Shown: in pieces, positions 1-51,608 of the stretch
Layout of the letters: the number at the start of each line of letters is the position of its first letter
Numbering within the stretch: position 1 is the first letter of the stretch
IMG/VR virus record: IMGVR_UViG_3300021061_000004
Location: 1-51,608 of that record
From: a virus
DNA length: 51,608 bases
Reading direction: 5' to 3' (one strand)
Translations under genes and position numbers: made by a program
The notes under the pieces: generated by a model
Told to the model about the DNA's origin: nothing
The model's database searches: none
The model's input: only the letters and a program-made list of their open reading frames with translations

Positions 1-127
1 CCGCATCAATGCGTAACCGCTTCACCACCTCCCTCACCGCCTCATCGGCTGGCGGGGTGGGGGTGCGGCGGTCAAAGCCGATGTCAGTAGCGGTGCCGTC
101 CTGCGCCAAGGCGATGTAGGTCGGCGG
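1..127. repeat. Terminal direct repeat, identical to 51482-51608
   Basis: The first 127 bases are repeated exactly as the last 127 bases of the window. A gene frame also continues across the join (1-646 with 50937-51608). This is the usual signature of a circular or circularly permuted genome whose assembly overlaps itself by one k-mer (127 is a common assembler setting). I read it as an assembly overlap rather than a packaged terminal repeat, because it lies within a coding region. Confidence 0.93.
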
Positions 128-646
128 CTTAAGTACGCTCCAGACGATCTCGATGGCCGTCTGCATTCCGTAAGCCGCGTAATTCTTGGCCGGCGGGTCG
201 CCTTGCCAGCCGCGAATCCTGCCGTGCATCGCGTCGCGCAGCCGTTCCCGAAGTGCCAACAGCATATGCGGCGGGACGGGCTCGAATCGGTAACTCGTCT
301 CTGAGGGGGGCGAGCAGGCGGCCACGACTTCGTTAAACGCCCTGGTCTGGTCGGCACCAGAAATAGCCGGTGCCGGGGCGGGTGGCTCTGCAATTTCATC
401 GCAAAACCGACACCCCTTCTTCCGGGGCGCGTGGCCGCAGACGAGTGACAATGAAGGCTGTTCCGCCCCCTCGGCGCGCTCTATGGCGGAGGCCTCGATA
501 GCGTCGGCTTTCGCGCTGAGGTGGTCGCGCGCGGTTAGGAGGGCCGTGTCTGGGGTCCCGCCCCGGGCATATTCCTTGGCGCCTATGTAGAGTGCTGCGG
601 AAACATAGCGAAGCGTCGCCGGGCACGGTGTATTGGCTGCGGTCAT
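1..646 (-). CDS. Early protein with zinc-like motif and coiled coil, N-terminal part (gene spans the junction)
   Basis: The reading frame starts at ATG 646, runs leftward off the window at base 1, and continues in phase at 51481 to a stop at 50937. The full product is 396 residues, of which about 215 are encoded here. A strong Shine-Dalgarno (CAGGAG) lies 8 bases before the start, and the ATG overlaps the stop of the preceding gene (ATGA). Residues 70-82 hold CGH followed by C79 and C82, resembling a small zinc site. The C-terminal half is Ala/Glu/Arg-rich and probably coiled coil. It belongs to the leftward early operon. I do not recognise a function. Confidence 0.85.
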   Translation of the reverse strand, partial: MTAANTPCPATLRYVSAALYIGAKEYARGGTPDTALLTARDHLSAKADAIEASAIERAEGAEQPSLSLVCGHAPRKKGCRFCDEIAEPPAPAPAISGADQTRAFNEVVAACSPPSETSYRFEPVPPHMLLALRERLRDAMHGRIRGWQGDPPAKNYAAYGMQTAIEIVWSVLKPPTYIALAQDGTATDIGFDRRTPTPPADEAVREVVKRLRIDA

Positions 647-825
647 GTACGTAACTCCTGCAAAAGACGCTCCATCGCCCTTTTCCCGTTTAGATAGATC
701 GCTTCGGTGGCAACCTTGTCTTCTGCGGGATCATCTCGCAGGAAGCGTCTGTCCTGTGTGGCGGTAGCGACAGCATCGACCAGCCAGTTTGCCCAATACT
801 CGGGGGTATCCTTGGCTGCGGTCAT
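643..825 (-). CDS. Hypothetical early protein, 60 aa
   Basis: The product has 60 residues and starts MTAAKDTPEYWANW. The start at 825 is preceded by the recurring GGAG-CCCCCG ribosome site and overlaps the stop of the gene before it; its own stop overlaps the next start by ATGA. It is charged and probably helical, with no known motif. Its first four residues and start context resemble those of the next gene, which suggests duplicated junction sequence. Function unknown. Confidence 0.75.
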   Translation of the reverse strand: MTAAKDTPEYWANWLVDAVATATQDRRFLRDDPAEDKVATEAIYLNGKRAMERLLQELRT

Positions 826-1046
826 CGGGGGCTCCGTGTCTCGAATTGCATCTGGCAGGCTCGCGACGACAGGCCATCTTGGCACTTGAGCGGGTAGAAC
901 CCGGTCAGATGGGCCTCGTCGCGCCCTTCCCAAACAGGCTTCTTCCTGCCGGCCAGGAGCTTGCTCAGGTTGAGTACGCCGATATACGCGCATTGGTCGC
1001 AGCGCAGGACAGCATCCCGGCTCAACCGTCGTGTCCTCGCGCTCAT
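822..1046 (-). CDS. Small Cys-containing protein, 74 aa
   Basis: I chose the start at 1046 (MSARTRRLSR) because it follows a GGAG ribosome site within the end of the upstream gene. The product contains LRCDQCAYIG (a CxxC) and two later cysteines (LKCQD and SRACQ), compatible with a small zinc-binding fold. It overlaps both neighbours by a few bases, which implies translational coupling in the leftward operon. Function unknown. Confidence 0.72.
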   Translation of the reverse strand: MSARTRRLSRDAVLRCDQCAYIGVLNLSKLLAGRKKPVWEGRDEAHLTGFYPLKCQDGLSSRACQMQFETRSPR

Positions 1047-1465
1047 CGGGGGCTCCGGGATTTGAGGGCGGCTGTCACAAGCGCCAGGATCACGTTGCCG
1101 TCCTTGCGCCGCACGCTCCACGGACCCCCCTCGTCGGACAGGTTAAGTCCGACGGTCGCGTGGCCGAGGCCATAGAGCGTGCTGATCTCGTATTCGACGC
1201 CGGGCTCTAGCAGCGTCATCGCCGCGTCTAGGCTGCGGGTCGGATCGGGCCGCAGGTGGCCGTGTATCCAGTTGAACTTTTCGCCGGGCGGATACCAGCA
1301 ACCGCCGTCGTAGGCGTCGGCTAAGTCTTCGGGCGACAGTCCCTTGAGTTGCTCCGCGCCGTAATTGATGCGCCAGCCGGCGGCGAACAGAACGGCGTCC
1401 GAGAGGCCCCGGCTTCCCTCCGTCGCCTTCTCCAACCTCTCCAGTAGGTCACTCACGTCGCTCAT
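1043..1465 (-). CDS. Phage ABA-sandwich-like protein, 140 aa
   Basis: The product begins MSDVSDLLERLEKATEGSR and contains SLDAAMTLLEPG near residue 75. This arrangement (a short helix with LLERLE.A, then Asp-rich loops and SLDAA) is typical of the small phage 'ABA sandwich' domain proteins of temperate phages. Their role is unknown. The start at 1465 overlaps the upstream stop by ATGA, and a GGAGCCCC ribosome site precedes it. Confidence 0.72.
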   Translation of the reverse strand: MSDVSDLLERLEKATEGSRGLSDAVLFAAGWRINYGAEQLKGLSPEDLADAYDGGCWYPPGEKFNWIHGHLRPDPTRSLDAAMTLLEPGVEYEISTLYGLGHATVGLNLSDEGGPWSVRRKDGNVILALVTAALKSRSPR

Positions 1466-1836
1466 GGCTGGGGCTCCTTGGAGAGGGCGGCGGATAAGCA
1501 GGCGCGGGACATGTGTTTCCGGCTTTCCACCATCTCGTCTGTTAGCTTTGACGGGTGACACGACAGAAGCGCCAGGCCCTTCGCGCCACGCGCCACCATC
1601 TCTTCGGAAATCTGCGGGTCCTTGCTGAGCAAGACGGCGGCGACATACTTGACGACTTCCGCCACATCGACGCTGGCTGAGAACATCAGCGGCATGTCTT
1701 TCGTCGCCACGGAGATTGGGTTGCCGGTATTGACGTGGCCGCCGCCGAATGTGGCGAAGCGCCAAGTGATGCCCTCCAGCAATTCGGCCAGCTTCTCTTC
1801 CGACAGGCCCGGGGCGGGCAGGGGGGCGGGGGTCAT
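1462..1836 (-). CDS. Hypothetical early protein, 124 aa
   Basis: The product begins MTPAPLPAPGLSEEKLAELL and ends KEPQP. A helical N-terminal segment is followed by GGGHVNTGNPISVATKD and a Lys/Glu-rich helical part. I prefer the start at 1836, since the residues upstream are low complexity and 1836 overlaps the previous stop. It sits in the tightly packed left operon. No family recognised. Confidence 0.72.
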   Translation of the reverse strand: MTPAPLPAPGLSEEKLAELLEGITWRFATFGGGHVNTGNPISVATKDMPLMFSASVDVAEVVKYVAAVLLSKDPQISEEMVARGAKGLALLSCHPSKLTDEMVESRKHMSRACLSAALSKEPQP

Positions 1837-2033
1837 GGCTTCCTCTTCCTTGGCACCATCGCCATCTTGTCCATCGCGGCGAGCCATTCCTTCACGTCGG
1901 GGTCGTCCATCAGGGCTTGCAGCGCGACACGGTCAAAGGCGTGACCGTCCGCCGAAAGCATCTCGTCAACGTGGACCGCGATGCTGCCGAGTTTGCAGAG
2001 CAATGCCGGCGATGGTTTTAGGGTGTCGCTCAC
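1833..2033 (-). CDS. Hypothetical early protein, 66 aa
   Basis: The 66-residue product has the form SPALLCKLGSIAVHVDEML, then FDRVALQALMDDPDVKEWLAAMDKM. This pattern is common among short proteins of alphaproteobacterial temperate phages. It is mostly helical with no catalytic motif. Both ends overlap the neighbouring genes by four bases. Function unknown. Confidence 0.78.
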   Translation of the reverse strand: MSDTLKPSPALLCKLGSIAVHVDEMLSADGHAFDRVALQALMDDPDVKEWLAAMDKMAMVPRKRKP

Positions 2034-2269
2034 TTCTTCACCTTGCGGGGCTTGGGTGCCTGGGGGTGCCAGGAGACGAGAGAATTTCGGAGCGCGCTGA
2101 TATCTTCGCGAAGCCGCGCCACCTCCCGGCCCAAGGACACAAGCTCCGCCATAATCGGGTGCGTGTCGATTGTCCGACCAAATTGCAGGTCGATAAGGCC
2201 CCGGCCGATACGCTCGTACAGGCGCCCAATGTCATCGCGCTCTGAACTGTTGCCGCCGCCGAAAAACAT
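2030..2269 (-). CDS. Hypothetical early protein, 79 aa
   Basis: The product begins MFFGGGNSSERDDIGRLYER and has a heptad-like middle (LVSLGREVARLREDISAL), so a short coiled coil is likely. It ends in a basic tail (KPRKVKK). It overlaps the next gene by four bases. The 59 bases separating it from the upstream nuclease gene hold nothing further that I can identify. Confidence 0.72.
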   Translation of the reverse strand: MFFGGGNSSERDDIGRLYERIGRGLIDLQFGRTIDTHPIMAELVSLGREVARLREDISALRNSLVSWHPQAPKPRKVKK

Positions 2270-2328
2270 CCCCTATCTCCCTCTCAATTCGCGCGCCCTG
2301 GAGAGAGCGGCGCCTTCTAGAATCGGCT

Positions 2329-2745
2329 TCATCGATCTATTTCCTTCAGGTTTGCGGATTGGCGGGCGCGGAACACGACACGCTGCATGGCGTCCAGATC
2401 ACCCCGTACAGCCCACAGGGCATCGGCCAGCTCACGACCGAGGATGCCCCAGGTCTTCGTGAGGTAGCCTTCGTAGTCGGCGGTGCCTTTCTTGTGCACG
2501 GCGTCACGGCCGGTTGTGTGGTGGTCGCGGCAGAGCGGAATCGTGTAGCGGTCCTCGGCCTTCATGCCGCCGCGGAACTCGCCCTCCGGTTTCATCAGGT
2601 GGTGGGGATCGACCGGCTGGATGCTGCACCCGCTGACCGCACACGGCAGCTTCTTGACCAATTCCAGATGGTCGGGGGCCTTCTTCCATGCGTCCTTATC
2701 CGGTATCTCGGGGACGGAGCGGGGGATGCGGGGGGCGAGGCGCAT
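2329..2745 (-). CDS. HNH/Ref-like nuclease (DUF968-type), 138 aa
   Basis: The start at 2745 (MRLAPRIPRSV) lies just after the ssb stop. Residues in the middle read CAVSGC, then VDPHHL, then IPLCRDHH and AVHK, so Cys and His pairs lie around a DPHH core. This layout fits phage recombination-associated HNH nucleases such as the DUF968 and P1 Ref groups. The position beside ssb, an exonuclease and an annealing protein fits a role in processing recombination intermediates. The exact family is uncertain. Confidence 0.7.
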   Translation of the reverse strand: MRLAPRIPRSVPEIPDKDAWKKAPDHLELVKKLPCAVSGCSIQPVDPHHLMKPEGEFRGGMKAEDRYTIPLCRDHHTTGRDAVHKKGTADYEGYLTKTWGILGRELADALWAVRGDLDAMQRVVFRARQSANLKEIDR

Positions 2746-2747
2746 CG

Positions 2748-3203
2748 TCAGAACGGGATATCGTCGTCGAGGTCGCCAACCGGCCGACGCTCGCTCTTGC
2801 CCGTGGCCGCCCCGTAGTCGGCCTGGGAGTCGTCCTCCTCGTCGCGCCGCTGCCCGCTGTCCAGCATCGTCAGCTCGCCGCGAAACTGGCGAAGCACAAC
2901 CTCGGTCGAATACTTCTCGACGCCGCTTTGGTCCGTCCACTTGCGGGTCTCAAGCTGGCCTTCGAGGTAGACCTTCGCCCCCTTGCGCAGATACTTCTCG
3001 GCCACATCGACCAGGCGCTCATTGAAGATGGCGACGCGGTGCCACTCGGTGCGCTCCTTGCGCTCGCCGGTCGCCTTGTCGCGCCAGTTCTCGGAGGTGG
3101 CGACGGACAGGTTGCAGACCTTGCCGCCGTTCTGAAACGTCTTGACCTCGGGGTCGCGCCCGAGGTTGCCAACGATGATTACCTTGTTGACCGATCCAGC
3201 CAT
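2748..3203 (-). CDS. ssb: Single-stranded DNA-binding protein
   Basis: The 151-residue product has the bacterial SSB layout: an OB fold from about residue 4 ([15 protein letters not shown]) to 110, with [18 protein letters not shown] in the middle, then an acidic flexible tail ending DLDDDIPF, the canonical tip that recruits host repair and replication proteins. It lies two bases downstream of the exonuclease gene and belongs to the phage recombination module. It protects ssDNA during phage replication and annealing. Confidence 0.95.
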
Positions 3204-3205
3204 GG

Positions 3206-3940
3206 CTATGCCTCAAATCCTTGTTTGGCGAAGGTTGCGATAGTCTCGTCCTCAAGCGTCCGGTGAATGACTTGCGCCTCGTAAACCTCTGGCGGGCTGG
3301 CCGGGCGCGGGAGGGCCTGATAGGCCCCGAGCTTCTTGGCCCGCTCCGTCATGTCGTCCAGAAGATGGACAAACTCCTTAAGCCCCTCGGATAGCTTGGC
3401 GATGTAGTCGCCCTCGCGCTCCGACCGGATCAGGGCCGGGGGCATCCGGGGGTGATAGGAGTACAGGTCCGCGTGGTCGAGTTCGGCCACGAGGATTTGT
3501 CCCTGAACTTGCGGCTTGTACTCGTCGGCCAGGTTGGCAAACAGGTAGCCGAGGTGGACGTGCGGGGCCGGGCACTTGATCTCCAGTCCGATACGCTGGT
3601 CGTTGAGCACGATACGGTCAGGCGAGCAGCCGATTCTCCCGTCATCCGTGGTGATGAAGCCGACCGGGACGGTTTTCACCTCGTGGGTAAACTCGTATTG
3701 CAGCACGGCGTCGGGCTCCAGCTCCTTGCCGCGCTCCATCCATGCCTGACCCTCGATGGAATCGGTCGGCATATTGAGCAGCCGTTCGGCCACCAGTTTG
3801 AGGGCATACCGCGCCGCGGACTTGGAGGGCTCGCACTTCTTCGGCGTCACGATCTGGTCGAATGACGAAGCCGTGGGTATGCCGAGCCGCGCCCGGTACC
3901 AGTCCTCGGAGCCCTGCGCGAAGTTGAGGTAGAGCTTCAC
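3206..3940 (-). CDS. YqaJ-type viral recombinase exonuclease
   Basis: The 244-residue product starts [20 protein letters not shown], the typical opening of YqaJ/lambda-Exo-like nucleases (QGSxxWYxxRLG). The PD-(D/E)XK residues are visible as D108 (CSPDRI), then E120 and K122 (LEIKC). It should resect double-stranded ends to leave ssDNA for the ERF-like annealing protein encoded directly upstream, with a four-base overlap. Length is normal for the family. Confidence 0.92.
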
Positions 3941-4785
3941 GCCCCGGCGCCCTTCTTCTTGCTGGCCATCTCGCGCTTCTGCAGCAGCATGTTGCGGGCC
4001 ACGACATGGTGGCTTTGCTGGAGATCGGCCAGATCGGCCACCCCGAACAAGTCAAGGAAGCGCCGCTCGTCGGTGCCGGTCTCGGTGATCAGGATTCTCA
4101 AATCCTCGATCTGCTCCGACTTGAGGAAGGACATGCCCGCCAGCTTGCCGTCGTCATCCTGATTCTCGGTGACGATGTTGAGGGCCATGGTTGCCGCGTA
4201 GCGCTTGCCGTAAGACAGGGCCGAGCCCCAGCCCTGGATGTTGTTCTTGCCGCCCGAGGAATCGCAGGGCAGGGGCGGGCCGGGGGTTTCGGTCGAGTGC
4301 CCCGCCGAGTGCCGCAGGACGGCGGTCACGGTCAGAGTGCTTCCCTCGATGGTCCGACTGAAAGACAGCGCGAACCCGTGCTCGGTGAGGATCGGCCGAA
4401 TTTCGGCGTCGATGTCCTCCCAGGTGGCGAAGTTGGCGACCTTCCGCTTGGCCCCTTCCGGCTTGTTCTTGTCTACCGGGTATTCGAGGACGCCGTTCTT
4501 TTTGATCCTCGGGAGCTTCGGCTGCATCACGACGAAGGCGGCGTTGAAGGCGGCGACCGCCTGCCGATCCTCCATATGCTCCTGCAGGAGGACAAGGTCC
4601 TTGAACTTGGCGCCGTCCACGGACGGGTCCTTGGCGAGCGCGATGATGGCCTGCAGCACGGGGCTGGCGGGGGCCTCGGCCGGCAGGGCCGGCACCTTCT
4701 CGGGCGCGGCCACGGCGATCTCGGTTCCTGTATCGGGCATCGGTTCCTCCAAAAGGTCTCGTTCAATCGGCTCGCGCATCATCAT
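3937..4785 (-). CDS. ERF-family ssDNA annealing protein
   Basis: The conserved core reads AFNAAFVVMQPKLPRI, then KVANFATWEDIDAEIRPIL, GFALSF and SALSYGKRYAATMALNI, which is diagnostic of ERF superfamily recombinases that anneal complementary strands. It partners the YqaJ exonuclease and SSB. The start at 4785 overlaps the stop of a 28-codon gene by ATGA. A second ATG at 4740 has a stronger ribosome site (GGAGG) and would give a 267-residue form. Residues 18-40 are a low-complexity Ala/Pro linker. Translation from both starts is possible. Confidence 0.93.
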   Translation of the reverse strand: MMMREPIERDLLEEPMPDTGTEIAVAAPEKVPALPAEAPASPVLQAIIALAKDPSVDGAKFKDLVLLQEHMEDRQAVAAFNAAFVVMQPKLPRIKKNGVLEYPVDKNKPEGAKRKVANFATWEDIDAEIRPILTEHGFALSFSRTIEGSTLTVTAVLRHSAGHSTETPGPPLPCDSSGGKNNIQGWGSALSYGKRYAATMALNIVTENQDDDGKLAGMSFLKSEQIEDLRILITETGTDERRFLDLFGVADLADLQQSHHVVARNMLLQKREMASKKKGAGA

Positions 4786-4868
4786 TGCTCCGCATCCACG
4801 ATCCTGTAGTTGCTGCCGACCCTCTCGCCTGTTGCGTATTGGGGCTGGTAAGTGAGGGGGTAGATCAT
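4782..4868 (-). CDS. Mini-protein, 28 aa, between Mom-like and ERF genes
   Basis: This 29-codon frame begins MIYPLTYQPQYATGERVG and ends at 4782. Its ATG overlaps the stop of the upstream gene (ATGA at 4865-4868), and its stop overlaps the ATG of the ERF gene in the same way. Double coupling in a tightly packed operon makes chance less likely. It may be a real peptide or simply a re-initiation bridge that carries ribosomes to the ERF start. No homologue recognised. Confidence 0.5.
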   Translation of the reverse strand: MIYPLTYQPQYATGERVGSNYRIVDAEQ

Positions 4869-5356
4869 GCGAAGGCGAACTCCGTTTGAGGGGAGTAGGG
4901 GCGCTCAGCAGCAGGCATTTCGGCGGGGGCCTGCCCGAACGCCTTGAGGCCACCCTTGGAAAAGCCGATGTGCTTCCAGCCGGCGCGCGTGTAGCAGTAG
5001 CCCGGGTTGGTGCTGCGGATTTCGCCAGCATCTACAAAGGTGATGATGCCGTGTGGCTCGGGGCCGTCGCCCCAGAAATGCCGCGTCACAGACACCGCTT
5101 CTTGGATAAGCTCGCTGGAGAGGCCAGCACCTTCGTTGCGGAACAGGCTATTGACCCACGCGCCCGCCCATTCGTGGCGGACGTACTCCGCGAAGGGCCA
5201 GCTGGTGACCCACAAGGCCCGCTCGCAGCGAGACAGCAGGACGATGCAGCGGCCGGGCGGGACGAATTGCGGCGAGCCGACTTTCTGCCGGTTGTAATGC
5301 CGGTCAGCCAAGGGGAGGGCCGCGCGATCCGCTCTATGTGAGAGCTGCCAGATCAT
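4865..5356 (-). CDS. GNAT-fold acyltransferase-like protein, possibly Mom-like
   Basis: The 163-residue product has LADRHYNRQKVGSPQF near the start, WVNSLFRNEGAGLSSELI in the middle, and GIITFVDAG...GYCYTRAGWKHIG near the end. The order resembles phage Mu Mom (an Asn/Arg stretch, a Ser-Ser helix, then VxFxDxx...GxxYRxxGF), a GNAT-fold enzyme that modifies adenine in DNA. I therefore infer a Mom-like DNA-modifying or other acyltransferase role. This is a motif-level resemblance only. It sits among early recombination genes, a reasonable place for DNA protection. Confidence 0.5.
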   Translation of the reverse strand: MIWQLSHRADRAALPLADRHYNRQKVGSPQFVPPGRCIVLLSRCERALWVTSWPFAEYVRHEWAGAWVNSLFRNEGAGLSSELIQEAVSVTRHFWGDGPEPHGIITFVDAGEIRSTNPGYCYTRAGWKHIGFSKGGLKAFGQAPAEMPAAERPYSPQTEFAFA

Positions 5357-5625
5357 TCGCACGCCCTCGCCACAGTCTTCTGTTCGTTCTGCACCCTCAC
5401 CACCTGAGAAGCCGCCACCCTGTCCCCGCAGACCGCCTCCGCTACTTCCCCGAAGGCTTGCCAGCGAGAGAGGGAGGCATTCCAACTGTCGGCGTAGCGC
5501 TCCAGCTCTCTAATCTCGATTGAGACTTGCTGGCTCACCTGCTCGTCCATGTCCCATCTCGCCAAGCCGAAGGTGAGAGAACAGGCAGCCGATAAGGCGA
5601 TGCAGAACTGGGGGAGGGTGATCAT
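5353..5625 (-). CDS. Hypothetical protein with N-terminal hydrophobic segment, 90 aa
   Basis: The product begins MITLPQFCIALSAACSLTFG, a stretch hydrophobic enough to be a signal anchor or a single membrane segment. The rest is charged and probably helical (IEIRELERYADSWN). The stop overlaps the next start by ATGA and the start overlaps the previous stop (TGATG). It may be a membrane-associated early protein. Function unknown. Confidence 0.7.
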   Translation of the reverse strand: MITLPQFCIALSAACSLTFGLARWDMDEQVSQQVSIEIRELERYADSWNASLSRWQAFGEVAEAVCGDRVAASQVVRVQNEQKTVARACE

Positions 5626-5954
5626 CAGATCCTCCCCGTCTTGGAAGGGCTGGCGAGGGCCAGGGCGTTGACGAACTCTGCCCGCTCCTCGCGCTCGATC
5701 TCTTCGCGGTGCTCCTCGTATTCGATGGTGGAGACTTCAGACCGAAGCTCCGCGATGTTGTCGTCCTGCCGCTCAACCGCGCCCTGGATGACGGCGGCGA
5801 GGAACTTGGACCCTGCGTTTTCAGCGGATCGCTTGCAGTCCATGAGATTGAGGCGGGCGTTCTGGGAGATGACGAGGGCGCGCTGGAGAGCGGAGAACGC
5901 GCAATCCTTCTTCGCCTGTTCCAGGGTGCGGGTGGGGAGAGGGAGGGCGGTCAT
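5625..5954 (-). CDS. Hypothetical coiled-coil early protein, 109 aa
   Basis: The product starts MTALPLPTRTLEQAKKDCAF and is largely helical. A Glu/Arg-rich stretch (EYEEHREEIEREERAEF) near residue 80 is likely coiled coil. No enzymatic motif is visible. It lies between two coupled small genes of the left operon. Confidence 0.7.
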   Translation of the reverse strand: MTALPLPTRTLEQAKKDCAFSALQRALVISQNARLNLMDCKRSAENAGSKFLAAVIQGAVERQDDNIAELRSEVSTIEYEEHREEIEREERAEFVNALALASPSKTGRI

Positions 5955-5956
5955 GG

Positions 5957-6133
5957 CTAGTGGCCCTTGATCAAGTCCAGGGCGAGGCTGACCATCGCCG
6001 TTTCGATTTCGGCGGCAAGCTTGGTGCTCAAATCGTTCTTGAGCGCGATGCCCTCCGAATACGCGATGGCCTTCTCGTAGGCACCGAAGTTCGCGCCCTT
6101 CAGTTCGTTGTACATATGGCGGTAATCGCTCAT
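5957..6133 (-). CDS. Hypothetical protein, 58 aa
   Basis: The frame starts MSDYRHMYNELKGANFGAYE at 6133 and ends LDLIKGH at 5957. A purine-rich ribosome site (AGGAAG) precedes the ATG. It fills the gap between two annotated neighbours with matching codon use, which supports it as real despite its length. It is helical. Function unknown. Confidence 0.7.
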   Translation of the reverse strand: MSDYRHMYNELKGANFGAYEKAIAYSEGIALKNDLSTKLAAEIETAMVSLALDLIKGH

Positions 6134-6163
6134 CTTCCTACCTTGCCTCCTCGGTGGTCAGGG

Positions 6164-6463
6164 CTAGGCGGTTTCGCGCACGAGTTCGCGCGGCGGGTTG
6201 ACCACCAATTTCTTTAGCTCGCTGATGTCGGTGCGCTGGCACGGGCGGAAGCGAGAGGCGCGGTATGCCCACCCATCCTCGCGCCGGGTTTCCTCAAGCA
6301 GCAAGCCAACCTTCCCGTTGTATTCTGGGATAATCGTGGCGATGGTGTAGACGGAGCGCTCGTGCAGTTCGGCGCCTGTCTCCCATTGCTGGCCCGGCTC
6401 AATCGATGCATCCACACACACAACGTTCATGCCGACTTCATATCGCGCGCCCATGTCGTTCAT
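6164..6463 (-). CDS. Hypothetical protein, 99 aa
   Basis: The product begins MNDMGARYEVGMNVVCVDAS and contains SVYTIATIIPEYNGKVGLLLEE followed by FRPCQRTDIS. This is a beta-rich small domain of the sort often found in phage early regions, where a short SH3-like fold is common. No catalytic residues stand out. It belongs to the left operon. Confidence 0.72.
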   Translation of the reverse strand: MNDMGARYEVGMNVVCVDASIEPGQQWETGAELHERSVYTIATIIPEYNGKVGLLLEETRREDGWAYRASRFRPCQRTDISELKKLVVNPPRELVRETA

Positions 6464-6471
6464 TGTCCTTT

Positions 6472-6705
6472 CTATGGCTGGGGCTTGAGGGCGCGGATGG
6501 CGGTGGCGAAGTAATCGGACTCCGTCGCCACTCTTTTCGCCGCCGCTTCCAGCGCCGCGTTCACGCCAGCGAGGTAGGCATCGCTGGTCACCCGCCCCAT
6601 AAATTCGCCAGTCGCTTCCGTGTAGAACAGGAGCGCCTTCGACTGCTTCTCGCGAAATGCCGCCGCGTACTCCTCCGCCATCCGTTTGAAATCAGCCATT
6701 GCCAT
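6472..6705 (-). CDS. Hypothetical protein, 77 aa
   Basis: I use the ATG at 6705, three codons after a TTG that would overlap the upstream stop; GAGG lies just before it. The product is helical (MADFKRMAEEYAAAFREK) and ends ATAIRALKPQP. A similar ending (ATAIRSLKTPTPS) is found in the unrelated gene at 49946-50155, so the two share a C-terminal module. Function unknown. Confidence 0.7.
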   Translation of the reverse strand: MAMADFKRMAEEYAAAFREKQSKALLFYTEATGEFMGRVTSDAYLAGVNAALEAAAKRVATESDYFATAIRALKPQP

Positions 6706-6710
6706 TACCC

Positions 6711-6956
6711 TCAATCACCTTGGAAAGAGCGGTTTTGGATGGTCGGCTTTGGGCAGCCACATCCGTAATCCACGACCCAACCGCAAACGGAGCACGCATC
6801 ACGCGCGAATTCGGTAACCTGCTGGCCAGCGAGGGCCTTTGGACGACCACATCGCGGGCACTCGCGAAAGCTCATGACGTTTCGCTCGCCGCACCCAGCG
6901 CACTCCCATTTCTCAGGTGTCGGCGTATGCCCTTCTTCTTTCACTTTCCCAGCCAT
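6711..6956 (-). CDS. Zinc-ribbon protein, 81 aa
   Basis: Two Cys clusters are visible: WECAGCG...FRECPRCG (CxxC-x10-CxxC, RanBP2-like spacing) and then ACSVCGW...CGCPKP. The product therefore probably binds one or two zinc ions and may contact nucleic acid or protein. It lies in the left operon with no clear partner. Confidence 0.75.
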   Translation of the reverse strand: MAGKVKEEGHTPTPEKWECAGCGERNVMSFRECPRCGRPKALAGQQVTEFARDACSVCGWVVDYGCGCPKPTIQNRSFQGD

Positions 6957-6981
6957 CGGGTTTGATTCCTCGGGTGAGGGG

Positions 6982-7368
6982 TTAGGACTTCACGACGTAG
7001 GGCTTGATCCGCTTGCCGGCGATTGCGTCGTCCAGGCGGTCCATGACCTGTGCCTTGTCGATGGCGTGGGGGTCGGTTATCAGCACGCTCCCGAAACGCG
7101 CAGGGTCGTTCAGGAAAATCCGCTTGGCCTCATCGAGGCGGAGGCCGAATGTCCGCGCCGCGTTCTTCATGATGTCATGGCTTCCCCAGTCCAAGCCGAG
7201 CGAGACGAGCTTCGCGTCTGTGTAGGCCCAGCCAAGCAGGCAATGAACGGTGCCGCACTTGCTGTGACCATTGATGACGCGCATGTGCACCTTGTGCGCC
7301 GGCACCTTGGCGAACACGGCCCGCAGTCTGCGCAGCGCCTTCACGTTCCTTTTCGCTTTCGTCGCCAT
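6982..7368 (-). CDS. Hypothetical protein, 128 aa
   Basis: The product begins MATKAKRNVKALRRLRAVFA and contains CGTVHCLLGWAYTDAKL followed by DEAKRIFLNDPARFG. The layout (basic N-terminus, then a Cys/His segment, then short helices) recurs in phage early proteins of unknown role. No enzymatic motif is certain. A 30-base gap precedes the next gene. Confidence 0.72.
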   Translation of the reverse strand: MATKAKRNVKALRRLRAVFAKVPAHKVHMRVINGHSKCGTVHCLLGWAYTDAKLVSLGLDWGSHDIMKNAARTFGLRLDEAKRIFLNDPARFGSVLITDPHAIDKAQVMDRLDDAIAGKRIKPYVVKS

Positions 7369-7398
7369 CGGTTTGTTCCTTCTCCCTGTGTCCCTGGG

Positions 7399-7701
7399 TT
7401 AGACGGCGGGCTGATCGGCTGTGGCGGCCTGATCGAGGCGAGCGATGCGCGCGGCGCCCGCGTCGGTTAGCTCGTAGCCGCTTCGCGCCGTGAGCTGCCC
7501 AGCGTCCGGGCCGAAGTGCTGGAAAACCTCGGGGAAGCTGTCAGGCCACAAAGAGCCGCCGAAGGTCATGACCATCCGCGAGCCGTCAGTGACGGCGAAT
7601 TCGCAATAGCCCTTCTCGCTCTGAATGCGGAAGCGCCGAACCGTCACGCCGGGGCCGGCGAAACCCATGTAGGTGCCAACCGTTTTGATTGTCGTCGCCA
7701 T
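7399..7701 (-). CDS. Hypothetical protein, 100 aa
   Basis: The product begins MATTIKTVGTYMGFAGPGV and is beta-rich over its first 60 residues (RIQSEKGYCEFAVTDGSRMV), then ends in a short helix and an Ala-rich tail. Nothing identifies its function. It is one of the first genes of the left operon. Confidence 0.72.
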   Translation of the reverse strand: MATTIKTVGTYMGFAGPGVTVRRFRIQSEKGYCEFAVTDGSRMVMTFGGSLWPDSFPEVFQHFGPDAGQLTARSGYELTDAGAARIARLDQAATADQPAV

Positions 7702-7733
7702 GTCTGCTTGTCCTCCCTGCTGCTGGATTGGGG

Positions 7734-7895
7734 TTAGCGGGTTGGCTTGGCGAGGGCGCGTCGCTGGTCATCGTTCAGCGCCGAAAGCACCCAGCGCCGC
7801 TCCTCGGCCGTCAGCATGTCGAACTCGGCCGAGGTCAGTTCGGTCATCGGCTTGTTGCGGATGCGCTCCATCTCGGCGGCCCGGTCGTCGCTCAT
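7734..7895 (-). CDS. Hypothetical protein, 53 aa
   Basis: The start at 7895 (MSDDRAAEMERIRNKPMTEL) overlaps the stop of the upstream gene by ATGA. The sequence TELTSAEFDMLTAEERRWVL is fully helical. Small all-helical early proteins of this type often act as host-takeover peptides, but nothing in the sequence shows that here. Confidence 0.68.
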   Translation of the reverse strand: MSDDRAAEMERIRNKPMTELTSAEFDMLTAEERRWVLSALNDDQRRALAKPTR

Positions 7896-8092
7896 GCCGC
7901 CATCACCTTCTCGGCCCACTTACGAACGCCCGCCTCGGTCGCCCGCTTGGTGCACACGAGGGTCGCATCGCCGGTCACGACATCGCCGCCAGCCACGTTG
8001 ACGTACAGGCGTGCGGACCACGGCGAGCCCGCGTCGTTCCGCATGGCGACCACCGCGCGCTTGCCGCTGTTGATCTGGATTGTGTTCGCCAT
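7892..8092 (-). CDS. First gene of the leftward operon, 66 aa
   Basis: The product begins MANTIQINSGKRAVVAMRND and is beta-rich, with SPWSARLYVNVAGGDVV, ending in a helix. It is the promoter-proximal gene of the left operon, about 50 bases downstream of the predicted leftward promoter. Promoter-proximal early genes are often regulators or anti-host proteins, but I cannot assign a role. Confidence 0.72.
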   Translation of the reverse strand: MANTIQINSGKRAVVAMRNDAGSPWSARLYVNVAGGDVVTGDATLVCTKRATEAGVRKWAEKVMAA

Positions 8093-8146
8093 GTTCCGCT
8101 GCTCCCCTTTTCCTGCTGCTGCCCTCGGGTGAGGGGCGATGGGGAG

Positions 8147-8175
8147 CATACTTGCATTAATCGCAAGATCGGTCA
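8147..8175 (-). promoter_or_regulatory. Leftward early promoter (PL-like)
   Basis: On the minus strand, TTGACC (complement of 8170-8175) is followed by 17 bases and AAGTAT (complement of 8147-8152). The -35 box is good and the -10 box is weak. Two copies of the 17-bp operator lie here, one filling the spacer and one covering the -35 box, which strongly supports this as the regulated promoter of the left operon. Confidence 0.65.
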
Positions 8176-8190
8176 ATGCGGAAAACGCAA
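8150..8190. promoter_or_regulatory. Left operator pair for the phage repressor
   Basis: Two 17-bp imperfect palindromes lie at 8150-8166 (CTTGC-N7-GCAAG) and 8174-8190 (AATGC-N7-GCAAG). Their centres are 24 bp apart. The same motif occurs twice on the other side of the repressor gene. Spacing of about two helical turns would allow cooperative binding of two dimers. They overlap the -35 and spacer of the leftward promoter. Confidence 0.72.
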
Positions 8191-8222
8191 GCCCGTGCAA
8201 AATATTTGTGACGGCACATCGC

Positions 8223-8248
8223 CCGCACGTTTGCGGTGGGAAACCGCA
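8223..8248. promoter_or_regulatory. Composite palindrome with TGCGG half sites
   Basis: CCGCA-CGTT-TGCGG (8223-8236) overlaps a second palindrome, TGCGG-N7-CCGCA (8232-8248). The first 14 bases recur exactly at 17189-17202, where they cover the -35 of a promoter before terL. This looks like a binding site for a second regulator, different from the 17-bp operators. Confidence 0.5.
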
Positions 8249-8269
8249 CACATGTCCAAAACGTGAACG

Positions 8270-8297
8270 TTGGCCAGCTAAACTTTAGTGCTAAGAT
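8270..8297 (+). promoter_or_regulatory. Rightward promoter before the hairpin array
   Basis: TTGGCC (8270-8275) and TAAGAT (8292-8297) are separated by 16 bases. The match to the sigma-70 consensus is moderate (4 of 6 in each box). Transcription would start near 8304, immediately before four consecutive hairpins. The promoter faces away from the left operon. Confidence 0.45.
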
Positions 8298-8303
8298 ACG
8301 GAG

Positions 8304-8412
8304 GCGTTCCGCCGAGGGGTCGGCGGGGCAGGTGGCGTTAACCACCTGATCCAGCGCGAATTATGCTCGCGCCCCAGGCTTTCGCGAGGCCGCCGGCCCT
8401 TTCGGGCGGCGG
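8304..8412 (+). ncRNA. Candidate structured RNA: four tandem hairpins
   Basis: Four perfect or near-perfect stem-loops follow one another: 8309-8326 (7-bp stem, GGGG loop), 8329-8348 (7-bp stem CAGGTGG), 8354-8372 (6-bp stem GCGCGA) and 8390-8412 (9-bp stem with one bulged G, TTTC loop). The last has no U-tract, so it is not an obvious terminator. Together with the promoter at 8270 this suggests a structured leader or small RNA. Placement of hairpins right after an early promoter recalls the put antitermination RNAs of phage HK022, but no sequence match is claimed. Confidence 0.5.
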
Positions 8413-8438
8413 GACGATAAGGAAGGGGGCGTTAATAA

Positions 8439-8660
8439 ATGACTACTGACGTAGTTAGTAGGCCCGGCTCCACGGCTGACCAGCTCATCCGAGCGGTGCT
8501 TGCGGAGAGGACGGGGCTTAAGGGCCGTAAATTGGCCCGCCTGTGCGTTCTGGTGCGCCGGGCGGTACGGAAGGCGCTTAGCTGCCCGCCTTCACCCGGC
8601 GCACGATTTCGAGGGAAGCGGCCAAGCTCTTATCGTCCTGGGGCACGCCCGCGATCTTGA
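8439..8660 (+). CDS. Small basic protein, 73 aa, convergent with repressor
   Basis: ATG 8439 is preceded by a purine-rich ribosome site (GGAAGGGGG). The first 47 residues look protein-like (STADQLIRAVLAERTGLKGR, then KLARLCVLVRRAVRKAL). The remainder lies antisense to the repressor 3' end and is Pro/Arg-rich, so the true protein could be short or the frame spurious. The transcript would run into the repressor gene from the opposite side. Confidence 0.4.
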   Translation: MTTDVVSRPGSTADQLIRAVLAERTGLKGRKLARLCVLVRRAVRKALSCPPSPGARFRGKRPSSYRPGARPRS

Positions 8661-8916
8661 GCAGGATCTCCTGAACCTTGCGGGCCTCGGCAATTTCCTC
8701 CGGGGTCGGCAGGCCGCCGCTGGGCATGGCTTTGGCGTGGCCGTTGGGGCTGTCGCCTAGATACGCCTCGATCTTGGGGATTTCGCGCGATTTTATCTCG
8801 CGTTCTCCCGAAAGTATGCGGGATGCCACGGATTCGCTGCGGCCGATGGCTTTCGCCAGTCCAGCTTGCGTTTTCCCGGGCTTGCTCAAGCCCTTACGAA
8901 TCCACTCCAGATCCAT
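8578..8916 (-). CDS. Short CI-type HTH repressor, 112 aa
   Basis: The product starts MDLEWIRKGLSKPGKTQAGL and has a clear XRE-type helix-turn-helix at about residues 15-38 (TQAGLAKAIGRSESVASRIL). It lacks the Ala-Gly cleavage site and Ser/Lys peptidase domain of lambda CI, so it may respond to an antirepressor rather than RecA. The C-terminal helices (PTPEEIAEARKVQEILLKI) may dimerise. It is divergent from a Cro-like gene and flanked by paired operators. I start it at 8916 because a -10-like TACTTA lies seven bases upstream, implying a leaderless message. Confidence 0.8.
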   Translation of the reverse strand: MDLEWIRKGLSKPGKTQAGLAKAIGRSESVASRILSGEREIKSREIPKIEAYLGDSPNGHAKAMPSGGLPTPEEIAEARKVQEILLKIAGVPQDDKSLAASLEIVRRVKAGS

Positions 8917-8923
8917 AGGTTCA

Positions 8924-8953
8924 TAAGTAGTCCGGCAAGGCTTGCGGCCGTAA
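8924..8953 (-). promoter_or_regulatory. Repressor maintenance promoter (PRM-like), leaderless
   Basis: On the minus strand TTACGG (complement of 8948-8953) is 18 bases from TACTTA (complement of 8924-8929). Initiation about seven bases later coincides with the A of the repressor ATG. No ribosome site is present. Lambda cI is also translated from a leaderless message made from PRM. Confidence 0.45.
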
Positions 8954-8971
8954 GTGCGAATTCCGCATTTT
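8942..8971 (+). promoter_or_regulatory. Possible rightward early promoter (PR-like)
   Basis: TTGCGG (8942-8947) and CATTTT (8966-8971) are 18 bases apart. The -10 match is poor. The right operator pair overlaps this region and the Cro-like gene follows, so a repressed promoter must be near; the exact boxes are uncertain. Confidence 0.35.
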
Positions 8972-8992
8972 GGGGCTTGCGATAACCGCAAG
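8953..8992. promoter_or_regulatory. Right operator pair for the phage repressor
   Basis: Two 17-bp palindromes lie at 8953-8969 (AGTGCG-N5-CGCATT) and 8976-8992 (CTTGCG-N5-CGCAAG, perfect). Centres are 23 bp apart. The core NNTGCG-N5-CGCANN is shared with the left operators at 8150-8190. They sit between the divergent repressor and Cro-like genes. Confidence 0.75.
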
Positions 8993-9011
8993 AATGTGCA
9001 GAATGGCGGGG

Positions 9012-9230
9012 ATGGTCACACCCGCCCACAATGTAATTCGCAAGCTCGGAGGCGCCCAGGCCGTCGCCAAGCTGCTCGATCTCGACGTTTCCAATGTCCA
9101 CCGGTGGACGTACCCGAAGGCTCGAGGCGGCACCGGTGGCAAGGTGCCCACGCGGCACCAAGACACGCTCCTGCGGAAGGCCGAGGGCAAGCTCACCTAC
9201 GCCGATTTCTTCGAGAAGGCGGACGCTTAG
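9012..9230 (+). CDS. Cro/YdaS-like HTH regulator, 72 aa
   Basis: The product has a helix-turn-helix at about residues 12-33 (LGGAQAVAKLLDLDVSNVHR), followed by the WxxPxxxGGxGGxVP arrangement seen in phage Cro/YdaS-type antirepressors. It is divergent from the repressor and directly follows the right operators. Alternative ATGs lie at 8994 and 9003; I use 9012 because it begins at the conserved domain. It should shut off repressor synthesis and set the lytic path. Confidence 0.75.
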   Translation: MVTPAHNVIRKLGGAQAVAKLLDLDVSNVHRWTYPKARGGTGGKVPTRHQDTLLRKAEGKLTYADFFEKADA

Positions 9231-9232
9231 CA

Positions 9233-9688
9233 ATGCGTCCCGGGGGCCACATCCCAAGCTTGGCCGCCGCTGGCGAGGGCGTAGGGCGCCTGCAATCAAC
9301 AACGGCAGAAATCATTTCGAGTTCCCGCAAGGACACGGACGTTGCTTGGCTGGCCGGCCTGTTCGACGGCGAAGGCACGGTGTGGTGCCGGTGGCCAAAG
9401 CGAAAGAACGTCATCGTCGAGATCAAGATGACGCACCGGGAAACCATAGAGGTCGTCAACCGCCTTTTCCCTGGGCGTGTCGCACGCGGGCAGATATCCG
9501 GCTGGAGCATCCGGCCGCAGTGGCGATGGTCGCTGGATACGCTGGGCTCCAAGCAATTCCTCACGTTGGTGCTGCCTTATCTGGTGACGAAGCGCCGAGA
9601 GGCCGAGATAGCTCTCCAGCTTTGTGATCGGACCGGCGCAGTTGATATGACCGCGCTGGCGGCCGAACTTCAGGCGGCCCGCGCATGA
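9233..9688 (+). CDS. LAGLIDADG-type endonuclease-like protein, 151 aa
   Basis: Residues 39-50 read WLAGLFDGEGTV, a LAGLIDADG motif with the acidic residue needed for metal binding. It is followed by KMTHRETIEVVNRLF and FLTLVLPYLVTKRREAEIAL, the usual order in single-motif family members that act as homodimers. It stands alone, not inside an intron. It is inserted two bases after the Cro-like gene, so it may be a free-standing homing element of the immunity region. About 35 N-terminal residues precede the motif and may not be translated. Confidence 0.72.
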   Translation: MRPGGHIPSLAAAGEGVGRLQSTTAEIISSSRKDTDVAWLAGLFDGEGTVWCRWPKRKNVIVEIKMTHRETIEVVNRLFPGRVARGQISGWSIRPQWRWSLDTLGSKQFLTLVLPYLVTKRREAEIALQLCDRTGAVDMTALAAELQAARA

Positions 9689-9966
9689 AGCCCGGCCCGC
9701 ACTCAACAATCTGCAGGACGAGGGCGGTGGGTACGTCACCTTTCGGGCCGCCCCCTTCCTTTGCACCCGTCGCCGGGCACGGGGCAGACAGCCCGGCACC
9801 CTCATTCGCTTCCGCTCCGACCTTCGCCCTCCCTGGGGTCGGTGGCGTGGGCGGCATCCGATCCCCCTTGGGTGCCGCCCTGAATTTCAGCAGCGACAAC
9901 TCGTATCCCGGTGCCTGGATTGAGTGGTGCGATTGCGGCGAGCAGCCGTTTGCGGGGACGCCGTGA
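9685..9966 (+). CDS. Pro/Gly-rich hypothetical protein, 93 aa
   Basis: The frame overlaps its neighbours at both ends (ATGA at 9685 and GTGA at 9963), which supports translation. The composition is unusual, with many Pro, Gly, Ser and Ala and few charged residues, ending AWIEWCDCGEQPFAG. It may be poorly structured. A chance frame bridging two real genes is possible. Confidence 0.45.
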   Translation: MKPGPHSTICRTRAVGTSPFGPPPSFAPVAGHGADSPAPSFASAPTFALPGVGGVGGIRSPLGAALNFSSDNSYPGAWIEWCDCGEQPFAGTP

Positions 9967-10220
9967 GCAAGTGGCGCACCATCGACAGCGCGCCGAAGGG
10001 TAGCAAGAGCGTCCTGCTTTTGCTTGGCGAGACGATTCCAGAAATGCCCGACATTCGCGTTGGCGGCCGCATCAGCGGAAAGGACGCGGAGGAGCTTGGG
10101 TATCGGGGGTACGCCAAATACGGCGGCTGGCTCATCTGGAACGCCGGCAACGATTTCTATGTGGTTGATGCGGGCGACCCCACTCATTGGATGCCTCTCC
10201 CCGAGGCCCCGAAGCCATGA
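9963..10220 (+). CDS. DUF551-like protein, 85 aa
   Basis: The GTG start at 9963 overlaps the previous stop. The product begins MSKWRTIDSAPKGSKSVLLL and ends with DPTHWMPLPEAPKP, the signature TxWMPLPxxP of DUF551-type phage proteins. These small proteins are common in temperate phages but lack a known role. Confidence 0.8.
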   Translation: MSKWRTIDSAPKGSKSVLLLLGETIPEMPDIRVGGRISGKDAEELGYRGYAKYGGWLIWNAGNDFYVVDAGDPTHWMPLPEAPKP

Positions 10221-10543
10221 CCGATACCAGCCATCTCTGGGACAATCTGCGGACGCCGGCAGTCCCGCCGACCGTCTCTGAAATCATGTTCACGATATCG
10301 CACGATCACATGCGCTGGGGCTGGACCAAGCCCACCACCGCCGATCAAGTCATCGCCTGCAACAGGATAGACTCCGATCTCAAGCGCGTCGTGTTGCTCC
10401 ACCCCGCTTGGAAATGGACAGGGCCGAGCGAAGGAGCGGGTTTTAGATGGTTGCCGCCGGTCTCCTTTTGCTTTCGGTGTTCAGCCTGGGTTGTGCGGCC
10501 GTCATCCTTCACGACTACTACGTCGATGGGCGGCCGAACGTGA
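10217..10543 (+). CDS. Hypothetical protein, 108 aa
   Basis: The start at 10217 overlaps the previous stop by ATGA. The first 75 residues are protein-like (HDHMRWGWTKPTTADQVIAC, then LKRVVLLHPAWKWTGP). The last 30 residues lie within the next gene in another frame and look unstructured, so the conserved part may end near 10447. Function unknown. Confidence 0.6.
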   Translation: MTDTSHLWDNLRTPAVPPTVSEIMFTISHDHMRWGWTKPTTADQVIACNRIDSDLKRVVLLHPAWKWTGPSEGAGFRWLPPVSFCFRCSAWVVRPSSFTTTTSMGGRT

Positions 10544-10611
10544 TGAAGCTCGGGCTCGGCTTGTCCGGTATCGCCACGAGCGGCGCCTATGTGTGGCTGG
10601 CCTTGGCATGA
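10447..10611 (+). CDS. Two-helix membrane mini-protein, 54 aa
   Basis: The frame starts MVAAGLLLLSVFSLGCAAVI and ends SGIATSGAYVWLALA, with two hydrophobic segments separated by HDYYVDGRPN. A ribosome site (GGAG) lies upstream, and its stop overlaps the ATG of the next gene. The first segment contains SLGC, which could be a lipobox or simply a membrane cysteine. Probably an inner-membrane protein of the early right operon. Confidence 0.65.
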   Translation: MVAAGLLLLSVFSLGCAAVILHDYYVDGRPNVMKLGLGLSGIATSGAYVWLALA

Positions 10612-10934
10612 CCGCACAGCTATTCACCCTTCAACCGCGCCAGTATCGCACCAACCGCGTGCTTCACGTGCCGGGGGCCGACGTTGTCCCCCTCACCGAA
10701 TATCGTTCGTTCAACGCCCGGCTCGATGACCACTGCCGCCAAGCTGGAGTCTACGAGGACCGGGCATTCAACATCCTGACCTTTGGTTTCGATCTCGCGG
10801 CGATCTGGGCCGCTCACATTGCGTCGTTCGGTGGTCTTCACGAGTCACATCGTGGAGACAACCAGTGCGCGACACTTCCCCCGCCCCAGGGAGAACCTTC
10901 CCCGAACTCACCAGCACCAACGGACGCAGCGTGA
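10608..10934 (+). CDS. Hypothetical protein, 108 aa
   Basis: The start at 10608 overlaps the membrane gene by ATGA. The product begins MTAQLFTLQPRQYRTNRVLH and carries an amphipathic region (FNILTFGFDLAAIWAAHIAS), then a Pro-rich tail. No motif recognised. Confidence 0.62.
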   Translation: MTAQLFTLQPRQYRTNRVLHVPGADVVPLTEYRSFNARLDDHCRQAGVYEDRAFNILTFGFDLAAIWAAHIASFGGLHESHRGDNQCATLPPPQGEPSPNSPAPTDAA

Positions 10935-11260
10935 CACGGCATGACTTCCGAAAAGCCTTATCGAATGCCATCCGAACTCGCCTCTACCCGAATACAGGCG
11001 TAACCCGGAGGCACCTTGCCGATGCTTTGGGGAAGGACGAGGACACCATCGACAATTACCTCAACGAATATTCGCAACCGGACGGTTACGTGATGGGCCT
11101 GATGATCCAGTTCTTCGACGCAGGATTCGCCAACGAGGTTTACGGCCTCCACGGCGTGGTCGTCGCCAAGATGAGCGATGCGCGCAAGGCGGCGGCGATC
11201 CAGGCGGTGAACAAGCTCTCGCCGGCACTCGATGCACTAGCGGAGATGGTGGCCGCTTGA
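10931..11260 (+). CDS. HTH regulator-like protein, 109 aa
   Basis: A GTG start at 10931 overlaps the previous stop. Residues 25-47 (TRRHLADALGKDEDTIDNYL) form a helix-turn-helix. The C-terminal half is Ala-rich helical. Its position after cro in the right operon is where CII-like activators lie in other lambdoid phages, so a CII-like or replication-control role is possible. This is inferred from place and fold only. Confidence 0.65.
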   Translation: MTRHDFRKALSNAIRTRLYPNTGVTRRHLADALGKDEDTIDNYLNEYSQPDGYVMGLMIQFFDAGFANEVYGLHGVVVAKMSDARKAAAIQAVNKLSPALDALAEMVAA

Positions 11261-11649
11261 TGGGCTGGTTCGCCAAGCGCAAGCACAAGTTCAACGCCGT
11301 CAAGACCCAGGTTGACGGGATCGTTTTTGACTCGAAGGTCGAAGCCAAGCGTTACGGAGAACTGAAGTTGCTGGAGAGCGCGAAGGAAATCCGGGGCCTG
11401 AAAGTCCACCCGCGTTACCCGCTCGACGTGGAGGGCTTCCACATCTGCGACTACATCGCGGACTTCGCCTATCGGGAGCCAGGAACACCCTACGAGGTGG
11501 TCGAGGACGTGAAGGGATTCGAGACACCGGATTTCAAGCTCAAGGAGAAGCTGTTCCGCGCGCTCTACCGGGACCGTGAGTTGCGGGTGAACGGAGAGAA
11601 GCGCAAAGACCTGAAGCGCCGCGTACAGGCAGCGGGCCAGATCGCATGA
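11260..11649 (+). CDS. DUF1064-type nuclease-like protein, 129 aa
   Basis: The ATG at 11260 overlaps the previous stop (TGATG). The product has KFNAVKTQVDGIVFDSKVEA, then the block YIADFAYRE...YEVVEDVKG, i.e. E/D residues and a D-x-K on a restriction-nuclease-like fold. DUF1064 proteins occur in the replication region of many phages and resemble Holliday-junction resolvases. Activity here is inferred. Confidence 0.85.
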   Translation: MGWFAKRKHKFNAVKTQVDGIVFDSKVEAKRYGELKLLESAKEIRGLKVHPRYPLDVEGFHICDYIADFAYREPGTPYEVVEDVKGFETPDFKLKEKLFRALYRDRELRVNGEKRKDLKRRVQAAGQIA

Positions 11650-11777
11650 CCGATGAGCAAATTTACCGGCTGGTTTTCTGGCTACTCATTTGCACGACGC
11701 TTATTGCGCCGACCGTATGGGGCCGCGCGGTGGCTTGGGGGCTTGCGGTCGCCGTGCTGCTGGGCAAGCTCGCATGA
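11646..11777 (+). CDS. Membrane mini-protein, 43 aa
   Basis: The frame begins MTDEQIYRLVFWLLICTTLI and ends AWGLAVAVLLGKLA, giving two short hydrophobic segments. ATGA overlaps occur at both ends, which supports translation. Its function is unknown. Confidence 0.68.
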   Translation: MTDEQIYRLVFWLLICTTLIAPTVWGRAVAWGLAVAVLLGKLA

Positions 11778-12058
11778 CCGACGCGCTTCCCTTGCTGTCG
11801 TGGACGCCAACCCCCTTGGGCGCGACGTTCAACCAACCGCGCGACGGGAAGCGCTTGGCCGAGCAGGCGCAACGTGTTCTCAACTTTGTATCCGATGGCG
11901 CATGGCACACCCTGGCAGAAATCTCCAAGGGCACGGGGACACCGGAAGCATCGGCGAGCGCCCGTCTGCGCGATCTTCGGCGGGCCGGATACACGGTCAT
12001 TCGCGAGCATGTCGAGAACGGGTTGCATCGTTATCGCATTGTGAAATCAGCCGCCTGA
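11774..12058 (+). CDS. Winged-helix DNA-binding protein, 94 aa
   Basis: The second half reads RVLNFVSDGAWHTLAEISKG, then SASARLRDLRRAGYTVIREH and RYRIV, a winged helix with recognition helix and wing. Such proteins control gene expression or help replication initiation in temperate phages. The ATG overlaps the stop of the membrane mini-protein. Confidence 0.75.
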   Translation: MTDALPLLSWTPTPLGATFNQPRDGKRLAEQAQRVLNFVSDGAWHTLAEISKGTGTPEASASARLRDLRRAGYTVIREHVENGLHRYRIVKSAA

Positions 12059-12085
12059 CGGGCAGCGCGGCGGGGGTGTGGGGTA

Positions 12086-12355
12086 ATGGAAAGTCCGACG
12101 CACTACATGCGAACACCCGAGGTGGAGCGCGGCGTTCCGCTGCCGATACCCAGGCACACGGCCTATGACTTCGGGCGGCTTGAGGTTGGGGACTCAATCG
12201 TCTGCCGCATGTACGCGGGCGAGACCATCACGGCGGCAGAGAAGCGCATCCACAAGGCGTTCCACCGCTGGCGGGAGCGCTACGAGTTCAGGGCGGGGGC
12301 GAAGATAAGCGTACGGCACGAAAATGGCGCAATTCGACTGTGGCGTGTTGGCTGA
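12086..12355 (+). CDS. Hypothetical protein, 89 aa
   Basis: The product contains VGDSIVCRMYAGETITAAEKRI, then HRWRERYEFRAGAKISVRH, suggesting a small alpha/beta domain with a basic surface. It starts 27 bases after the winged-helix gene. No family recognised. Confidence 0.68.
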   Translation: MESPTHYMRTPEVERGVPLPIPRHTAYDFGRLEVGDSIVCRMYAGETITAAEKRIHKAFHRWRERYEFRAGAKISVRHENGAIRLWRVG

Positions 12356-12407
12356 ACGGCGCGGGTTAGAATCATCATTAGCGCGCGACTCGAATTGGAC
12401 TGAGACA

Positions 12408-12746
12408 ATGGCACGCATCCGCACCATCAAGCCGTTCGACTTGGCCAAGATGCCCGTGCTTAACGAGGCGTGGTCGTTCGGAGACTCGCTCTATCTGCTT
12501 CGCGAGGAGGGCGGCCCCGTGAAGGTGGGGTTGTGCCAGCATCCTGTGCGCCGCATGTCCACCCTTCAGTGCGGCAACCCTCGCCGGCTGCACTTCGTCG
12601 CCGTATTCAGCGGCCTCCGCGAAGACTGCCGGTATATCGAGCGAGCAACCCTGGCGGAGTTCCGCGCTGTGTCGGTGCGCGGAGAGTGGATAGCCGCCGC
12701 CCCGCAAGAGGTGCTGACCTTCTGGGCGCAATGGGTGGTCCCCTGA
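12408..12746 (+). CDS. GIY-YIG/T5orf172-like domain protein, 112 aa
   Basis: After an opening MARIRTIKPFDLAKM, which resembles the start of phage replication proteins, the product has SLYLLREEGGPVKVG, then MSTLQCGNPRRL, IERATLAEFRAV and RGEW. This order (Y..R..GPVK.G..., LQ.GN, E.A...F, RGEW) matches the T5orf172/GIY-YIG-like fold. A paralogue lies at 48053-48520. Nuclease activity is possible but unproven. The start at 12408 excludes a low-complexity upstream extension. Confidence 0.7.
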   Translation: MARIRTIKPFDLAKMPVLNEAWSFGDSLYLLREEGGPVKVGLCQHPVRRMSTLQCGNPRRLHFVAVFSGLREDCRYIERATLAEFRAVSVRGEWIAAAPQEVLTFWAQWVVP

Positions 12747-14053
12747 TGGCCCGCTTCTTCTCCGTCAAGAACTTTGACGAGTTCCAGCACTACCGGGACC
12801 GCTCCCCGCCATGGATCAAGCTCTACGGGCGAATTCTGGAGGATTACGACTTTGCGTCCTTGGCCGACGCCAGCAAGGCACACTTAATTGCTATCTGGTT
12901 GCTAGCAAGTCGCTCCGACAACCGTATTCCATACGATGCAGTTTGGGTCGGCGGGAAGATTGGGGCGCGCGAGCCCGTCGATCTCGACGCCTTGGCGAAA
13001 GCTGGATTTATCATTGTCGAACAAGGCGCTCCAGAAGAACCAAAGCCAGTGGAGCAATCTGCTAGCAAGGCGCTAGACCAGAGAGAGAGACAGAGCAGAG
13101 ACAGAGCAGAGACAGAGGGAGATAAGAGGCAAGGGGCAAATAAGAATTTGCCCGACCCCGTCCAAAGCGAGGTTCCGCTGGCCGTCGAGGCTTGGAACGA
13201 ACTCGCAAGCCGCTTTCCTCGATTGCCCGCTGTCCAACGCCTGACCGACGCACGGCGCGCGGCGCTGGCGGCCCGCTTGCGCGAATCCGGGGGCATCCTC
13301 GGCTGGCAGGCGGCGCTCGAAAAGATCGCCGTGAACCCCTGGCTGACCGGGGACAAGCCCTCGAAGAGCAATCCGAACTGGCGCTGCACCTTCGATTTTC
13401 TCGTGTCGCAGCGTGGATTTACCCGCGTGATGGAAGGCAACTACGATGACCACACTGCCGAAGATTCACAATCCGCACGAAGCCGCGAGAACGCTGACAT
13501 CCTTGCGGGGGTGGCTGCTGGGTATCGTGAGCAGCGAGGAGCGCATACCAGCGGCGAAAGCGGCGATGGTGCCGGTGGCGCTGTATGCGGCGAAGCGCCA
13601 GCTCGAACCGACGACGCCGGAAATCCTGGCGGTGGAGATTCGCAAACTCGGGGATTGGGCCAAGGCGTTCAGCATCCCGGCAAGCGACCTGAAAACCGCC
13701 GCGGTGTCCTACACGGAAGCGTTGAGCCACCTGCCGCCCGACCTGCTCGCGGAGGCGTTCAGGACCATCCGGGCAACGCACAAATGGGGCATGAGGCTGC
13801 CCTTACCGAGCGAGATCCTGAACTCGGTAGCCGAGCAGATGGCGGAGCGGAGATCGCTCTTGCTCAAGCTGGAGATGGCCAAGCGCTGCCCGGTGGAAGG
13901 GCCATCCCCGAAAGCAACGGAGGCGGAGCGCCAGCGTGTGGCCGAGATCATGCGCCAGTGGCGGAGCAAGCGGGATACGACCGCGACAGCGAACTAGACG
14001 CAGGACTCGACTGGGCACGCCAGAATTCCCGCACCGGAGAGGCAGCAGCATGA
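12746..14053 (+). CDS. O-like replication initiation protein, 435-codon frame
   Basis: The N-terminal 100 residues (MARFFSVKNFDEFQHYRDRS, then PPWIKLY and DASKAHLIAIWLLASRSDNR) are typical of temperate-phage replication initiators with a winged helix. A charged linker follows (residues about 112-133), encoded by 11-bp repeats, then a second domain ending FLVSQRGFTRVMEGNYDD near residue 234. Homologues normally stop there. Here the frame stays open 200 codons further, over another gene, to 14053. The extension is Gly/Arg/Ala-rich and may not be part of the normal protein. Confidence 0.8.
   Translation: MARFFSVKNFDEFQHYRDRSPPWIKLYGRILEDYDFASLADASKAHLIAIWLLASRSDNRIPYDAVWVGGKIGAREPVDLDALAKAGFIIVEQGAPEEPKPVEQSASKALDQRERQSRDRAETEGDKRQGANKNLPDPVQSEVPLAVEAWNELASRFPRLPAVQRLTDARRAALAARLRESGGILGWQAALEKIAVNPWLTGDKPSKSNPNWRCTFDFLVSQRGFTRVMEGNYDDHTAEDSQSARSRENADILAGVAAGYREQRGAHTSGESGDGAGGAVCGEAPARTDDAGNPGGGDSQTRGLGQGVQHPGKRPENRRGVLHGSVEPPAARPARGGVQDHPGNAQMGHEAALTERDPELGSRADGGAEIALAQAGDGQALPGGRAIPESNGGGAPACGRDHAPVAEQAGYDRDSELDAGLDWARQNSRTGEAAA
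13087..13119 (+). repeat. Three 11-bp tandem repeats, candidate replication origin
   Basis: GAGACAGAGCA occurs twice in tandem, followed by GAGACAGAGGG. The 11-bp period places each copy on the same face of the helix. An A-rich stretch follows (about 13119-13150). Iterons within the initiator gene followed by A-rich DNA are the layout of the lambda origin within gene O, so this is a reasonable origin candidate. Confidence 0.5.
13446..13997 (+). CDS. Replication-associated helical protein, 183 aa (possible helicase loader)
   Basis: The product is a well-formed helical protein (AARTLTSLRGWLLGIVSSEE, then LAVEIRKLGDWAKAFSIPAS, then LPLPSEILNSVAEQMAERRS). It follows the initiator domain, the place of lambda P-type helicase loaders, and the phage has no helicase of its own. 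I infer a loader-like role with low certainty. The entire gene lies inside the open frame of the upstream gene in another phase. Confidence 0.7.
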   Translation: MTTLPKIHNPHEAARTLTSLRGWLLGIVSSEERIPAAKAAMVPVALYAAKRQLEPTTPEILAVEIRKLGDWAKAFSIPASDLKTAAVSYTEALSHLPPDLLAEAFRTIRATHKWGMRLPLPSEILNSVAEQMAERRSLLLKLEMAKRCPVEGPSPKATEAERQRVAEIMRQWRSKRDTTATAN

Positions 14054-14580
14054 GCCGGCCGAGAAAGACCAAGCGTTACAAGTTCCGCCCATTGATCGAC
14101 AAAGGAACCGACGAATTGCGTAGACACCGGCTAGAGGCCAGCGGGGATGCGAGCATCCAGCACGACAACCCCATCGACGTGATGCACCGCCTTGGAATCA
14201 TCAGCGAGGCGCAGGCGAGGTCAGCTAAAGAACTATGCCGCTTGAGATACCAGGTCTACGGGCGGCCGAAGGGCTGGGCGTGCGAGGTCTACAAGCGCAT
14301 GGTCAGTGGGTTCTATTCAGGATCAACACCCCCTGAACCCGGATCAGCCAGGGACGAGCGGCAGGAGATCGCCTATCTCAATGCGGTGAACGCCCTAAAG
14401 ACCGCCGGCAGCTCATCCCTGCACGTCGTCATGCGCTGTGCTGTGTATCTCGACACCCCCAATTGGGTCAGGCGTGTGAGGCTGGTAACGCCGATGGCGG
14501 AGGCGGAGAGATTATCGCTTCTCAATGGGCTGACAGCGCTGGCCCGGCATTTCGGGTATGACGCGGCGAGGGCGGCGTGA
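14050..14580 (+). CDS. Hypothetical regulator-like protein, 176 aa
   Basis: The basic N-terminus (MSRPRKTKRYKFRPLIDKGT) precedes NPIDVMHRLGIISEAQARSA, a helical middle, and ends SLLNGLTALARHFGY. Proteins of this pattern occur between replication and terminase genes in alphaproteobacterial phages, where late-gene regulators lie. I infer such a role from position only. A ribosome site (GGAGAGG) precedes the ATG. Confidence 0.65.
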   Translation: MSRPRKTKRYKFRPLIDKGTDELRRHRLEASGDASIQHDNPIDVMHRLGIISEAQARSAKELCRLRYQVYGRPKGWACEVYKRMVSGFYSGSTPPEPGSARDERQEIAYLNAVNALKTAGSSSLHVVMRCAVYLDTPNWVRRVRLVTPMAEAERLSLLNGLTALARHFGYDAARAA

Positions 14581-15107
14581 GCAGTCTAGCGAAATTGCGT
14601 CCGCAGAAGCCGCTCAGAAGCCTGAGCGCATCCGGCAGATTTTATAGGCGGCACAGAAAAAAGTGCATTCTCGCCAATAAAGAGTGGTATGAAAAAAACC
14701 GAGACCGCGTCTCGGCCTACAATCGCCAGCGCCGCTTAGCAAACCCGATTTTGTGGCGAGCCCTTGATTTGTATTACAGGGCCAAGCGCCGCGCCAAGCG
14801 CCTAAAGGAAAGCAAAGCTTGGCACAGGAAGAATAAGCAACACGCGGTTCGCTACCGCGCCTCTCACTACGCTGCGAACCGGCCGGCAATTCTTGCCAAA
14901 CAAAAGAATTACCGTGCCGGGCTGGGGGATACTTACGTCAAACAGGTCATTCGCGCCACCAGCGCACCCCAGCCGAGAGAGATGCCGCCTGCGCTTATCG
15001 AGGCGAAGCGCAGGCAGTTGTTCTACATGCGCCTCTATCGAGAGCTAAAAGGAGTGCACCGTGAAGGCAGGAACAGCAAGCATCGACACGACCGGAAAGC
15101 TGCGTGA
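14577..15107 (+). CDS. Very basic protein, 176 aa
   Basis: A GTG start overlaps the previous stop. The product is rich in Arg, Lys and Tyr (SGRFYRRHRKKCILANKEWY, then RAKRRAKRLKESKAWHRKN). The spacing of aromatic and basic residues resembles the DNA-binding part of phage HNH/endonuclease VII-like proteins, but no HNH residues are visible. Likely a nucleic-acid binding protein. Confidence 0.62.
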   Translation: MSSLAKLRPQKPLRSLSASGRFYRRHRKKCILANKEWYEKNRDRVSAYNRQRRLANPILWRALDLYYRAKRRAKRLKESKAWHRKNKQHAVRYRASHYAANRPAILAKQKNYRAGLGDTYVKQVIRATSAPQPREMPPALIEAKRRQLFYMRLYRELKGVHREGRNSKHRHDRKAA

Positions 15108-15306
15108 GTTCATGGCGAACATGATGCTCGCGATCCGCGATGAGCAGATCAACGACACGGCCGCTGCCCGAATCATCAAGATGGCCGGCCAAATCAACGA
15201 ATCGTTCTATTCGGAAGTGAAGACCGGAAAAGTCAGGATCGAGGCCGGCAAGACAATGCACGAACTCGGGAAGCTGCCCATCGGGGAGCCAGCCGCGCCG
15301 GCCTAA
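15061..15306 (+). CDS. Hypothetical protein, 81 aa
   Basis: GTG 15061 follows a strong ribosome site (AAAGGAG). The product (KLREFMANMMLAIRDEQIND, then AARIIKMAGQINESFYSEVK) is helical and polar. It overlaps the end of the upstream gene by 47 bases. No function recognised. Confidence 0.72.
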   Translation: MKAGTASIDTTGKLREFMANMMLAIRDEQINDTAAARIIKMAGQINESFYSEVKTGKVRIEAGKTMHELGKLPIGEPAAPA

Positions 15307-15318
15307 TCTGCAAGCTTC

Positions 15319-15357
15319 GCGGGCCACGAAACCCTAGAACCGAGAGTCGTGGCCCGC
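15319..15357. other. Intergenic hairpin with perfect 11-bp stem
   Basis: GCGGGCCACGA (15319-15329) pairs exactly with 15347-15357 across a 17-base loop. No U-tract follows on either strand, so it is not a standard terminator. It may be an RNA processing or stability element, a factor-dependent terminator, or a protein-binding palindrome. Confidence 0.6.
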
Positions 15358-15383
15358 CAATTACACTCAATAGCGAGGCCAGT

Positions 15384-15620
15384 ATGACCGAGACCGTCCG
15401 CCGCCCCGGCATGCGGGATGTTAGTTGGGAGGAGCTGTATCTGATGCTGGCCGAAGAATTCGACGGGCCTGAAATCACGCCCGAGATGATCGAGGCGGGC
15501 GCGCGCGTGCTTGAAGCGTTCGAGCGCCGGTTTTCGACCGAGGCCTATTGGGCTCCGCTCGTCTACCGGGCGATGTGGCGCGCGTCTAAGGGGCTTCCTT
15601 GGTCGCCCCTTCCTGAATAG
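15384..15620 (+). CDS. Hypothetical protein, 78 aa
   Basis: The product has EITPEMIEAGARVLEAFERR followed by YRAMWRASKGLP, a pattern (ITPEMIxAGxxxL) repeatedly seen in short phage proteins near packaging genes. Its role is unknown. It lies between the hairpin and the late promoter region. Confidence 0.72.
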   Translation: MTETVRRPGMRDVSWEELYLMLAEEFDGPEITPEMIEAGARVLEAFERRFSTEAYWAPLVYRAMWRASKGLPWSPLPE

Positions 15621-15632
15621 AGAGCGGCCTAG

Positions 15633-15749
15633 ATGAAGTTACGAATCTCATTATCAGCCATGCTGCTACGGCTCGAGCTCTGGCTTGATGCGTGGCTGCG
15701 CGGTAGGGCACAAAAACGCGTGTCGCGTGGCGGCCAAAATAAGTGTTGA
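15633..15749 (+). CDS. Putative mini-protein, 38 aa
   Basis: The frame begins MKLRISLSAMLLRLELWLDA and ends in a basic tail. An amphipathic hydrophobic N-terminus suggests membrane association. It has only a weak ribosome site. It ends where the -35 box of the next promoter begins. Could be spurious. Confidence 0.4.
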   Translation: MKLRISLSAMLLRLELWLDAWLRGRAQKRVSRGGQNKC

Positions 15750-15773
15750 CGCCCCCTAGGGATTCTATAGAGT
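15746..15773 (+). promoter_or_regulatory. Candidate late/packaging promoter
   Basis: TTGACG (15746-15751) and TAGAGT (15768-15773) are 16 bases apart, 5/6 and 4/6 matches to sigma-70 consensus. It lies in the gap upstream of the small terminase gene, the natural position for the late promoter. Confidence 0.5.
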
Positions 15774-15825
15774 TAGGCGCACATCCATAAACTGAGACGA
15801 GTTGCGCCCGGATGGGGGTAAGCCC

Positions 15826-16014
15826 GTGAATGTCGAAATGAGCAGGCGGTCCTTCCGGCGCCTTCCTTTCCGTGAGGACATCACCGGGAGCCCGGAGCCC
15901 AACCGCTACTATCGCTCGCGAGACTGCGAGGACACTGTTTTCGAGGCGCTGGTTGATCGGCATGACCGCAACCGCTTCACGTGGTCGGCCTTCAGCGTTG
16001 AGCTTGGTGACTAA
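15826..16014 (+). CDS. Hypothetical protein, 62 aa
   Basis: GTG 15826 is my choice of start; ATG 15838 is an alternative. The product (RRSFRRLPFREDITGSPEPN, then TVFEALVDRHDRNRFTWSAF) is basic with no known motif. It precedes and slightly overlaps terS. Confidence 0.55.
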   Translation: MNVEMSRRSFRRLPFREDITGSPEPNRYYRSRDCEDTVFEALVDRHDRNRFTWSAFSVELGD

Positions 16015-16694
16015 TGCCATTCCCCACCGCACCCGCTGACTGGGCAACCATCCAAAGGCGCTGGTGTGCAGGAGAGGGATCGAGCGCGATTGCCAAGACA
16101 TTGCCAGCTCTCCCCGATGGCAGGCAGCTCACCCGCCAGGCGATAGACGACCGGGCCAGGCGGGAACACTGGGTAAAAGGCGCCAGCCCCGAGGCGATAG
16201 AGGCCGCAAGGGGGATGCAAGCGTCGCAAGCGCTCCAAGCCATCGCGCAAGCACAGGCGCAAGTACCGAACATCAAGGTCCCCCGCTCGGTAGCGGTCAT
16301 GAGGGGTTGGGGCAAGAAGACCCCCGAGACCATCGCCAAGATCGTTACGGATCTGGAGTTGGGGCTATCAGAGGCCCGGGCCGCGGAGCACGCAGGCGTA
16401 TCCGATCAGACCATCCTGAACTGGAAGAAGGACGACCCCGAATTCTTGGCCCTCGTCGAGGGGGCCAAGGCCAAGTTCAGGCGGGACAACCTGACCGACA
16501 TCCACGACGCCCGAAAGCGAGGCGACTGGAAGGCAGGAGCCTATCTCGTTGAGAGATCGGCCCACACGCGAGACGACTTCAAGCCCCCCGAATCAGCAGG
16601 CAAGGGCGGAGTAAACATCCAGGTTGTGCTCAACATCCCCAGGGCCGAACAGCCGGGGGACAATGCTATTGTGATAGAGGGGCAGGCGGAATGA
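16014..16694 (+). CDS. terS: Terminase small subunit
   Basis: The 226-residue product begins MPFPTAPADWATIQRRWCAG with an HTH-like segment, and has a second HTH at about residues 102-135 (ETIAKIVTDLELGLSEARAA, then HAGVSDQTILNWKKDDPEF), typical of small terminases that recognise the packaging site. The last 40 residues are a flexible tail that may contact the large subunit. Two small genes and a 386-bp leader separate it from terL. Confidence 0.85.
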   Translation: MPFPTAPADWATIQRRWCAGEGSSAIAKTLPALPDGRQLTRQAIDDRARREHWVKGASPEAIEAARGMQASQALQAIAQAQAQVPNIKVPRSVAVMRGWGKKTPETIAKIVTDLELGLSEARAAEHAGVSDQTILNWKKDDPEFLALVEGAKAKFRRDNLTDIHDARKRGDWKAGAYLVERSAHTRDDFKPPESAGKGGVNIQVVLNIPRAEQPGDNAIVIEGQAE

Positions 16695-16891
16695 CCGACG
16701 AGCCCCAGAGGCGCAGCGGCATGTCGCAAGTCGGCCCCGTGTTCGATGGCCACATAAGCCGCGTCACGGAATGGAACGGCCTGGTGGTTATCGTCACCGA
16801 CAAGGGACCGCACTGGCTAAACGCGGCCGATAACTGCTGGGTACCAGTCACGCCATGCCCGATGTGCGGCTCTGAGGGGCAGAGCCAGTGA
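16691..16891 (+). CDS. Hypothetical protein, 66 aa
   Basis: The ATG overlaps the terS stop. The sequence is beta-rich (VFDGHISRVTEWNGLVVIVT) and ends with CPMCGS, a single CxxC. No function recognised. Confidence 0.7.
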   Translation: MTDEPQRRSGMSQVGPVFDGHISRVTEWNGLVVIVTDKGPHWLNAADNCWVPVTPCPMCGSEGQSQ

Positions 16892-17160
16892 ACAAGGAAT
16901 TCGATGCGCGCTTTGACGCGATGATGGACGCCGGCCAATGCCCGGCCGATGCACCACTTGCTCAGTACGCCCACGGCGGAAAGCCCGAAGGCGGCATGGC
17001 CGATGCAGCCATCTCCGATGTGCGGCACGCCACGGTCTTCGGCACGGCATTCTTCATCACCTACTGGGACCACGAAGCCAATTGCATCGCGACGCGGGAC
17101 ATCACGGCAAAGATCGCGCAGGCCGAGAAGCGGGGAGACATCGGCAAGGCGACAGATTGA
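16888..17160 (+). CDS. Hypothetical protein, 90 aa
   Basis: A GTG start overlaps the preceding stop. The product contains RHATVFGTAFFITYWDHEAN and an acidic N-terminus (MNKEFDARFDAMMDAGQCPA). No motif recognised. It is the last gene before the terL leader region. Confidence 0.68.
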   Translation: MNKEFDARFDAMMDAGQCPADAPLAQYAHGGKPEGGMADAAISDVRHATVFGTAFFITYWDHEANCIATRDITAKIAQAEKRGDIGKATD

Positions 17161-17188
17161 GATAGCCCGCCCGCACTTGCGCCTCTCG

Positions 17189-17224
17189 CCGCACGTTTGC
17201 GGTTTCGTTAACACTTACGATAAT
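17189..17224 (+). promoter_or_regulatory. Promoter with overlapping palindrome upstream of terL
   Basis: The palindrome CCGCA-CGTT-TGCGG (17189-17202) contains a -35 box TTGCGG (17197-17202), 16 bases before GATAAT (17219-17224), a 5/6 -10 match. The same 14-bp palindrome occurs at 8223-8236. Binding there would block this promoter. It would drive terL with a leader of about 316 bases. Confidence 0.55.
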
Positions 17225-17230
17225 GCATCT

Positions 17231-17546
17231 TATGCGATGAGCATTTAGCTCAATCGTATCAATGGGTTGCTGGAGGGCACCCCTATCTGCCTGTTATTGC
17301 TGGGCCAGGACGCATTGAGCCGGTCAGCTACGGGCTAAAGCATTGATCTGGCTAGGGTAATGCCACCCCCTTTGGGGTCGAGCCGGGGCCTCGCCGCGCC
17401 GGCTACGGGCTATATCGCCGACTTGTAAAACCACGAGGTGAAGCTTGCGTCACGTTTCGGCCCCGAAGGGGTTTAGGGCCGCGCAATGCTCAGTCCCCGA
17501 CGCCTCTGTGCGGGTGACGCGGCTTCACACAGAGCCCGACTGAACC
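17231..17546 (+). other. Structured leader / possible packaging-site region before terL
   Basis: No reading frame of interest lies here. GCTACGGGCTA occurs twice (17327-17337 and 17402-17412). CGGCCC (17458-17463) pairs with 17476-17481. GCGTCAC (17447-17453) pairs exactly with GTGACGC (17514-17520), but the latter sits in the loop of another hairpin (CTCTGTG 17504-17510 with 17528-17534), so the two stems form a pseudoknot or exclude each other. The terL TTG start follows 12 bases later. It may control terL translation, or hold the pac/cos site. Confidence 0.5.
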
Positions 17547-19049
17547 TTGCAGCAAACGATACGGCTCGACTATGAGCCGCAGAGCCGGCAGAGGCTGCTA
17601 CACGCGTCCCTGGCCCGGCAGATTTTCTATGGGGGTGCTGCGGGAGGCGGGAAGTCGCACAGCCTGAGGTGGGACGCGATAGGCTTCTGCCTCAGCAACC
17701 CCGGGCTGGATGCGTTCATATTCAGGCGGACCCTGCCGGAGCTCGAGGCGAACCACATCCGCAAGATCAAGGCGGAGATCCCCACTGAATTGGGGTCCTA
17801 CAACGACACCAAGAAGCGGTTCGAGTTCTACAACGGGGCCGGGATCAACCTCGCGTACTGCGAAAAAGAGGACGATGTCACCCGGTACCAAGGCGCCGAG
17901 ATTCACTGGCTCGGGATCGATGAGGCGGCACACTTAACGGCGTTCCAGATCAACTATCTGAGAACCCGCGTCCGGTTGGGAAGATACAAACCCGCGGAAG
18001 CCTGCAAGCATCTGCTGCCAAGAGTGGTGCTGTGCTCGAACCCCGGCGGCCCCGGTCATTCGTTCCTGAAAAAAACCATGATCGACCCTGCCCCGGCGGA
18101 GACGCTGTTCTGGGACAAGACGATGTCGGACCCCTCGGATCCTGAATCGAAGGGTTGGGCGACGGTCTATATCCCCGCCCGGATGCAGGACAACAGTTAT
18201 CTGGATAAGGGGTATGCCGGTCAGTTCTCGGGGTTGCCGCCGGAATTGGCGAAGCAGCTACGAGAGGGCGACTGGGACGCGGTGGTTGGGCAGGCTTTGT
18301 TCAACCTGTCCCGCGACAGGCATATGTTGAGGGCTTTTACCCCTCCGAAGCACTGGACACGCTTCATGGTCATCGACTGGGGCGTCGTCCGCCCCTTCTC
18401 GATTGGCTGGTACTGCGTCAGCGAGGGGGTTGAGCTTGCGGCAAAAGGAAATTGGCCGAGCCGCTGGTTACCGGCCGGAGCCCTGATCCGCTACGCCGAA
18501 TGGTACGGCTGGAACGGCCGGCCGAACGAAGGCTTGAGGCTGAGTCCCCAGGAAGTGGGGAAGGGCATCATCAAGCGTGAGCTGGAGCGCATGGGCGAGC
18601 GCATGGACTACCGGGTCGGGGACACGGAGATGTGGGCCGACCGGGGGGGTACATGTGTCGCAGAAACCCTGTTCCAGACCGATCCGCGCCTGGTGATGCG
18701 AAAAGCCAAGAAGGACCGCAAGCGGAACTACAACGAGGTGATCTCAAGGTTAGCGGGCAACGACCGCTATCTCGAAACAGGCGAATCCTTCAACGACCCG
18801 ATGTTCTTTGTCACGGCTGATTGTACCCAGTTCTGGAGAACCTGCCCCACCCTATTGCTCGACGAGATCGATGGCGAGAAGGGGCCGGGGGATAAGCCCT
18901 CGGATGAGAATCACGTTTATGACGAAGTGGCCTATGCCTTGAGATCGAGGCCTTTCGTGACGACCGAAGAAGACCGCTGGCTTGCCGAGAACCATGAAGA
19001 CATGAAGCGCGCCAGGGGGAAGACCGAGGACCCCTACGCCCTGTCATGA
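17547..19049 (+). CDS. terL: Terminase large subunit
   Basis: This is the packaging ATPase and nuclease, 500 residues. Walker A is GGAAGGGKS at residues 29-37 and Walker B is WLGIDEA at 121-127, with E126 catalytic. The C-terminal RNase H-like nuclease begins MVIDWGVVRP near 274, with further acidic residues at GDTEMWAD near 355 and in the DEV segment near 470. An in-frame stop two codons upstream leaves TTG 17547 as the only reasonable start. No good ribosome site is visible, which points to control by the structured leader. Confidence 0.95.
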   Translation: MQQTIRLDYEPQSRQRLLHASLARQIFYGGAAGGGKSHSLRWDAIGFCLSNPGLDAFIFRRTLPELEANHIRKIKAEIPTELGSYNDTKKRFEFYNGAGINLAYCEKEDDVTRYQGAEIHWLGIDEAAHLTAFQINYLRTRVRLGRYKPAEACKHLLPRVVLCSNPGGPGHSFLKKTMIDPAPAETLFWDKTMSDPSDPESKGWATVYIPARMQDNSYLDKGYAGQFSGLPPELAKQLREGDWDAVVGQALFNLSRDRHMLRAFTPPKHWTRFMVIDWGVVRPFSIGWYCVSEGVELAAKGNWPSRWLPAGALIRYAEWYGWNGRPNEGLRLSPQEVGKGIIKRELERMGERMDYRVGDTEMWADRGGTCVAETLFQTDPRLVMRKAKKDRKRNYNEVISRLAGNDRYLETGESFNDPMFFVTADCTQFWRTCPTLLLDEIDGEKGPGDKPSDENHVYDEVAYALRSRPFVTTEEDRWLAENHEDMKRARGKTEDPYALS

Positions 19050-19246
19050 CAACCGCCTGGCGCTGCCCCGTCACCTTTGTCTCCGGGACGGGGACCAGAA
19101 AGCGCGTCTCCTACGTCGTCGCCGCGCCGCACGAATGGGAAGCGCAACGCCTGGCACTGGAATACTTCGCCACGCCGGATGGCGACGGCCGTTCGTTCAC
19201 GCTATGGCCGCGAGTGGAGTTCGATATCCCGGTGTTGCATGACTAG
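19046..19246 (+). CDS. Hypothetical protein, 66 aa
   Basis: ATG overlaps the terL stop. The product (CPVTFVSGTGTRKRVSYVVA, then APHEWEAQRLALEYFA) looks like a small alpha/beta domain. Its end overlaps the start of the first glycosylation gene by eight bases. Unknown function. Confidence 0.68.
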   Translation: MTTAWRCPVTFVSGTGTRKRVSYVVAAPHEWEAQRLALEYFATPDGDGRSFTLWPRVEFDIPVLHD

Positions 19247-19997
19247 CCAACCCTGCTGCTACACCACCGACCACCAGCACTCCAAGGTGATCATGAGTGC
19301 GTTTGCCGAAGGGTGTAAGGGCAGGATCGTCCCTCCTACGCAGCTCCTAGAGGGACCCGCCGCCATGTACGGCATCCTGCGGGGAACGGGGGAAATCCTG
19401 AAGCAATGCGAGTGGGTGCAGCGGGATTTCTTCTACATCGACCACGGGTATTTCAAGCCCGGACATTATGAAGGCTTCTACCGGGTGACGAAGAACGGCC
19501 GGCAGGCCGACCTCCCTGACCAGGGGGAATACGTCTACCCCGAGAACCGCTGGAAAGACCTGAACCTCGGCTTGAGCCCGTGGCGCAAGGACGGCCGGCA
19601 CGTGCTGGTCATCCCGTTGACCGGGGCTATCGCCGGGTTCTACGGCATCAATGCGGATCAGTGGTTGCGGACAGTGACGACGGAGATTAGCCGCAACACC
19701 TCCCGGCCTATCGTGGTCAAGCCCAAGGGAGAGGGGGAGATTTCGGACGCGTTGCGCGATTGCTGGTGCGTCGTCACGCATTCATCGAACAGCGCCGTCG
19801 ATGCGCTGCTGGCGGGGGTTCCGGCCGTGGTGCTGGGCGAGTCGGCGTGCGAGACGGTTTCGTGGGTGTTCGAGGACATCGAAAAACCCTGGTGGCCGCC
19901 GCGCGAGCGCTGGTGCCACGCGCTCGCTTATCACCAGTTTCGCCTCGATGAGATGAGGAACGGGACGGCGTGGAGAATACTGAATGACCGATTCTGA
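19239..19997 (+). CDS. GT-B-like glycosyltransferase-type protein, 252 aa
   Basis: The start at 19239 (MTSQPCCYTTDHQHSKV) excludes an upstream out-of-frame extension. Residues about 66-80 contain FFYIDHGYFKPGHYEGFYRV, and the C-terminal part holds CVVTHSSNSAVDALLAGVPA followed by VVLGESA, the nucleotide-sugar binding pattern of GT-B folds (HSSxSAxxALLxGxPxV). It opens a five-gene block and is followed by overlapping genes of the same block. It likely transfers a sugar; donor and acceptor are unknown. Confidence 0.7.
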   Translation: MTSQPCCYTTDHQHSKVIMSAFAEGCKGRIVPPTQLLEGPAAMYGILRGTGEILKQCEWVQRDFFYIDHGYFKPGHYEGFYRVTKNGRQADLPDQGEYVYPENRWKDLNLGLSPWRKDGRHVLVIPLTGAIAGFYGINADQWLRTVTTEISRNTSRPIVVKPKGEGEISDALRDCWCVVTHSSNSAVDALLAGVPAVVLGESACETVSWVFEDIEKPWWPPRERWCHALAYHQFRLDEMRNGTAWRILNDRF

Positions 19998-20742
19998 GGT
20001 CTTGCCGATCTATATCGGGTGGGACAGTCGCGAACAGGACGCCTACGAGGTCTGCCGCTTCTCGATCATCGACCGCACCAAAGCCTCAACCTATATCCGG
20101 CCCCTGAAGCACCGCACCTTGAGAGCGGAGGGCCTGTTCGACCGACCCTGGAGAGTTGGGGAGACAGGTCAATACGTTGACGAGCGTGATGGAAAGCCAT
20201 TCTCGACCGAGTTCTCCCATTCTCGCTGGCTGACTTACCTGCTGGCGAAGCGCGACGTGCCCTCTGCCAAATGGGCGGCGTTCATGGACTGCGACTTTCT
20301 GTTTCAGGCCAATATCAAGGAATTGTTCGCTCTCGCGGACGAAAGATTTGCGGTGATGTGTGTCAAGCACCGTCACACCCCTACTGACTCTGTAAAGATG
20401 GACGGGGTAGCCCAGACTTCATACCACCGCAAAAACTGGTCGAGCCTCGTGCTGTTCAACCTCCAGCACCCGCTCAACGCCGATCTGACGGTTGACGTGG
20501 TGAACCACAAACCCGGCTCGTGGTTGCATTCCTTCTCCTGGCTGAAGGACGAGGATATCGGAGAGCTACCTCCCGAGTGGAACTGGATACAGGGTGTGTC
20601 ACCGGATGTAACACCCAAGGCGGTCCACTACTCGGAAAAGGCCCCGTGGTTTATCGAGCACGGCGGGCTGTGGGAGCTTGAACGCTCCCGGATGAGAAAC
20701 CCCAGACCCTCAATCTGGGACAGGCTGAAGGAAAGCGCGTGA
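19984..20742 (+). CDS. GT-A/GT8-like glycosyltransferase, 252 aa
   Basis: The product opens LPIYIGWDSREQDAYEVCRF, has the metal-binding D-x-D at D103/D105 (FMDCDFLF), then YHRKNWSSLVLFNLQH and WNWIQGV...AVHYSEKAPWF. This order fits GT-A enzymes of the GT8/LgtC-like group that use UDP-sugars. It overlaps both neighbours, so the block is probably translated as one unit. Confidence 0.8.
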   Translation: MTDSEVLPIYIGWDSREQDAYEVCRFSIIDRTKASTYIRPLKHRTLRAEGLFDRPWRVGETGQYVDERDGKPFSTEFSHSRWLTYLLAKRDVPSAKWAAFMDCDFLFQANIKELFALADERFAVMCVKHRHTPTDSVKMDGVAQTSYHRKNWSSLVLFNLQHPLNADLTVDVVNHKPGSWLHSFSWLKDEDIGELPPEWNWIQGVSPDVTPKAVHYSEKAPWFIEHGGLWELERSRMRNPRPSIWDRLKESA

Positions 20743-21347
20743 AACAGGCCGGCCAGTTCTGGCTTCCCGACGATGACACGCACTTCGCCCCCTTCGCCCT
20801 CGCCGGCACCTATCAGTCTAAACAGCTTGAAGCGGCTCTAAGGCACGTCAAGCGCTTCGGGCTAGCCATCGACATCGGCGCGCATGTCGGGTTCTTCACC
20901 CGCGCGCTGGGCAAGAGATTCGAGAAGGTGGTGGCTTTTGAGCCTCAACCCGAGAACTTCGCCTGCCTGAAGAAGAACCGGCCGGATAACGCCGTCCTGC
21001 ACAACGTCGCGCTCGGCTCACGGCAGTGCTGGGGAGCACTGGACACGCCCAAGGCGGAAAACTCCGGCGCTTGGGAAACGAAAGAAATGAAATACGACAA
21101 CGTCGAGTTAGTCCCCGTCATGCCACTCGACACCTACGACCTCGCCCCGGACTTCGTGAAGATCGACGTTCAGGGCTTCGAGGAACACGTACTTGAGGGC
21201 GGACGGCAGACATTGCTGAAGCACCGCCCCGTGATCCTGATCGAGGAGAACGCGACGAACGTCAACGATGGCGTGCTGATCCTCCAGTCCTGGGGCTGGA
21301 GACGCGCCGACAAGGTGAACCGCGACTGCGTGATGGTGTTTGAATGA
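20739..21347 (+). CDS. FkbM-family methyltransferase, 202 aa
   Basis: A GTG start overlaps the previous stop. The SAM site is IDIGAHVGFFTRAL at about 44-57, followed by KVVAFEPQPENFACLKKN, and the family signature DFVKIDVQGFEEHVLEGG near 137-154. FkbM enzymes O-methylate sugars and other hydroxyl groups. In this block it probably caps a glycan or a hydroxylated product. Confidence 0.9.
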   Translation: MKQAGQFWLPDDDTHFAPFALAGTYQSKQLEAALRHVKRFGLAIDIGAHVGFFTRALGKRFEKVVAFEPQPENFACLKKNRPDNAVLHNVALGSRQCWGALDTPKAENSGAWETKEMKYDNVELVPVMPLDTYDLAPDFVKIDVQGFEEHVLEGGRQTLLKHRPVILIEENATNVNDGVLILQSWGWRRADKVNRDCVMVFE

Positions 21348-22798
21348 CATTCAATCCGATGGCCGGCAAGGCGGTGATGAAAGTCCGCCAGCACATCGAG
21401 GGCCAGGACCTCTCGGTGATCGAGCTTGGCTCGCAGACCCTGACCTTCCAGTTGAAGGACCGCACGTTCAAGGACGTGCCCGACTACTACGATTTCCTCG
21501 GGTTTACCCGCTACGAGTCCATCGACTTCGACGGGAAGGGGACGGTTAGCCTCGATTTGAATCGAACGGTTATCAGTATCCCGAAGGAGATCGAAATTGC
21601 CACCAGCGCTGCGACGACACCGTACCCGCATCTAGAGCCGGCCGACCTCGTCACCAACAACGGAACCGGCGAGCACATCTTCAACCAGGCGGCCATCTTC
21701 GAGACCTGTCACAACCTCTGCAAACGAAGGGGGGTGATCCTGCACGTGCTGCCGTGGATCAACTGGCGGAACCACGGTTTCTACAACTTCAACCCCGTCC
21801 TGTTCTTCGATCTTGCTCACGCCAACGGCTACGAAATCCTTGAGATGTACGCCGGGGATCGGGATGGCAATGTCCTCATCGAAAACATCGACCCGAAAGA
21901 GATCAAAAGACCGGAACCGACCGACAAGAACATCATGCTCGTCTGCGCCCTCAGAAAAACGAGCGACGAAGGATTCAAGGTCCCGGTCCAGGGCAAGTAC
22001 CGCCACCACGCCCCGGCTGACGTGGGAGCAAAACCTGCTGAACCGCTACGGCATAACCCAGGCGTTCGGCTGAAATCCGTTCTTGGCGCCCTTGTTGAAA
22101 GGAGGGACCGTGTCAAGCCATTCCCTTACATTGCTGGCCGGCTTGACCCGGTTTACCTGGAACAGCTTGAAAAGAATTTCCCCGATCCTGCGGACATCAT
22201 CCTCGGCCGACCGGCAAAACAGAACACCCTCTACCAGCGCTCGGCCCGCGAAGTCCTCGGCGACGAATCCACCTCCGCCTTCTGGCGCGAGTTTTTCGAG
22301 CTTCACACCGGGGAGCAGTTCCTCAACGAGCTGTTCCTCATCTTCGCCCCCGAGATCCGTCGTCTCTATCCGCAACTGGGGTCCCTCCCGCTCACCGCCG
22401 GGGTTAGGGGCAGGGATAAGCAACCGTTCCGCCTCGACTGCCAGTTCGCGGTGAATACACCGGTCGAGGAAACCTCATCGGTGAGAGGACCCCACATCGA
22501 TGACCCGAAGGAACTTTATGCGGGCCTGGTTTATCTCGGCGGCGGCGAGCTTGAAATCTATCGCTGGAAGGGTCCGCGCTCGTTTGTCGGCCGCGAGGGC
22601 ATGGTCAAGAAAGCGGAAGCGGAGCCCGGAAGCGTCGAGATCGTCGAGACGATTGAGTGCCTTCCCGGAACCGTTCTGTTCTTCCTCAACACGCCGGACT
22701 CGGTGCACGGGGTCGCTCCTCGACTGAAGGGCGATGGCTACCGGAAATACATCAACATCATCGGGGAGGTTGACTCCCCACTATTTGGGCTGAAATGA
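21344..22798 (+). CDS. Fused methyltransferase-like and 2-oxoglutarate/Fe(II) dioxygenase, 484 aa
   Basis: Residues 1-230 resemble a class I methyltransferase-type domain: NNGTGEHIFNQAAIFETCHN near 104-123, then LHVLPWINWRNHGFYNFNPV and NGYEILEMYAGD. Residues 250-484 form a prolyl-4-hydroxylase-like dioxygenase with the iron triad H384-x-D386 (GPHIDDP) and H455 (SVHGVAP), and R467 (YRKYINI) placed to bind 2-oxoglutarate. The fusion couples hydroxylation with methyl or group transfer. Substrate unknown. Confidence 0.8.
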   Translation: MTFNPMAGKAVMKVRQHIEGQDLSVIELGSQTLTFQLKDRTFKDVPDYYDFLGFTRYESIDFDGKGTVSLDLNRTVISIPKEIEIATSAATTPYPHLEPADLVTNNGTGEHIFNQAAIFETCHNLCKRRGVILHVLPWINWRNHGFYNFNPVLFFDLAHANGYEILEMYAGDRDGNVLIENIDPKEIKRPEPTDKNIMLVCALRKTSDEGFKVPVQGKYRHHAPADVGAKPAEPLRHNPGVRLKSVLGALVERRDRVKPFPYIAGRLDPVYLEQLEKNFPDPADIILGRPAKQNTLYQRSAREVLGDESTSAFWREFFELHTGEQFLNELFLIFAPEIRRLYPQLGSLPLTAGVRGRDKQPFRLDCQFAVNTPVEETSSVRGPHIDDPKELYAGLVYLGGGELEIYRWKGPRSFVGREGMVKKAEAEPGSVEIVETIECLPGTVLFFLNTPDSVHGVAPRLKGDGYRKYINIIGEVDSPLFGLK

Positions 22799-24348
22799 CA
22801 CGCTTTGCCTGCGTCACCACGTTCGGCCGGAAGCACTACGGGCTTTACGGCAGACGCTTCATCGAATCCTACTTGAAGCACTGGCCCGTCTCGATCCCCC
22901 TGTGGGTCTACTACGAGGGGACGAAGCCGGATATCCAGTCCCCGCGCATTACCTATGTCGATCTCGACCAGGACGCGGACCGGCAGAAGTTCATGGACGA
23001 GAAGTTCGACACCTCGTCGGACTACCGCTTCCAGGCCGTGCGCTTCAGCCACAAGGTCTTTGCCCTGACCGATCCCAAGCGGATCGCCAGCAAAGCGGCT
23101 CAGTGGTGGATCTGGCTCGATGCCGACATAGAGACCCACGCCAAGGTGGACGAGGAATTCGTCGAAGCGGTCTGCCCCGAGGGATTCGCGGGCTCCTACC
23201 TCGGTCGCAAGGACTGGCCGCATTCGGAGTGCGGCTTCGTCGGGTTCAATACTCAATACCGGGCGGACGAGTTCCTGGCGAAGTTCAGGAACGCCTATGT
23301 CACGGGCGAAATCTTCAACATGAAGGAGTGGCACGACTCCTACGTGTTCGACCAGCTTCGTGAAGGCTGGTGGCACAACATCAGCGCCGACCTATCCGGG
23401 CTGGAGGTATTCAACCAGTCCATCCTCGGCACAAGGATGCGCCACGACAAGGGGCCGGTCGCCAAGAAGAAGATGAAGCAGAAGCGCCCCGACGGCATGA
23501 AGGGCATCGGGGCCATCGCCCATACCTCCGCTGGAGGGATGGAGATCATGGTCAAGACCAAGAACTGCGTCCCCGAGGTCAACATCCGGGCCAACGTCCA
23601 TTATTCGGCCACGTTGCTCAAGGACTGGCTGGTCGAGTGCAAGATTCACGACGGCATCGCCGTGTTCTGCTCCGGCGGCCCCAGCCTCAAGGACTACTAC
23701 GAGACCATCAAGGAGCTTCAGCAGAAGCCCAACCACTACGTCGTCTGCGTCAAGTCGGCGCATGACGACCTGATTGCCCAGGGAATAATCCCGTGGGCCT
23801 GCGTGCTCCTCGATCCCCGCTCGCACGTCCAGGACTTTATCGAGAACCCCCATCCCGAGGTGCGCTACCTCGTCGCCTCAATGGTCCATCCAACCACGAT
23901 TGACCGCCTCATCGAGAAGAAAGCGAGGGTCTATGGCTACCATGCCCAGGTCGGAGCGGGAGAGCAGGATGTCGTCGCCCAGCGATTGGGCGAGGGGCAT
24001 TTTCTCATTCCCGGCGGCTGCTCGGCGGCCATGCGCGGCATCTCGATCCTGCACGCCATCGGCTTCAGGAAGTTCAAGGGCTACGGCTACGACTGCTCCT
24101 ATCCCGACACGGACAAGATCGACTTCTCGACGCTCGACAAGCGCGGCCAGCCGAAATTCGTCAAGGTCACCATCGACGGCAAGGAATTCGTCACCGACCA
24201 TGAAAAGATCGCCCAGTGCCAGGACATCGCCCGGGTCCTCGACATGCCTTATATGATCGATGTCGAGATGTACGGCCCCGGCATGGTGCCGCATATCTGG
24301 AATTCCCGTGTTCGCAGACGCGCCGAGATGAGCGACGTAGTTGTCTGA
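22795..24348 (+). CDS. Fused GT-A-like domain and DUF115/MAF-like glycosyltransferase domain, 517 aa
   Basis: The N-terminal half has a GT-A-like core with WIWLDADIETH near 105 (D-x-D) and ECGFVGFNTQYRADEF. The C-terminal half begins near 290 with AVFCSGGPSLKDYY, then VVCVKSAHDDLIAQGIIPWA and CVLLDPRSH, the pattern of DUF115 proteins related to motility-associated (MAF) glycosyltransferases. The two-domain order suggests a bifunctional sugar-transfer enzyme. It closes the block just before the portal operon. Confidence 0.78.
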   Translation: MTRFACVTTFGRKHYGLYGRRFIESYLKHWPVSIPLWVYYEGTKPDIQSPRITYVDLDQDADRQKFMDEKFDTSSDYRFQAVRFSHKVFALTDPKRIASKAAQWWIWLDADIETHAKVDEEFVEAVCPEGFAGSYLGRKDWPHSECGFVGFNTQYRADEFLAKFRNAYVTGEIFNMKEWHDSYVFDQLREGWWHNISADLSGLEVFNQSILGTRMRHDKGPVAKKKMKQKRPDGMKGIGAIAHTSAGGMEIMVKTKNCVPEVNIRANVHYSATLLKDWLVECKIHDGIAVFCSGGPSLKDYYETIKELQQKPNHYVVCVKSAHDDLIAQGIIPWACVLLDPRSHVQDFIENPHPEVRYLVASMVHPTTIDRLIEKKARVYGYHAQVGAGEQDVVAQRLGEGHFLIPGGCSAAMRGISILHAIGFRKFKGYGYDCSYPDTDKIDFSTLDKRGQPKFVKVTIDGKEFVTDHEKIAQCQDIARVLDMPYMIDVEMYGPGMVPHIWNSRVRRRAEMSDVVV

Positions 24349-24868
24349 GGACGAGTTCGCCCCAGTCATCTCGAATATTCTGAACCAGTACCCCGCCCTC
24401 TCTGGGCATAACTGGGCCGCTCGTCGCGGTGATGTGTCGCAATACGGCGGCAGCCTTGAATTTTTCAACCCGGACGAGCCGACAAATCCGTACCCCGGCC
24501 GACCCACCATCGAAGTTTACGACAAGAACCTAACGGGCGACGCGCTCCAGCGCGCGGTTTTTGGCGACATGCTGCACTACATGCCGCAGGTCGATCCCAA
24601 GTTCAGGGATTTTCGAGAACAGTTCCGGGGCTCTCTTACGCCAGAGCAGCGCGAATTCGACAGGCGCAAATACAACCAGCTTCACAGCAGCGGCAAGGAA
24701 ACCCGTTCCTACGATGACTGGATGGATAGGTCATGGCTTGACGCATACATCAGAGGCTACCTCGCGCCCGATGAGAGGGACGAGTGGCGCAAGTCCGGGA
24801 CGTACACGGACAAGCAGACATATCTGCTCGAAGCCATGCGCCATTACCTAGCGCAGCCGCGTAAATGA
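24341..24868 (+). CDS. Conserved pre-portal phage protein, 175 aa
   Basis: The TTG start overlaps the previous gene by eight bases. The product has ISNILNQYPALSGHNWAARR, then LEFFNPDEPTNPYPGRPTIE, DMLHYMPQVDPKFRDF and SLTPEQREFDRRKY. The same order is common in proteins next to portal genes of alphaproteobacterial phages. It may be structural or involved in ejection. Role unproven. Confidence 0.7.
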   Translation: MSEDEFAPVISNILNQYPALSGHNWAARRGDVSQYGGSLEFFNPDEPTNPYPGRPTIEVYDKNLTGDALQRAVFGDMLHYMPQVDPKFRDFREQFRGSLTPEQREFDRRKYNQLHSSGKETRSYDDWMDRSWLDAYIRGYLAPDERDEWRKSGTYTDKQTYLLEAMRHYLAQPRK

Positions 24869-26973
24869 GCGACGAATTCCTGCACCCAGAAACACGGAAT
24901 ATCGCGGCAAAGCTCGACGAGAAAGAACTGACCGAGATCGGCAACCGGGTCTACGAGGAGTGGCGGCACGACGAGGAGTCAAGAAAGCAATGGATCGAGA
25001 AGCACGCTTTCTGGCTCAAGATGTATTACCAGGACGACAAGCCGAAGAACCCCCCGTGGGAAGGCTCTTCGAGCGAATCATTACCGCTGCTGGCCGAGGG
25101 CTGCACCCAGTTTGCAGCCAGAGCCTACAAGGCCATGTTCCCCAGCCGGAACTTCATCAAGGCCATCCCGGTTGGCAAGGACGACTCCCATTCGATTGAG
25201 CGGGCCAAGCGCGTGGGCGCGCATATGGCCTGGCAGTGCACCGTCAAGGACAAGCTCTACAAGCGGGGCAAGGACCGCCTTCTGCTCGGCGTTCCCCTCC
25301 ACGGCTCGGTGTTCACCAAGTCGTACTACTGCCCGGCCCGCAAGCGGAACATCGTCGATAACGTCCGCGCCATCGACCTCACGGTTTCCTACGGGGTGGG
25401 TCCCCGTGAATTGGAGGACATAGAGCGCAAGACGCACATCATCCGTATGTCGGTCAACAAGACGCGCATCCTCAAGGAGAAGGGCGTCTTCATCGACGAA
25501 GGCACTCCCGCTGTATGGGATGAGGCCAAGAACAACATCGACCGGGCGCACGACCAGTCGCATGGCCTGACCGAGCCCGGGATGATCGTCTATCAGCCCG
25601 TGGTCCTGCTGGAGCAGCACCGGCTGCTCGATCTGGACGACGATGGAATAGAGGAGCCCTACGTCGTCACGGTTGACGCCGCGACCCGGAAGGTGCTCCG
25701 CATTGTCGTCCGTTACGATACGGATGAGCTGGGTAATCCCACGGCGGACAAGGAGCCAGTCGAGTACTTCACCCACTACCCCTATATGGAGAACCCGGAC
25801 GGGTTCTATGGCCTTGGACTGGGGCATCTGATCTCCCAGCCCAACGCGAGCGTGAACAAGCTTCTCCGCCAGTTCATCGACGCGGCCACGCTGGCCAATG
25901 TCGGCAACAATTCCGGATTCATGTCCCAGCAGCTTGGGGGCATCGAAGGCCGGGAAATCCAGATGAAGCTGGGCCAGTTCGTCAAGGTCCCCGGCTCTGT
26001 GGAAGATTTGCAAAAGGGCATCTGGGTCCCCAAGTATCCCGGCCCCCAGGTCTCGATGCTCCAGGCCATCGAATTGCTCGCGGCCCGCTCCGACCGATTG
26101 GCAACGGTAACCGAGGCGATCACGGGGCAGACCGACAAGGTTGTTCAGCCTACCGCCTTGCTGGCTCTTATCGAGCAGTCGCTACAGGTCTTCTCCTCGG
26201 TCTACGAGCGGATCAACGAGGCGTGGTCGAACGAGCTTTCAAAGCTCTACCGCCTCAACCACAAATTCCTCGACCCGAAGGAATACTTCGCGGTCCTCGA
26301 TGTCGCCGGGGAACTCAAGCAGTTCACCGTCGCGAGAGAGGACTACGCGCCCGACCTTCAGATCCTTCCGGTTGCCGACCCCAAGATGGCGACGGAGCAG
26401 CAGCGGCTTACAAAAGCAAATGCGGAGTGGCAGTTCCTGTCAACCAACCCGCTGGTCCTGAACTCGCCCCAGCACCTCTACAACGCCTCGCGCCGTTACC
26501 TGGAAGCGATGCAGTCGGAGAACATCGACGAAATCCTGCCCAACCCGGGCAATACCATGATGATGCGGATCGACGATCCGGGGATGGAAAATCTACTGGC
26601 GCTCCAGCAGACGCCGATGATGCCGATGGCCTTCCCGGACCAGGACCACCAGATGCACCTCCAACTTCACATGGCGGAGTTGAACAACCCGGTATCGGCG
26701 CTGTCCTCGCTCGGCCGCTCGCTGCTGATGGAGCACGTCAAGGCCCATGCGGTGATGATGTCGGGGGTGATGAACCAAGGGATGCAGATGAATGGACAGG
26801 CAAACGCTCAAGGACTGGCTCCAGGAGCCGACGACCCGGTGGGTGCTGGCCGCCCTGGACCGGAGGTTCCCGGAGCAGGCATGGAAGACGGCAGCTACGC
26901 AGGACAGGCTGAGCAAGGTCCAGGGATGGCGGGAAGTGGCGGACTTTCTCAGGGAGCTGCCCCTCCAGCTTAG
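24865..26973 (+). CDS. Portal protein (P22/T7-like), 702 aa
   Basis: The long product begins with charged helices (MSDEFLHPETRNIAAKLDEK), then WEGSSSESLPLLAEGCTQFA and a helical stem region (LLRQFIDAATLANVGNNSGF). The length and order fit portals of short-tailed phages. The last 60 residues are Gly/Met/Ala-rich. It forms the dodecameric vertex through which DNA is packaged. ATG overlaps the preceding stop. The 3' end is overlapped by another gene in a different phase. Confidence 0.9.
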   Translation: MSDEFLHPETRNIAAKLDEKELTEIGNRVYEEWRHDEESRKQWIEKHAFWLKMYYQDDKPKNPPWEGSSSESLPLLAEGCTQFAARAYKAMFPSRNFIKAIPVGKDDSHSIERAKRVGAHMAWQCTVKDKLYKRGKDRLLLGVPLHGSVFTKSYYCPARKRNIVDNVRAIDLTVSYGVGPRELEDIERKTHIIRMSVNKTRILKEKGVFIDEGTPAVWDEAKNNIDRAHDQSHGLTEPGMIVYQPVVLLEQHRLLDLDDDGIEEPYVVTVDAATRKVLRIVVRYDTDELGNPTADKEPVEYFTHYPYMENPDGFYGLGLGHLISQPNASVNKLLRQFIDAATLANVGNNSGFMSQQLGGIEGREIQMKLGQFVKVPGSVEDLQKGIWVPKYPGPQVSMLQAIELLAARSDRLATVTEAITGQTDKVVQPTALLALIEQSLQVFSSVYERINEAWSNELSKLYRLNHKFLDPKEYFAVLDVAGELKQFTVAREDYAPDLQILPVADPKMATEQQRLTKANAEWQFLSTNPLVLNSPQHLYNASRRYLEAMQSENIDEILPNPGNTMMMRIDDPGMENLLALQQTPMMPMAFPDQDHQMHLQLHMAELNNPVSALSSLGRSLLMEHVKAHAVMMSGVMNQGMQMNGQANAQGLAPGADDPVGAGRPGPEVPGAGMEDGSYAGQAEQGPGMAGSGGLSQGAAPPA

Positions 26974-26998
26974 CAACGAGTTACCGAAGGACGAATAG
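26792..26998 (+). CDS. Small protein overlapping the portal 3' end, 68 aa
   Basis: The frame begins MDRQTLKDWLQEPTTRWVLA and continues as a balanced helical protein (RLSKVQGWREVADFLRELPL). AAGGGA lies about 10 bases before the ATG. It overlaps the portal frame by 182 bases, where the portal C-terminus is low complexity, so the small protein may be the main constraint on that DNA. Confidence 0.62.
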   Translation: MDRQTLKDWLQEPTTRWVLAALDRRFPEQAWKTAATQDRLSKVQGWREVADFLRELPLQLSNELPKDE

Positions 26999-27000
26999 CG

Positions 27001-28317
27001 ATGCATACCCAGGCGGCGAATTACGGCTCGTCACGCTCCCGGATGATCCCGGAGATGGCGCGCACGATGGGCATGGGCCGGTACCGCGATCCCAACGCGG
27101 GGAAGGTCAGCGGCCGAGGCGCGGAGATGGCGCGTCAGGCGGTTGGTTCCGCGCCCAGCGATGCGACGGCGGCGGCCTTCCTGCGTGCATTGGGAGGCAA
27201 CCCCGCCGGCATGGGTCCGATGCCCGGCATGGGCAGCGGGTATCAGGACGAACTGAAGCGGATGGCGTTTGCCCTGCAGCAGCAGGGCCGCATGGGCGAT
27301 ACCGTGCTGGCGCACATCAATCCGCAAGAAGCGCAGATGCTTCACCAGAACACGGACGGCGGCTCGATCAACCCGCAGACCGGATTGCTGGAGTTCTGGA
27401 GCGACGGCCCCGGTGGTCCCGGCGGACAGGGCGGGCAGGATTCCAGCGGCATGGGCGGCGGCGGCACAACGGACAGCACCTCCAACGACAACAGCCAAGA
27501 CAGCCCGGACGGCGCCGGCACACAGGGCGGCAACACGGGTGCCGGCGGGCGAGGGCTCGGCGGCAATGTCAGCGATCCTCACGGCATGGGCGGATTTGGC
27601 GAAGGCGCAATTGGTGGTCCCAATCCGGGTGGCGCCCCCGGCCACCAGGGCGGGCAGGCCGGCAGCGTCGGCGGCCCGGGTCCGGGCGGAGCTACTGGCG
27701 GAACCGGCGGCGGTTCGGGTCAGGCTCCGGGCCAAGCACCGGTCGGCGGGTTTCGCAGCGTCATGGAGAAAGCCGCCGAGAAGGCGGGTTTCCCGCAAAA
27801 CCCCGGTATGATGTCGCAGCAGGCCGTGGTCAACTCTGTATTGGGCCTTGGGCCCGGCACGGCAATCAACGGACTTGTCTCGCTACTGGACGCGACAATG
27901 GAACGGGACAGCGCGCGAACCGGCAAGGCCGATCCCGCGCCCGGCGGCGATACTGGCGGCAGCGAGGGCGGCGTTGGTTCCCCCTTCGTTAAGCCGAGCA
28001 ATGTTGCCGCGCCGACCAGCCTCAGCCGCCCCGCGGCGATGGATGCGCCGTCGTTCCTCGACTTCGAGTCCGACGATCCGCTCCAGCGCCGCGCCAAGAT
28101 CGCCACCTTCGCCACACAGGGCACGGGCGGCAAGTGGGCCACCGACGAAGCATTCGATTACTGGAAGAACCTGACCCAGCGCGGGCTGATCTCAGACGCC
28201 GGCCAGATGCCGGACTTTGCCAACCTGCTGGGTACGGAACTCGGCTATCTGGGCTCGCGGGGCATTGCCGCCCCGAACCAGACGCGGGCGCTGTTGGAAG
28301 CGATACTCAGCTCCTAG
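27001..28317 (+). CDS. Gly-rich virion-associated protein, 438 aa
   Basis: The N-terminal part includes VLAHINPQEAQMLHQNTDGG and SINPQTGLLEFWS, a pair of motifs (HINPxEA and GGSINPxTGLxxF) shared by many large virion proteins. Residues about 140-245 are almost entirely Gly, Pro, Gln, Ser and Asn, resembling collagen-like or flexible linkers. The C-terminus is a folded helical domain (AKIATFATQGTGGKWATDEA). Likely a structural or ejected protein. Confidence 0.72.
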   Translation: MHTQAANYGSSRSRMIPEMARTMGMGRYRDPNAGKVSGRGAEMARQAVGSAPSDATAAAFLRALGGNPAGMGPMPGMGSGYQDELKRMAFALQQQGRMGDTVLAHINPQEAQMLHQNTDGGSINPQTGLLEFWSDGPGGPGGQGGQDSSGMGGGGTTDSTSNDNSQDSPDGAGTQGGNTGAGGRGLGGNVSDPHGMGGFGEGAIGGPNPGGAPGHQGGQAGSVGGPGPGGATGGTGGGSGQAPGQAPVGGFRSVMEKAAEKAGFPQNPGMMSQQAVVNSVLGLGPGTAINGLVSLLDATMERDSARTGKADPAPGGDTGGSEGGVGSPFVKPSNVAAPTSLSRPAAMDAPSFLDFESDDPLQRRAKIATFATQGTGGKWATDEAFDYWKNLTQRGLISDAGQMPDFANLLGTELGYLGSRGIAAPNQTRALLEAILSS

Positions 28318-28487
28318 AAGCAGCCGACAAAAACCCAACCGCAATTACCGGCGGCATCACACACACAGACGGGTCGGCCGGTGATGCAGCCGAGCGGCGC
28401 GAGCGGGGGAATCCCGCAAGCCAGGGTTTGAGCGAGCGCCGGCAGCGCCGCAGCGACAAGAAACATAGCGGCCAAAAACGGTTTCAT
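28314..28487 (-). CDS. Secreted Cys-rich peptide, 57 aa
   Basis: A signal peptide is clear: MKPFLAAMFLVAAALPALAQ with an ALA-Q cleavage site. The mature part has six cysteines (TLACG, LGCIT, VCVCD, GNCGW, VGCF), so disulfides are likely in the periplasm. AGGGGG lies before the ATG. It is the second gene of an inverted pair and its stop meets the stop of the upstream plus-strand gene. Confidence 0.72.
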   Translation of the reverse strand: MKPFLAAMFLVAAALPALAQTLACGIPPLAPLGCITGRPVCVCDAAGNCGWVFVGCF

Positions 28488-28495
28488 TTCGCCCC

Positions 28496-29068
28496 CTAGG
28501 GTCGGCCAAATAGCGTTGGCTTGTAGCCGCTGACGCAGGCGGAATACTCGGCAAGATTTACTGCCTCCATGCGGCGGGCATAAACGGGATCGTGGTTTCG
28601 GAGATACCGGATCTCGGCGTTCGTTGCCTCGATCTCTGTTGACCTTGTACAGACCCAGCCCTTGCGGCTGCGTAATTCGGTGACAGCGGCGGGTCCTGCC
28701 CGCACCGCCGCCATGTAGGTCAGATACTGGCCGTAGTGCACCAGCTCGTGGACGATGGCGGCATTCCATTGTGAGGTGCCGGGCATATAGCGGGTGTGGT
28801 CAAGGTAGACAATCGGTTCGCCGCTGAACGCGGAGAACGATGCCTGGGGCACGTAAGCAAACACACTGGCCGAACCTGACCAGTCTTTCGACATTCTCTC
28901 CCTGTCCACGATGATTCTGGGCAGTGGATCGAGCCTGTAACCCGTCTCGCGCTCGACGAACTCCACGAGCGGCCTGATAGACGACGGGTCGATCTCGTGC
29001 GGCGCTGAAGCCGCACAACCCCCCAGCGAAATTGCCAGAGCCAGGACTAATCCGAGGCGCTTTGCCAT
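28496..29068 (-). CDS. Outer-membrane lipoprotein with HExxH-like site (DUF6647-like), 190 aa
   Basis: The start at 29068 gives MAKRLGLVLALAISLGGCAA, a lipoprotein signal with lipobox LGGC. The mature domain has IVHELVHYGQYL, an HExxH zinc-site (H-E-L-V-H), and DUF6647-like context (PIVYLDHTRYMPGTSQWNAA). It could be a lipoprotein metalloprotease. Orientation is opposite to the structural genes, as expected for lysogenic-conversion cargo expressed from the prophage. TATAAT lies six bases before the ATG. Confidence 0.82.
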   Translation of the reverse strand: MAKRLGLVLALAISLGGCAASAPHEIDPSSIRPLVEFVERETGYRLDPLPRIIVDRERMSKDWSGSASVFAYVPQASFSAFSGEPIVYLDHTRYMPGTSQWNAAIVHELVHYGQYLTYMAAVRAGPAAVTELRSRKGWVCTRSTEIEATNAEIRYLRNHDPVYARRMEAVNLAEYSACVSGYKPTLFGRP

Positions 29069-29074
29069 GCCCGG

Positions 29075-29080
29075 ATTATA
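29075..29080 (-). promoter_or_regulatory. -10 box for the inverted cargo unit
   Basis: The complement of 29075-29080 is a perfect TATAAT, six bases before the lipoprotein ATG. No clear -35 box or ribosome site is seen. Transcription would begin at or next to the ATG, suggesting a leaderless message. Confidence 0.5.
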
Positions 29081-29154
29081 GCCGAATCCCGGCGGAAAAT
29101 CGACGCTTCCGCACGGGTAATCAGCGCGTCGGATCAACAACTTACGAGTGTGTC

Positions 29155-29445
29155 ATGAGCGTTACCCAGGGGTTTCACCCCTTCTGGGCTTTTGTGCTGC
29201 TTGAGCGCGAGTCCATCCAGAAGACCACCTCCCTGATCATTCCCGAGACAGCGGAGAAGCGCAACGCCCCGGCCGAGGGGATCATCATCGCGGTCGGCAA
29301 GACGGCCGATGACGATATCAAGCGCCTCAAGGGCCAGAAGGTGCTGTTCAAGAAGAACAGCGGCGACTGGATCAAGATCGACGGTGTCGAGCGCTTCATC
29401 TGCCACGAGGAGGACATCCTCGGGGCGTGGTGCATCGAATCATGA
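29155..29445 (+). CDS. GroES-like co-chaperonin, 96 aa
   Basis: The product starts MSVTQGFHPFWAFVLLERES and then follows the GroES order: TTSLIIPETAEKRNAPAEGI (mobile loop region), IIAVGK, LKGQKVLFKKNSGDWIKIDG, and a final EEDILGAW matching the GroES 'ESDILA' end. It lies between portal and capsid genes, so it likely swaps for host GroES to let GroEL fold the major capsid protein, as T4 gp31 does. The start at 29155 excludes an unlike N-terminal extension. Confidence 0.85.
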   Translation: MSVTQGFHPFWAFVLLERESIQKTTSLIIPETAEKRNAPAEGIIIAVGKTADDDIKRLKGQKVLFKKNSGDWIKIDGVERFICHEEDILGAWCIES

Positions 29446-30245
29446 GCGACACCCAGGAGCAGGCCCCGGCGCCTGACAGCAAGCCGGCCGCCGAACAGGC
29501 TCCGGCTCCCACACAGGGCGAAGAGGGCCGCAAGCCGGTCCCGATGGACCCGGACACGCAGGCCCGGTTCAACCGCGTCTACGGCCACATGAAGCAGAAC
29601 GAGCGCGTCATCGATTCGATGGCGTCGCAGATGCGGCTGATCGTCGAGAACCAGCAGCGCCTGGAGGCGGAAGCCGAGCAGCGCGGCCGGGCCAAGGCGA
29701 TTGCCGAGCTGAAAGAGAAGCACACCGCCGCCCTGGAGCGGGCCGACTTCAAGGCCGCCGGGGATGCCGCCGAAAGCATCGCCGAGCTGAAGGCCGAGGA
29801 AAAGCTGGCGGCCAAAAAGCCGCCGGCCGGAAACGGCCAAGCGGAGCCCGCCTTATTGCCCCCCGATGTTCAGGTCGCGATTCAGGCGTGGCAGGCCGAA
29901 ACGGATGCCAACGGCAACTTCAAGCGCCCGTGGGCACAGGCCGGTCATCCAAAGAACAGGCGCGCCGTGAGCACGGCGGCCGGCGTGTTCGAGGACCCGG
30001 AGTTCACGACCCAGGGTGTTGCCGCCTGCCTGCGCGAGGTGGACCGCCTGATGGGCACGCCGACCGTGCAGCGCACCGCCGCGAACGTGCTGTCCGATGA
30101 CGCGGGCGCGCGACCGTCAACCCGTGCCGCACCGCTCTCGCAGGACGAGAAGCTGATCGCACACCGCATGTACTCGGAGCTTCCGAGGCTCAAGGCCGAG
30201 GAGCGCTACCGCGAAGCCAAGCAGAAATACGGAAGGGCGTCATGA
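29442..30245 (+). CDS. Candidate scaffolding protein, 267 aa
   Basis: ATG 29442 overlaps the GroES-like stop. Acidic Pro/Ala N-terminus, then a long helical coiled-coil section (NQQRLEAEAEQRGRAKAIAE), then a folded part, and a basic C-terminus (RYREAKQKYGRAS). Position directly before decoration and capsid genes, and helical charged composition, fit a scaffolding protein. Confidence 0.68.
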   Translation: MSDTQEQAPAPDSKPAAEQAPAPTQGEEGRKPVPMDPDTQARFNRVYGHMKQNERVIDSMASQMRLIVENQQRLEAEAEQRGRAKAIAELKEKHTAALERADFKAAGDAAESIAELKAEEKLAAKKPPAGNGQAEPALLPPDVQVAIQAWQAETDANGNFKRPWAQAGHPKNRRAVSTAAGVFEDPEFTTQGVAACLREVDRLMGTPTVQRTAANVLSDDAGARPSTRAAPLSQDEKLIAHRMYSELPRLKAEERYREAKQKYGRAS

Positions 30246-30679
30246 GCAAAACACCGGAGACCACTGACAAGCCGAAGAAGAAGGGCAACGCGGTGTGGGC
30301 GCCCCTCAGGGACCAACTGACTTTGAGCAAGAAAGACCCGGACACCCATTACCGATGGGTCGATACCAAGAGCGAGATCAAGAACGAGCAGCGCCTCGAG
30401 CGCGGCTACTTCTACGTCAACAAGACGACCACCTCCCAGATTCCCGAGAAACACCCGGGCGTGGACAAGGTGGCCAAGGAAGCGAGCGACATCACCGGAG
30501 CGAAGCGTGTCGGAGAGCTGGCGCTGATGGGTCTCCCGATGGAGATCAAGGAAGCGCGCGACGCCTATTACCAGAACGAGACCAACCAGCGCACCGCGCA
30601 GATCAAGCGCAATTTGCAGACAGACCTCGACAAGACCGGCCTCGGATTGAAGGCCGAAGGACGAGTCGTCATCGAATAA
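30242..30679 (+). CDS. Hypothetical head-assembly protein, 145 aa
   Basis: ATG overlaps the scaffold stop. The product is basic and polar (KPKKKGNAVWAPLRDQLTLS) with a helical C-terminus. It sits between scaffold and decoration genes. No family recognised. Confidence 0.65.
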   Translation: MSKTPETTDKPKKKGNAVWAPLRDQLTLSKKDPDTHYRWVDTKSEIKNEQRLERGYFYVNKTTTSQIPEKHPGVDKVAKEASDITGAKRVGELALMGLPMEIKEARDAYYQNETNQRTAQIKRNLQTDLDKTGLGLKAEGRVVIE

Positions 30680-30691
30680 GGATTCAAGACA

Positions 30692-31297
30692 ATGCCTACC
30701 ACAGCACGCTACGGGTTTCGCCCGAGCCGTCACCTCCACGGGATCACGAGCTTCAACACCGGTCGCTATCCCGTCTCAGCCAACCATGCGCGCTCGGTCA
30801 TGCCGGGCGACGTGGTCGAGCTTCTGGGCGACGGCAACATTCGCGTCATCGACACCTCGGCCGTCTCGGTCAACGAGCGGGGCACCCTTGGTGTCGTGGC
30901 GCGCGTCCACAACTCCAACGACCGGCCGCTGACCCACAACCTGCCGGCGACCGGCAACCTGCTCCCCGCCTCGACGGCGGGCTGGGCCTACGTCTACGAC
31001 GACCCCGACATCGTCTATGTCGCGGACGCCGACGGCACGGCCTCGGCCGGCAACACGGGCATGTTCGTCCGTGTCACGGCAGGCGCCGGCACCACGGCGG
31101 CGGGCATCTCGGGCATGGGCGTGAAGATGGTTGATTCCTCGGCTTCGTCCGTGGGTCACCGCTTCAAGATTCTCGGCGTCTCCCCCGCGGAACGTCTCGG
31201 GCCTTCGGGCACCGAGTTCGCGGGCGGCAACGATGTCGAGGTGATCATCGCCGATCACGAGTTCCGCCGCATGTTCAAGCGCATCGGCGCGTTCTAA
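30692..31297 (+). CDS. Head decoration-like protein, 201 aa
   Basis: AAGGA lies upstream of ATG 30692. The product is beta- and Gly/Ala/Thr-rich (VMPGDVVELLGDGNIRVIDT, then NERGTLGVVARVHN). It is immediately upstream of the major capsid gene, a common place for decoration proteins. It ends VIIADHEFRRMFKRIGAF. Confidence 0.68.
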   Translation: MPTTARYGFRPSRHLHGITSFNTGRYPVSANHARSVMPGDVVELLGDGNIRVIDTSAVSVNERGTLGVVARVHNSNDRPLTHNLPATGNLLPASTAGWAYVYDDPDIVYVADADGTASAGNTGMFVRVTAGAGTTAAGISGMGVKMVDSSASSVGHRFKILGVSPAERLGPSGTEFAGGNDVEVIIADHEFRRMFKRIGAF

Positions 31298-31312
31298 GAG
31301 GAGTAATCACAA

Positions 31313-32209
31313 ATGACAATCGGAACCGGCAACTTCGCCGAACTCCTCTGGCCCGGCATCGCGGACAAGTTCGGCACCAGCTACAACGACTACCCCCCGC
31401 TCTACAAGAAGATCTTCCAGATCAAGCAGTCTGACAAGCGCTTCGAGAAGGAGCAGGGCCTTACCGGCCTGCCCCTGGCCGCGGTGAAGGATGAAGGCAA
31501 GAACGCCTCCTATTCCGACCCGTTCCAGGGCTTCCAGAAGGAATACGTCAACGTGACGTATGCCCTGGGCACGTCGGTGACGCGCGAGATGCACGAGGAT
31601 GATCTCTACAACTACATCAACGATCTTCCGAAGATGCTCGCGCGGTCCATGCACCAGACCGAGGAGACCATCGCGTTCAACCACATCAACAATGCCCAGA
31701 CCTCGGGCATCAATGGTGCGGACGGCGTGACGCTGGCCAGTGCCTCCCACCCGCTGGTTGCGGGCGGGACGTACTCCAACCAGCTCGCCACTCCGGCGGA
31801 CCTGACCAACACCTCGCTGGAGACGGCCACGCAGAACCTGATGGACTTCGTCGATGACCAGGGCCTGAAAATCCGCGTCATGCCGAAGTGCCTCGTCGTG
31901 GCGACGGCCAACAACCACACCGCCGTCAAGCTGCTGGAGACCGACTTCGTGGTCGGCACGGCGGACAACGACAAGAGCGTCATCAAGGGCCTGTTCAAGG
32001 ACCTGGTGGTTTCGCCCTGGCTCACCGATCCGGACGCCTGGTCGATCATCACCGACGTTCCGAACGGTCTGGTCTGGTACGACCGGCGAGCCGCGGAGAT
32101 CGTGCGCGACAACGAGTTCGACACCCAGAACTTGAAGATGCTCACGACCCGCCGGTTCTCGTCCGGCTGGACCGATCCCCGGGGCTTCTACTTCACCCCG
32201 GGCGCGTAA
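31313..32209 (+). CDS. Major capsid protein (HK97-fold, Mu-F-like), 298 aa
   Basis: A strong ribosome site (GAGGAG) precedes ATG 31313. The product has an E-loop-like part (KQSDKRFEKEQGLTGLPLAA), a spine-helix region, the TLASASHPLVAGG motif of Mu-F-like capsids, and RVMPKCLVVATANNHTAV. A hairpin follows the stop. This is the most abundant virion protein by expectation. Confidence 0.9.
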   Translation: MTIGTGNFAELLWPGIADKFGTSYNDYPPLYKKIFQIKQSDKRFEKEQGLTGLPLAAVKDEGKNASYSDPFQGFQKEYVNVTYALGTSVTREMHEDDLYNYINDLPKMLARSMHQTEETIAFNHINNAQTSGINGADGVTLASASHPLVAGGTYSNQLATPADLTNTSLETATQNLMDFVDDQGLKIRVMPKCLVVATANNHTAVKLLETDFVVGTADNDKSVIKGLFKDLVVSPWLTDPDAWSIITDVPNGLVWYDRRAAEIVRDNEFDTQNLKMLTTRRFSSGWTDPRGFYFTPGA

Positions 32210-32215
32210 GGGAAC

Positions 32216-32239
32216 GGGGAGGGGATTCGTCTCCTCCCC
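32216..32239 (+). other. Hairpin after the capsid gene
   Basis: GGGGAGG (32216-32222) pairs with CCTCCCC (32233-32239) over a 10-base loop. Only a weak pyrimidine tract follows. It could protect the capsid message or act as partial terminator. Confidence 0.5.
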
Positions 32240-32260
32240 ACTCTCTTTCAGGAGAACCAG

Positions 32261-32824
32261 ATGACCACACACGCAGCTCCTTTCAACATCAAGCGGCACC
32301 AGACGGAAACCACCGTCGTGTCGTTCGACGCCTCCGGCTCGGCCTCTTTCGCCCAGGGCCTCAACGTCGGCGGCGTGCTTGTCGCCAACACGGTAGAGGT
32401 CAGCGGCTCGGTTGCGTTCAAGGGACGCATCCAGGCCGGTGCCGACGCCGCGGCCACGCTTAGCGAGGTCTTGTGCGTCAAGCGCGTCACCATCCCGGCC
32501 AACAACACCAAGGTCACGGCGGAAGTGCCGGAGGGTTCGGACATCATCGGCTGCATGGCCTTTGTCCAGACCCCGCCCGGCGGTTCAGCACAATCAACCT
32601 GCCACATCCTGGTCGGCACCTCCGCCCACGATGGGCGGTTGCTGGCCCTGACCAACGTCAGCACCCAGGGCTACTACGACCGCAACACCCTGTCCCAGAC
32701 CTCGGCGTGGTCGAACGTCTCGGGCGTCAACTCGAAGTTCCTCGTCCATACCACGGCGGTCTCTGGTGCCATTGCCTCCGGTACGTCCGGGTTCATCGGC
32801 ATCAAGTACATCCGCAAACAGTGA
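32261..32824 (+). CDS. Virion protein, paralogue of 33520-34296, 187 aa
   Basis: CAGGAG precedes ATG 32261. The beta-rich product has VTIPANNTKVTAEVPEGSDI, GTSAHDGRLLALTNVSTQGY and VHTTAVSGAIASGTSGFIGI. The same blocks occur in the C-terminal half of the 33520-34296 product, so the two genes arose by duplication. Likely an outer-capsid or tail-fibre-like protein. Confidence 0.75.
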   Translation: MTTHAAPFNIKRHQTETTVVSFDASGSASFAQGLNVGGVLVANTVEVSGSVAFKGRIQAGADAAATLSEVLCVKRVTIPANNTKVTAEVPEGSDIIGCMAFVQTPPGGSAQSTCHILVGTSAHDGRLLALTNVSTQGYYDRNTLSQTSAWSNVSGVNSKFLVHTTAVSGAIASGTSGFIGIKYIRKQ

Positions 32825-32833
32825 GCTAGCGCT

Positions 32834-33175
32834 ATGCCTGTGGAAGCAAAGCAGGACGTGGCGGTGTCGGCGCAAGCCGCCACCCCCGTCACCTCTCTCC
32901 CGTGGATTCCCCTGGACATCCATCTGTCCGATTTCCGCGTCGCTTACGTGGGCAAGAAGTCGGCCAGCGGGCAGATCAACTTCAAGGTCCAGGGAACGCT
33001 CGACAACATCCTCGACCCCGCCATCACCAGCGCCGTCACTTTCGACATCACCGCCTCGGCGGCCACCAGCGTCGCCGGCAATACACAGACCCCCATGAGA
33101 GCCATCCGGGTCCAGGTGGTCAGCGCTTCGGCCTCGTCCAATCTCAGCTTCCGCGTGACGCAGGCCGGTACGTGA
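32834..33175 (+). CDS. Small beta-rich virion protein, 113 aa
   Basis: The product (VTSLPWIPLDIHLSDFRVAY, then TSAVTFDITASAATSVAGNT) is rich in Ser, Thr and Ala with alternating hydrophobic residues, typical of structural beta folds. It overlaps the next gene at GTGA. Function unknown. Confidence 0.65.
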   Translation: MPVEAKQDVAVSAQAATPVTSLPWIPLDIHLSDFRVAYVGKKSASGQINFKVQGTLDNILDPAITSAVTFDITASAATSVAGNTQTPMRAIRVQVVSASASSNLSFRVTQAGT

Positions 33176-33507
33176 TACGCAACACATGGCGGCCCGGCCG
33201 CCATCTCATGGTCGATAGCGAATCGGGACTGGTTCACTACGACGACGAGATGGTGAAAATCTGGAACGGCACCTGGCGCCACTGGACCAATACCGAGACG
33301 CGGCATCCGCAGGAGTTCATTCGGGCGCGCAAAGACCCGAAGCCCCTGCGGAATGTCTTTCCCGATGTCCTGGTGGAGGAGCCCGATCTCGTCCAGCCGC
33401 TATTCATCGGCAATACCACCATACGAACCGGCACCGGCCCCGCCACGCATCTCTTCGACCCCGGCATCGGGGACATGGAGATCGAGAACAGCTTTATCGT
33501 TCGCTAA
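33172..33507 (+). CDS. Hypothetical virion protein, 111 aa
   Basis: GTG 33172 overlaps the previous stop. The product contains RPGRHLMVDSESGLVHYDDE, then IWNGTWRHWTNTETRHPQEF, an arrangement often seen in small phage head-tail proteins. Its TAA stop is in the same frame as the next gene, which therefore must start beyond it. Confidence 0.68.
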   Translation: MIRNTWRPGRHLMVDSESGLVHYDDEMVKIWNGTWRHWTNTETRHPQEFIRARKDPKPLRNVFPDVLVEEPDLVQPLFIGNTTIRTGTGPATHLFDPGIGDMEIENSFIVR

Positions 33508-33519
33508 GGAGTAACGACA

Positions 33520-34296
33520 ATTACTGTTCAGACACGCACAGTCAACAAGGCCCGGTTCGAGGACGGCGACAAGCCCACCGGCTCGAACTACGCCGACCTC
33601 ATCGACTCCTTCGTCGCCATCGCCGACACCACCGCCCAGGCGCTGTCGTCCGACCTCTCGGCGATCAAGCTGATCGGGACGACGGAGGTCTCCTCCCCCC
33701 AGGTCAACACCACGGAAGTGTCGGCCTCGGTGGTCAACGCGGCGATAGGCAATATCGACCGGGTGAACGCCGCGACGGTCTCCGCCTCGATTGCCAACAT
33801 CAACACCCTGAATGTGCAGCTTGTCTCCGCCTCGGCCGCCACCGTCAATATCCTGAACGTGCAATCGGTATCCGCCTCCAGCGGGACCTATTCGGGACGG
33901 TTGCGGGTCGGCAGCTCGGCGGCCGATCTTGGGGATACCCTGCTCTGCCGGCAGGTCACCATCCCCGCCAACAATACCAAGGTGGCGGTGACGCCGCTGC
34001 CCAACGGGGCGGATATCGTGGACGTGACGATGTTCGTCCAGAACCCGACCTCCACCTCGGCCCTGTCACAGACCAATATCATCCTGGGCACGTCGGCGCA
34101 TGACGACCGCGTGGCCCGCTTCAACAACGTCTCCGCGCAGGGCTACTACCGGGTTTCAAGCTCGGTCAGGACCTCGGGCTGGCTCTCGGTCTCTGGTGCG
34201 AATGCCCAGCTCTACGTCCATACGACCGCCGCCTCCGGGGCTATCGCCTCCGCCGCCTCGGGGCGTATCCACATCTTCTATGTGAAGCGCCAATAA
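33520..34296 (+). CDS. Virion protein with ATT start, 258 aa
   Basis: The frame opens after the TAA at 33505-33507. AAGGAG at 33506-33511 is eight bases from ATT 33520; no ATG, GTG or TTG is available, so ATT is the start. The first residues (TVQTRTVNKARFEDGDKPTG, then SNYADLIDSFV) match the N-terminus of the 41569-42243 product (GDKPT...ADWIDS). A middle Ser/Ala/Asn repeat region leads to a C-terminal domain paralogous to the 32261-32824 product. Likely a fibre-like or decoration protein. Confidence 0.75.
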   Translation: MTVQTRTVNKARFEDGDKPTGSNYADLIDSFVAIADTTAQALSSDLSAIKLIGTTEVSSPQVNTTEVSASVVNAAIGNIDRVNAATVSASIANINTLNVQLVSASAATVNILNVQSVSASSGTYSGRLRVGSSAADLGDTLLCRQVTIPANNTKVAVTPLPNGADIVDVTMFVQNPTSTSALSQTNIILGTSAHDDRVARFNNVSAQGYYRVSSSVRTSGWLSVSGANAQLYVHTTAASGAIASAASGRIHIFYVKRQ

Positions 34297-34982
34297 TGGC
34301 TACGGAAGATGTCAACAAGAGCCTGATCGGCATCGTCAACGAGGTCGAGAGAAAGCTTGGCCTGAGCGAATCCACCTCTCTGGGTTCGACCTCGTTCTCC
34401 AAGATGCTGCTCGACTTCACCAACGACGTGATAGACGAGCTCAACGACTATGGGGACTGGCCCCATATGTTCAACGAGATTTCGGTCACCGCCTCCTCCT
34501 CGGTCGAGGAGTTCGAGGTCAAGTCCTCCGCTCCCATAAAGCGCATCCACGAGATCCATTTCCACAACGAGATATCGCCGCTGAACATCGTCAACGTGGC
34601 GGATATCCGCAGGCTGCAGAAGACCCGCAGCTTCGGCACCCCGCGTAATGTGGCGGTGACCAAGGTCTCGGGGGTCAACGCCAAGTTCAGGACCAGTCCC
34701 ATCCCAACCTCGGCGGACGATGGAAGACTGTTCGATGTCGCCGTCTACGAGAAGAACCGGCTCTACACCACGTCGGACAATTCAGCCATCCCGCACTATC
34801 CGTCCCGAGTCCTTGTTCAGGGTCTTTACGCCAAGGCGGTGCTGAAGGAATCCGGCGAGGAGCGAAGCCGCCAGTATGAGACGGCCTACCAGGAATACCT
34901 CCGCATGAGGAAGGAAGCCCTGAACCGGCTCACGGCGGATACCGGGGGCGATGTGCAGTTCGTCCCCACGGGCGGGATGTAA
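34296..34982 (+). CDS. Head-tail adaptor (gp11/gp4-like), 228 aa
   Basis: The product is a helical bundle protein with LLDFTNDVIDELNDYGDWPH, VADIRRLQKTRSFGTPRNV and EERSRQYETAYQEYLRMRKE. This matches tail adaptor proteins of short-tailed phages (T7 gp11, P22 gp4), which attach below the portal. It is followed by the nozzle gene in the same order as in T7. Confidence 0.78.
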   Translation: MATEDVNKSLIGIVNEVERKLGLSESTSLGSTSFSKMLLDFTNDVIDELNDYGDWPHMFNEISVTASSSVEEFEVKSSAPIKRIHEIHFHNEISPLNIVNVADIRRLQKTRSFGTPRNVAVTKVSGVNAKFRTSPIPTSADDGRLFDVAVYEKNRLYTTSDNSAIPHYPSRVLVQGLYAKAVLKESGEERSRQYETAYQEYLRMRKEALNRLTADTGGDVQFVPTGGM

Positions 34983-35227
34983 TGCCTCGCGGTCGCATCT
35001 TCAGCCCGCGCCGGCTACGGGCCGATGACGAGAGCGTTTTTGCTCCGGATGAGGATTTCCAGGGACCAGTTGGGCCTGGAGGGCGCGGCTTTGGCGTCCC
35101 CAGCAGGTCGTTCGCGGATGACATGGAAATCTATGGCGGTCCGCGCACGGCGCTGATGCCAACCGTCAGGGACGGCGATTTTCTGATGATGCTTGAGGCG
35201 CTGATGCGCCGCCTGAGGGGCGCATAA
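34982..35227 (+). CDS. Hypothetical protein, 81 aa
   Basis: TAATG overlaps occur at both ends. The product is rich in Arg, Gly, Pro and Phe (MPRGRIFSPRRLRADDESVF) and ends LMMLEALMRRLRGA. It lies between adaptor and nozzle genes. Function unknown. Confidence 0.68.
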   Translation: MPRGRIFSPRRLRADDESVFAPDEDFQGPVGPGGRGFGVPSRSFADDMEIYGGPRTALMPTVRDGDFLMMLEALMRRLRGA

Positions 35228-37281
35228 TGGGGCGCATCGAGGCGTCCTACCCCATCCCGCGCTTCGGGCTGGCGACCTCCTTCACCGAATCCGAGACCCC
35301 CGTCCAGTACGCGCTGCGCTTCCGCAACCGCTTCATCAACTCTGCCGGTGGTGCCGAGAAGCGCCCCGGCATGTCGCAGCTCGGGTCAACGATCACCGGA
35401 ACCCCGAACCTGACGGCCGCTCACGAACTGGTGGGTTCTGACGGAACCGAGACCCTGTTCGTCTCGGGCGAGGGCAAAATCTGGAAGTTCGACGGCGCCT
35501 CCACTTACACCGAGGTTTATTCCGGGGGGAACTCCAGCGCCATCTATCGCTCGGTCCAGTTCGGCGCGCGACTGATCTTCATCAACGGCGTGGACCGGAA
35601 TATCTACACCGAGGACGGGACGGTCTTCCAGGAGCACCAGGCGGTCATCATCAAGGGGGAAACAGCGGGCGCTGTCTCCGCCGCCGGCATCGACGATTCG
35701 GATGTGACGGACTGGGTCACCAACACCGACACGGTGGCCAACGACCTGATCCACAACGTCAGCAAGAACGCCTACGGGCTGGCCCTCACGGTCACCACGG
35801 CCAACGTCACGCATACGGCCATTGGAACGGCCGCCACCGGATTGGGGCAGACCACCGACAACCAGAAGGCGGGGGACCGTTACGAGGTCATCGACCTTGT
35901 CGAGTTGAACATCGTTTCGGCGGCTACAGGGCTGGACAATGTGGCGGTCGCAGGACCGGGAACCAGCGCCCGGACCATAGCCGTCTCGGGCCTGAACTTC
36001 GCCAACACCGATATCCGGGTTGGTGACTACGTCTCCAACACCACCCGCTCGGCGGTGGCCAAGGTCAGTGCGGTGGCCACGGCCCTGACCGTTACCTCGA
36101 TTGCCGGGCAGGTATCAGCCGATTCGCTGGTCTTCCTCAAATCGGCGATGCCCATTGCCTCAAACATCCACTCTCATTTCGGGCGGGTGTACTACGTCGA
36201 TGCCCGGGACGAGCGGCTGATCCGCATCTCTGGTCCCGGTGCGTCCGACGACATGACCACCGACGCGGCCACGCTGGATTCCTCGACCTTCAAGTTCGGC
36301 GAGCTGCAGCCCAAGGGCGACGTGATCAAGGCGCTGCACTCGTTCCAGAGATTCCTCGGTATCGCCGGTAAATCAAACCTGTTCCTCTTCGAGGGAACGG
36401 ACCCGATCATTGACACCTCGGCGAACGCCAAGTCCTTCGGCATCGTCGGCCTGTTTCCCCAGGGCACGGTATCGAAGGACGGGATGCTGTCCATCGGTAA
36501 CGATCTGGTGTTCGTCACCAAGGACGGCGTGCAGACCGCGGCGATGGTCTCGGATGCCTCATCCCTCGGACGAGCGAACATCTCGGAAGCGATCAAGACC
36601 ACGCTCAGAAACGAGATCGAGGACACCTCGGAGTCCCAGATCATCCTGATCCACTACCCCAGGCGTTCATGGCTGCTGATCAAGATCGGCTCGCAGATGT
36701 ACGTCTTCAACTACACGTCCTATCTCGGGGACGACCGGCTGAACGAGGTCAAGAACATCAACCCCCAGACCGGGTCATGGTCGCTGTTCGACGGCAAGTT
36801 CGCCCGCCAGAACGGGTACTTTGTCAGAGCCAATTCCGACCTGATCTGTGTCGGCTCGGGCGGCAAGGTCTACAAGTTCGACGCCGGCACCTTCTCGGAT
36901 GACGGCGAGGTCTACAAGACCGAGTTCACCTCGTCCTGGCTCACCCTGACGGAGCCCAAGAAAAGCACGATCCAGAAGGAGGGGCTGTATATCAAGCCGC
37001 TCCTCGACGTGGGCGGGGATGTCACCTACTCGATCACGGCGGAGGGCGGGTTCATGCCCGACTCCCGCGAGACCATCACGGTTGCCACCTCGGGCGGTTC
37101 CCAGCCCATCGGCATCGCTACCATCCCCTTCACGATCGGCGGCTCCTCCATCCAGGACCGGAAGTATGCCTTGAGGTGGAGGGGCGAGCAGGCGCGCATC
37201 ACGATCACGACCGAGGACGCCAACGGTCCCGACGTGATCTCCCGTTTCACCCTTTACGGCACGACGTTCGGAGTCCGCTAA
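35227..37281 (+). CDS. Tail nozzle protein (gp12/P22 gp10-like), 684 aa
   Basis: The large beta-rich product begins IEASYPIPRFGLATSFTESE and has GGAEKRPGMSQLG, repeated IWKFDGA- and VYKFDAG-type blades and KSNLFLFEGTDPI. This pattern (N-RPG, then propeller-like repeats) is typical of nozzle proteins of short-tailed phages. It should complete the tail tip channel. Confidence 0.8.
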   Translation: MGRIEASYPIPRFGLATSFTESETPVQYALRFRNRFINSAGGAEKRPGMSQLGSTITGTPNLTAAHELVGSDGTETLFVSGEGKIWKFDGASTYTEVYSGGNSSAIYRSVQFGARLIFINGVDRNIYTEDGTVFQEHQAVIIKGETAGAVSAAGIDDSDVTDWVTNTDTVANDLIHNVSKNAYGLALTVTTANVTHTAIGTAATGLGQTTDNQKAGDRYEVIDLVELNIVSAATGLDNVAVAGPGTSARTIAVSGLNFANTDIRVGDYVSNTTRSAVAKVSAVATALTVTSIAGQVSADSLVFLKSAMPIASNIHSHFGRVYYVDARDERLIRISGPGASDDMTTDAATLDSSTFKFGELQPKGDVIKALHSFQRFLGIAGKSNLFLFEGTDPIIDTSANAKSFGIVGLFPQGTVSKDGMLSIGNDLVFVTKDGVQTAAMVSDASSLGRANISEAIKTTLRNEIEDTSESQIILIHYPRRSWLLIKIGSQMYVFNYTSYLGDDRLNEVKNINPQTGSWSLFDGKFARQNGYFVRANSDLICVGSGGKVYKFDAGTFSDDGEVYKTEFTSSWLTLTEPKKSTIQKEGLYIKPLLDVGGDVTYSITAEGGFMPDSRETITVATSGGSQPIGIATIPFTIGGSSIQDRKYALRWRGEQARITITTEDANGPDVISRFTLYGTTFGVR

Positions 37282-37976
37282 TGTCACTATTCGATATCTT
37301 CGAGGGCGGCGCGAAGCTGGTCGGCGCGGCCGTCGGCCTCAAGAACCTTTTCGACAAGCCCGACCCTTACGAGGATTCGCCCGCCCTCCGCCAGGCGGAG
37401 GAGGCATCCCTTGCCGCGCGGAGATACGCCGACGCGGCGGCCAACCCCGATTCCCCCGAGTTCAAGAACCTCGCCACCATCGAGGAGCAGCGCATCAAGC
37501 ACGACCTCGTGACCTCCATCGAGGAGATCATGAAGGCCAACCGCAGAGCGGCTGCAACTGGACGGGTGGGGTTCTCGGTCAACCCGGAGAGGCGGGACGA
37601 GTTCCGCTCCCAGGCGGTGGCGCGTGCCTTCGCCGATGCCGGGGAAAGAGCAAAGCGATTGGCGACCGACAAGCTGATGGCCGCCTCGAATGCCGCCATG
37701 CGCTCCGCCCAGTCCTTCTATCCGCAGATAAATTCCCAGTTGGCCTACGCCAACATGGGCCGCCAGCGGCAGGGGGATTTCCTGGAGGCGGCGCAGGACT
37801 CCATCGGCATGGTGGGCGATATCTTCAACCTCCGGGGCAATCAGCCCAGCATCGGCCAGAACATAAGCTGGTGGCCCAACTCCACGCCGGGGGGCAGCCA
37901 GCCCGCGAACAACTGGGCGGGCGCCGACCCCAAGCTCTCCAAGCCTGACATCCGCCGGGATTACAACTATGCCTGA
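37281..37976 (+). CDS. Internal virion / ejection protein A, 231 aa
   Basis: The product begins MSLFDIFEGGAKLVGAAVGL, hydrophobic and Gly-rich, then a long helical Ala/Arg-rich section (NRRAAATGRVGFSVNPERRD). Small internal proteins with a membrane-active N-terminus (T7 gp14-like) hold this position after the nozzle. It may form the outer-membrane part of the ejection conduit. Confidence 0.65.
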   Translation: MSLFDIFEGGAKLVGAAVGLKNLFDKPDPYEDSPALRQAEEASLAARRYADAAANPDSPEFKNLATIEEQRIKHDLVTSIEEIMKANRRAAATGRVGFSVNPERRDEFRSQAVARAFADAGERAKRLATDKLMAASNAAMRSAQSFYPQINSQLAYANMGRQRQGDFLEAAQDSIGMVGDIFNLRGNQPSIGQNISWWPNSTPGGSQPANNWAGADPKLSKPDIRRDYNYA

Positions 37977-39315
37977 GATGTTTCCGGGCGATGGCGACCC
38001 GACCACCATCGTTCTCTCGGAAGTGCTCAAGCGGAACATGCCGGGGGCTGCCTCCGACATGGCGAACGGGGGTCCGGTCCAGCCCATCGACTTCGCCGGC
38101 CAGTTGATGCAGCACAAGGACAAGATCACCAAGCTGCTGACCAGCGACCGGCCGTCTTCCGACACGGTGACCAGAGCCATCGCCAGAGCGGTAGGCGGCA
38201 AGTCCACCTACGGCGAGGCGATGAACACGCTGCGGGCCAGCGAGCGCGCTTCCGCCTCCAACCTCTACAACATGCTCGACCGCGAGCGTTCGTCGCAGCG
38301 GGACGAAAGGCGCCTGAATATCCAGGAATCGCACAACTCCCTGTCCCAGTTGAAGCTGATGGTCGAGATGGGCAACCAGCCGGCCAAGATATTCGACGGA
38401 GAGCTGACCCGGTTCGTCACCCAGCCCCGCGACAAGCTGGCCATCCTCAACTACATGGACAAGAACAAGCAGCGGTACGGCCAGATCACTTTGGCCAATG
38501 CCGCCCAGATGGCCCGCCAGCTTGCCTCGGATGCCTTCTCGGAAGGGGTGATTACGGGGTCGCCGCCCCCTTCTGGCGGAAGCGAATTCGAGCGCTTGTC
38601 GGCCATTCCTGAAGGCCAGCGCACGCCTGAGCAGCAGCAGCGCGTTCAGAGAATGTTGGGCGCTGGCGGGGCGGGCGGCAGCATTGAAATCCCCACCCCA
38701 GACGGCCCCATAAAGATCGACCTGAGCGGCATGGCCAAGAACCAGCAGGGCAAGGTGGTTGAGGATCTGAAGAAGACCGAGCTTGCCGGCAGGCGGGTTA
38801 TCGAGACCGCCAACAGCATCCAGCAGCAACTGGCCAGCAGTCCGTCCACGGGGGTGTTCGGGCGCGTCATACGCGGGCTGGACAACATGGTCGATCAGTT
38901 GGCCCAGGTTTCGGAGACTTACGGTTACAAGGTGGACCGGGGCTTGGCCGACCCCGCCAACTACAACCTTTCCGGTCTCGGCGAGATGGCCAAGGGCTCG
39001 GCCGTGTTTCAATCCAATCTCGTCAAGCTGGCTTATGTGGTGGCTCGGCTCCAGAACGGACCCGGTCCGCTCTCAAAGGGCGACGTGCAAGACGCTCTGC
39101 AACGCATCGGCGCCGCCGGCTCACGGGGACAACTCGCGGCCGTGCTGGAAGACGTGAAGGGCGACGCCCAGAAGGAGTTGGACATTCTCTATAAGACGTG
39201 GTCGCCCGACAGCAAGGCGCCGGTCATCTATGAGCGGAAGGCCGGCGCAAGCCAGCCCAAGCCGCCCGCAGAAATGTCTGACGAGGAATTGCTGCGCCAG
39301 TTGGGGGCTCAGTAA
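37969..39315 (+). CDS. Internal virion / ejection protein B, 448 aa
   Basis: The product is helical and polar, with coiled-coil-like stretches (DRERSSQRDERRLNIQESHN) and a Gly-rich break near 195-250, then a helical C-terminal part. It overlaps the preceding gene by eight bases and abuts the next by TAATG. Three such genes in a row after the nozzle is the T7/P22 ejection-protein order. Confidence 0.65.
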   Translation: MPEMFPGDGDPTTIVLSEVLKRNMPGAASDMANGGPVQPIDFAGQLMQHKDKITKLLTSDRPSSDTVTRAIARAVGGKSTYGEAMNTLRASERASASNLYNMLDRERSSQRDERRLNIQESHNSLSQLKLMVEMGNQPAKIFDGELTRFVTQPRDKLAILNYMDKNKQRYGQITLANAAQMARQLASDAFSEGVITGSPPPSGGSEFERLSAIPEGQRTPEQQQRVQRMLGAGGAGGSIEIPTPDGPIKIDLSGMAKNQQGKVVEDLKKTELAGRRVIETANSIQQQLASSPSTGVFGRVIRGLDNMVDQLAQVSETYGYKVDRGLADPANYNLSGLGEMAKGSAVFQSNLVKLAYVVARLQNGPGPLSKGDVQDALQRIGAAGSRGQLAAVLEDVKGDAQKELDILYKTWSPDSKAPVIYERKAGASQPKPPAEMSDEELLRQLGAQ

Positions 39316-41393
39316 TGCCGAGCTTGGACCTCATTCTGGAGGCGGAGCGGCGCGGCATCCTGCCGGCGGACAAGCGCCCGCTGCTGGAAGAGGCAAGGCG
39401 CCGGGGACTGGTGCCCGGTATGGCAGGCGAGGCCGGCACCACCGCCGAGCCTGCTATCGAGGGGCCGCCCAAGGGCCACATCGAGCGCGCCACAGACTTT
39501 GTGAAGTCGGTTCCGTGGCAGCAGATGACCCAGCCCGATAGAGAGATCGGCCGGCTCGTCGGGACCGGGGTCGAGGGCTTCAACCAAGGCGTCGCCAACA
39601 TCGGCGATCTTTTGACGGGGTCTCGCGCCTTCAGCGATCTTGCCAAGCGGCTCGGCATGACGGGCGGGATAGATCCGCAGACCGTTACGCAGAGATTCGC
39701 CAACCGCATCGGGCAGGAGCTTGGCGCAACGGCTGTGCCCGGTGGTGCGGCTGCCGCTACGGGTCGTTATGTATCGCGCGGTCTCGACGGCAGCCGCAAC
39801 GTCATCCAGCAGCTATTTGCCAAGGCATATGAGAACCCGGGACGCTTCCTTGTCGATGAATTGGGAATCGCGGTTGGGGCGGGGGCGGGCGCTCAGGTCG
39901 CCCGCGAAGTCGCTCCCGGAAGTGACCTTGCTGAAGCGGGCGGACAGTTGGCTGGCGGTACGGCCGCCGCGCTTAAACAGGTCGCCCGCCCCCGTGTCGG
40001 CCAGCAGGCCCGGGAGGAAAAAACCGCCCAGATGCTGCGCGAGCAGTCGAGCGCGCAGGGTGAGCTGGAGCCCAGGCTGGAAGCCGGCCTGTCAGAATTC
40101 GGCGAGAAGCTTCCCTCTGTGCGCCCGACCCTATCGCAGGCGGCCGACGACAAGGGCTTGGCCGCTCTCGAACGCACAATGGCCCAGACGGGGGCACCCC
40201 AGCAGCAGGGGCAGTTTGCCGACAGATACGCCGCCCAAAGCGCCGCCGTGCGTGACAGACTCAGGGGCGACCAGACCACAGATCTGGACCCCGACCGCGC
40301 GGGGCAGGTCATCCGGCAGGATATCGCCGACAGATACGCCCGCGTGGTTTCTGAGAGAACCAGAGCCGTATCGCCCCTTTACAGGGCGGCTGAGGAATCA
40401 CCCACCGAGATCGACACCGCGAACGTCTTCGCGTCCATCGACGATCTTGCGAAGGGCGCGAAGGGCGAGGCCGCCGCCGCTTTGGACGCGGCGCGCAAGG
40501 CCCTTATGGCGGGGGACAAGCCCGATACCTCGGCCCGGGGACTCAACGCCGCCCGCAAAGAGATCAACCGCCTGATCGACAAGCGAGGCCCCGACGCCTA
40601 CGACAGCAATACCAAGCGGATGCTCTTGCGTGTCCGCGACGATCTGGACAATGCCCTTGAGGCGGAGCCCAGCTTCTCCGCCGCGCAGGCCAAGTTCAAG
40701 GAGATGTCGCCGCCGGTCTCCAGATTTGAGGATCCCGACGCGCCGACAGTGGCCAAGGCTATCGAGAAGCCGGAGTCATACGCTAAAAGCTACAACGTCG
40801 CGGAAGTTGACGTGCCGAAACTCTTCGTCGGCAAGACGGCCAAGCCCGAAGACTGGAAACAGCTCGTCAAGGCGACCGGGGAGAGATCGAAAGCCGTTGA
40901 AGCAGCGAAGAACGTCCTCAACCAGCGGCTGGTCCGCGAGTCTTCCTCAAACGACAAAATCTCCGCCTTCCGCCTGGGTAACTTCATCGGGAGCAATGTG
41001 TCCTTGCTGAAAGAGGTCTACGGGCAAGGGCACGTCGCGAGCCTGCACCAGATCCGCAACTTGGTGGCGAGACTTGAGACGGCCCAGAAGCCGCTGGGCT
41101 CCGGCTCGGACACGATGGCGAAATACTCGATTGCCAAGCGGCTGGCGGAAACCCCGATACGGCAGGTTGGTCAGCTACAGCCTCTGAGCCTCAAGCGGCT
41201 TGGTCGGCAGCTTCTTTTCGAGGTTGCGGAACGCTCTGACGAGAAATTCGGCGAGCTGGTCAGGGATGCCGTATTGAATCCTCAACTGGCCAAAGACCTA
41301 TTGGCCAATCTGAGGACGCGGGAGGGCGACCGCGCACGAGTACGCCTGCAAACCTACATCGCCAATCTTGGCGGTGAATCACAGGAGAAATAG
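39315..41393 (+). CDS. Internal virion / ejection protein C, 692 aa
   Basis: This is the largest of the three. It is helical and Ala/Arg/Glu-rich, with a Gly/Ala hydrophobic region at about 135-210 (LGIAVGAGAGAQVAREVAPG) and long coiled-coil-like segments later. Likely the long internal protein delivered with DNA. No lytic transglycosylase motif was found in any of the three. Confidence 0.65.
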   Translation: MPSLDLILEAERRGILPADKRPLLEEARRRGLVPGMAGEAGTTAEPAIEGPPKGHIERATDFVKSVPWQQMTQPDREIGRLVGTGVEGFNQGVANIGDLLTGSRAFSDLAKRLGMTGGIDPQTVTQRFANRIGQELGATAVPGGAAAATGRYVSRGLDGSRNVIQQLFAKAYENPGRFLVDELGIAVGAGAGAQVAREVAPGSDLAEAGGQLAGGTAAALKQVARPRVGQQAREEKTAQMLREQSSAQGELEPRLEAGLSEFGEKLPSVRPTLSQAADDKGLAALERTMAQTGAPQQQGQFADRYAAQSAAVRDRLRGDQTTDLDPDRAGQVIRQDIADRYARVVSERTRAVSPLYRAAEESPTEIDTANVFASIDDLAKGAKGEAAAALDAARKALMAGDKPDTSARGLNAARKEINRLIDKRGPDAYDSNTKRMLLRVRDDLDNALEAEPSFSAAQAKFKEMSPPVSRFEDPDAPTVAKAIEKPESYAKSYNVAEVDVPKLFVGKTAKPEDWKQLVKATGERSKAVEAAKNVLNQRLVRESSSNDKISAFRLGNFIGSNVSLLKEVYGQGHVASLHQIRNLVARLETAQKPLGSGSDTMAKYSIAKRLAETPIRQVGQLQPLSLKRLGRQLLFEVAERSDEKFGELVRDAVLNPQLAKDLLANLRTREGDRARVRLQTYIANLGGESQEK

Positions 41394-41394
41394 C

Positions 41395-41517
41395 ATGGGT
41401 TATCGTCCGACGCAGAAGACCAAGCAGGGCGGCGGCAACGGCGGCAAGGGTCCGACCGTTTCCGGCGGCCTCAAGGGCTCGAAGAAGTCGCCGACCTACA
41501 ACGGCGCGATGAAGTAA
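41395..41517 (+). CDS. Basic Gly/Lys-rich mini-protein, 40 aa
   Basis: CAGGAG lies about 9 bases before ATG 41395. The product (MGYRPTQKTKQGGGNGGKGP, ending GAMK) is strongly basic and unstructured. It follows the third ejection protein and is closed by a strong terminator-like hairpin. It may bind DNA or cement the particle. Confidence 0.65.
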   Translation: MGYRPTQKTKQGGGNGGKGPTVSGGLKGSKKSPTYNGAMK

Positions 41518-41540
41518 CAGAGCCCGAATAACAGACGGAG

Positions 41541-41563
41541 AGGGCGCCTTCGGGCGCCCTTTT
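41541..41563 (+). terminator. Terminator-like hairpin with UUCG loop
   Basis: AGGGCGCC (41541-41548), TTCG loop, GGCGCCCT (41553-41560), then TTT. This is a textbook intrinsic terminator. It lies between an SD-like GGAG (41537-41540) and ATG 41569, so it may also bring the ribosome site close to that start when folded. Confidence 0.8.
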
Positions 41564-41568
41564 GATTC

Positions 41569-42243
41569 ATGGCCATACGCACGAAATCCGCCATCCAGGC
41601 TTTCTTTGAATCCGGCGACAAGCCGACGCAACAGCAGTTCGCCGACTGGATCGATTCCTGCGTGTTCATCCCCACGGCGGGGGCCACGGGGATTGTCGAG
41701 GTGGAAAGCACCGCCTCGGCCACCACCCGAACACTCGGGGCTCTCGGGGCGATCCTGATCGGAGCCGGCACCACCGCCTCGGCGCTGGGGAACCTCGGTG
41801 GATCGACGGTGGGGCAGAGCGTCTTTACCGCGACCAACACGGCCTCGGCCCAGGACAAGCTTGGGATAGGGGCGTTCGGACGCACGGTGTTCCAGGCGGT
41901 GGTCACCGCTTCGGTCTTCAACGGCCTCACGGAGGCGATCACCGGGCACATCGAATCCCCGACCTCGGGCAAGTCCTATGTCCTGGATCAGGCGGCACCG
42001 TTCTCCTACCAGATCAACTCGCTGGTCATCAAAGCGTCCGCCGGGACCGGGACCGTGGCGGTCAAGGTGGACGGGGTAGACGTCTCCGGCCTCGCCGCGG
42101 TCGGCGTTTCGGCCGGCAGCTCCAATTCGGCGGCGGCGACCGGCGGCAATTCGGTGGCAACCTCTGCCCGGGTTGTCCTCATCCCCACCGGCCTGACCTC
42201 GGCGGCGGATTTCTGGTTCACCATCAAGACCACCCGCACATGA
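41569..42243 (+). CDS. Tail fibre-like protein, 224 aa
   Basis: The N-terminus (RTKSAIQAFFESGDKPTQQQ, then FADWIDS) is a common phage fibre or baseplate attachment segment. The remainder is Ala/Thr/Gly/Ser-rich and ends in a beta domain. It shares the GDKPT segment with the 33520-34296 product. A hairpin directly precedes the ATG. Confidence 0.72.
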   Translation: MAIRTKSAIQAFFESGDKPTQQQFADWIDSCVFIPTAGATGIVEVESTASATTRTLGALGAILIGAGTTASALGNLGGSTVGQSVFTATNTASAQDKLGIGAFGRTVFQAVVTASVFNGLTEAITGHIESPTSGKSYVLDQAAPFSYQINSLVIKASAGTGTVAVKVDGVDVSGLAAVGVSAGSSNSAAATGGNSVATSARVVLIPTGLTSAADFWFTIKTTRT

Positions 42244-42887
42244 GGCGCTGGCAATTCTTCTCGGCAGCCGGCGGCGCTCCCGCGACGGTCACCTTCACCG
42301 ACTCGTCCGTCGATGCGACCAACGGCACGGTCTACACCTTCTCGGGCCAAGCCATCGGCACGGCGGCCTCGAATCGCAAGGTGGTCTTCGCGGCCTATGC
42401 CAGCAACGGCCCGGCCAACGCCACGGCCACACTGGGCGGCAACGCCGCGACGCAGATCGCCAGCGTCACCAACGGCGGCGGCGAAATCCGCCTGTTCCAG
42501 ATCGATGTCCCATCCGGCACCACGGCAGACATCGTGGTCACGTGGTCGGCGGGCGTCCTGCGCTGCGGCATCGGCGTCTGGGCGGTGTACGGCGCCGAAT
42601 CCTCCGCCCATGCCACGGCCGCGGATTCGGACGGCTCCGACCCGCTGAGCGTAAGCCTCAACTGCCCGGCCGGCGGCGTGGTCATCGCCGCAGCCTTCAA
42701 TTCCAACGGCTCAACTTTCACATGGGCCGGCGTGACCGAGAACTATGACGAGGTGGTTGAGGGTGCCAACACCCACACGGGCGCCTCGGATGCCTTCGCC
42801 ACGACACAGACCGGACTAGCCATCTCGTGCGACCCCAGCGCCTCCAGCGACCAGGGCCTCGTTGCCGCTTCTTGGGGGCCGGCTTAA
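42240..42887 (+). CDS. Tail/fibre-associated beta protein, 215 aa
   Basis: The ATG overlaps the preceding stop. The product is Ala/Gly/Thr/Ser-rich and beta-stranded (ATLGGNAATQIASVTNGGGE, then GVVIAAAFNSNGSTFTW), like jelly-roll receptor-binding or tip domains. Function by position only. Confidence 0.62.
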   Translation: MRRWQFFSAAGGAPATVTFTDSSVDATNGTVYTFSGQAIGTAASNRKVVFAAYASNGPANATATLGGNAATQIASVTNGGGEIRLFQIDVPSGTTADIVVTWSAGVLRCGIGVWAVYGAESSAHATAADSDGSDPLSVSLNCPAGGVVIAAAFNSNGSTFTWAGVTENYDEVVEGANTHTGASDAFATTQTGLAISCDPSASSDQGLVAASWGPA

Positions 42888-42939
42888 CGGCGGGGCCAGC
42901 CGCGTGTTCAGACGCGGCCGAATACAGGAGTGTACCTGC

Positions 42940-43329
42940 ATGATCCTACGCGCGCTCAGATCCCCCGCCTACCGACGTACATCGGCCTATATAGCCTGCC
43001 TGATTCCGCTGCTTCTCGGAAGTGCGCCGGGTCACAGCCAGGGCTGTTTTCCACTCGCAATCCAAGTCGCGCGCATACAAATGTCCGCGCCCGACGTTCA
43101 GATCGCCGAGACCTTGACCGGCGAAGCAGCCACCAGATTTATGGAGGCGTGGAACGAGGAACCGCCCCCGACGAACGAAACGGCTGACCTGATCACCACG
43201 TTTTTCTCCCCGCATTTCCCCGATGTCGTGATGGTGATCGTCTCGAACGAAGGATGCGTGGTCACAACGCAGGGCTGGGCGCAGAAAGACTATCAGAAGC
43301 TCAAGCGCGGGCCGGGGCAGCCGTCGTGA
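42940..43329 (+). CDS. Secreted/periplasmic protein, 129 aa
   Basis: CAGGAG precedes ATG 42940. The product has a signal peptide (basic start, then YIACLIPLLLGSAPGHSQG) and a mature domain with two cysteines (GCFPLA and NEGCVV). It lies in the late operon before lysis genes, so it could be a periplasmic helper of exit. No motif recognised. Confidence 0.68.
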   Translation: MILRALRSPAYRRTSAYIACLIPLLLGSAPGHSQGCFPLAIQVARIQMSAPDVQIAETLTGEAATRFMEAWNEEPPPTNETADLITTFFSPHFPDVVMVIVSNEGCVVTTQGWAQKDYQKLKRGPGQPS

Positions 43330-43583
43330 GCGACCCCAGCAACGAGCGCCGTAACGGCAACGGCAAGATCAACTGGCAGGCGGTGGGCGTCGTCCTCGCC
43401 ATCCTGACAGCGGCCTACGCGGTGGCCGAGGCAAACGGCGGCCAGAAATCCGCCGTGGCCCAGATCGAGCGGCGGCTGGATCGCATGGAAGGCTTCGCGG
43501 CGGACATCGCGGAACTGAGAGCCCAAGTCCGCTTCCTCGTCGCGGCCGAGCAAAGACGGCAGGGCGGACGAGGGGGCGAGTAG
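43326..43583 (+). CDS. Single-TM coiled-coil protein, 85 aa
   Basis: GTG 43326 overlaps the preceding stop. A membrane segment (WQAVGVVLAILTAAYAVAEA) is followed by a helical region (VAQIERRLDRMEGFAADIAE). This resembles an inner-membrane spanin-like or holin-accessory topology. The role is uncertain. Confidence 0.65.
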   Translation: MSDPSNERRNGNGKINWQAVGVVLAILTAAYAVAEANGGQKSAVAQIERRLDRMEGFAADIAELRAQVRFLVAAEQRRQGGRGGE

Positions 43584-44624
43584 ATGACCCAGGCCGCCCT
43601 ATCTGACGATGACTGTAGGAAAGCAATCGACGCACTGGAGGCTTGCGAGGGGAACAAGACGGAGGCGGCAAAGCTCCTCGGCCTCAACCGCAAGACCTTC
43701 TGTAGCCGGCTGGTGAACGCGCTGGCGCGAAAGGACTCGCTCAAACCCATCACCCTGCCGGAGTTCCCCGAGGACGATCTACCTGTCCGCGACCTGATCG
43801 AGATCAACAAGAAGAGGTTCGTCAAACGGGAAGCCCACGCCACTGCCCGCAAATGGTTCCCGATCAAGGTCAACGTCGCGGGGCCCATCGGCGTCTCGTT
43901 CTTCGGAGACCCGCACGTCGATAACAACGGCTGCAACTGGCCGCTGCTCGATCATCATTGCGACCTGCACCGGAAGAACGACGCCCTGTTCGCGGTCAAC
44001 ATCGGTGACACCACGGACAACTGGATGGGCCGGCTCCTTCGGCTGGCGGCAAAGTCTGACACCTCGCAGTCCTCCGCCCGCAAGCTCGCCAAGTGGCTGC
44101 TTCTCGATAGCGGTGTGACCTGGCTCGCCAACCTCTTCGGCAACCACGATGACTGGAACGACGGCGCCGCCATCCTTGAGGCGATGGCCGGGCATGTCGT
44201 CCCGATGCACGACTGGCAGGCCCAGTTCAGATTGGTGTTTCCCAAGGGGAGGGAGTGCCGGGTCTGGGCCGCGCACAACTTCGCCGGCCACTCGATGTGG
44301 AACACCCTTCACGGCCCCCAGAAAGCCGCACACACCAAGGACGCGGCGGATATCTATGCGGCCGGGCACACCCATAACTGGGCGGTGCATCAGGAGGAGT
44401 CCGCGTCCAAGGGCTTCGTCTACTGGCTCATCCGCTCGCGCGGCTACAAGTTCATCGACGATCACGCGGAGAAGCTGGGGCACGCCGGTCAGCAGGAAGG
44501 CGCGGCGATCACCGCAATCATCGATCCCGAGGCCAAGAGCATGGCGGGATTCGTCCAGTGCTTTGCCGACATGGACGAGGCGGTGGACTACCTGCGCTTT
44601 CGGCGCAAGCGGGCCAAAGCATGA
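43584..44624 (+). CDS. Metallophosphoesterase with N-terminal HTH, 346 aa
   Basis: Residues 10-45 form a FIS-like HTH (LEACEGNKTEAAKLLGLNRK). The phosphoesterase core is visible as FFGDPHVD (about 109), NIGDTTD, FGNHDDW and later AGHTHNW, the D-x-H / GD / GNHD / GHxH set that binds two metals. The combination suggests a DNA-bound calcineurin-like enzyme. It starts right after the membrane protein gene. Confidence 0.88.
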   Translation: MTQAALSDDDCRKAIDALEACEGNKTEAAKLLGLNRKTFCSRLVNALARKDSLKPITLPEFPEDDLPVRDLIEINKKRFVKREAHATARKWFPIKVNVAGPIGVSFFGDPHVDNNGCNWPLLDHHCDLHRKNDALFAVNIGDTTDNWMGRLLRLAAKSDTSQSSARKLAKWLLLDSGVTWLANLFGNHDDWNDGAAILEAMAGHVVPMHDWQAQFRLVFPKGRECRVWAAHNFAGHSMWNTLHGPQKAAHTKDAADIYAAGHTHNWAVHQEESASKGFVYWLIRSRGYKFIDDHAEKLGHAGQQEGAAITAIIDPEAKSMAGFVQCFADMDEAVDYLRFRRKRAKA

Positions 44625-45064
44625 CCATCATTGCCTACCGCGCCGGCATCCTCGCTGCCGACACTCTGTTCACCGGGGACCGTGGGTTGAAGTCATACGG
44701 GACCAAGGTATTCCAGCTATCGGATGGCCGTATCTGCGGCTTCGCCGGCAACCCGACGAACTTCTACCTGTTCAAGCGGTTCCTCGAAAACGAGGGCGAC
44801 CGCCCGACCTTTGCCGAGAAGGACCGCGAGCGCTTCCATGCCCTCGTCCTCTCCCCGGACGGCAAGCTCGAAGAGTGGGAGGACGAGCGGATATCCGTCC
44901 CCATTGAGGACGAGTTCTATGCCATCGGCTCCGGTGCCGTCGCTGCGACCGCCGCAATGCACATGGGCGCCGACGCCAGACGAGCGGTTGAGATCGCCAT
45001 CCTTTGCGACGAGGGCTGTGGCGGCAGCGTCAAGGCAATCTCAATCCGTGAAGCGCCATCGTAA
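44621..45064 (+). CDS. HslV/proteasome-like Ntn peptidase, 147 aa
   Basis: ATG 44621 overlaps the previous stop; after Met removal Thr2 would be the nucleophile (MTIIAYRAGILAADTLF). The order AADT, ICGFAGNPTNFYLFKRFL, FYAIGSGAVAATAAMHMGAD and AVEIAIL matches HslV (AxDG/T, AGFAG, AIGSGG, A...A). HslU or another unfoldase is not encoded. It may work with a host partner or on virion proteins. Confidence 0.8.
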   Translation: MTIIAYRAGILAADTLFTGDRGLKSYGTKVFQLSDGRICGFAGNPTNFYLFKRFLENEGDRPTFAEKDRERFHALVLSPDGKLEEWEDERISVPIEDEFYAIGSGAVAATAAMHMGADARRAVEIAILCDEGCGGSVKAISIREAPS

Positions 45065-45445
45065 ATGGCGAAAGGTAAGGCCGATAACGTGAAACCGCTC
45101 CTCTATCTCGCCAGCCCGTACAGTAAGTTCCCCGGCGGACTGGACGAAGCCGCAAGGCTGGCCCGCGCCAACCACGGGCTGCTTCTCTCAGCCGGACTCA
45201 ACGTGTTCTGCCCGATTGCCCACGCGCACGATACGCCGGTCAACCGCAGGGACTACGAACTGTGGCTAAGGGTCGATGAGGCTCTGGCCGCCCGCTCCGA
45301 TGTGCTGCTCGTCCTGCTGCTGGAGGGCTGGGACACCAGCCACGGCGTCACGCAGGAAATCGGCTGGTTCAAGAAATGGGGCAAGCCGATCATCCATATG
45401 ACGCCCGGCATCGTGCCCGACAACATCGTCAGGGTCTACGCATGA
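45065..45445 (+). CDS. DUF1937/nucleoside 2-deoxyribosyltransferase-like, 126 aa
   Basis: The product has LLYLASPYSKFPGGLDEAAR, LNVFCPIAHAHDTP and LLLEGWDTSHGVTQEIGWFK, the pattern of DUF1937 with the deoxyribosyltransferase-like fold (PYS, E in GxxxEIG). It may act in nucleotide salvage during phage growth. Confidence 0.85.
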   Translation: MAKGKADNVKPLLYLASPYSKFPGGLDEAARLARANHGLLLSAGLNVFCPIAHAHDTPVNRRDYELWLRVDEALAARSDVLLVLLLEGWDTSHGVTQEIGWFKKWGKPIIHMTPGIVPDNIVRVYA

Positions 45446-45708
45446 GCGAACGCCTAGCCAAATTCGACGCTGCCGTTCAGGACCTCGTGCGGGTGAGGGG
45501 GGAGGACTACGGCCACCCCTCGGCCAACTTCGCCCGCATCCAGAAGCTCAAGGCCATCATTGCCGAGTGCCCGCACCCAGAAGCGAGGGAGGCGCTCGAC
45601 AGCATCGCGGTCAAGATATCCCGATTGATTGAGAACCCGGCGCATCTGGACTCGTGGCAGGACATCGCCGGCTATGCCCGGACCGGCGTGATGGTGACGG
45701 ATCGATGA
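45442..45708 (+). CDS. DUF6378-like protein, 88 aa
   Basis: The start overlaps the preceding stop by ATGA. The product has RVRGEDYGHPSANFARIQKL and SIAVKISRLIENP, typical of DUF6378 phage proteins (DYGHPxxNF) placed beside nucleotide enzymes. Function is not established. Confidence 0.78.
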   Translation: MSERLAKFDAAVQDLVRVRGEDYGHPSANFARIQKLKAIIAECPHPEAREALDSIAVKISRLIENPAHLDSWQDIAGYARTGVMVTDR

Positions 45709-46004
45709 ACCTCAAGCCCGGCGTCGATATGAACGGCGTACAGCCCGAGATACTGGAAGCCTGCGCCAAGATCCATCACCTGATGGAAGGGACGGGACAG
45801 TTCACCCTCACGGCCTGCCTCGACGGCAAGCACAAGCAAGGCTCCCTGCACTACAAGGGATTCGCCGTGGACATCCGCTCGAAGCACATACCGGACGAGA
45901 AGAAAGACGCGGTGGTGGCCGCCATCAAGGCAACGCTGGGAAGGAATTACGACGTGATCCTTGAAGCCACCCACATCCACCTTGAGTACGATCCGAAGGA
46001 ATAG
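45705..46004 (+). CDS. M15-type peptidase, candidate endolysin, 99 aa
   Basis: The start overlaps the preceding stop. The zinc site reads SLHYKGFAVDIR (H49, D56) and THIHLEY (H90/H92), the SxHxxGxAxD and HxH pattern of M15 D,D- or L-Ala-D-Glu peptidases. It is short and lacks a separate wall-binding domain. It lies directly before the holin gene. Confidence 0.82.
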   Translation: MNLKPGVDMNGVQPEILEACAKIHHLMEGTGQFTLTACLDGKHKQGSLHYKGFAVDIRSKHIPDEKKDAVVAAIKATLGRNYDVILEATHIHLEYDPKE

Positions 46005-46009
46005 CTTGC

Positions 46010-46519
46010 ATGGACCCCATCACCATAGCCCTCGGCCTTGCGCAACTGGCTCCGATAGTGGCTGGTTGGTTCGGCGGCTCCAAGGTGCAGGAGAACGCGC
46101 AGAAGGTTGTCGATATCGCCTCCGCCGTCCTGCCGGGCACGCCCAAGGACCAGTTGATCGAAGCCCTGAAGGCCAACCCGGACAAGCTGATCGAATTCCA
46201 GAAGGCGGTTCAGGAACAGCACACCGAAGTCATGCGGGCGGTACTGGCGGATATCCAGAACGCCCGGGGCACGATGGTGACGCTGGCGGGGCAGGGCTCA
46301 AAGCTCGCCTGGGGCGCGGCTGCCGTGTCTCTCGCCGTGGTCATCGCGAATTGCGCCATGGGCTACTATATCTTCACGGATGCGATCCCGGCCGGGAACA
46401 AAGACCTGGCCATGCTGTACGCCGGCTCCCTCTTGGCAGCCCTCGGCGGTGTCATCGCCTTCTGGACGGGATCGAGCTACGGCAGCATCCAGAAAACCGA
46501 CGCGCTGATTCGCAAGTAA
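46010..46519 (+). CDS. Holin (3-TM-type), 169 aa
   Basis: The N-terminal hydrophobic segment (TIALGLAQLAPIVAGWFGGS), a helical charged middle, and two membrane segments near 105-128 and 138-157 (LAMLYAGSLLAALGGVIAFW) fit the phage/GTA holin_3TM type. It follows the endolysin gene by five bases. Confidence 0.82.
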   Translation: MDPITIALGLAQLAPIVAGWFGGSKVQENAQKVVDIASAVLPGTPKDQLIEALKANPDKLIEFQKAVQEQHTEVMRAVLADIQNARGTMVTLAGQGSKLAWGAAAVSLAVVIANCAMGYYIFTDAIPAGNKDLAMLYAGSLLAALGGVIAFWTGSSYGSIQKTDALIRK

Positions 46520-46522
46520 CCC

Positions 46523-46551
46523 TTGTCGCTACGGGGCGTCTCGTTTAGAAT
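46523..46551 (+). promoter_or_regulatory. Promoter after the lysis genes
   Basis: TTGTCG (46523-46528), 17-base spacer, TAGAAT (46546-46551; 5/6). It begins three bases after the holin stop codon. Start of transcription would be near 46558. Confidence 0.6.
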
Positions 46552-46581
46552 CTTGAGTGCTGCGGTCGCGTCGCGACACGG

Positions 46582-46728
46582 ATGGCGGTTTACCGTACAT
46601 CGAGGTCGGGTGGGCACCTTCCGGGGATCGCCCTTAACCTTGGGAACCCGGACGCGATAAAGGTTCGGCCGGATCGTTCCGCAGTGCTTTTCGTCAGCCG
46701 CTCTCACCGCAAGGTGATCGGCGTCTAA
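46582..46728 (+). CDS. Putative 48-aa protein within the terminal transcript
   Basis: The frame begins MAVYRTSRSGGHLPGIALNL and contains KVRPDRSAVLFVSRSHRKVI. It has protein-like composition and GC-rich third codon positions similar to the rest of the genome, but no evident ribosome site. If real it may be expressed alone from the strong promoter; if not, the transcript is non-coding. Confidence 0.42.
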   Translation: MAVYRTSRSGGHLPGIALNLGNPDAIKVRPDRSAVLFVSRSHRKVIGV

Positions 46729-46800
46729 AACCTCCCGCTCGGAGGCATCCGGGTTGATCGCCGGGTGAGTAATTCCCCCACCGGGCAAGCCTCGGTGTAT

Positions 46801-46837
46801 AGGGCCGCTCTCCTTCACACCGGGGGCGGCCCTTTCT
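46801..46837 (+). terminator. Terminator of the late region
   Basis: AGGGCCGC (46801-46808) pairs with GCGGCCCT (46826-46833) across a 17-base loop, followed by TTCT. The reverse strand lacks a U-tract, so it works rightward only. It separates late plus-strand genes from the convergent left operon. Confidence 0.75.
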
Positions 46838-46851
46838 GCGTGACTAGGGGC

Positions 46852-46932
46852 TTACCAAAGCAGGCAGAGCAACCACCAGATTGCGAAGGCAACGGCAAAG
46901 GCCTTAAAGAAATCGGCGGCAGGCGAATTCAC
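46852..46932 (-). CDS. Membrane micro-protein, 26 aa (end of left operon)
   Basis: A GTG start at 46932, eight bases after the preceding stop, opens a frame (NSPAADFFKAFAVAFAIWWL and a short hydrophobic end) with one membrane segment. It is the last frame of the left operon. Similar single-helix micro-proteins are common but often missed. Moderate support only. Confidence 0.45.
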   Translation of the reverse strand: MNSPAADFFKAFAVAFAIWWLLCLLW

Positions 46933-46939
46933 CCAGCCC

Positions 46940-47224
46940 TCACTTGCCGGCACAGGCCGCTTTGACGGCATCCATGCCCTTTGAACACGCGTCCATCAGG
47001 TCGTGCCACCCGTAAGTGCGCTGGTAGCGCGAGAGCCCCAAGTGATCAGAAAAGGCACGCCAGAACGTCAGCCAGCTCTTCTCGGCGTCGCTAGCGTTCT
47101 CGATCTTACGCAGGCGCTCTATCTCCCGTGCGGCGCGCCAGCAAACGTGATCGCGGTGGCTCTTGTTGCGGCGACTACTTTGCCACGCCTTCGCGTCAAG
47201 CTCTTTGATAATGTCGCGCGCCAT
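46940..47224 (-). CDS. Hypothetical protein, 94 aa
   Basis: The product begins MARDIIKELDAKAWQSSRRN and is charged and helical (REIERLRKIENASDAEKSWL), ending KAACAGK. It lies near the distal end of the left operon. Function unknown. Confidence 0.7.
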   Translation of the reverse strand: MARDIIKELDAKAWQSSRRNKSHRDHVCWRAAREIERLRKIENASDAEKSWLTFWRAFSDHLGLSRYQRTYGWHDLMDACSKGMDAVKAACAGK

Positions 47225-47238
47225 TGGCCCTTCTCAGC

Positions 47239-47508
47239 TCACAGATACTCTGGTAGATCAGACTCACGCAGCAGAAGTCCGGAATACTTTTCGGACGCGT
47301 ACTCGACAGACCGTTCGCGGGCGAAGGGGCCGCTGAAAATGACGGTGTAGACCCCGCCGTCACCGGAAGAGTCGATAGACGAGACAATCCAATCGGCGGA
47401 CTCCGGGTCCTTAAATACGGTGGCGGTCGCGGCCACGCGGTTTAGGGTCCCGGTTTCGCCCAGCATAATTTTCGCTTCTCGGGCGTTGCGCCGAAGCCTG
47501 CTTGTCAT
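47239..47508 (-). CDS. Hypothetical protein, 89 aa
   Basis: The product (MTSRLRRNAREAKIMLGETG, then VYTVIFSGPFARERSVEYAS) has a basic helix followed by beta strands. No motif recognised. Confidence 0.68.
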   Translation of the reverse strand: MTSRLRRNAREAKIMLGETGTLNRVAATATVFKDPESADWIVSSIDSSGDGGVYTVIFSGPFARERSVEYASEKYSGLLLRESDLPEYL

Positions 47509-47511
47509 CCT

Positions 47512-47769
47512 CTACCTCTCCACCTGGGATATCAGGGCGGCGAGCATGGCTTTGCACCAGCCCTCGCCATCTTCGCCCGCGCTCTCCATGCCCGGCAACA
47601 GCCCCAGATCCTGTTTCTGCAATTTCTTGAGAAAGGAGAGGACGGCGGCTTTAAGCGCCGCGTCCTGTGATTCTTCGAATTCGCGGATCGTCAGCGAGTG
47701 CCCGCGCTTGATGGTTGACGCGTACATTTCTCGCGCCTCCTCCATCGCCTTCTCTGCGGGGGTGGGCAT
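47512..47769 (-). CDS. Hypothetical protein, 85 aa
   Basis: The product is helical (MPTPAEKAMEEAREMYASTI, then DAALKAAVLSFLKKLQKQ) with a single cysteine near the end. It shares overlap of one base with the upstream gene. Function unknown. Confidence 0.7.
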   Translation of the reverse strand: MPTPAEKAMEEAREMYASTIKRGHSLTIREFEESQDAALKAAVLSFLKKLQKQDLGLLPGMESAGEDGEGWCKAMLAALISQVER

Positions 47770-47996
47770 CAGTGCCTCCAGCCGTCTTTGTCGATGATCG
47801 TGCGCGAGCCCGGCGGCATTCGAGGGGGATCATCCCGGCCGGAGCACGGGTTGCAGACCGGGCACGGATCGCCCGGGCCGCACTCGCAGGCATTCGCCGC
47901 GTTGCTCACGCCGCCCCATGGGCGGTCATGGTGACTCTCACACACCCAGCCGGTGTCATCACAATTCGTACATAGCTCCCGCTCCTCACCTGTCAT
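47769..47996 (-). CDS. Cys-rich zinc-finger-like protein, 75 aa
   Basis: I start at 47996, where AGGAG lies 9 bases upstream; a TAATG at 48053 could add 19 residues. The product has LCTNCDDTGWVCESHH and CECGPGDPCPVCNPC, giving four CxxC-like pairs, similar to DnaJ-type zinc modules. Probably binds two zinc ions. Confidence 0.7.
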   Translation of the reverse strand: MTGEERELCTNCDDTGWVCESHHDRPWGGVSNAANACECGPGDPCPVCNPCSGRDDPPRMPPGSRTIIDKDGWRH

Positions 47997-48052
47997 GGAC
48001 TGGGGGCTCCTACTTGATCTCGGTTGTGCGCCGGAACACGGCGGCTTCGGCA

Positions 48053-48520
48053 TTATACCGCTGATACCCGGCCCTGCCCTTCGCCCGGCAACGCCGGCCT
48101 CCCGGGCAGCTTGATGCCGAAGGACCGGGCCGCCCGTTTACGGTAGCCTTCGTCTCTGTGCTCCCGGGCCATGCGCTTAATCATCTCCTCCCGCCAAATT
48201 TTGTCGTGGCCGTGAGCATCGAAGTCGGTGTTCAGGTTGGCGATGTAGCGCAGTAGCCGGGCGCTCGGCTTGAACCACTCGCCGCGTATGCGCTCGCGCG
48301 CGAACTTTGCGTGAAGCATCGACTCAAGGGCTACCGTCCCGGGGTAGACGCCGAGGAGCAGCAGGGGGAGGTGGTTCCCGGTTTGTAGGAGCGCCACCCG
48401 CTCCGCCACGCTGACGGCATACCCGATCTTGACCGGCCCTTTGGCCCCCGCCCGGACGAAGTAAATGCAACGCGCGCAACTTGCGCGCTGTTCGCGGTTT
48501 GATCTGCCTGATTCTGACAT
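48053..48520 (-). CDS. T5orf172/GIY-YIG-like domain protein, 155 aa
   Basis: The product has CIYFVRAGAKGPVKIGYAVS, ALLQTGNHLPLLLLGVYPGT, LHAKFARERIRGEWFKP, the T5orf172/GIY-YIG-like set. A paralogue is at 12408-12746. The C-terminus is basic. It may be a nuclease or DNA-binding protein, placed next to integrase. Confidence 0.75.
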   Translation of the reverse strand: MSESGRSNREQRASCARCIYFVRAGAKGPVKIGYAVSVAERVALLQTGNHLPLLLLGVYPGTVALESMLHAKFARERIRGEWFKPSARLLRYIANLNTDFDAHGHDKIWREEMIKRMAREHRDEGYRKRAARSFGIKLPGRPALPGEGQGRVSAV

Positions 48521-48554
48521 TTATGGATTACCCCGGGCTAGTTGCATCAAGGCC

Positions 48555-49736
48555 TTAGCTCCTCTGAAACCTAGGGCGGTGCCTTGACATGGTAGGGGTC
48601 ACAGGTTCAATCCCTGTCGCACCCACCATTATTCTACGGGCCTTTCTTGCAGGTTTCAAGATTTCCGCAGGCCCGGCCGGAGCGCGCAAGTTGCGCGCAA
48701 CGGTAGCCCATATCGATTCGATGGCCCGCTTCGCATCCTGGCAATAGCCGGGCTCGTAGGGAGCATAGATAAGGTCGGTCCGCTTGGTGTTCGGCGGGCG
48801 GTGGCCGAGCATGATGCTGATCTGGTCGCCCGGGACCCCGCGACGGCGCAGCTCCCGCGCTATCGTATGGCGGAGCGAGTAGGGGTTGACCCTCTCATCC
48901 AGCCCCGCATCCGCCCGCATCCGGCGGAACGCCGTCTTGCTGCTTCGGATGCCCTCCCCGTGATACGCGATAAACGGCCCCTTGCCGGCCCGCTTGAACT
49001 CATCCCGCAGGAATCGCGGCATGGGCACCACCGGCCGGAACTTCTTGGTCTGCTTCCGACCCGGCGGGCTCAGGTCGATAAGCCCGTGCTCGAAGTCGGC
49101 CTGTTTGTCGGGTTCGAAGTCGAAGGCGGCATCCGGCCGGCAGAGGGTGCCGATCAGCATTTGCAGGAACCGCCACTCGTGGACGTAGGCGCACGCCTTG
49201 AGCAGGGCCGTCACCTCGCCCAGCTTCAGCGGCCTGCCCTTGGGCTCTACCGGGTCGTTGTCCGGGTGATCCTCTGGGATGGTCGGCACGTAGGGGACCA
49301 CGGTCAGCCCGTGGTGCCTGCGGGAGTGATTAAAGGCCGCCCGGAGCACCATGCGCTCCCGGTTGATGGTCTGGAACCCGGCCCCCTGCAACCGCCGCTT
49401 TTCCTCATACATAGAATGAGATTTTGCGGTTACGGCCGTGCCCCGGGCCACACCGTAGAAGGCAATCAGGTGCGCCTTGGCGATCCTGGCCTGTTCGGCG
49501 CTGGGGCGCTTGGAGGCGTGCTCGCGGTAGTAGGTTTCCAGCACCTCCCGAACCTCTACGTCGGCCGGTTCGACGACTGGACCACGCGCAGCTTCGAGGA
49601 CGAAAGCCGCGAGGACTTGGGTAGCCTGCTCGCGATCCGCCGTGCCTGTCGTTCTGCGAAAGCTACGGTGTCCCTCGGTCCACGTGATGTACCAACGGGG
49701 ACTGCCGGGGATCTTGGCGAGTCGGTAGTCTGGCAT
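48555..49736 (-). CDS. int: Tyrosine-recombinase integrase, 393 aa
   Basis: The N-terminal arm and core-binding domains precede the catalytic domain: R200 (GTLCRPDA), Y286-S-L-R289 (Y replaces the usual His of HxxR), H312 (MLGHRP) and the nucleophile Y324 (DLIYAPY). The C-terminus from M370 (MVGATGIEPVTPTMSRH) is the translated complement of a tRNA half and lies in attP. Integration thus swaps the last two dozen residues. It overlaps the xis-like gene by 181 bases. Confidence 0.93.
   Translation of the reverse strand: MPDYRLAKIPGSPRWYITWTEGHRSFRRTTGTADREQATQVLAAFVLEAARGPVVEPADVEVREVLETYYREHASKRPSAEQARIAKAHLIAFYGVARGTAVTAKSHSMYEEKRRLQGAGFQTINRERMVLRAAFNHSRRHHGLTVVPYVPTIPEDHPDNDPVEPKGRPLKLGEVTALLKACAYVHEWRFLQMLIGTLCRPDAAFDFEPDKQADFEHGLIDLSPPGRKQTKKFRPVVPMPRFLRDEFKRAGKGPFIAYHGEGIRSSKTAFRRMRADAGLDERVNPYSLRHTIARELRRRGVPGDQISIMLGHRPPNTKRTDLIYAPYEPGYCQDAKRAIESIWATVARNLRAPAGPAEILKPARKARRIMVGATGIEPVTPTMSRHRPRFQRS
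48580..48628 (+). other. attP: attP core: 3' half of tRNA-Val(GAC)
   Basis: The 49 bases include an anticodon loop TTGACAT (GAC), a T-arm (stem ACAGG/CCTGT, loop TTCAATC), the acceptor strand CGCACCC, discriminator A and CCA. The 5' half of a tRNA is missing, so this is the identity segment used to restore a host tRNA-Val gene after integration, not a functional tRNA. Confidence 0.88.
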
Positions 49737-49909
49737 GGCGCTTTAACCTGTGCCGCTTTGTAGGCTTCGATTTGGGAGAGGGGGTAGAACACCCGGCCGC
49801 GCACGGTAGCATAGCCGAGCCTGCCGTCCAGCCGCTCCCGGCGCACCGTTCCCGGGGAACAGCGCAGCTCCTTGGCGGCCTCGTCTGCTGTCAGCCAGGG
49901 GTCGTCCAC
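49556..49909 (-). CDS. Excisionase-like HTH protein, 117-aa frame
   Basis: The N-terminal 60 residues (WLTADEAAKELRCSPGTVRR, then ERLDGRLGYATVRGRVFYPL) form an HTH_17/MerR-like excisionase. The rest lies antiparallel in phase to the integrase 5' end and is Ser/Arg-rich. The functional protein may be about 60-70 residues plus a non-conserved tail. It should bend DNA at attR/attP to control excision. Confidence 0.8.
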   Translation of the reverse strand: MDDPWLTADEAAKELRCSPGTVRRERLDGRLGYATVRGRVFYPLSQIEAYKAAQVKAPCQTTDSPRSPAVPVGTSRGPRDTVAFAERQARRIASRLPKSSRLSSSKLRVVQSSNRPT

Positions 49910-49945
49910 AACGCTACTCCATTTCTCGCAATGTCATTCTCTCGC

Positions 49946-50155
49946 TCACGAAGGGGTGGGGGTTTTCAGGGAGCGGATGGCGGTGGCGGCTTCGCGGTGC
50001 TTGCAGCACGAACCACAACCGCACCCGGCTACGATGCCGCCTCGAAAGCCTGTCGATTGTGTGTGAACGCAGCCGTCGTGATAAGCCGCCGCTGACTCCA
50101 ATAGGGCGTCTCGCTCTTTCATGTTCCACGCCTTCTGCCTCAGAGCGTCAGTCAT
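49946..50155 (-). CDS. Cys-rich small protein, 69 aa
   Basis: The product has a helical N-terminus (MTDALRQKAWNMKERDALLE), then VAGCGCGSCCKHREAATAIR, with clustered cysteines and a His. It ends in an ATAIRSLK module also seen at 6472-6705. Possible metal binding. Function unknown. Confidence 0.68.
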   Translation of the reverse strand: MTDALRQKAWNMKERDALLESAAAYHDGCVHTQSTGFRGGIVAGCGCGSCCKHREAATAIRSLKTPTPS

Positions 50156-50481
50156 GGGGCAACCTCGCTTTTGACTGGGGAGGTCGGCACGCCGAGCATT
50201 GATAGAACTGCCGACGAGTGTCCGCGCTCGTGGGCTTGCCGCATTACTGCGATCATGAACGAGTCAATGTTGCCGTTGCTCTGCCCGGCCCAATTCGCCC
50301 ACTCGATAGCGAGGCCCAGCGGCGCCTTAAGGCCTGTAGTTCGGCCGTACTCCCCCGGCTCCCACTCGACCAAGGCGAGGAACTGTAAGCCACGTTCCAC
50401 GCAACGGTCGCGCAGCTTAGCTAACTCGGGCGCGATCTCCTTGTCGTAGAAATCTTCACGTTCCTTTTCGTCGCCCATCAT
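50152..50481 (-). CDS. Hypothetical protein, 109 aa
   Basis: The start at 50481 overlaps the previous stop by ATGA. The product begins MMGDEKEREDFYDKEIAPEL and contains LQFLALVEWEPGEYGRT, then AVMRQAHERGHSSAVLSML. It is a helical/alpha-beta small domain of the left operon. Function unknown. Confidence 0.7.
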   Translation of the reverse strand: MMGDEKEREDFYDKEIAPELAKLRDRCVERGLQFLALVEWEPGEYGRTTGLKAPLGLAIEWANWAGQSNGNIDSFMIAVMRQAHERGHSSAVLSMLGVPTSPVKSEVAP

Positions 50482-50864
50482 CCCTTCTCCTTCCCCGCCA
50501 GGAGGGCGCGTAACTGGTCGCGCACCTCGACGAAGCTCTGACATTCAGGCGGCAGTTCGCCCTTGCCGCCGCTGAGTTCAGCCAGCCTCTTGGTTGCCTC
50601 GATATAGCCATCCATCGCGATGGCGGCGGCCTCAACCACATGAAGCGGCACCTCCACCGTCCCTGCCGGCGAGACTGAGGGGGATAGGGCTTCGACAATG
50701 GCATCCGCCAGCGGGGGACAGTCATGGACGATGGCGCGCACAGCGCCCGTGCTGTCGAAAATCTGGCTTTTGCCGGTGCCCGCCCCAAGGTGGATGACGG
50801 TAAGCGGTAAAAGCCGTTCGCAGCGCCGCAACGCCGTCGCCATCTGCTGCTCCCGGGTGGTCAT
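50478..50864 (-). CDS. Hypothetical protein, 128 aa
   Basis: The product begins MTTREQQMATALRRCERLLP and contains LGAGTGKSQIFDSTGAVRAI. The GAGTGKS resembles a Walker A loop, but the remainder is too short for a P-loop ATPase, so I do not call it one. The start overlaps the preceding micro-gene by ATGA. Confidence 0.68.
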   Translation of the reverse strand: MTTREQQMATALRRCERLLPLTVIHLGAGTGKSQIFDSTGAVRAIVHDCPPLADAIVEALSPSVSPAGTVEVPLHVVEAAAIAMDGYIEATKRLAELSGGKGELPPECQSFVEVRDQLRALLAGKEKG

Positions 50865-50944
50865 GGCTCATGGATCCTTGCGATTAGATAGATAACGCCG
50901 ACAACTAAAGCGGCGGCGATGACGCTGATGAGAAGCTCACCCAC
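50861..50944 (-). CDS. Single-helix membrane micro-protein, 27 aa
   Basis: GTG 50944 follows AAGGAGG by five bases, a near-perfect ribosome site. The product (GELLISVIAAALVVGVIYLI, ending ARIHEP) is one membrane helix. Its start overlaps the end of the upstream gene and its stop overlaps the next ATG. Strong evidence for translation. Confidence 0.65.
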   Translation of the reverse strand: MGELLISVIAAALVVGVIYLIARIHEP

Positions 50945-51608
50945 GCTTGCCTCCTTCGGAAGGGAGGGCGGAAACGACTTGGCGGGCCTTCCGCGCGGCC
51001 TCACCCATGCGCTTCGAGTGCGACGCCATGAACGCCTTGTCTTCGTCGAGTTGCTTTGCGGTGAGCCCTTCAAACTTGCTGCCGCCCGGATGATTGCAGT
51101 GCATCACCCAGAACTTGTCCTCGGCTTCCTCCAGTTCGGTGACGGCAGCCTCCACCACCACCCTGTACTGCTCGGCCAGGGCTTCGGCGGAATTCAGCCG
51201 TTCAGACAGGGTAAAGGCTTCGCGCGCAATGTTGTGCACCCTGTCTTCGGCAGTTTCGTATCTCGTTTGATTATCCCGCGCCCTCTCCCTCTCCGCCGCT
51301 AGGGCAGCTTCGGCGGCATCTCGTTGCTCGGTCAATCGGCAGATATCCTTGACGCGCTGAACGTCGGCGGCTTCCAGTGCCCCCACCCGTGCGGCGAGCT
51401 TGTCGATCAGGTCGGCGGCTTCGTCTTCTAGTTTGGCCGTCCCGGCGTAGCTAATAGCCGGGGGCGCGTTGCGCCATGCCGCCGCATCAATGCGTAACCG
51501 CTTCACCACCTCCCTCACCGCCTCATCGGCTGGCGGGGTGGGGGTGCGGCGGTCAAAGCCGATGTCAGTAGCGGTGCCGTCCTGCGCCAAGGCGATGTAG
51601 GTCGGCGG
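50937..51608 (-). CDS. Early protein with zinc-like motif and coiled coil, C-terminal part (gene spans the junction)
   Basis: This continues the gene that starts at 646 and leaves the window at base 1; its stop is at 50937. Bases 51482-51608 repeat 1-127. The C-terminal 180 residues are helical and Ala/Glu/Arg-rich (LTEQRDAAEAALAAERERAR, then LNSAEALAEQYRVVVEAAV), probably coiled coil, followed by a Gly/Lys end. Product 396 residues in all. Function unknown. Confidence 0.85.
   Translation of the reverse strand, partial: PPTYIALAQDGTATDIGFDRRTPTPPADEAVREVVKRLRIDAAAWRNAPPAISYAGTAKLEDEAADLIDKLAARVGALEAADVQRVKDICRLTEQRDAAEAALAAERERARDNQTRYETAEDRVHNIAREAFTLSERLNSAEALAEQYRVVVEAAVTELEEAEDKFWVMHCNHPGGSKFEGLTAKQLDEDKAFMASHSKRMGEAARKARQVVSALPSEGGKRG

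Follow-up and report, generated by a model that had tools for sequence, protein, structure and literature searches.

Mycobacteriophage Che8 and its relatives carry sugar on capsid and tail-tube proteins (Freeman et al. 2023) and, like the phage described here, encode their own glycosyltransferases; the passages of PMC12619734 and PMC11256854 on this system report neither a dioxygenase, nor a DUF115 protein, nor a clade-wide slot for donor synthesis. The same passages put the glycosyltransferase genes of Maravista, an F1 relative of Che8, close to its genome's 3' end, whereas the genes studied here lie between terminase and portal. Chlorovirus PBCV-1 shares with our phage virus-encoded and mostly soluble glycosyltransferases, fused glycosyltransferase/methyltransferase domains, and terminal methyl caps (A064R, A061L; PMC9614988), and chloroviruses encode a GDP-mannose dehydratase (PMC9614988), as do relatives of our phage in the form of a dehydratase-like gene. 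However, PBCV-1 is a giant algal virus with N-glycans on its major capsid protein and an unrelated gene order. Mimivirus L230 likewise combines hydroxylation and glycosylation for viral self-modification, with a glycosyltransferase and a 2OG lysyl hydroxylase in one protein that acts on collagen-like substrates (PMC9614988); in our phage, the fusion partner of the 2OG domain is a methyltransferase instead.

Two further comparisons concern the enzymes themselves. Maf proteins, which share the PF01973 (DUF115) domain with one of our proteins, O-glycosylate Ser/Thr residues of flagellin (PMC11339370) and act in the cytoplasm (PMC4065374). Pelagibacter phage Mosig and Caulobacter phage CcrColossus both encode homologues of two of our glycosyltransferases (GT8 and GTB), and Mosig also has GT-A and FkbM homologues; in both phages these blocks lie outside the terminase-portal interval, and the annotations give them no functional description. 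Our literature search, whose coverage leaves out most subscription journals, found no description of DUF115 in phages or of a module like this one.

Five overlapping genes between terminase and portal

The window, a 51,608-nt viral record from IMG/VR, carries the block on the plus strand at 19239-24348, in an interval bordered on the left by the terminase large subunit gene (17547..19049, +; phrog_979, 2e-35; PF03237) and on the right by an SU10-type portal gene (24865..26973, +; PF23899, 2.3e-10; phrog_1216, 1.4e-18). The five ORFs encode a GT-B-like glycosyltransferase (GTB, 19239..19997, +), a GT8-like glycosyltransferase (GT8, 19984..20742, +), an FkbM-family SAM methyltransferase (20739..21347, +), a fusion of a class I methyltransferase to an Fe(II)/2OG dioxygenase (21344..22798, +), and a fusion of a GT-A domain to a Maf-like DUF115 transferase (22795..24348, +). 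The sequence-only reading had assigned five overlapping genes of these families to this interval, and all were found at these coordinates. The likely start of the GT-B-like ORF is 19239, favored because the homologue in the relative L008 starts there. Successive ORFs overlap by 14, 4, 4, and 4 nt and contain no internal stops. The flanking ORFs also overlap their neighbors by 4-8 nt: a 66-aa ORF (19046..19246, +) overlaps the terminase gene by 4 nt and the GT-B gene by 8 nt, and a 175-aa ORF (24341..24868, +), with a similar ORF at the same place in L034, separates the DUF115 gene from the portal.

Because these overlaps offer no space in which a promoter or terminator could lie, the block is presumably expressed with the head genes, late in infection; promoter-like matches inside it occur at chance level, in keeping with the co-transcription proposed earlier. 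The block genes have a GC content of 57-62% (GC3 0.74-0.86), the same as the flanking genes. Given this match, and the ancestry shown by the portal tree below, recent insertion of the block is unlikely. The ends of the record share an exact 127-bp repeat and the record closes on itself, so the genome, at about 51.5 kb, is probably complete. Elsewhere in the window, the assignment of 44621-45064 to an HslV-like hydrolase could not be corroborated.

Transferases and tailoring enzymes

The four transferase domains differ in how firmly they are assigned. The GT-B-like family is the weakest assignment of the block: 14 of 19 members match DUF6716, a 'putative glycosyltransferase' domain (best 8e-5), with echoes of Capsule_synth as well. 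The GT8-like protein matches phrog_28018 (5e-59), and 20 of 22 family members match PF01501 (best 3.8e-8; window protein alone, 0.092), with a DxD motif (D102, D104) invariant across the aligned members. In the last gene product, residues 1-232 form the GT-A domain, with an invariant DxD (D109/D111) and a Z of 15 to the GT6-type structure BoGT6a, and residues 246-517 form DUF115, where PF01973 scores 59.9 bits against a gathering cut-off of 34.6 (E 3.4e-16) and an LLDPR motif is invariant. Structure searches used models of moderate quality, built on only 3-4 sequences each (mean pLDDT 56 and 62), and barely covered the DUF115 half. Compared with the PDB by profile, DUF115 is closer to Maf than to MptE (best match 5mu5, from Magnetospirillum Maf, 2e-5; MptE 8sd5, 0.047); for the GT-B, GT-A, and 2OG families, this kind of search returned no useful match. 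The protein differs from the three-domain Maf architecture, in which a Rossmann-like N-terminal domain and a helical C-terminal domain flank PF01973: its N-terminal part is a GT-A domain, often a separate gene, only about 80 residues remain beyond the PF01973 match, with no evident Maf-type helical C-domain, and there is no flagellin partner. GT-A and DUF115 are separate genes in nine relatives and fused in the window phage. None of the five block proteins contains a transmembrane-like stretch (hydropathy maximum 1.55 or less).

Among the tailoring enzymes, FkbM scores well over the curated cut-offs of TIGR01444 (91.7 bits, cut-off 37.7; 5.7e-26) and PF05050 (62.4 bits, cut-off 22.7; 7.6e-17). 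The GT-B-like, GT8-like, GT-A, methyltransferase, and 2OG assignments are weak on single sequences but stand at the level of the families. In the methyltransferase/dioxygenase fusion, approximately residues 1-225 match a methyltransferase profile in all six members (best 2.5e-8), and approximately residues 241-484 match PF13640 (2OG-FeII_Oxy_3), again in all six (best 6e-4), with the window protein itself below the cut-off. An iron triad and a basic residue, arranged as HxD...H...R (H384, D386, H455, R467), are invariant in the six members. VIA-align gave Z scores of 12.2 to PolD, 11.6 to PasI, 11.3 to P3H1, and about 12 to class I methyltransferases. The same fusion occurs in L008, L022, L024, L026, and L029; it has no cover in PHROGs or NCBIfam and weak cover in Pfam. 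These data point to a 2OG domain that probably oxidizes a substrate. A combination of hydroxylation, glycosylation, and methylation had been proposed for the module; domain matches and invariant residues support glycan assembly and methylation, and make 2OG oxidation probable.

Could the substrate be DNA? A base would first be hydroxylated or hydroxymethylated and then glycosylated, which would shield the DNA from nucleases of the host; T4, RB69, and the cytosine-hypermodification clusters of metaviromes are precedents. DNA-acting phage glycosyltransferases are well known, as work cited in PMC12619734 indicates, and the methyltransferase/dioxygenase fusion superficially recalls a C5-methylase joined to TET. 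However, the methyltransferase domain resembles small-molecule class I enzymes, and DUF115 resembles Maf. A thymidylate-synthase-type hydroxymethylase (PF00303) is absent from the closed genome and from the records of 12 relatives, in searches whose controls were positive, and a C5 DNA methylase (PF00145) was not found in the genome; Tet_JBP (PF12851) gave no match either, in a search whose positive control was also silent. Thus the enzyme that creates the hydroxylated base in DNA hypermodification cassettes was not found. Other phages do have homologous blocks in the neighborhood of ribonucleotide reductase genes; in relatives, on the other hand, the dehydratase, epimerase, and nucleotidyltransferase partners suggest an elaborate oligosaccharide. 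Together, these observations make DNA a distinctly unlikely target.

A variable slot in a clade of tailed phages

We fetched relatives with a portal profile, independently of the block enzymes; a scan with the single portal sequence had retrieved nothing. The block order, which the sequence-only reading had proposed to look for in other genomes, recurs in tens of contigs with proteins about 20-68% identical to those of the window, which excludes a chance grouping. Across 21 distinct and complete terminase-portal intervals that carry the block, GT8 and DUF115 are present in 21/21, GT-B in 20/21, and GT-A in 19/21, and DUF115 is the last profiled enzyme before the portal in every one. The core of the slot is therefore GT-B, GT8, GT-A, and DUF115, and FkbM (5/21) and the methyltransferase/dioxygenase fusion are exchangeable. 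The portal tree places the block at the root of a clade of 37 rows, within which one nested lineage (L056/L057) has lost it, indicating that it is ancestral to this clade of tailed phages and that the window carries one variant of a slot rather than a unique module. Nor is the five-gene composition singular: slot composition varies, and L024 (=L007) and L008 have the window's exact set of five with further genes inserted.

The slots of relatives also contain a GDP-mannose 4,6-dehydratase-like gene (TIGR01472, 4e-112, just below its cut-off), an HldE-type nucleotidyltransferase (8e-23), PMM/HAD, NAD epimerase, radical SAM/SPASM, FAD oxidoreductase, TylF, and other methyltransferases. Judged by these family matches, the tailoring genes are largely sugar chemistry, covering nucleotide-sugar synthesis and glycan assembly. 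A scan of genomes with the portal profile returned one contig, in a Myxococcales MAG; its length and match coordinates are identical to those of an IMG/VR viral contig, so it gives no host assignment.

The distribution of the slot bears on whether the block instead remodels the LPS, capsule, or flagellin of an infected or lysogenic host, excluding rival phages or hiding receptors. The window encodes an integrase and also a repressor-like protein, relatives of DUF115 modify flagellin, and the DUF6716 and Capsule_synth echoes of the GT-B family would fit such a role. In contrast, a tyrosine integrase is absent from 11 of 12 relatives' records (which are partial), and the block is conserved across a diverse clade. 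GtrA (PF04138) is missing from all 13 records and the block proteins have no membrane segment, unlike a Gtr-type seroconversion cluster; the block is also co-directional and overlapping with terminase and portal, with no internal promoter signal. We therefore consider surface conversion unlikely. Of the earlier suggestion that the virion or its DNA is decorated rather than the host surface, the self-decoration part is favored by the lack of GtrA and membrane segments and of a tyrosine integrase in 11 of 12 relatives' records, and the DNA part is disfavored by the lack of thymidylate-synthase, C5, and TET matches.

A proposed glycan on virion proteins and its candidate acceptors

We favor, with a probability of roughly 0.55, a cassette that works in the cytoplasm late in infection and equips a virion protein with an O-linked oligosaccharide, which would be methylated and possibly hydroxylated. 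The core of the cassette consists of the four soluble transferases, and donor-making and tailoring enzymes are exchanged around it among phages. As the tailoring set of the window phage consists of FkbM and the methyltransferase/dioxygenase fusion only, its nucleotide sugars are presumably taken from the host, and these two enzymes would cap or oxidize the sugar chain. Since the closest relative of DUF115 with a solved structure is a Maf enzyme, this domain is the leading candidate for the transfer of sugar to protein; the glycan would be placed before or during assembly. The sequence data show the genes and their domains, the invariant catalytic residues, the conservation across the clade, and the exchange of tailoring genes; we infer the late expression, the protein acceptor, the linkage, and the order of steps.

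A protein glycan could also be destined for a host protein or an early phage protein, for example in counter-defense, rather than for a virion component. Elsewhere among phages, the core triad is found next to ribonucleotide reductase genes, homologues of the core also adjoin tail genes, and in Mosig the glycosyltransferase and methyltransferase genes adjoin RNR and RuvC genes; the terminase-portal position alone is therefore no proof of virion decoration. Within the clade, however, the block is firmly embedded in the head operon, and in the window its reading frames overlap; a non-virion acceptor appears quite unlikely.

For a virion acceptor, two paralogous genes offer a lead: a Ser/Thr-rich (21%) protein is encoded directly after the major capsid gene (32261..32824, +), and a second (22%), with N-terminal VSAS-type repeats, at 33718..34296 (+). 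Further candidate acceptors are the product of 32834-33175, the major capsid protein (31313-32209), and the portal. In the lineage that lost the block, the Ser/Thr-rich genes behind the capsid gene are gone too, leaving a 60-bp gap, in what is one loss event. Ser/Thr-rich ORFs also follow the capsid gene in block-free phages from outside the clade, so Ser/Thr content alone is not specific for acceptors. More tentatively, this uncultured clade might make an elaborate, virus-specific glycan, with its own donor pathway in some members and radical-SAM or 2OG-dioxygenase tailoring in others, on Ser/Thr-rich head-surface proteins. It would then parallel, among bacterial viruses, the capsid glycans that giant algal viruses encode for themselves.

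So far, sugars on phage particles have been demonstrated in very few systems. The near-constant retention of the core, together with the exchange of tailoring enzymes between relatives, suggests that glycans on the virion are important and may experience diversifying selection, with the host surface, grazers, and glycan-binding defenses as possible selective agents. The slot is also a reservoir of glycan-tailoring enzymes, including the methyltransferase/2OG-dioxygenase fusion.

Gene arrangement and domain content of the block

The five-ORF block (19239-24348, plus strand) is real; its genes are co-oriented and overlapping, with the coordinates that the sequence-only reading had given them. 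As that reading also held, it sits between terminase and portal: the terminase large subunit (17547-19049) flanks it on the left and an SU10-type portal (24865-26973) on the right. A 66-aa ORF precedes the block and a 175-aa ORF comes after it, with overlaps of 4-14 nt at every junction. Promoter-like signals inside the block do not exceed chance, and its proteins have no membrane segments. An exact 127-bp direct repeat bounds the window (1-127 and 51482-51608), so the genome, of about 51.5 kb (51,481 bp), is probably closed; the phage encodes a tyrosine integrase, along with a repressor-like gene, and is therefore probably temperate. A GroES-like co-chaperonin gene (29155-29445; best PDB match 2e-9), kept in relatives both with and without the block, lies between the portal and major capsid genes. 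Opposing the head genes on the minus strand, ORF 28496-29140 encodes a lipoprotein-like product with a zinc-protease-like HELVH motif (read by eye) and is possibly a moron.

The FkbM and DUF115 domains pass curated cut-offs. The GT8-like protein matches phrog_28018 (5e-59); 20 of the 22 members of its family match Pfam GT8 (best 3.8e-8), and the DxD motif is invariant. The methyltransferase (MT)/2OG protein consists of two halves: Methyltransf_23 (best 2.5e-8) and 2OG-FeII_Oxy_3 (best 6e-4) each match 6/6 family members, and HxD...H...R is invariant across the family. In a low-confidence predicted model (pLDDT 56), the N-terminal half aligns with class I methyltransferases and the C-terminal half with PolD, PasI and the prolyl-3-hydroxylase P3H1. 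In the last protein, a GT-A domain, structurally matched to BoGT6a (Z 15) and to glycogenin and GlyE (about 14), is fused to DUF115, whose profile (26 sequences) has the Magnetospirillum Maf enzyme 5mu5 as its first PDB match (2e-5), with MptE at 0.047. GT-B is the weakest of these predicted assignments, with a DUF6716 match in 14/19 family members (best 8e-5).

Conservation and exchange in the terminase-portal slot

We scanned IMG/VR with a portal profile, blind to the enzymes, and scored all open frames of the 56 loci with per-domain profiles, merging near-duplicates. Among the 21 distinct complete terminase-portal intervals that carry the block, GT8 and DUF115 occur in all 21, GT-B in 20 and GT-A in 19, FkbM in 5 and MT/2OG in 3; DUF115 is the last profiled enzyme ahead of the portal in 21/21. 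Nine relatives encode GT-A and DUF115 in separate genes, and the others in which both were seen have them as a fusion; MT and 2OG are fused in 5/5 relatives having both (viral loci L008, L022, L024, L026 and L029). The order GTB-GT8-FkbM-MT/2OG-GT-A/DUF115, suggested as a search target, recurs in L024 (the same as L007) and L008, but with inserted genes. In two close relatives, L056 and L057, the portal directly follows the terminase and there is no block. This is a loss, because both are nested among block-bearing phages on the portal tree (five-row group at 100% support); phages outside the clade on that tree lack the block.

The proposal of a hydroxylase-glycosylation-methylation module was mostly right in direction. 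More aptly, the block is one form of a glycan cassette that is conserved across the clade and whose tailoring genes can be swapped.

The non-core slot genes (53 scanned, ten examined in detail) include, for sugar donors, GDP-mannose 4,6-dehydratase-like, HldE/cytidylyltransferase-like, phosphomannomutase (PMM) and HAD hydrolase, and NAD epimerase genes, as well as TylF and other methyltransferases, radical SAM/SPASM, FAD oxidoreductases, a GT9 match, some HNH endonucleases and one MT-A70. A dehydratase and a nucleotidyltransferase share the slot in L042, L046, L049, L050, L054 and L060, joined in L050 and L060 by a HAD/PMM-type hydrolase; these sets are a predicted nucleotide-sugar pathway adjoining the glycosyltransferases. 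The slot of the window phage holds none of these donor enzymes, so host donors would be needed. The radical SAM/SPASM genes (L008:5024-5980, L025:5885-6829) are unusual company for glycosyltransferases, and L006:869-4153 places an MT-A70 adenine methyltransferase gene with HNH or endonuclease VII-type genes in the same slot.

Target of the putative glycan

The GT8 family is spread very widely, across at least 598 viral loci. In 78 further loci its partners are GT-A (57), GT-B (43), DUF115 (28) and FkbM (28). GT8, GT-A and DUF115 occur together in other phages (L084, L090, L094, L141 and L145); some of these triads adjoin ribonucleotide reductase (RNR; L084, L090, L141 and L145, where tested) and ferredoxin (L084) genes, and others a large virion structural protein. 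Caulobacter phage CcrColossus carries its GT8 and GTB homologues after tail genes; in Pelagibacter phage Mosig the pair comes after RNR and RuvC genes. With neighbours so varied, location alone does not settle the target. That the block modifies DNA is disfavoured, because base-hydroxylating enzymes are missing in searches for a TS-type hydroxymethylase (the genome and 12 relatives' records), a C5-methylase and TET, the TET control being silent. Elsewhere, L085, L104, L116 and L127 pair GT8 with about five to eight consecutive GT-B-profile matches, which suggests much longer phage-encoded glycan pathways; the viral contig L020:1-14481 holds an array of GT genes with PLP aminotransferase-like, asparagine-synthetase-like, GDP-mannose-dehydratase-like and sulfotransferase-like proteins (named by eye).

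The glycan cassette is seen in its enzymes, their invariant catalytic residues, its conservation and the exchange of its tailoring genes. We infer that it would be expressed late, that the glycan would be assembled in the cytoplasm and that the acceptor would be a protein in the particle, because the block overlaps head genes, its DUF115 is Maf-like, relatives whose records show no integrase retain it, and virus-encoded coat glycans have precedents. Maf acts on Ser/Thr of flagellin in the cytoplasm (PMC11339370, PMC4065374); no integrase was found in 11 of 12 relatives' records, which may be partial; and the precedents are chloroviruses and mimivirus (PMC9614988) and, as relayed in PMC12619734 and PMC11256854, mycobacteriophages. 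Possible roles of the MT/2OG fusion are hydroxylation and methylation of a sugar, or hydroxylation of an amino acid ahead of its glycosylation.

Candidate acceptors are the small Ser/Thr-rich proteins encoded immediately downstream of the capsid gene (32261-32824 and its paralogue 33718-34296; 21-22% S+T). In block-bearing relatives in which the interval is covered, the stretch from the capsid gene to the next conserved gene contains at least one Ser/Thr-rich ORF (about 19-27% S+T); in L056/L057, which lost the block, this stretch is 60 bp long. We treat this as a lead and not a result, because a single loss underlies it and, outside the clade, phages that lack the block also have such ORFs at this position. 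We putatively assign the cassette to an already known kind, virus-encoded virion glycosylation.
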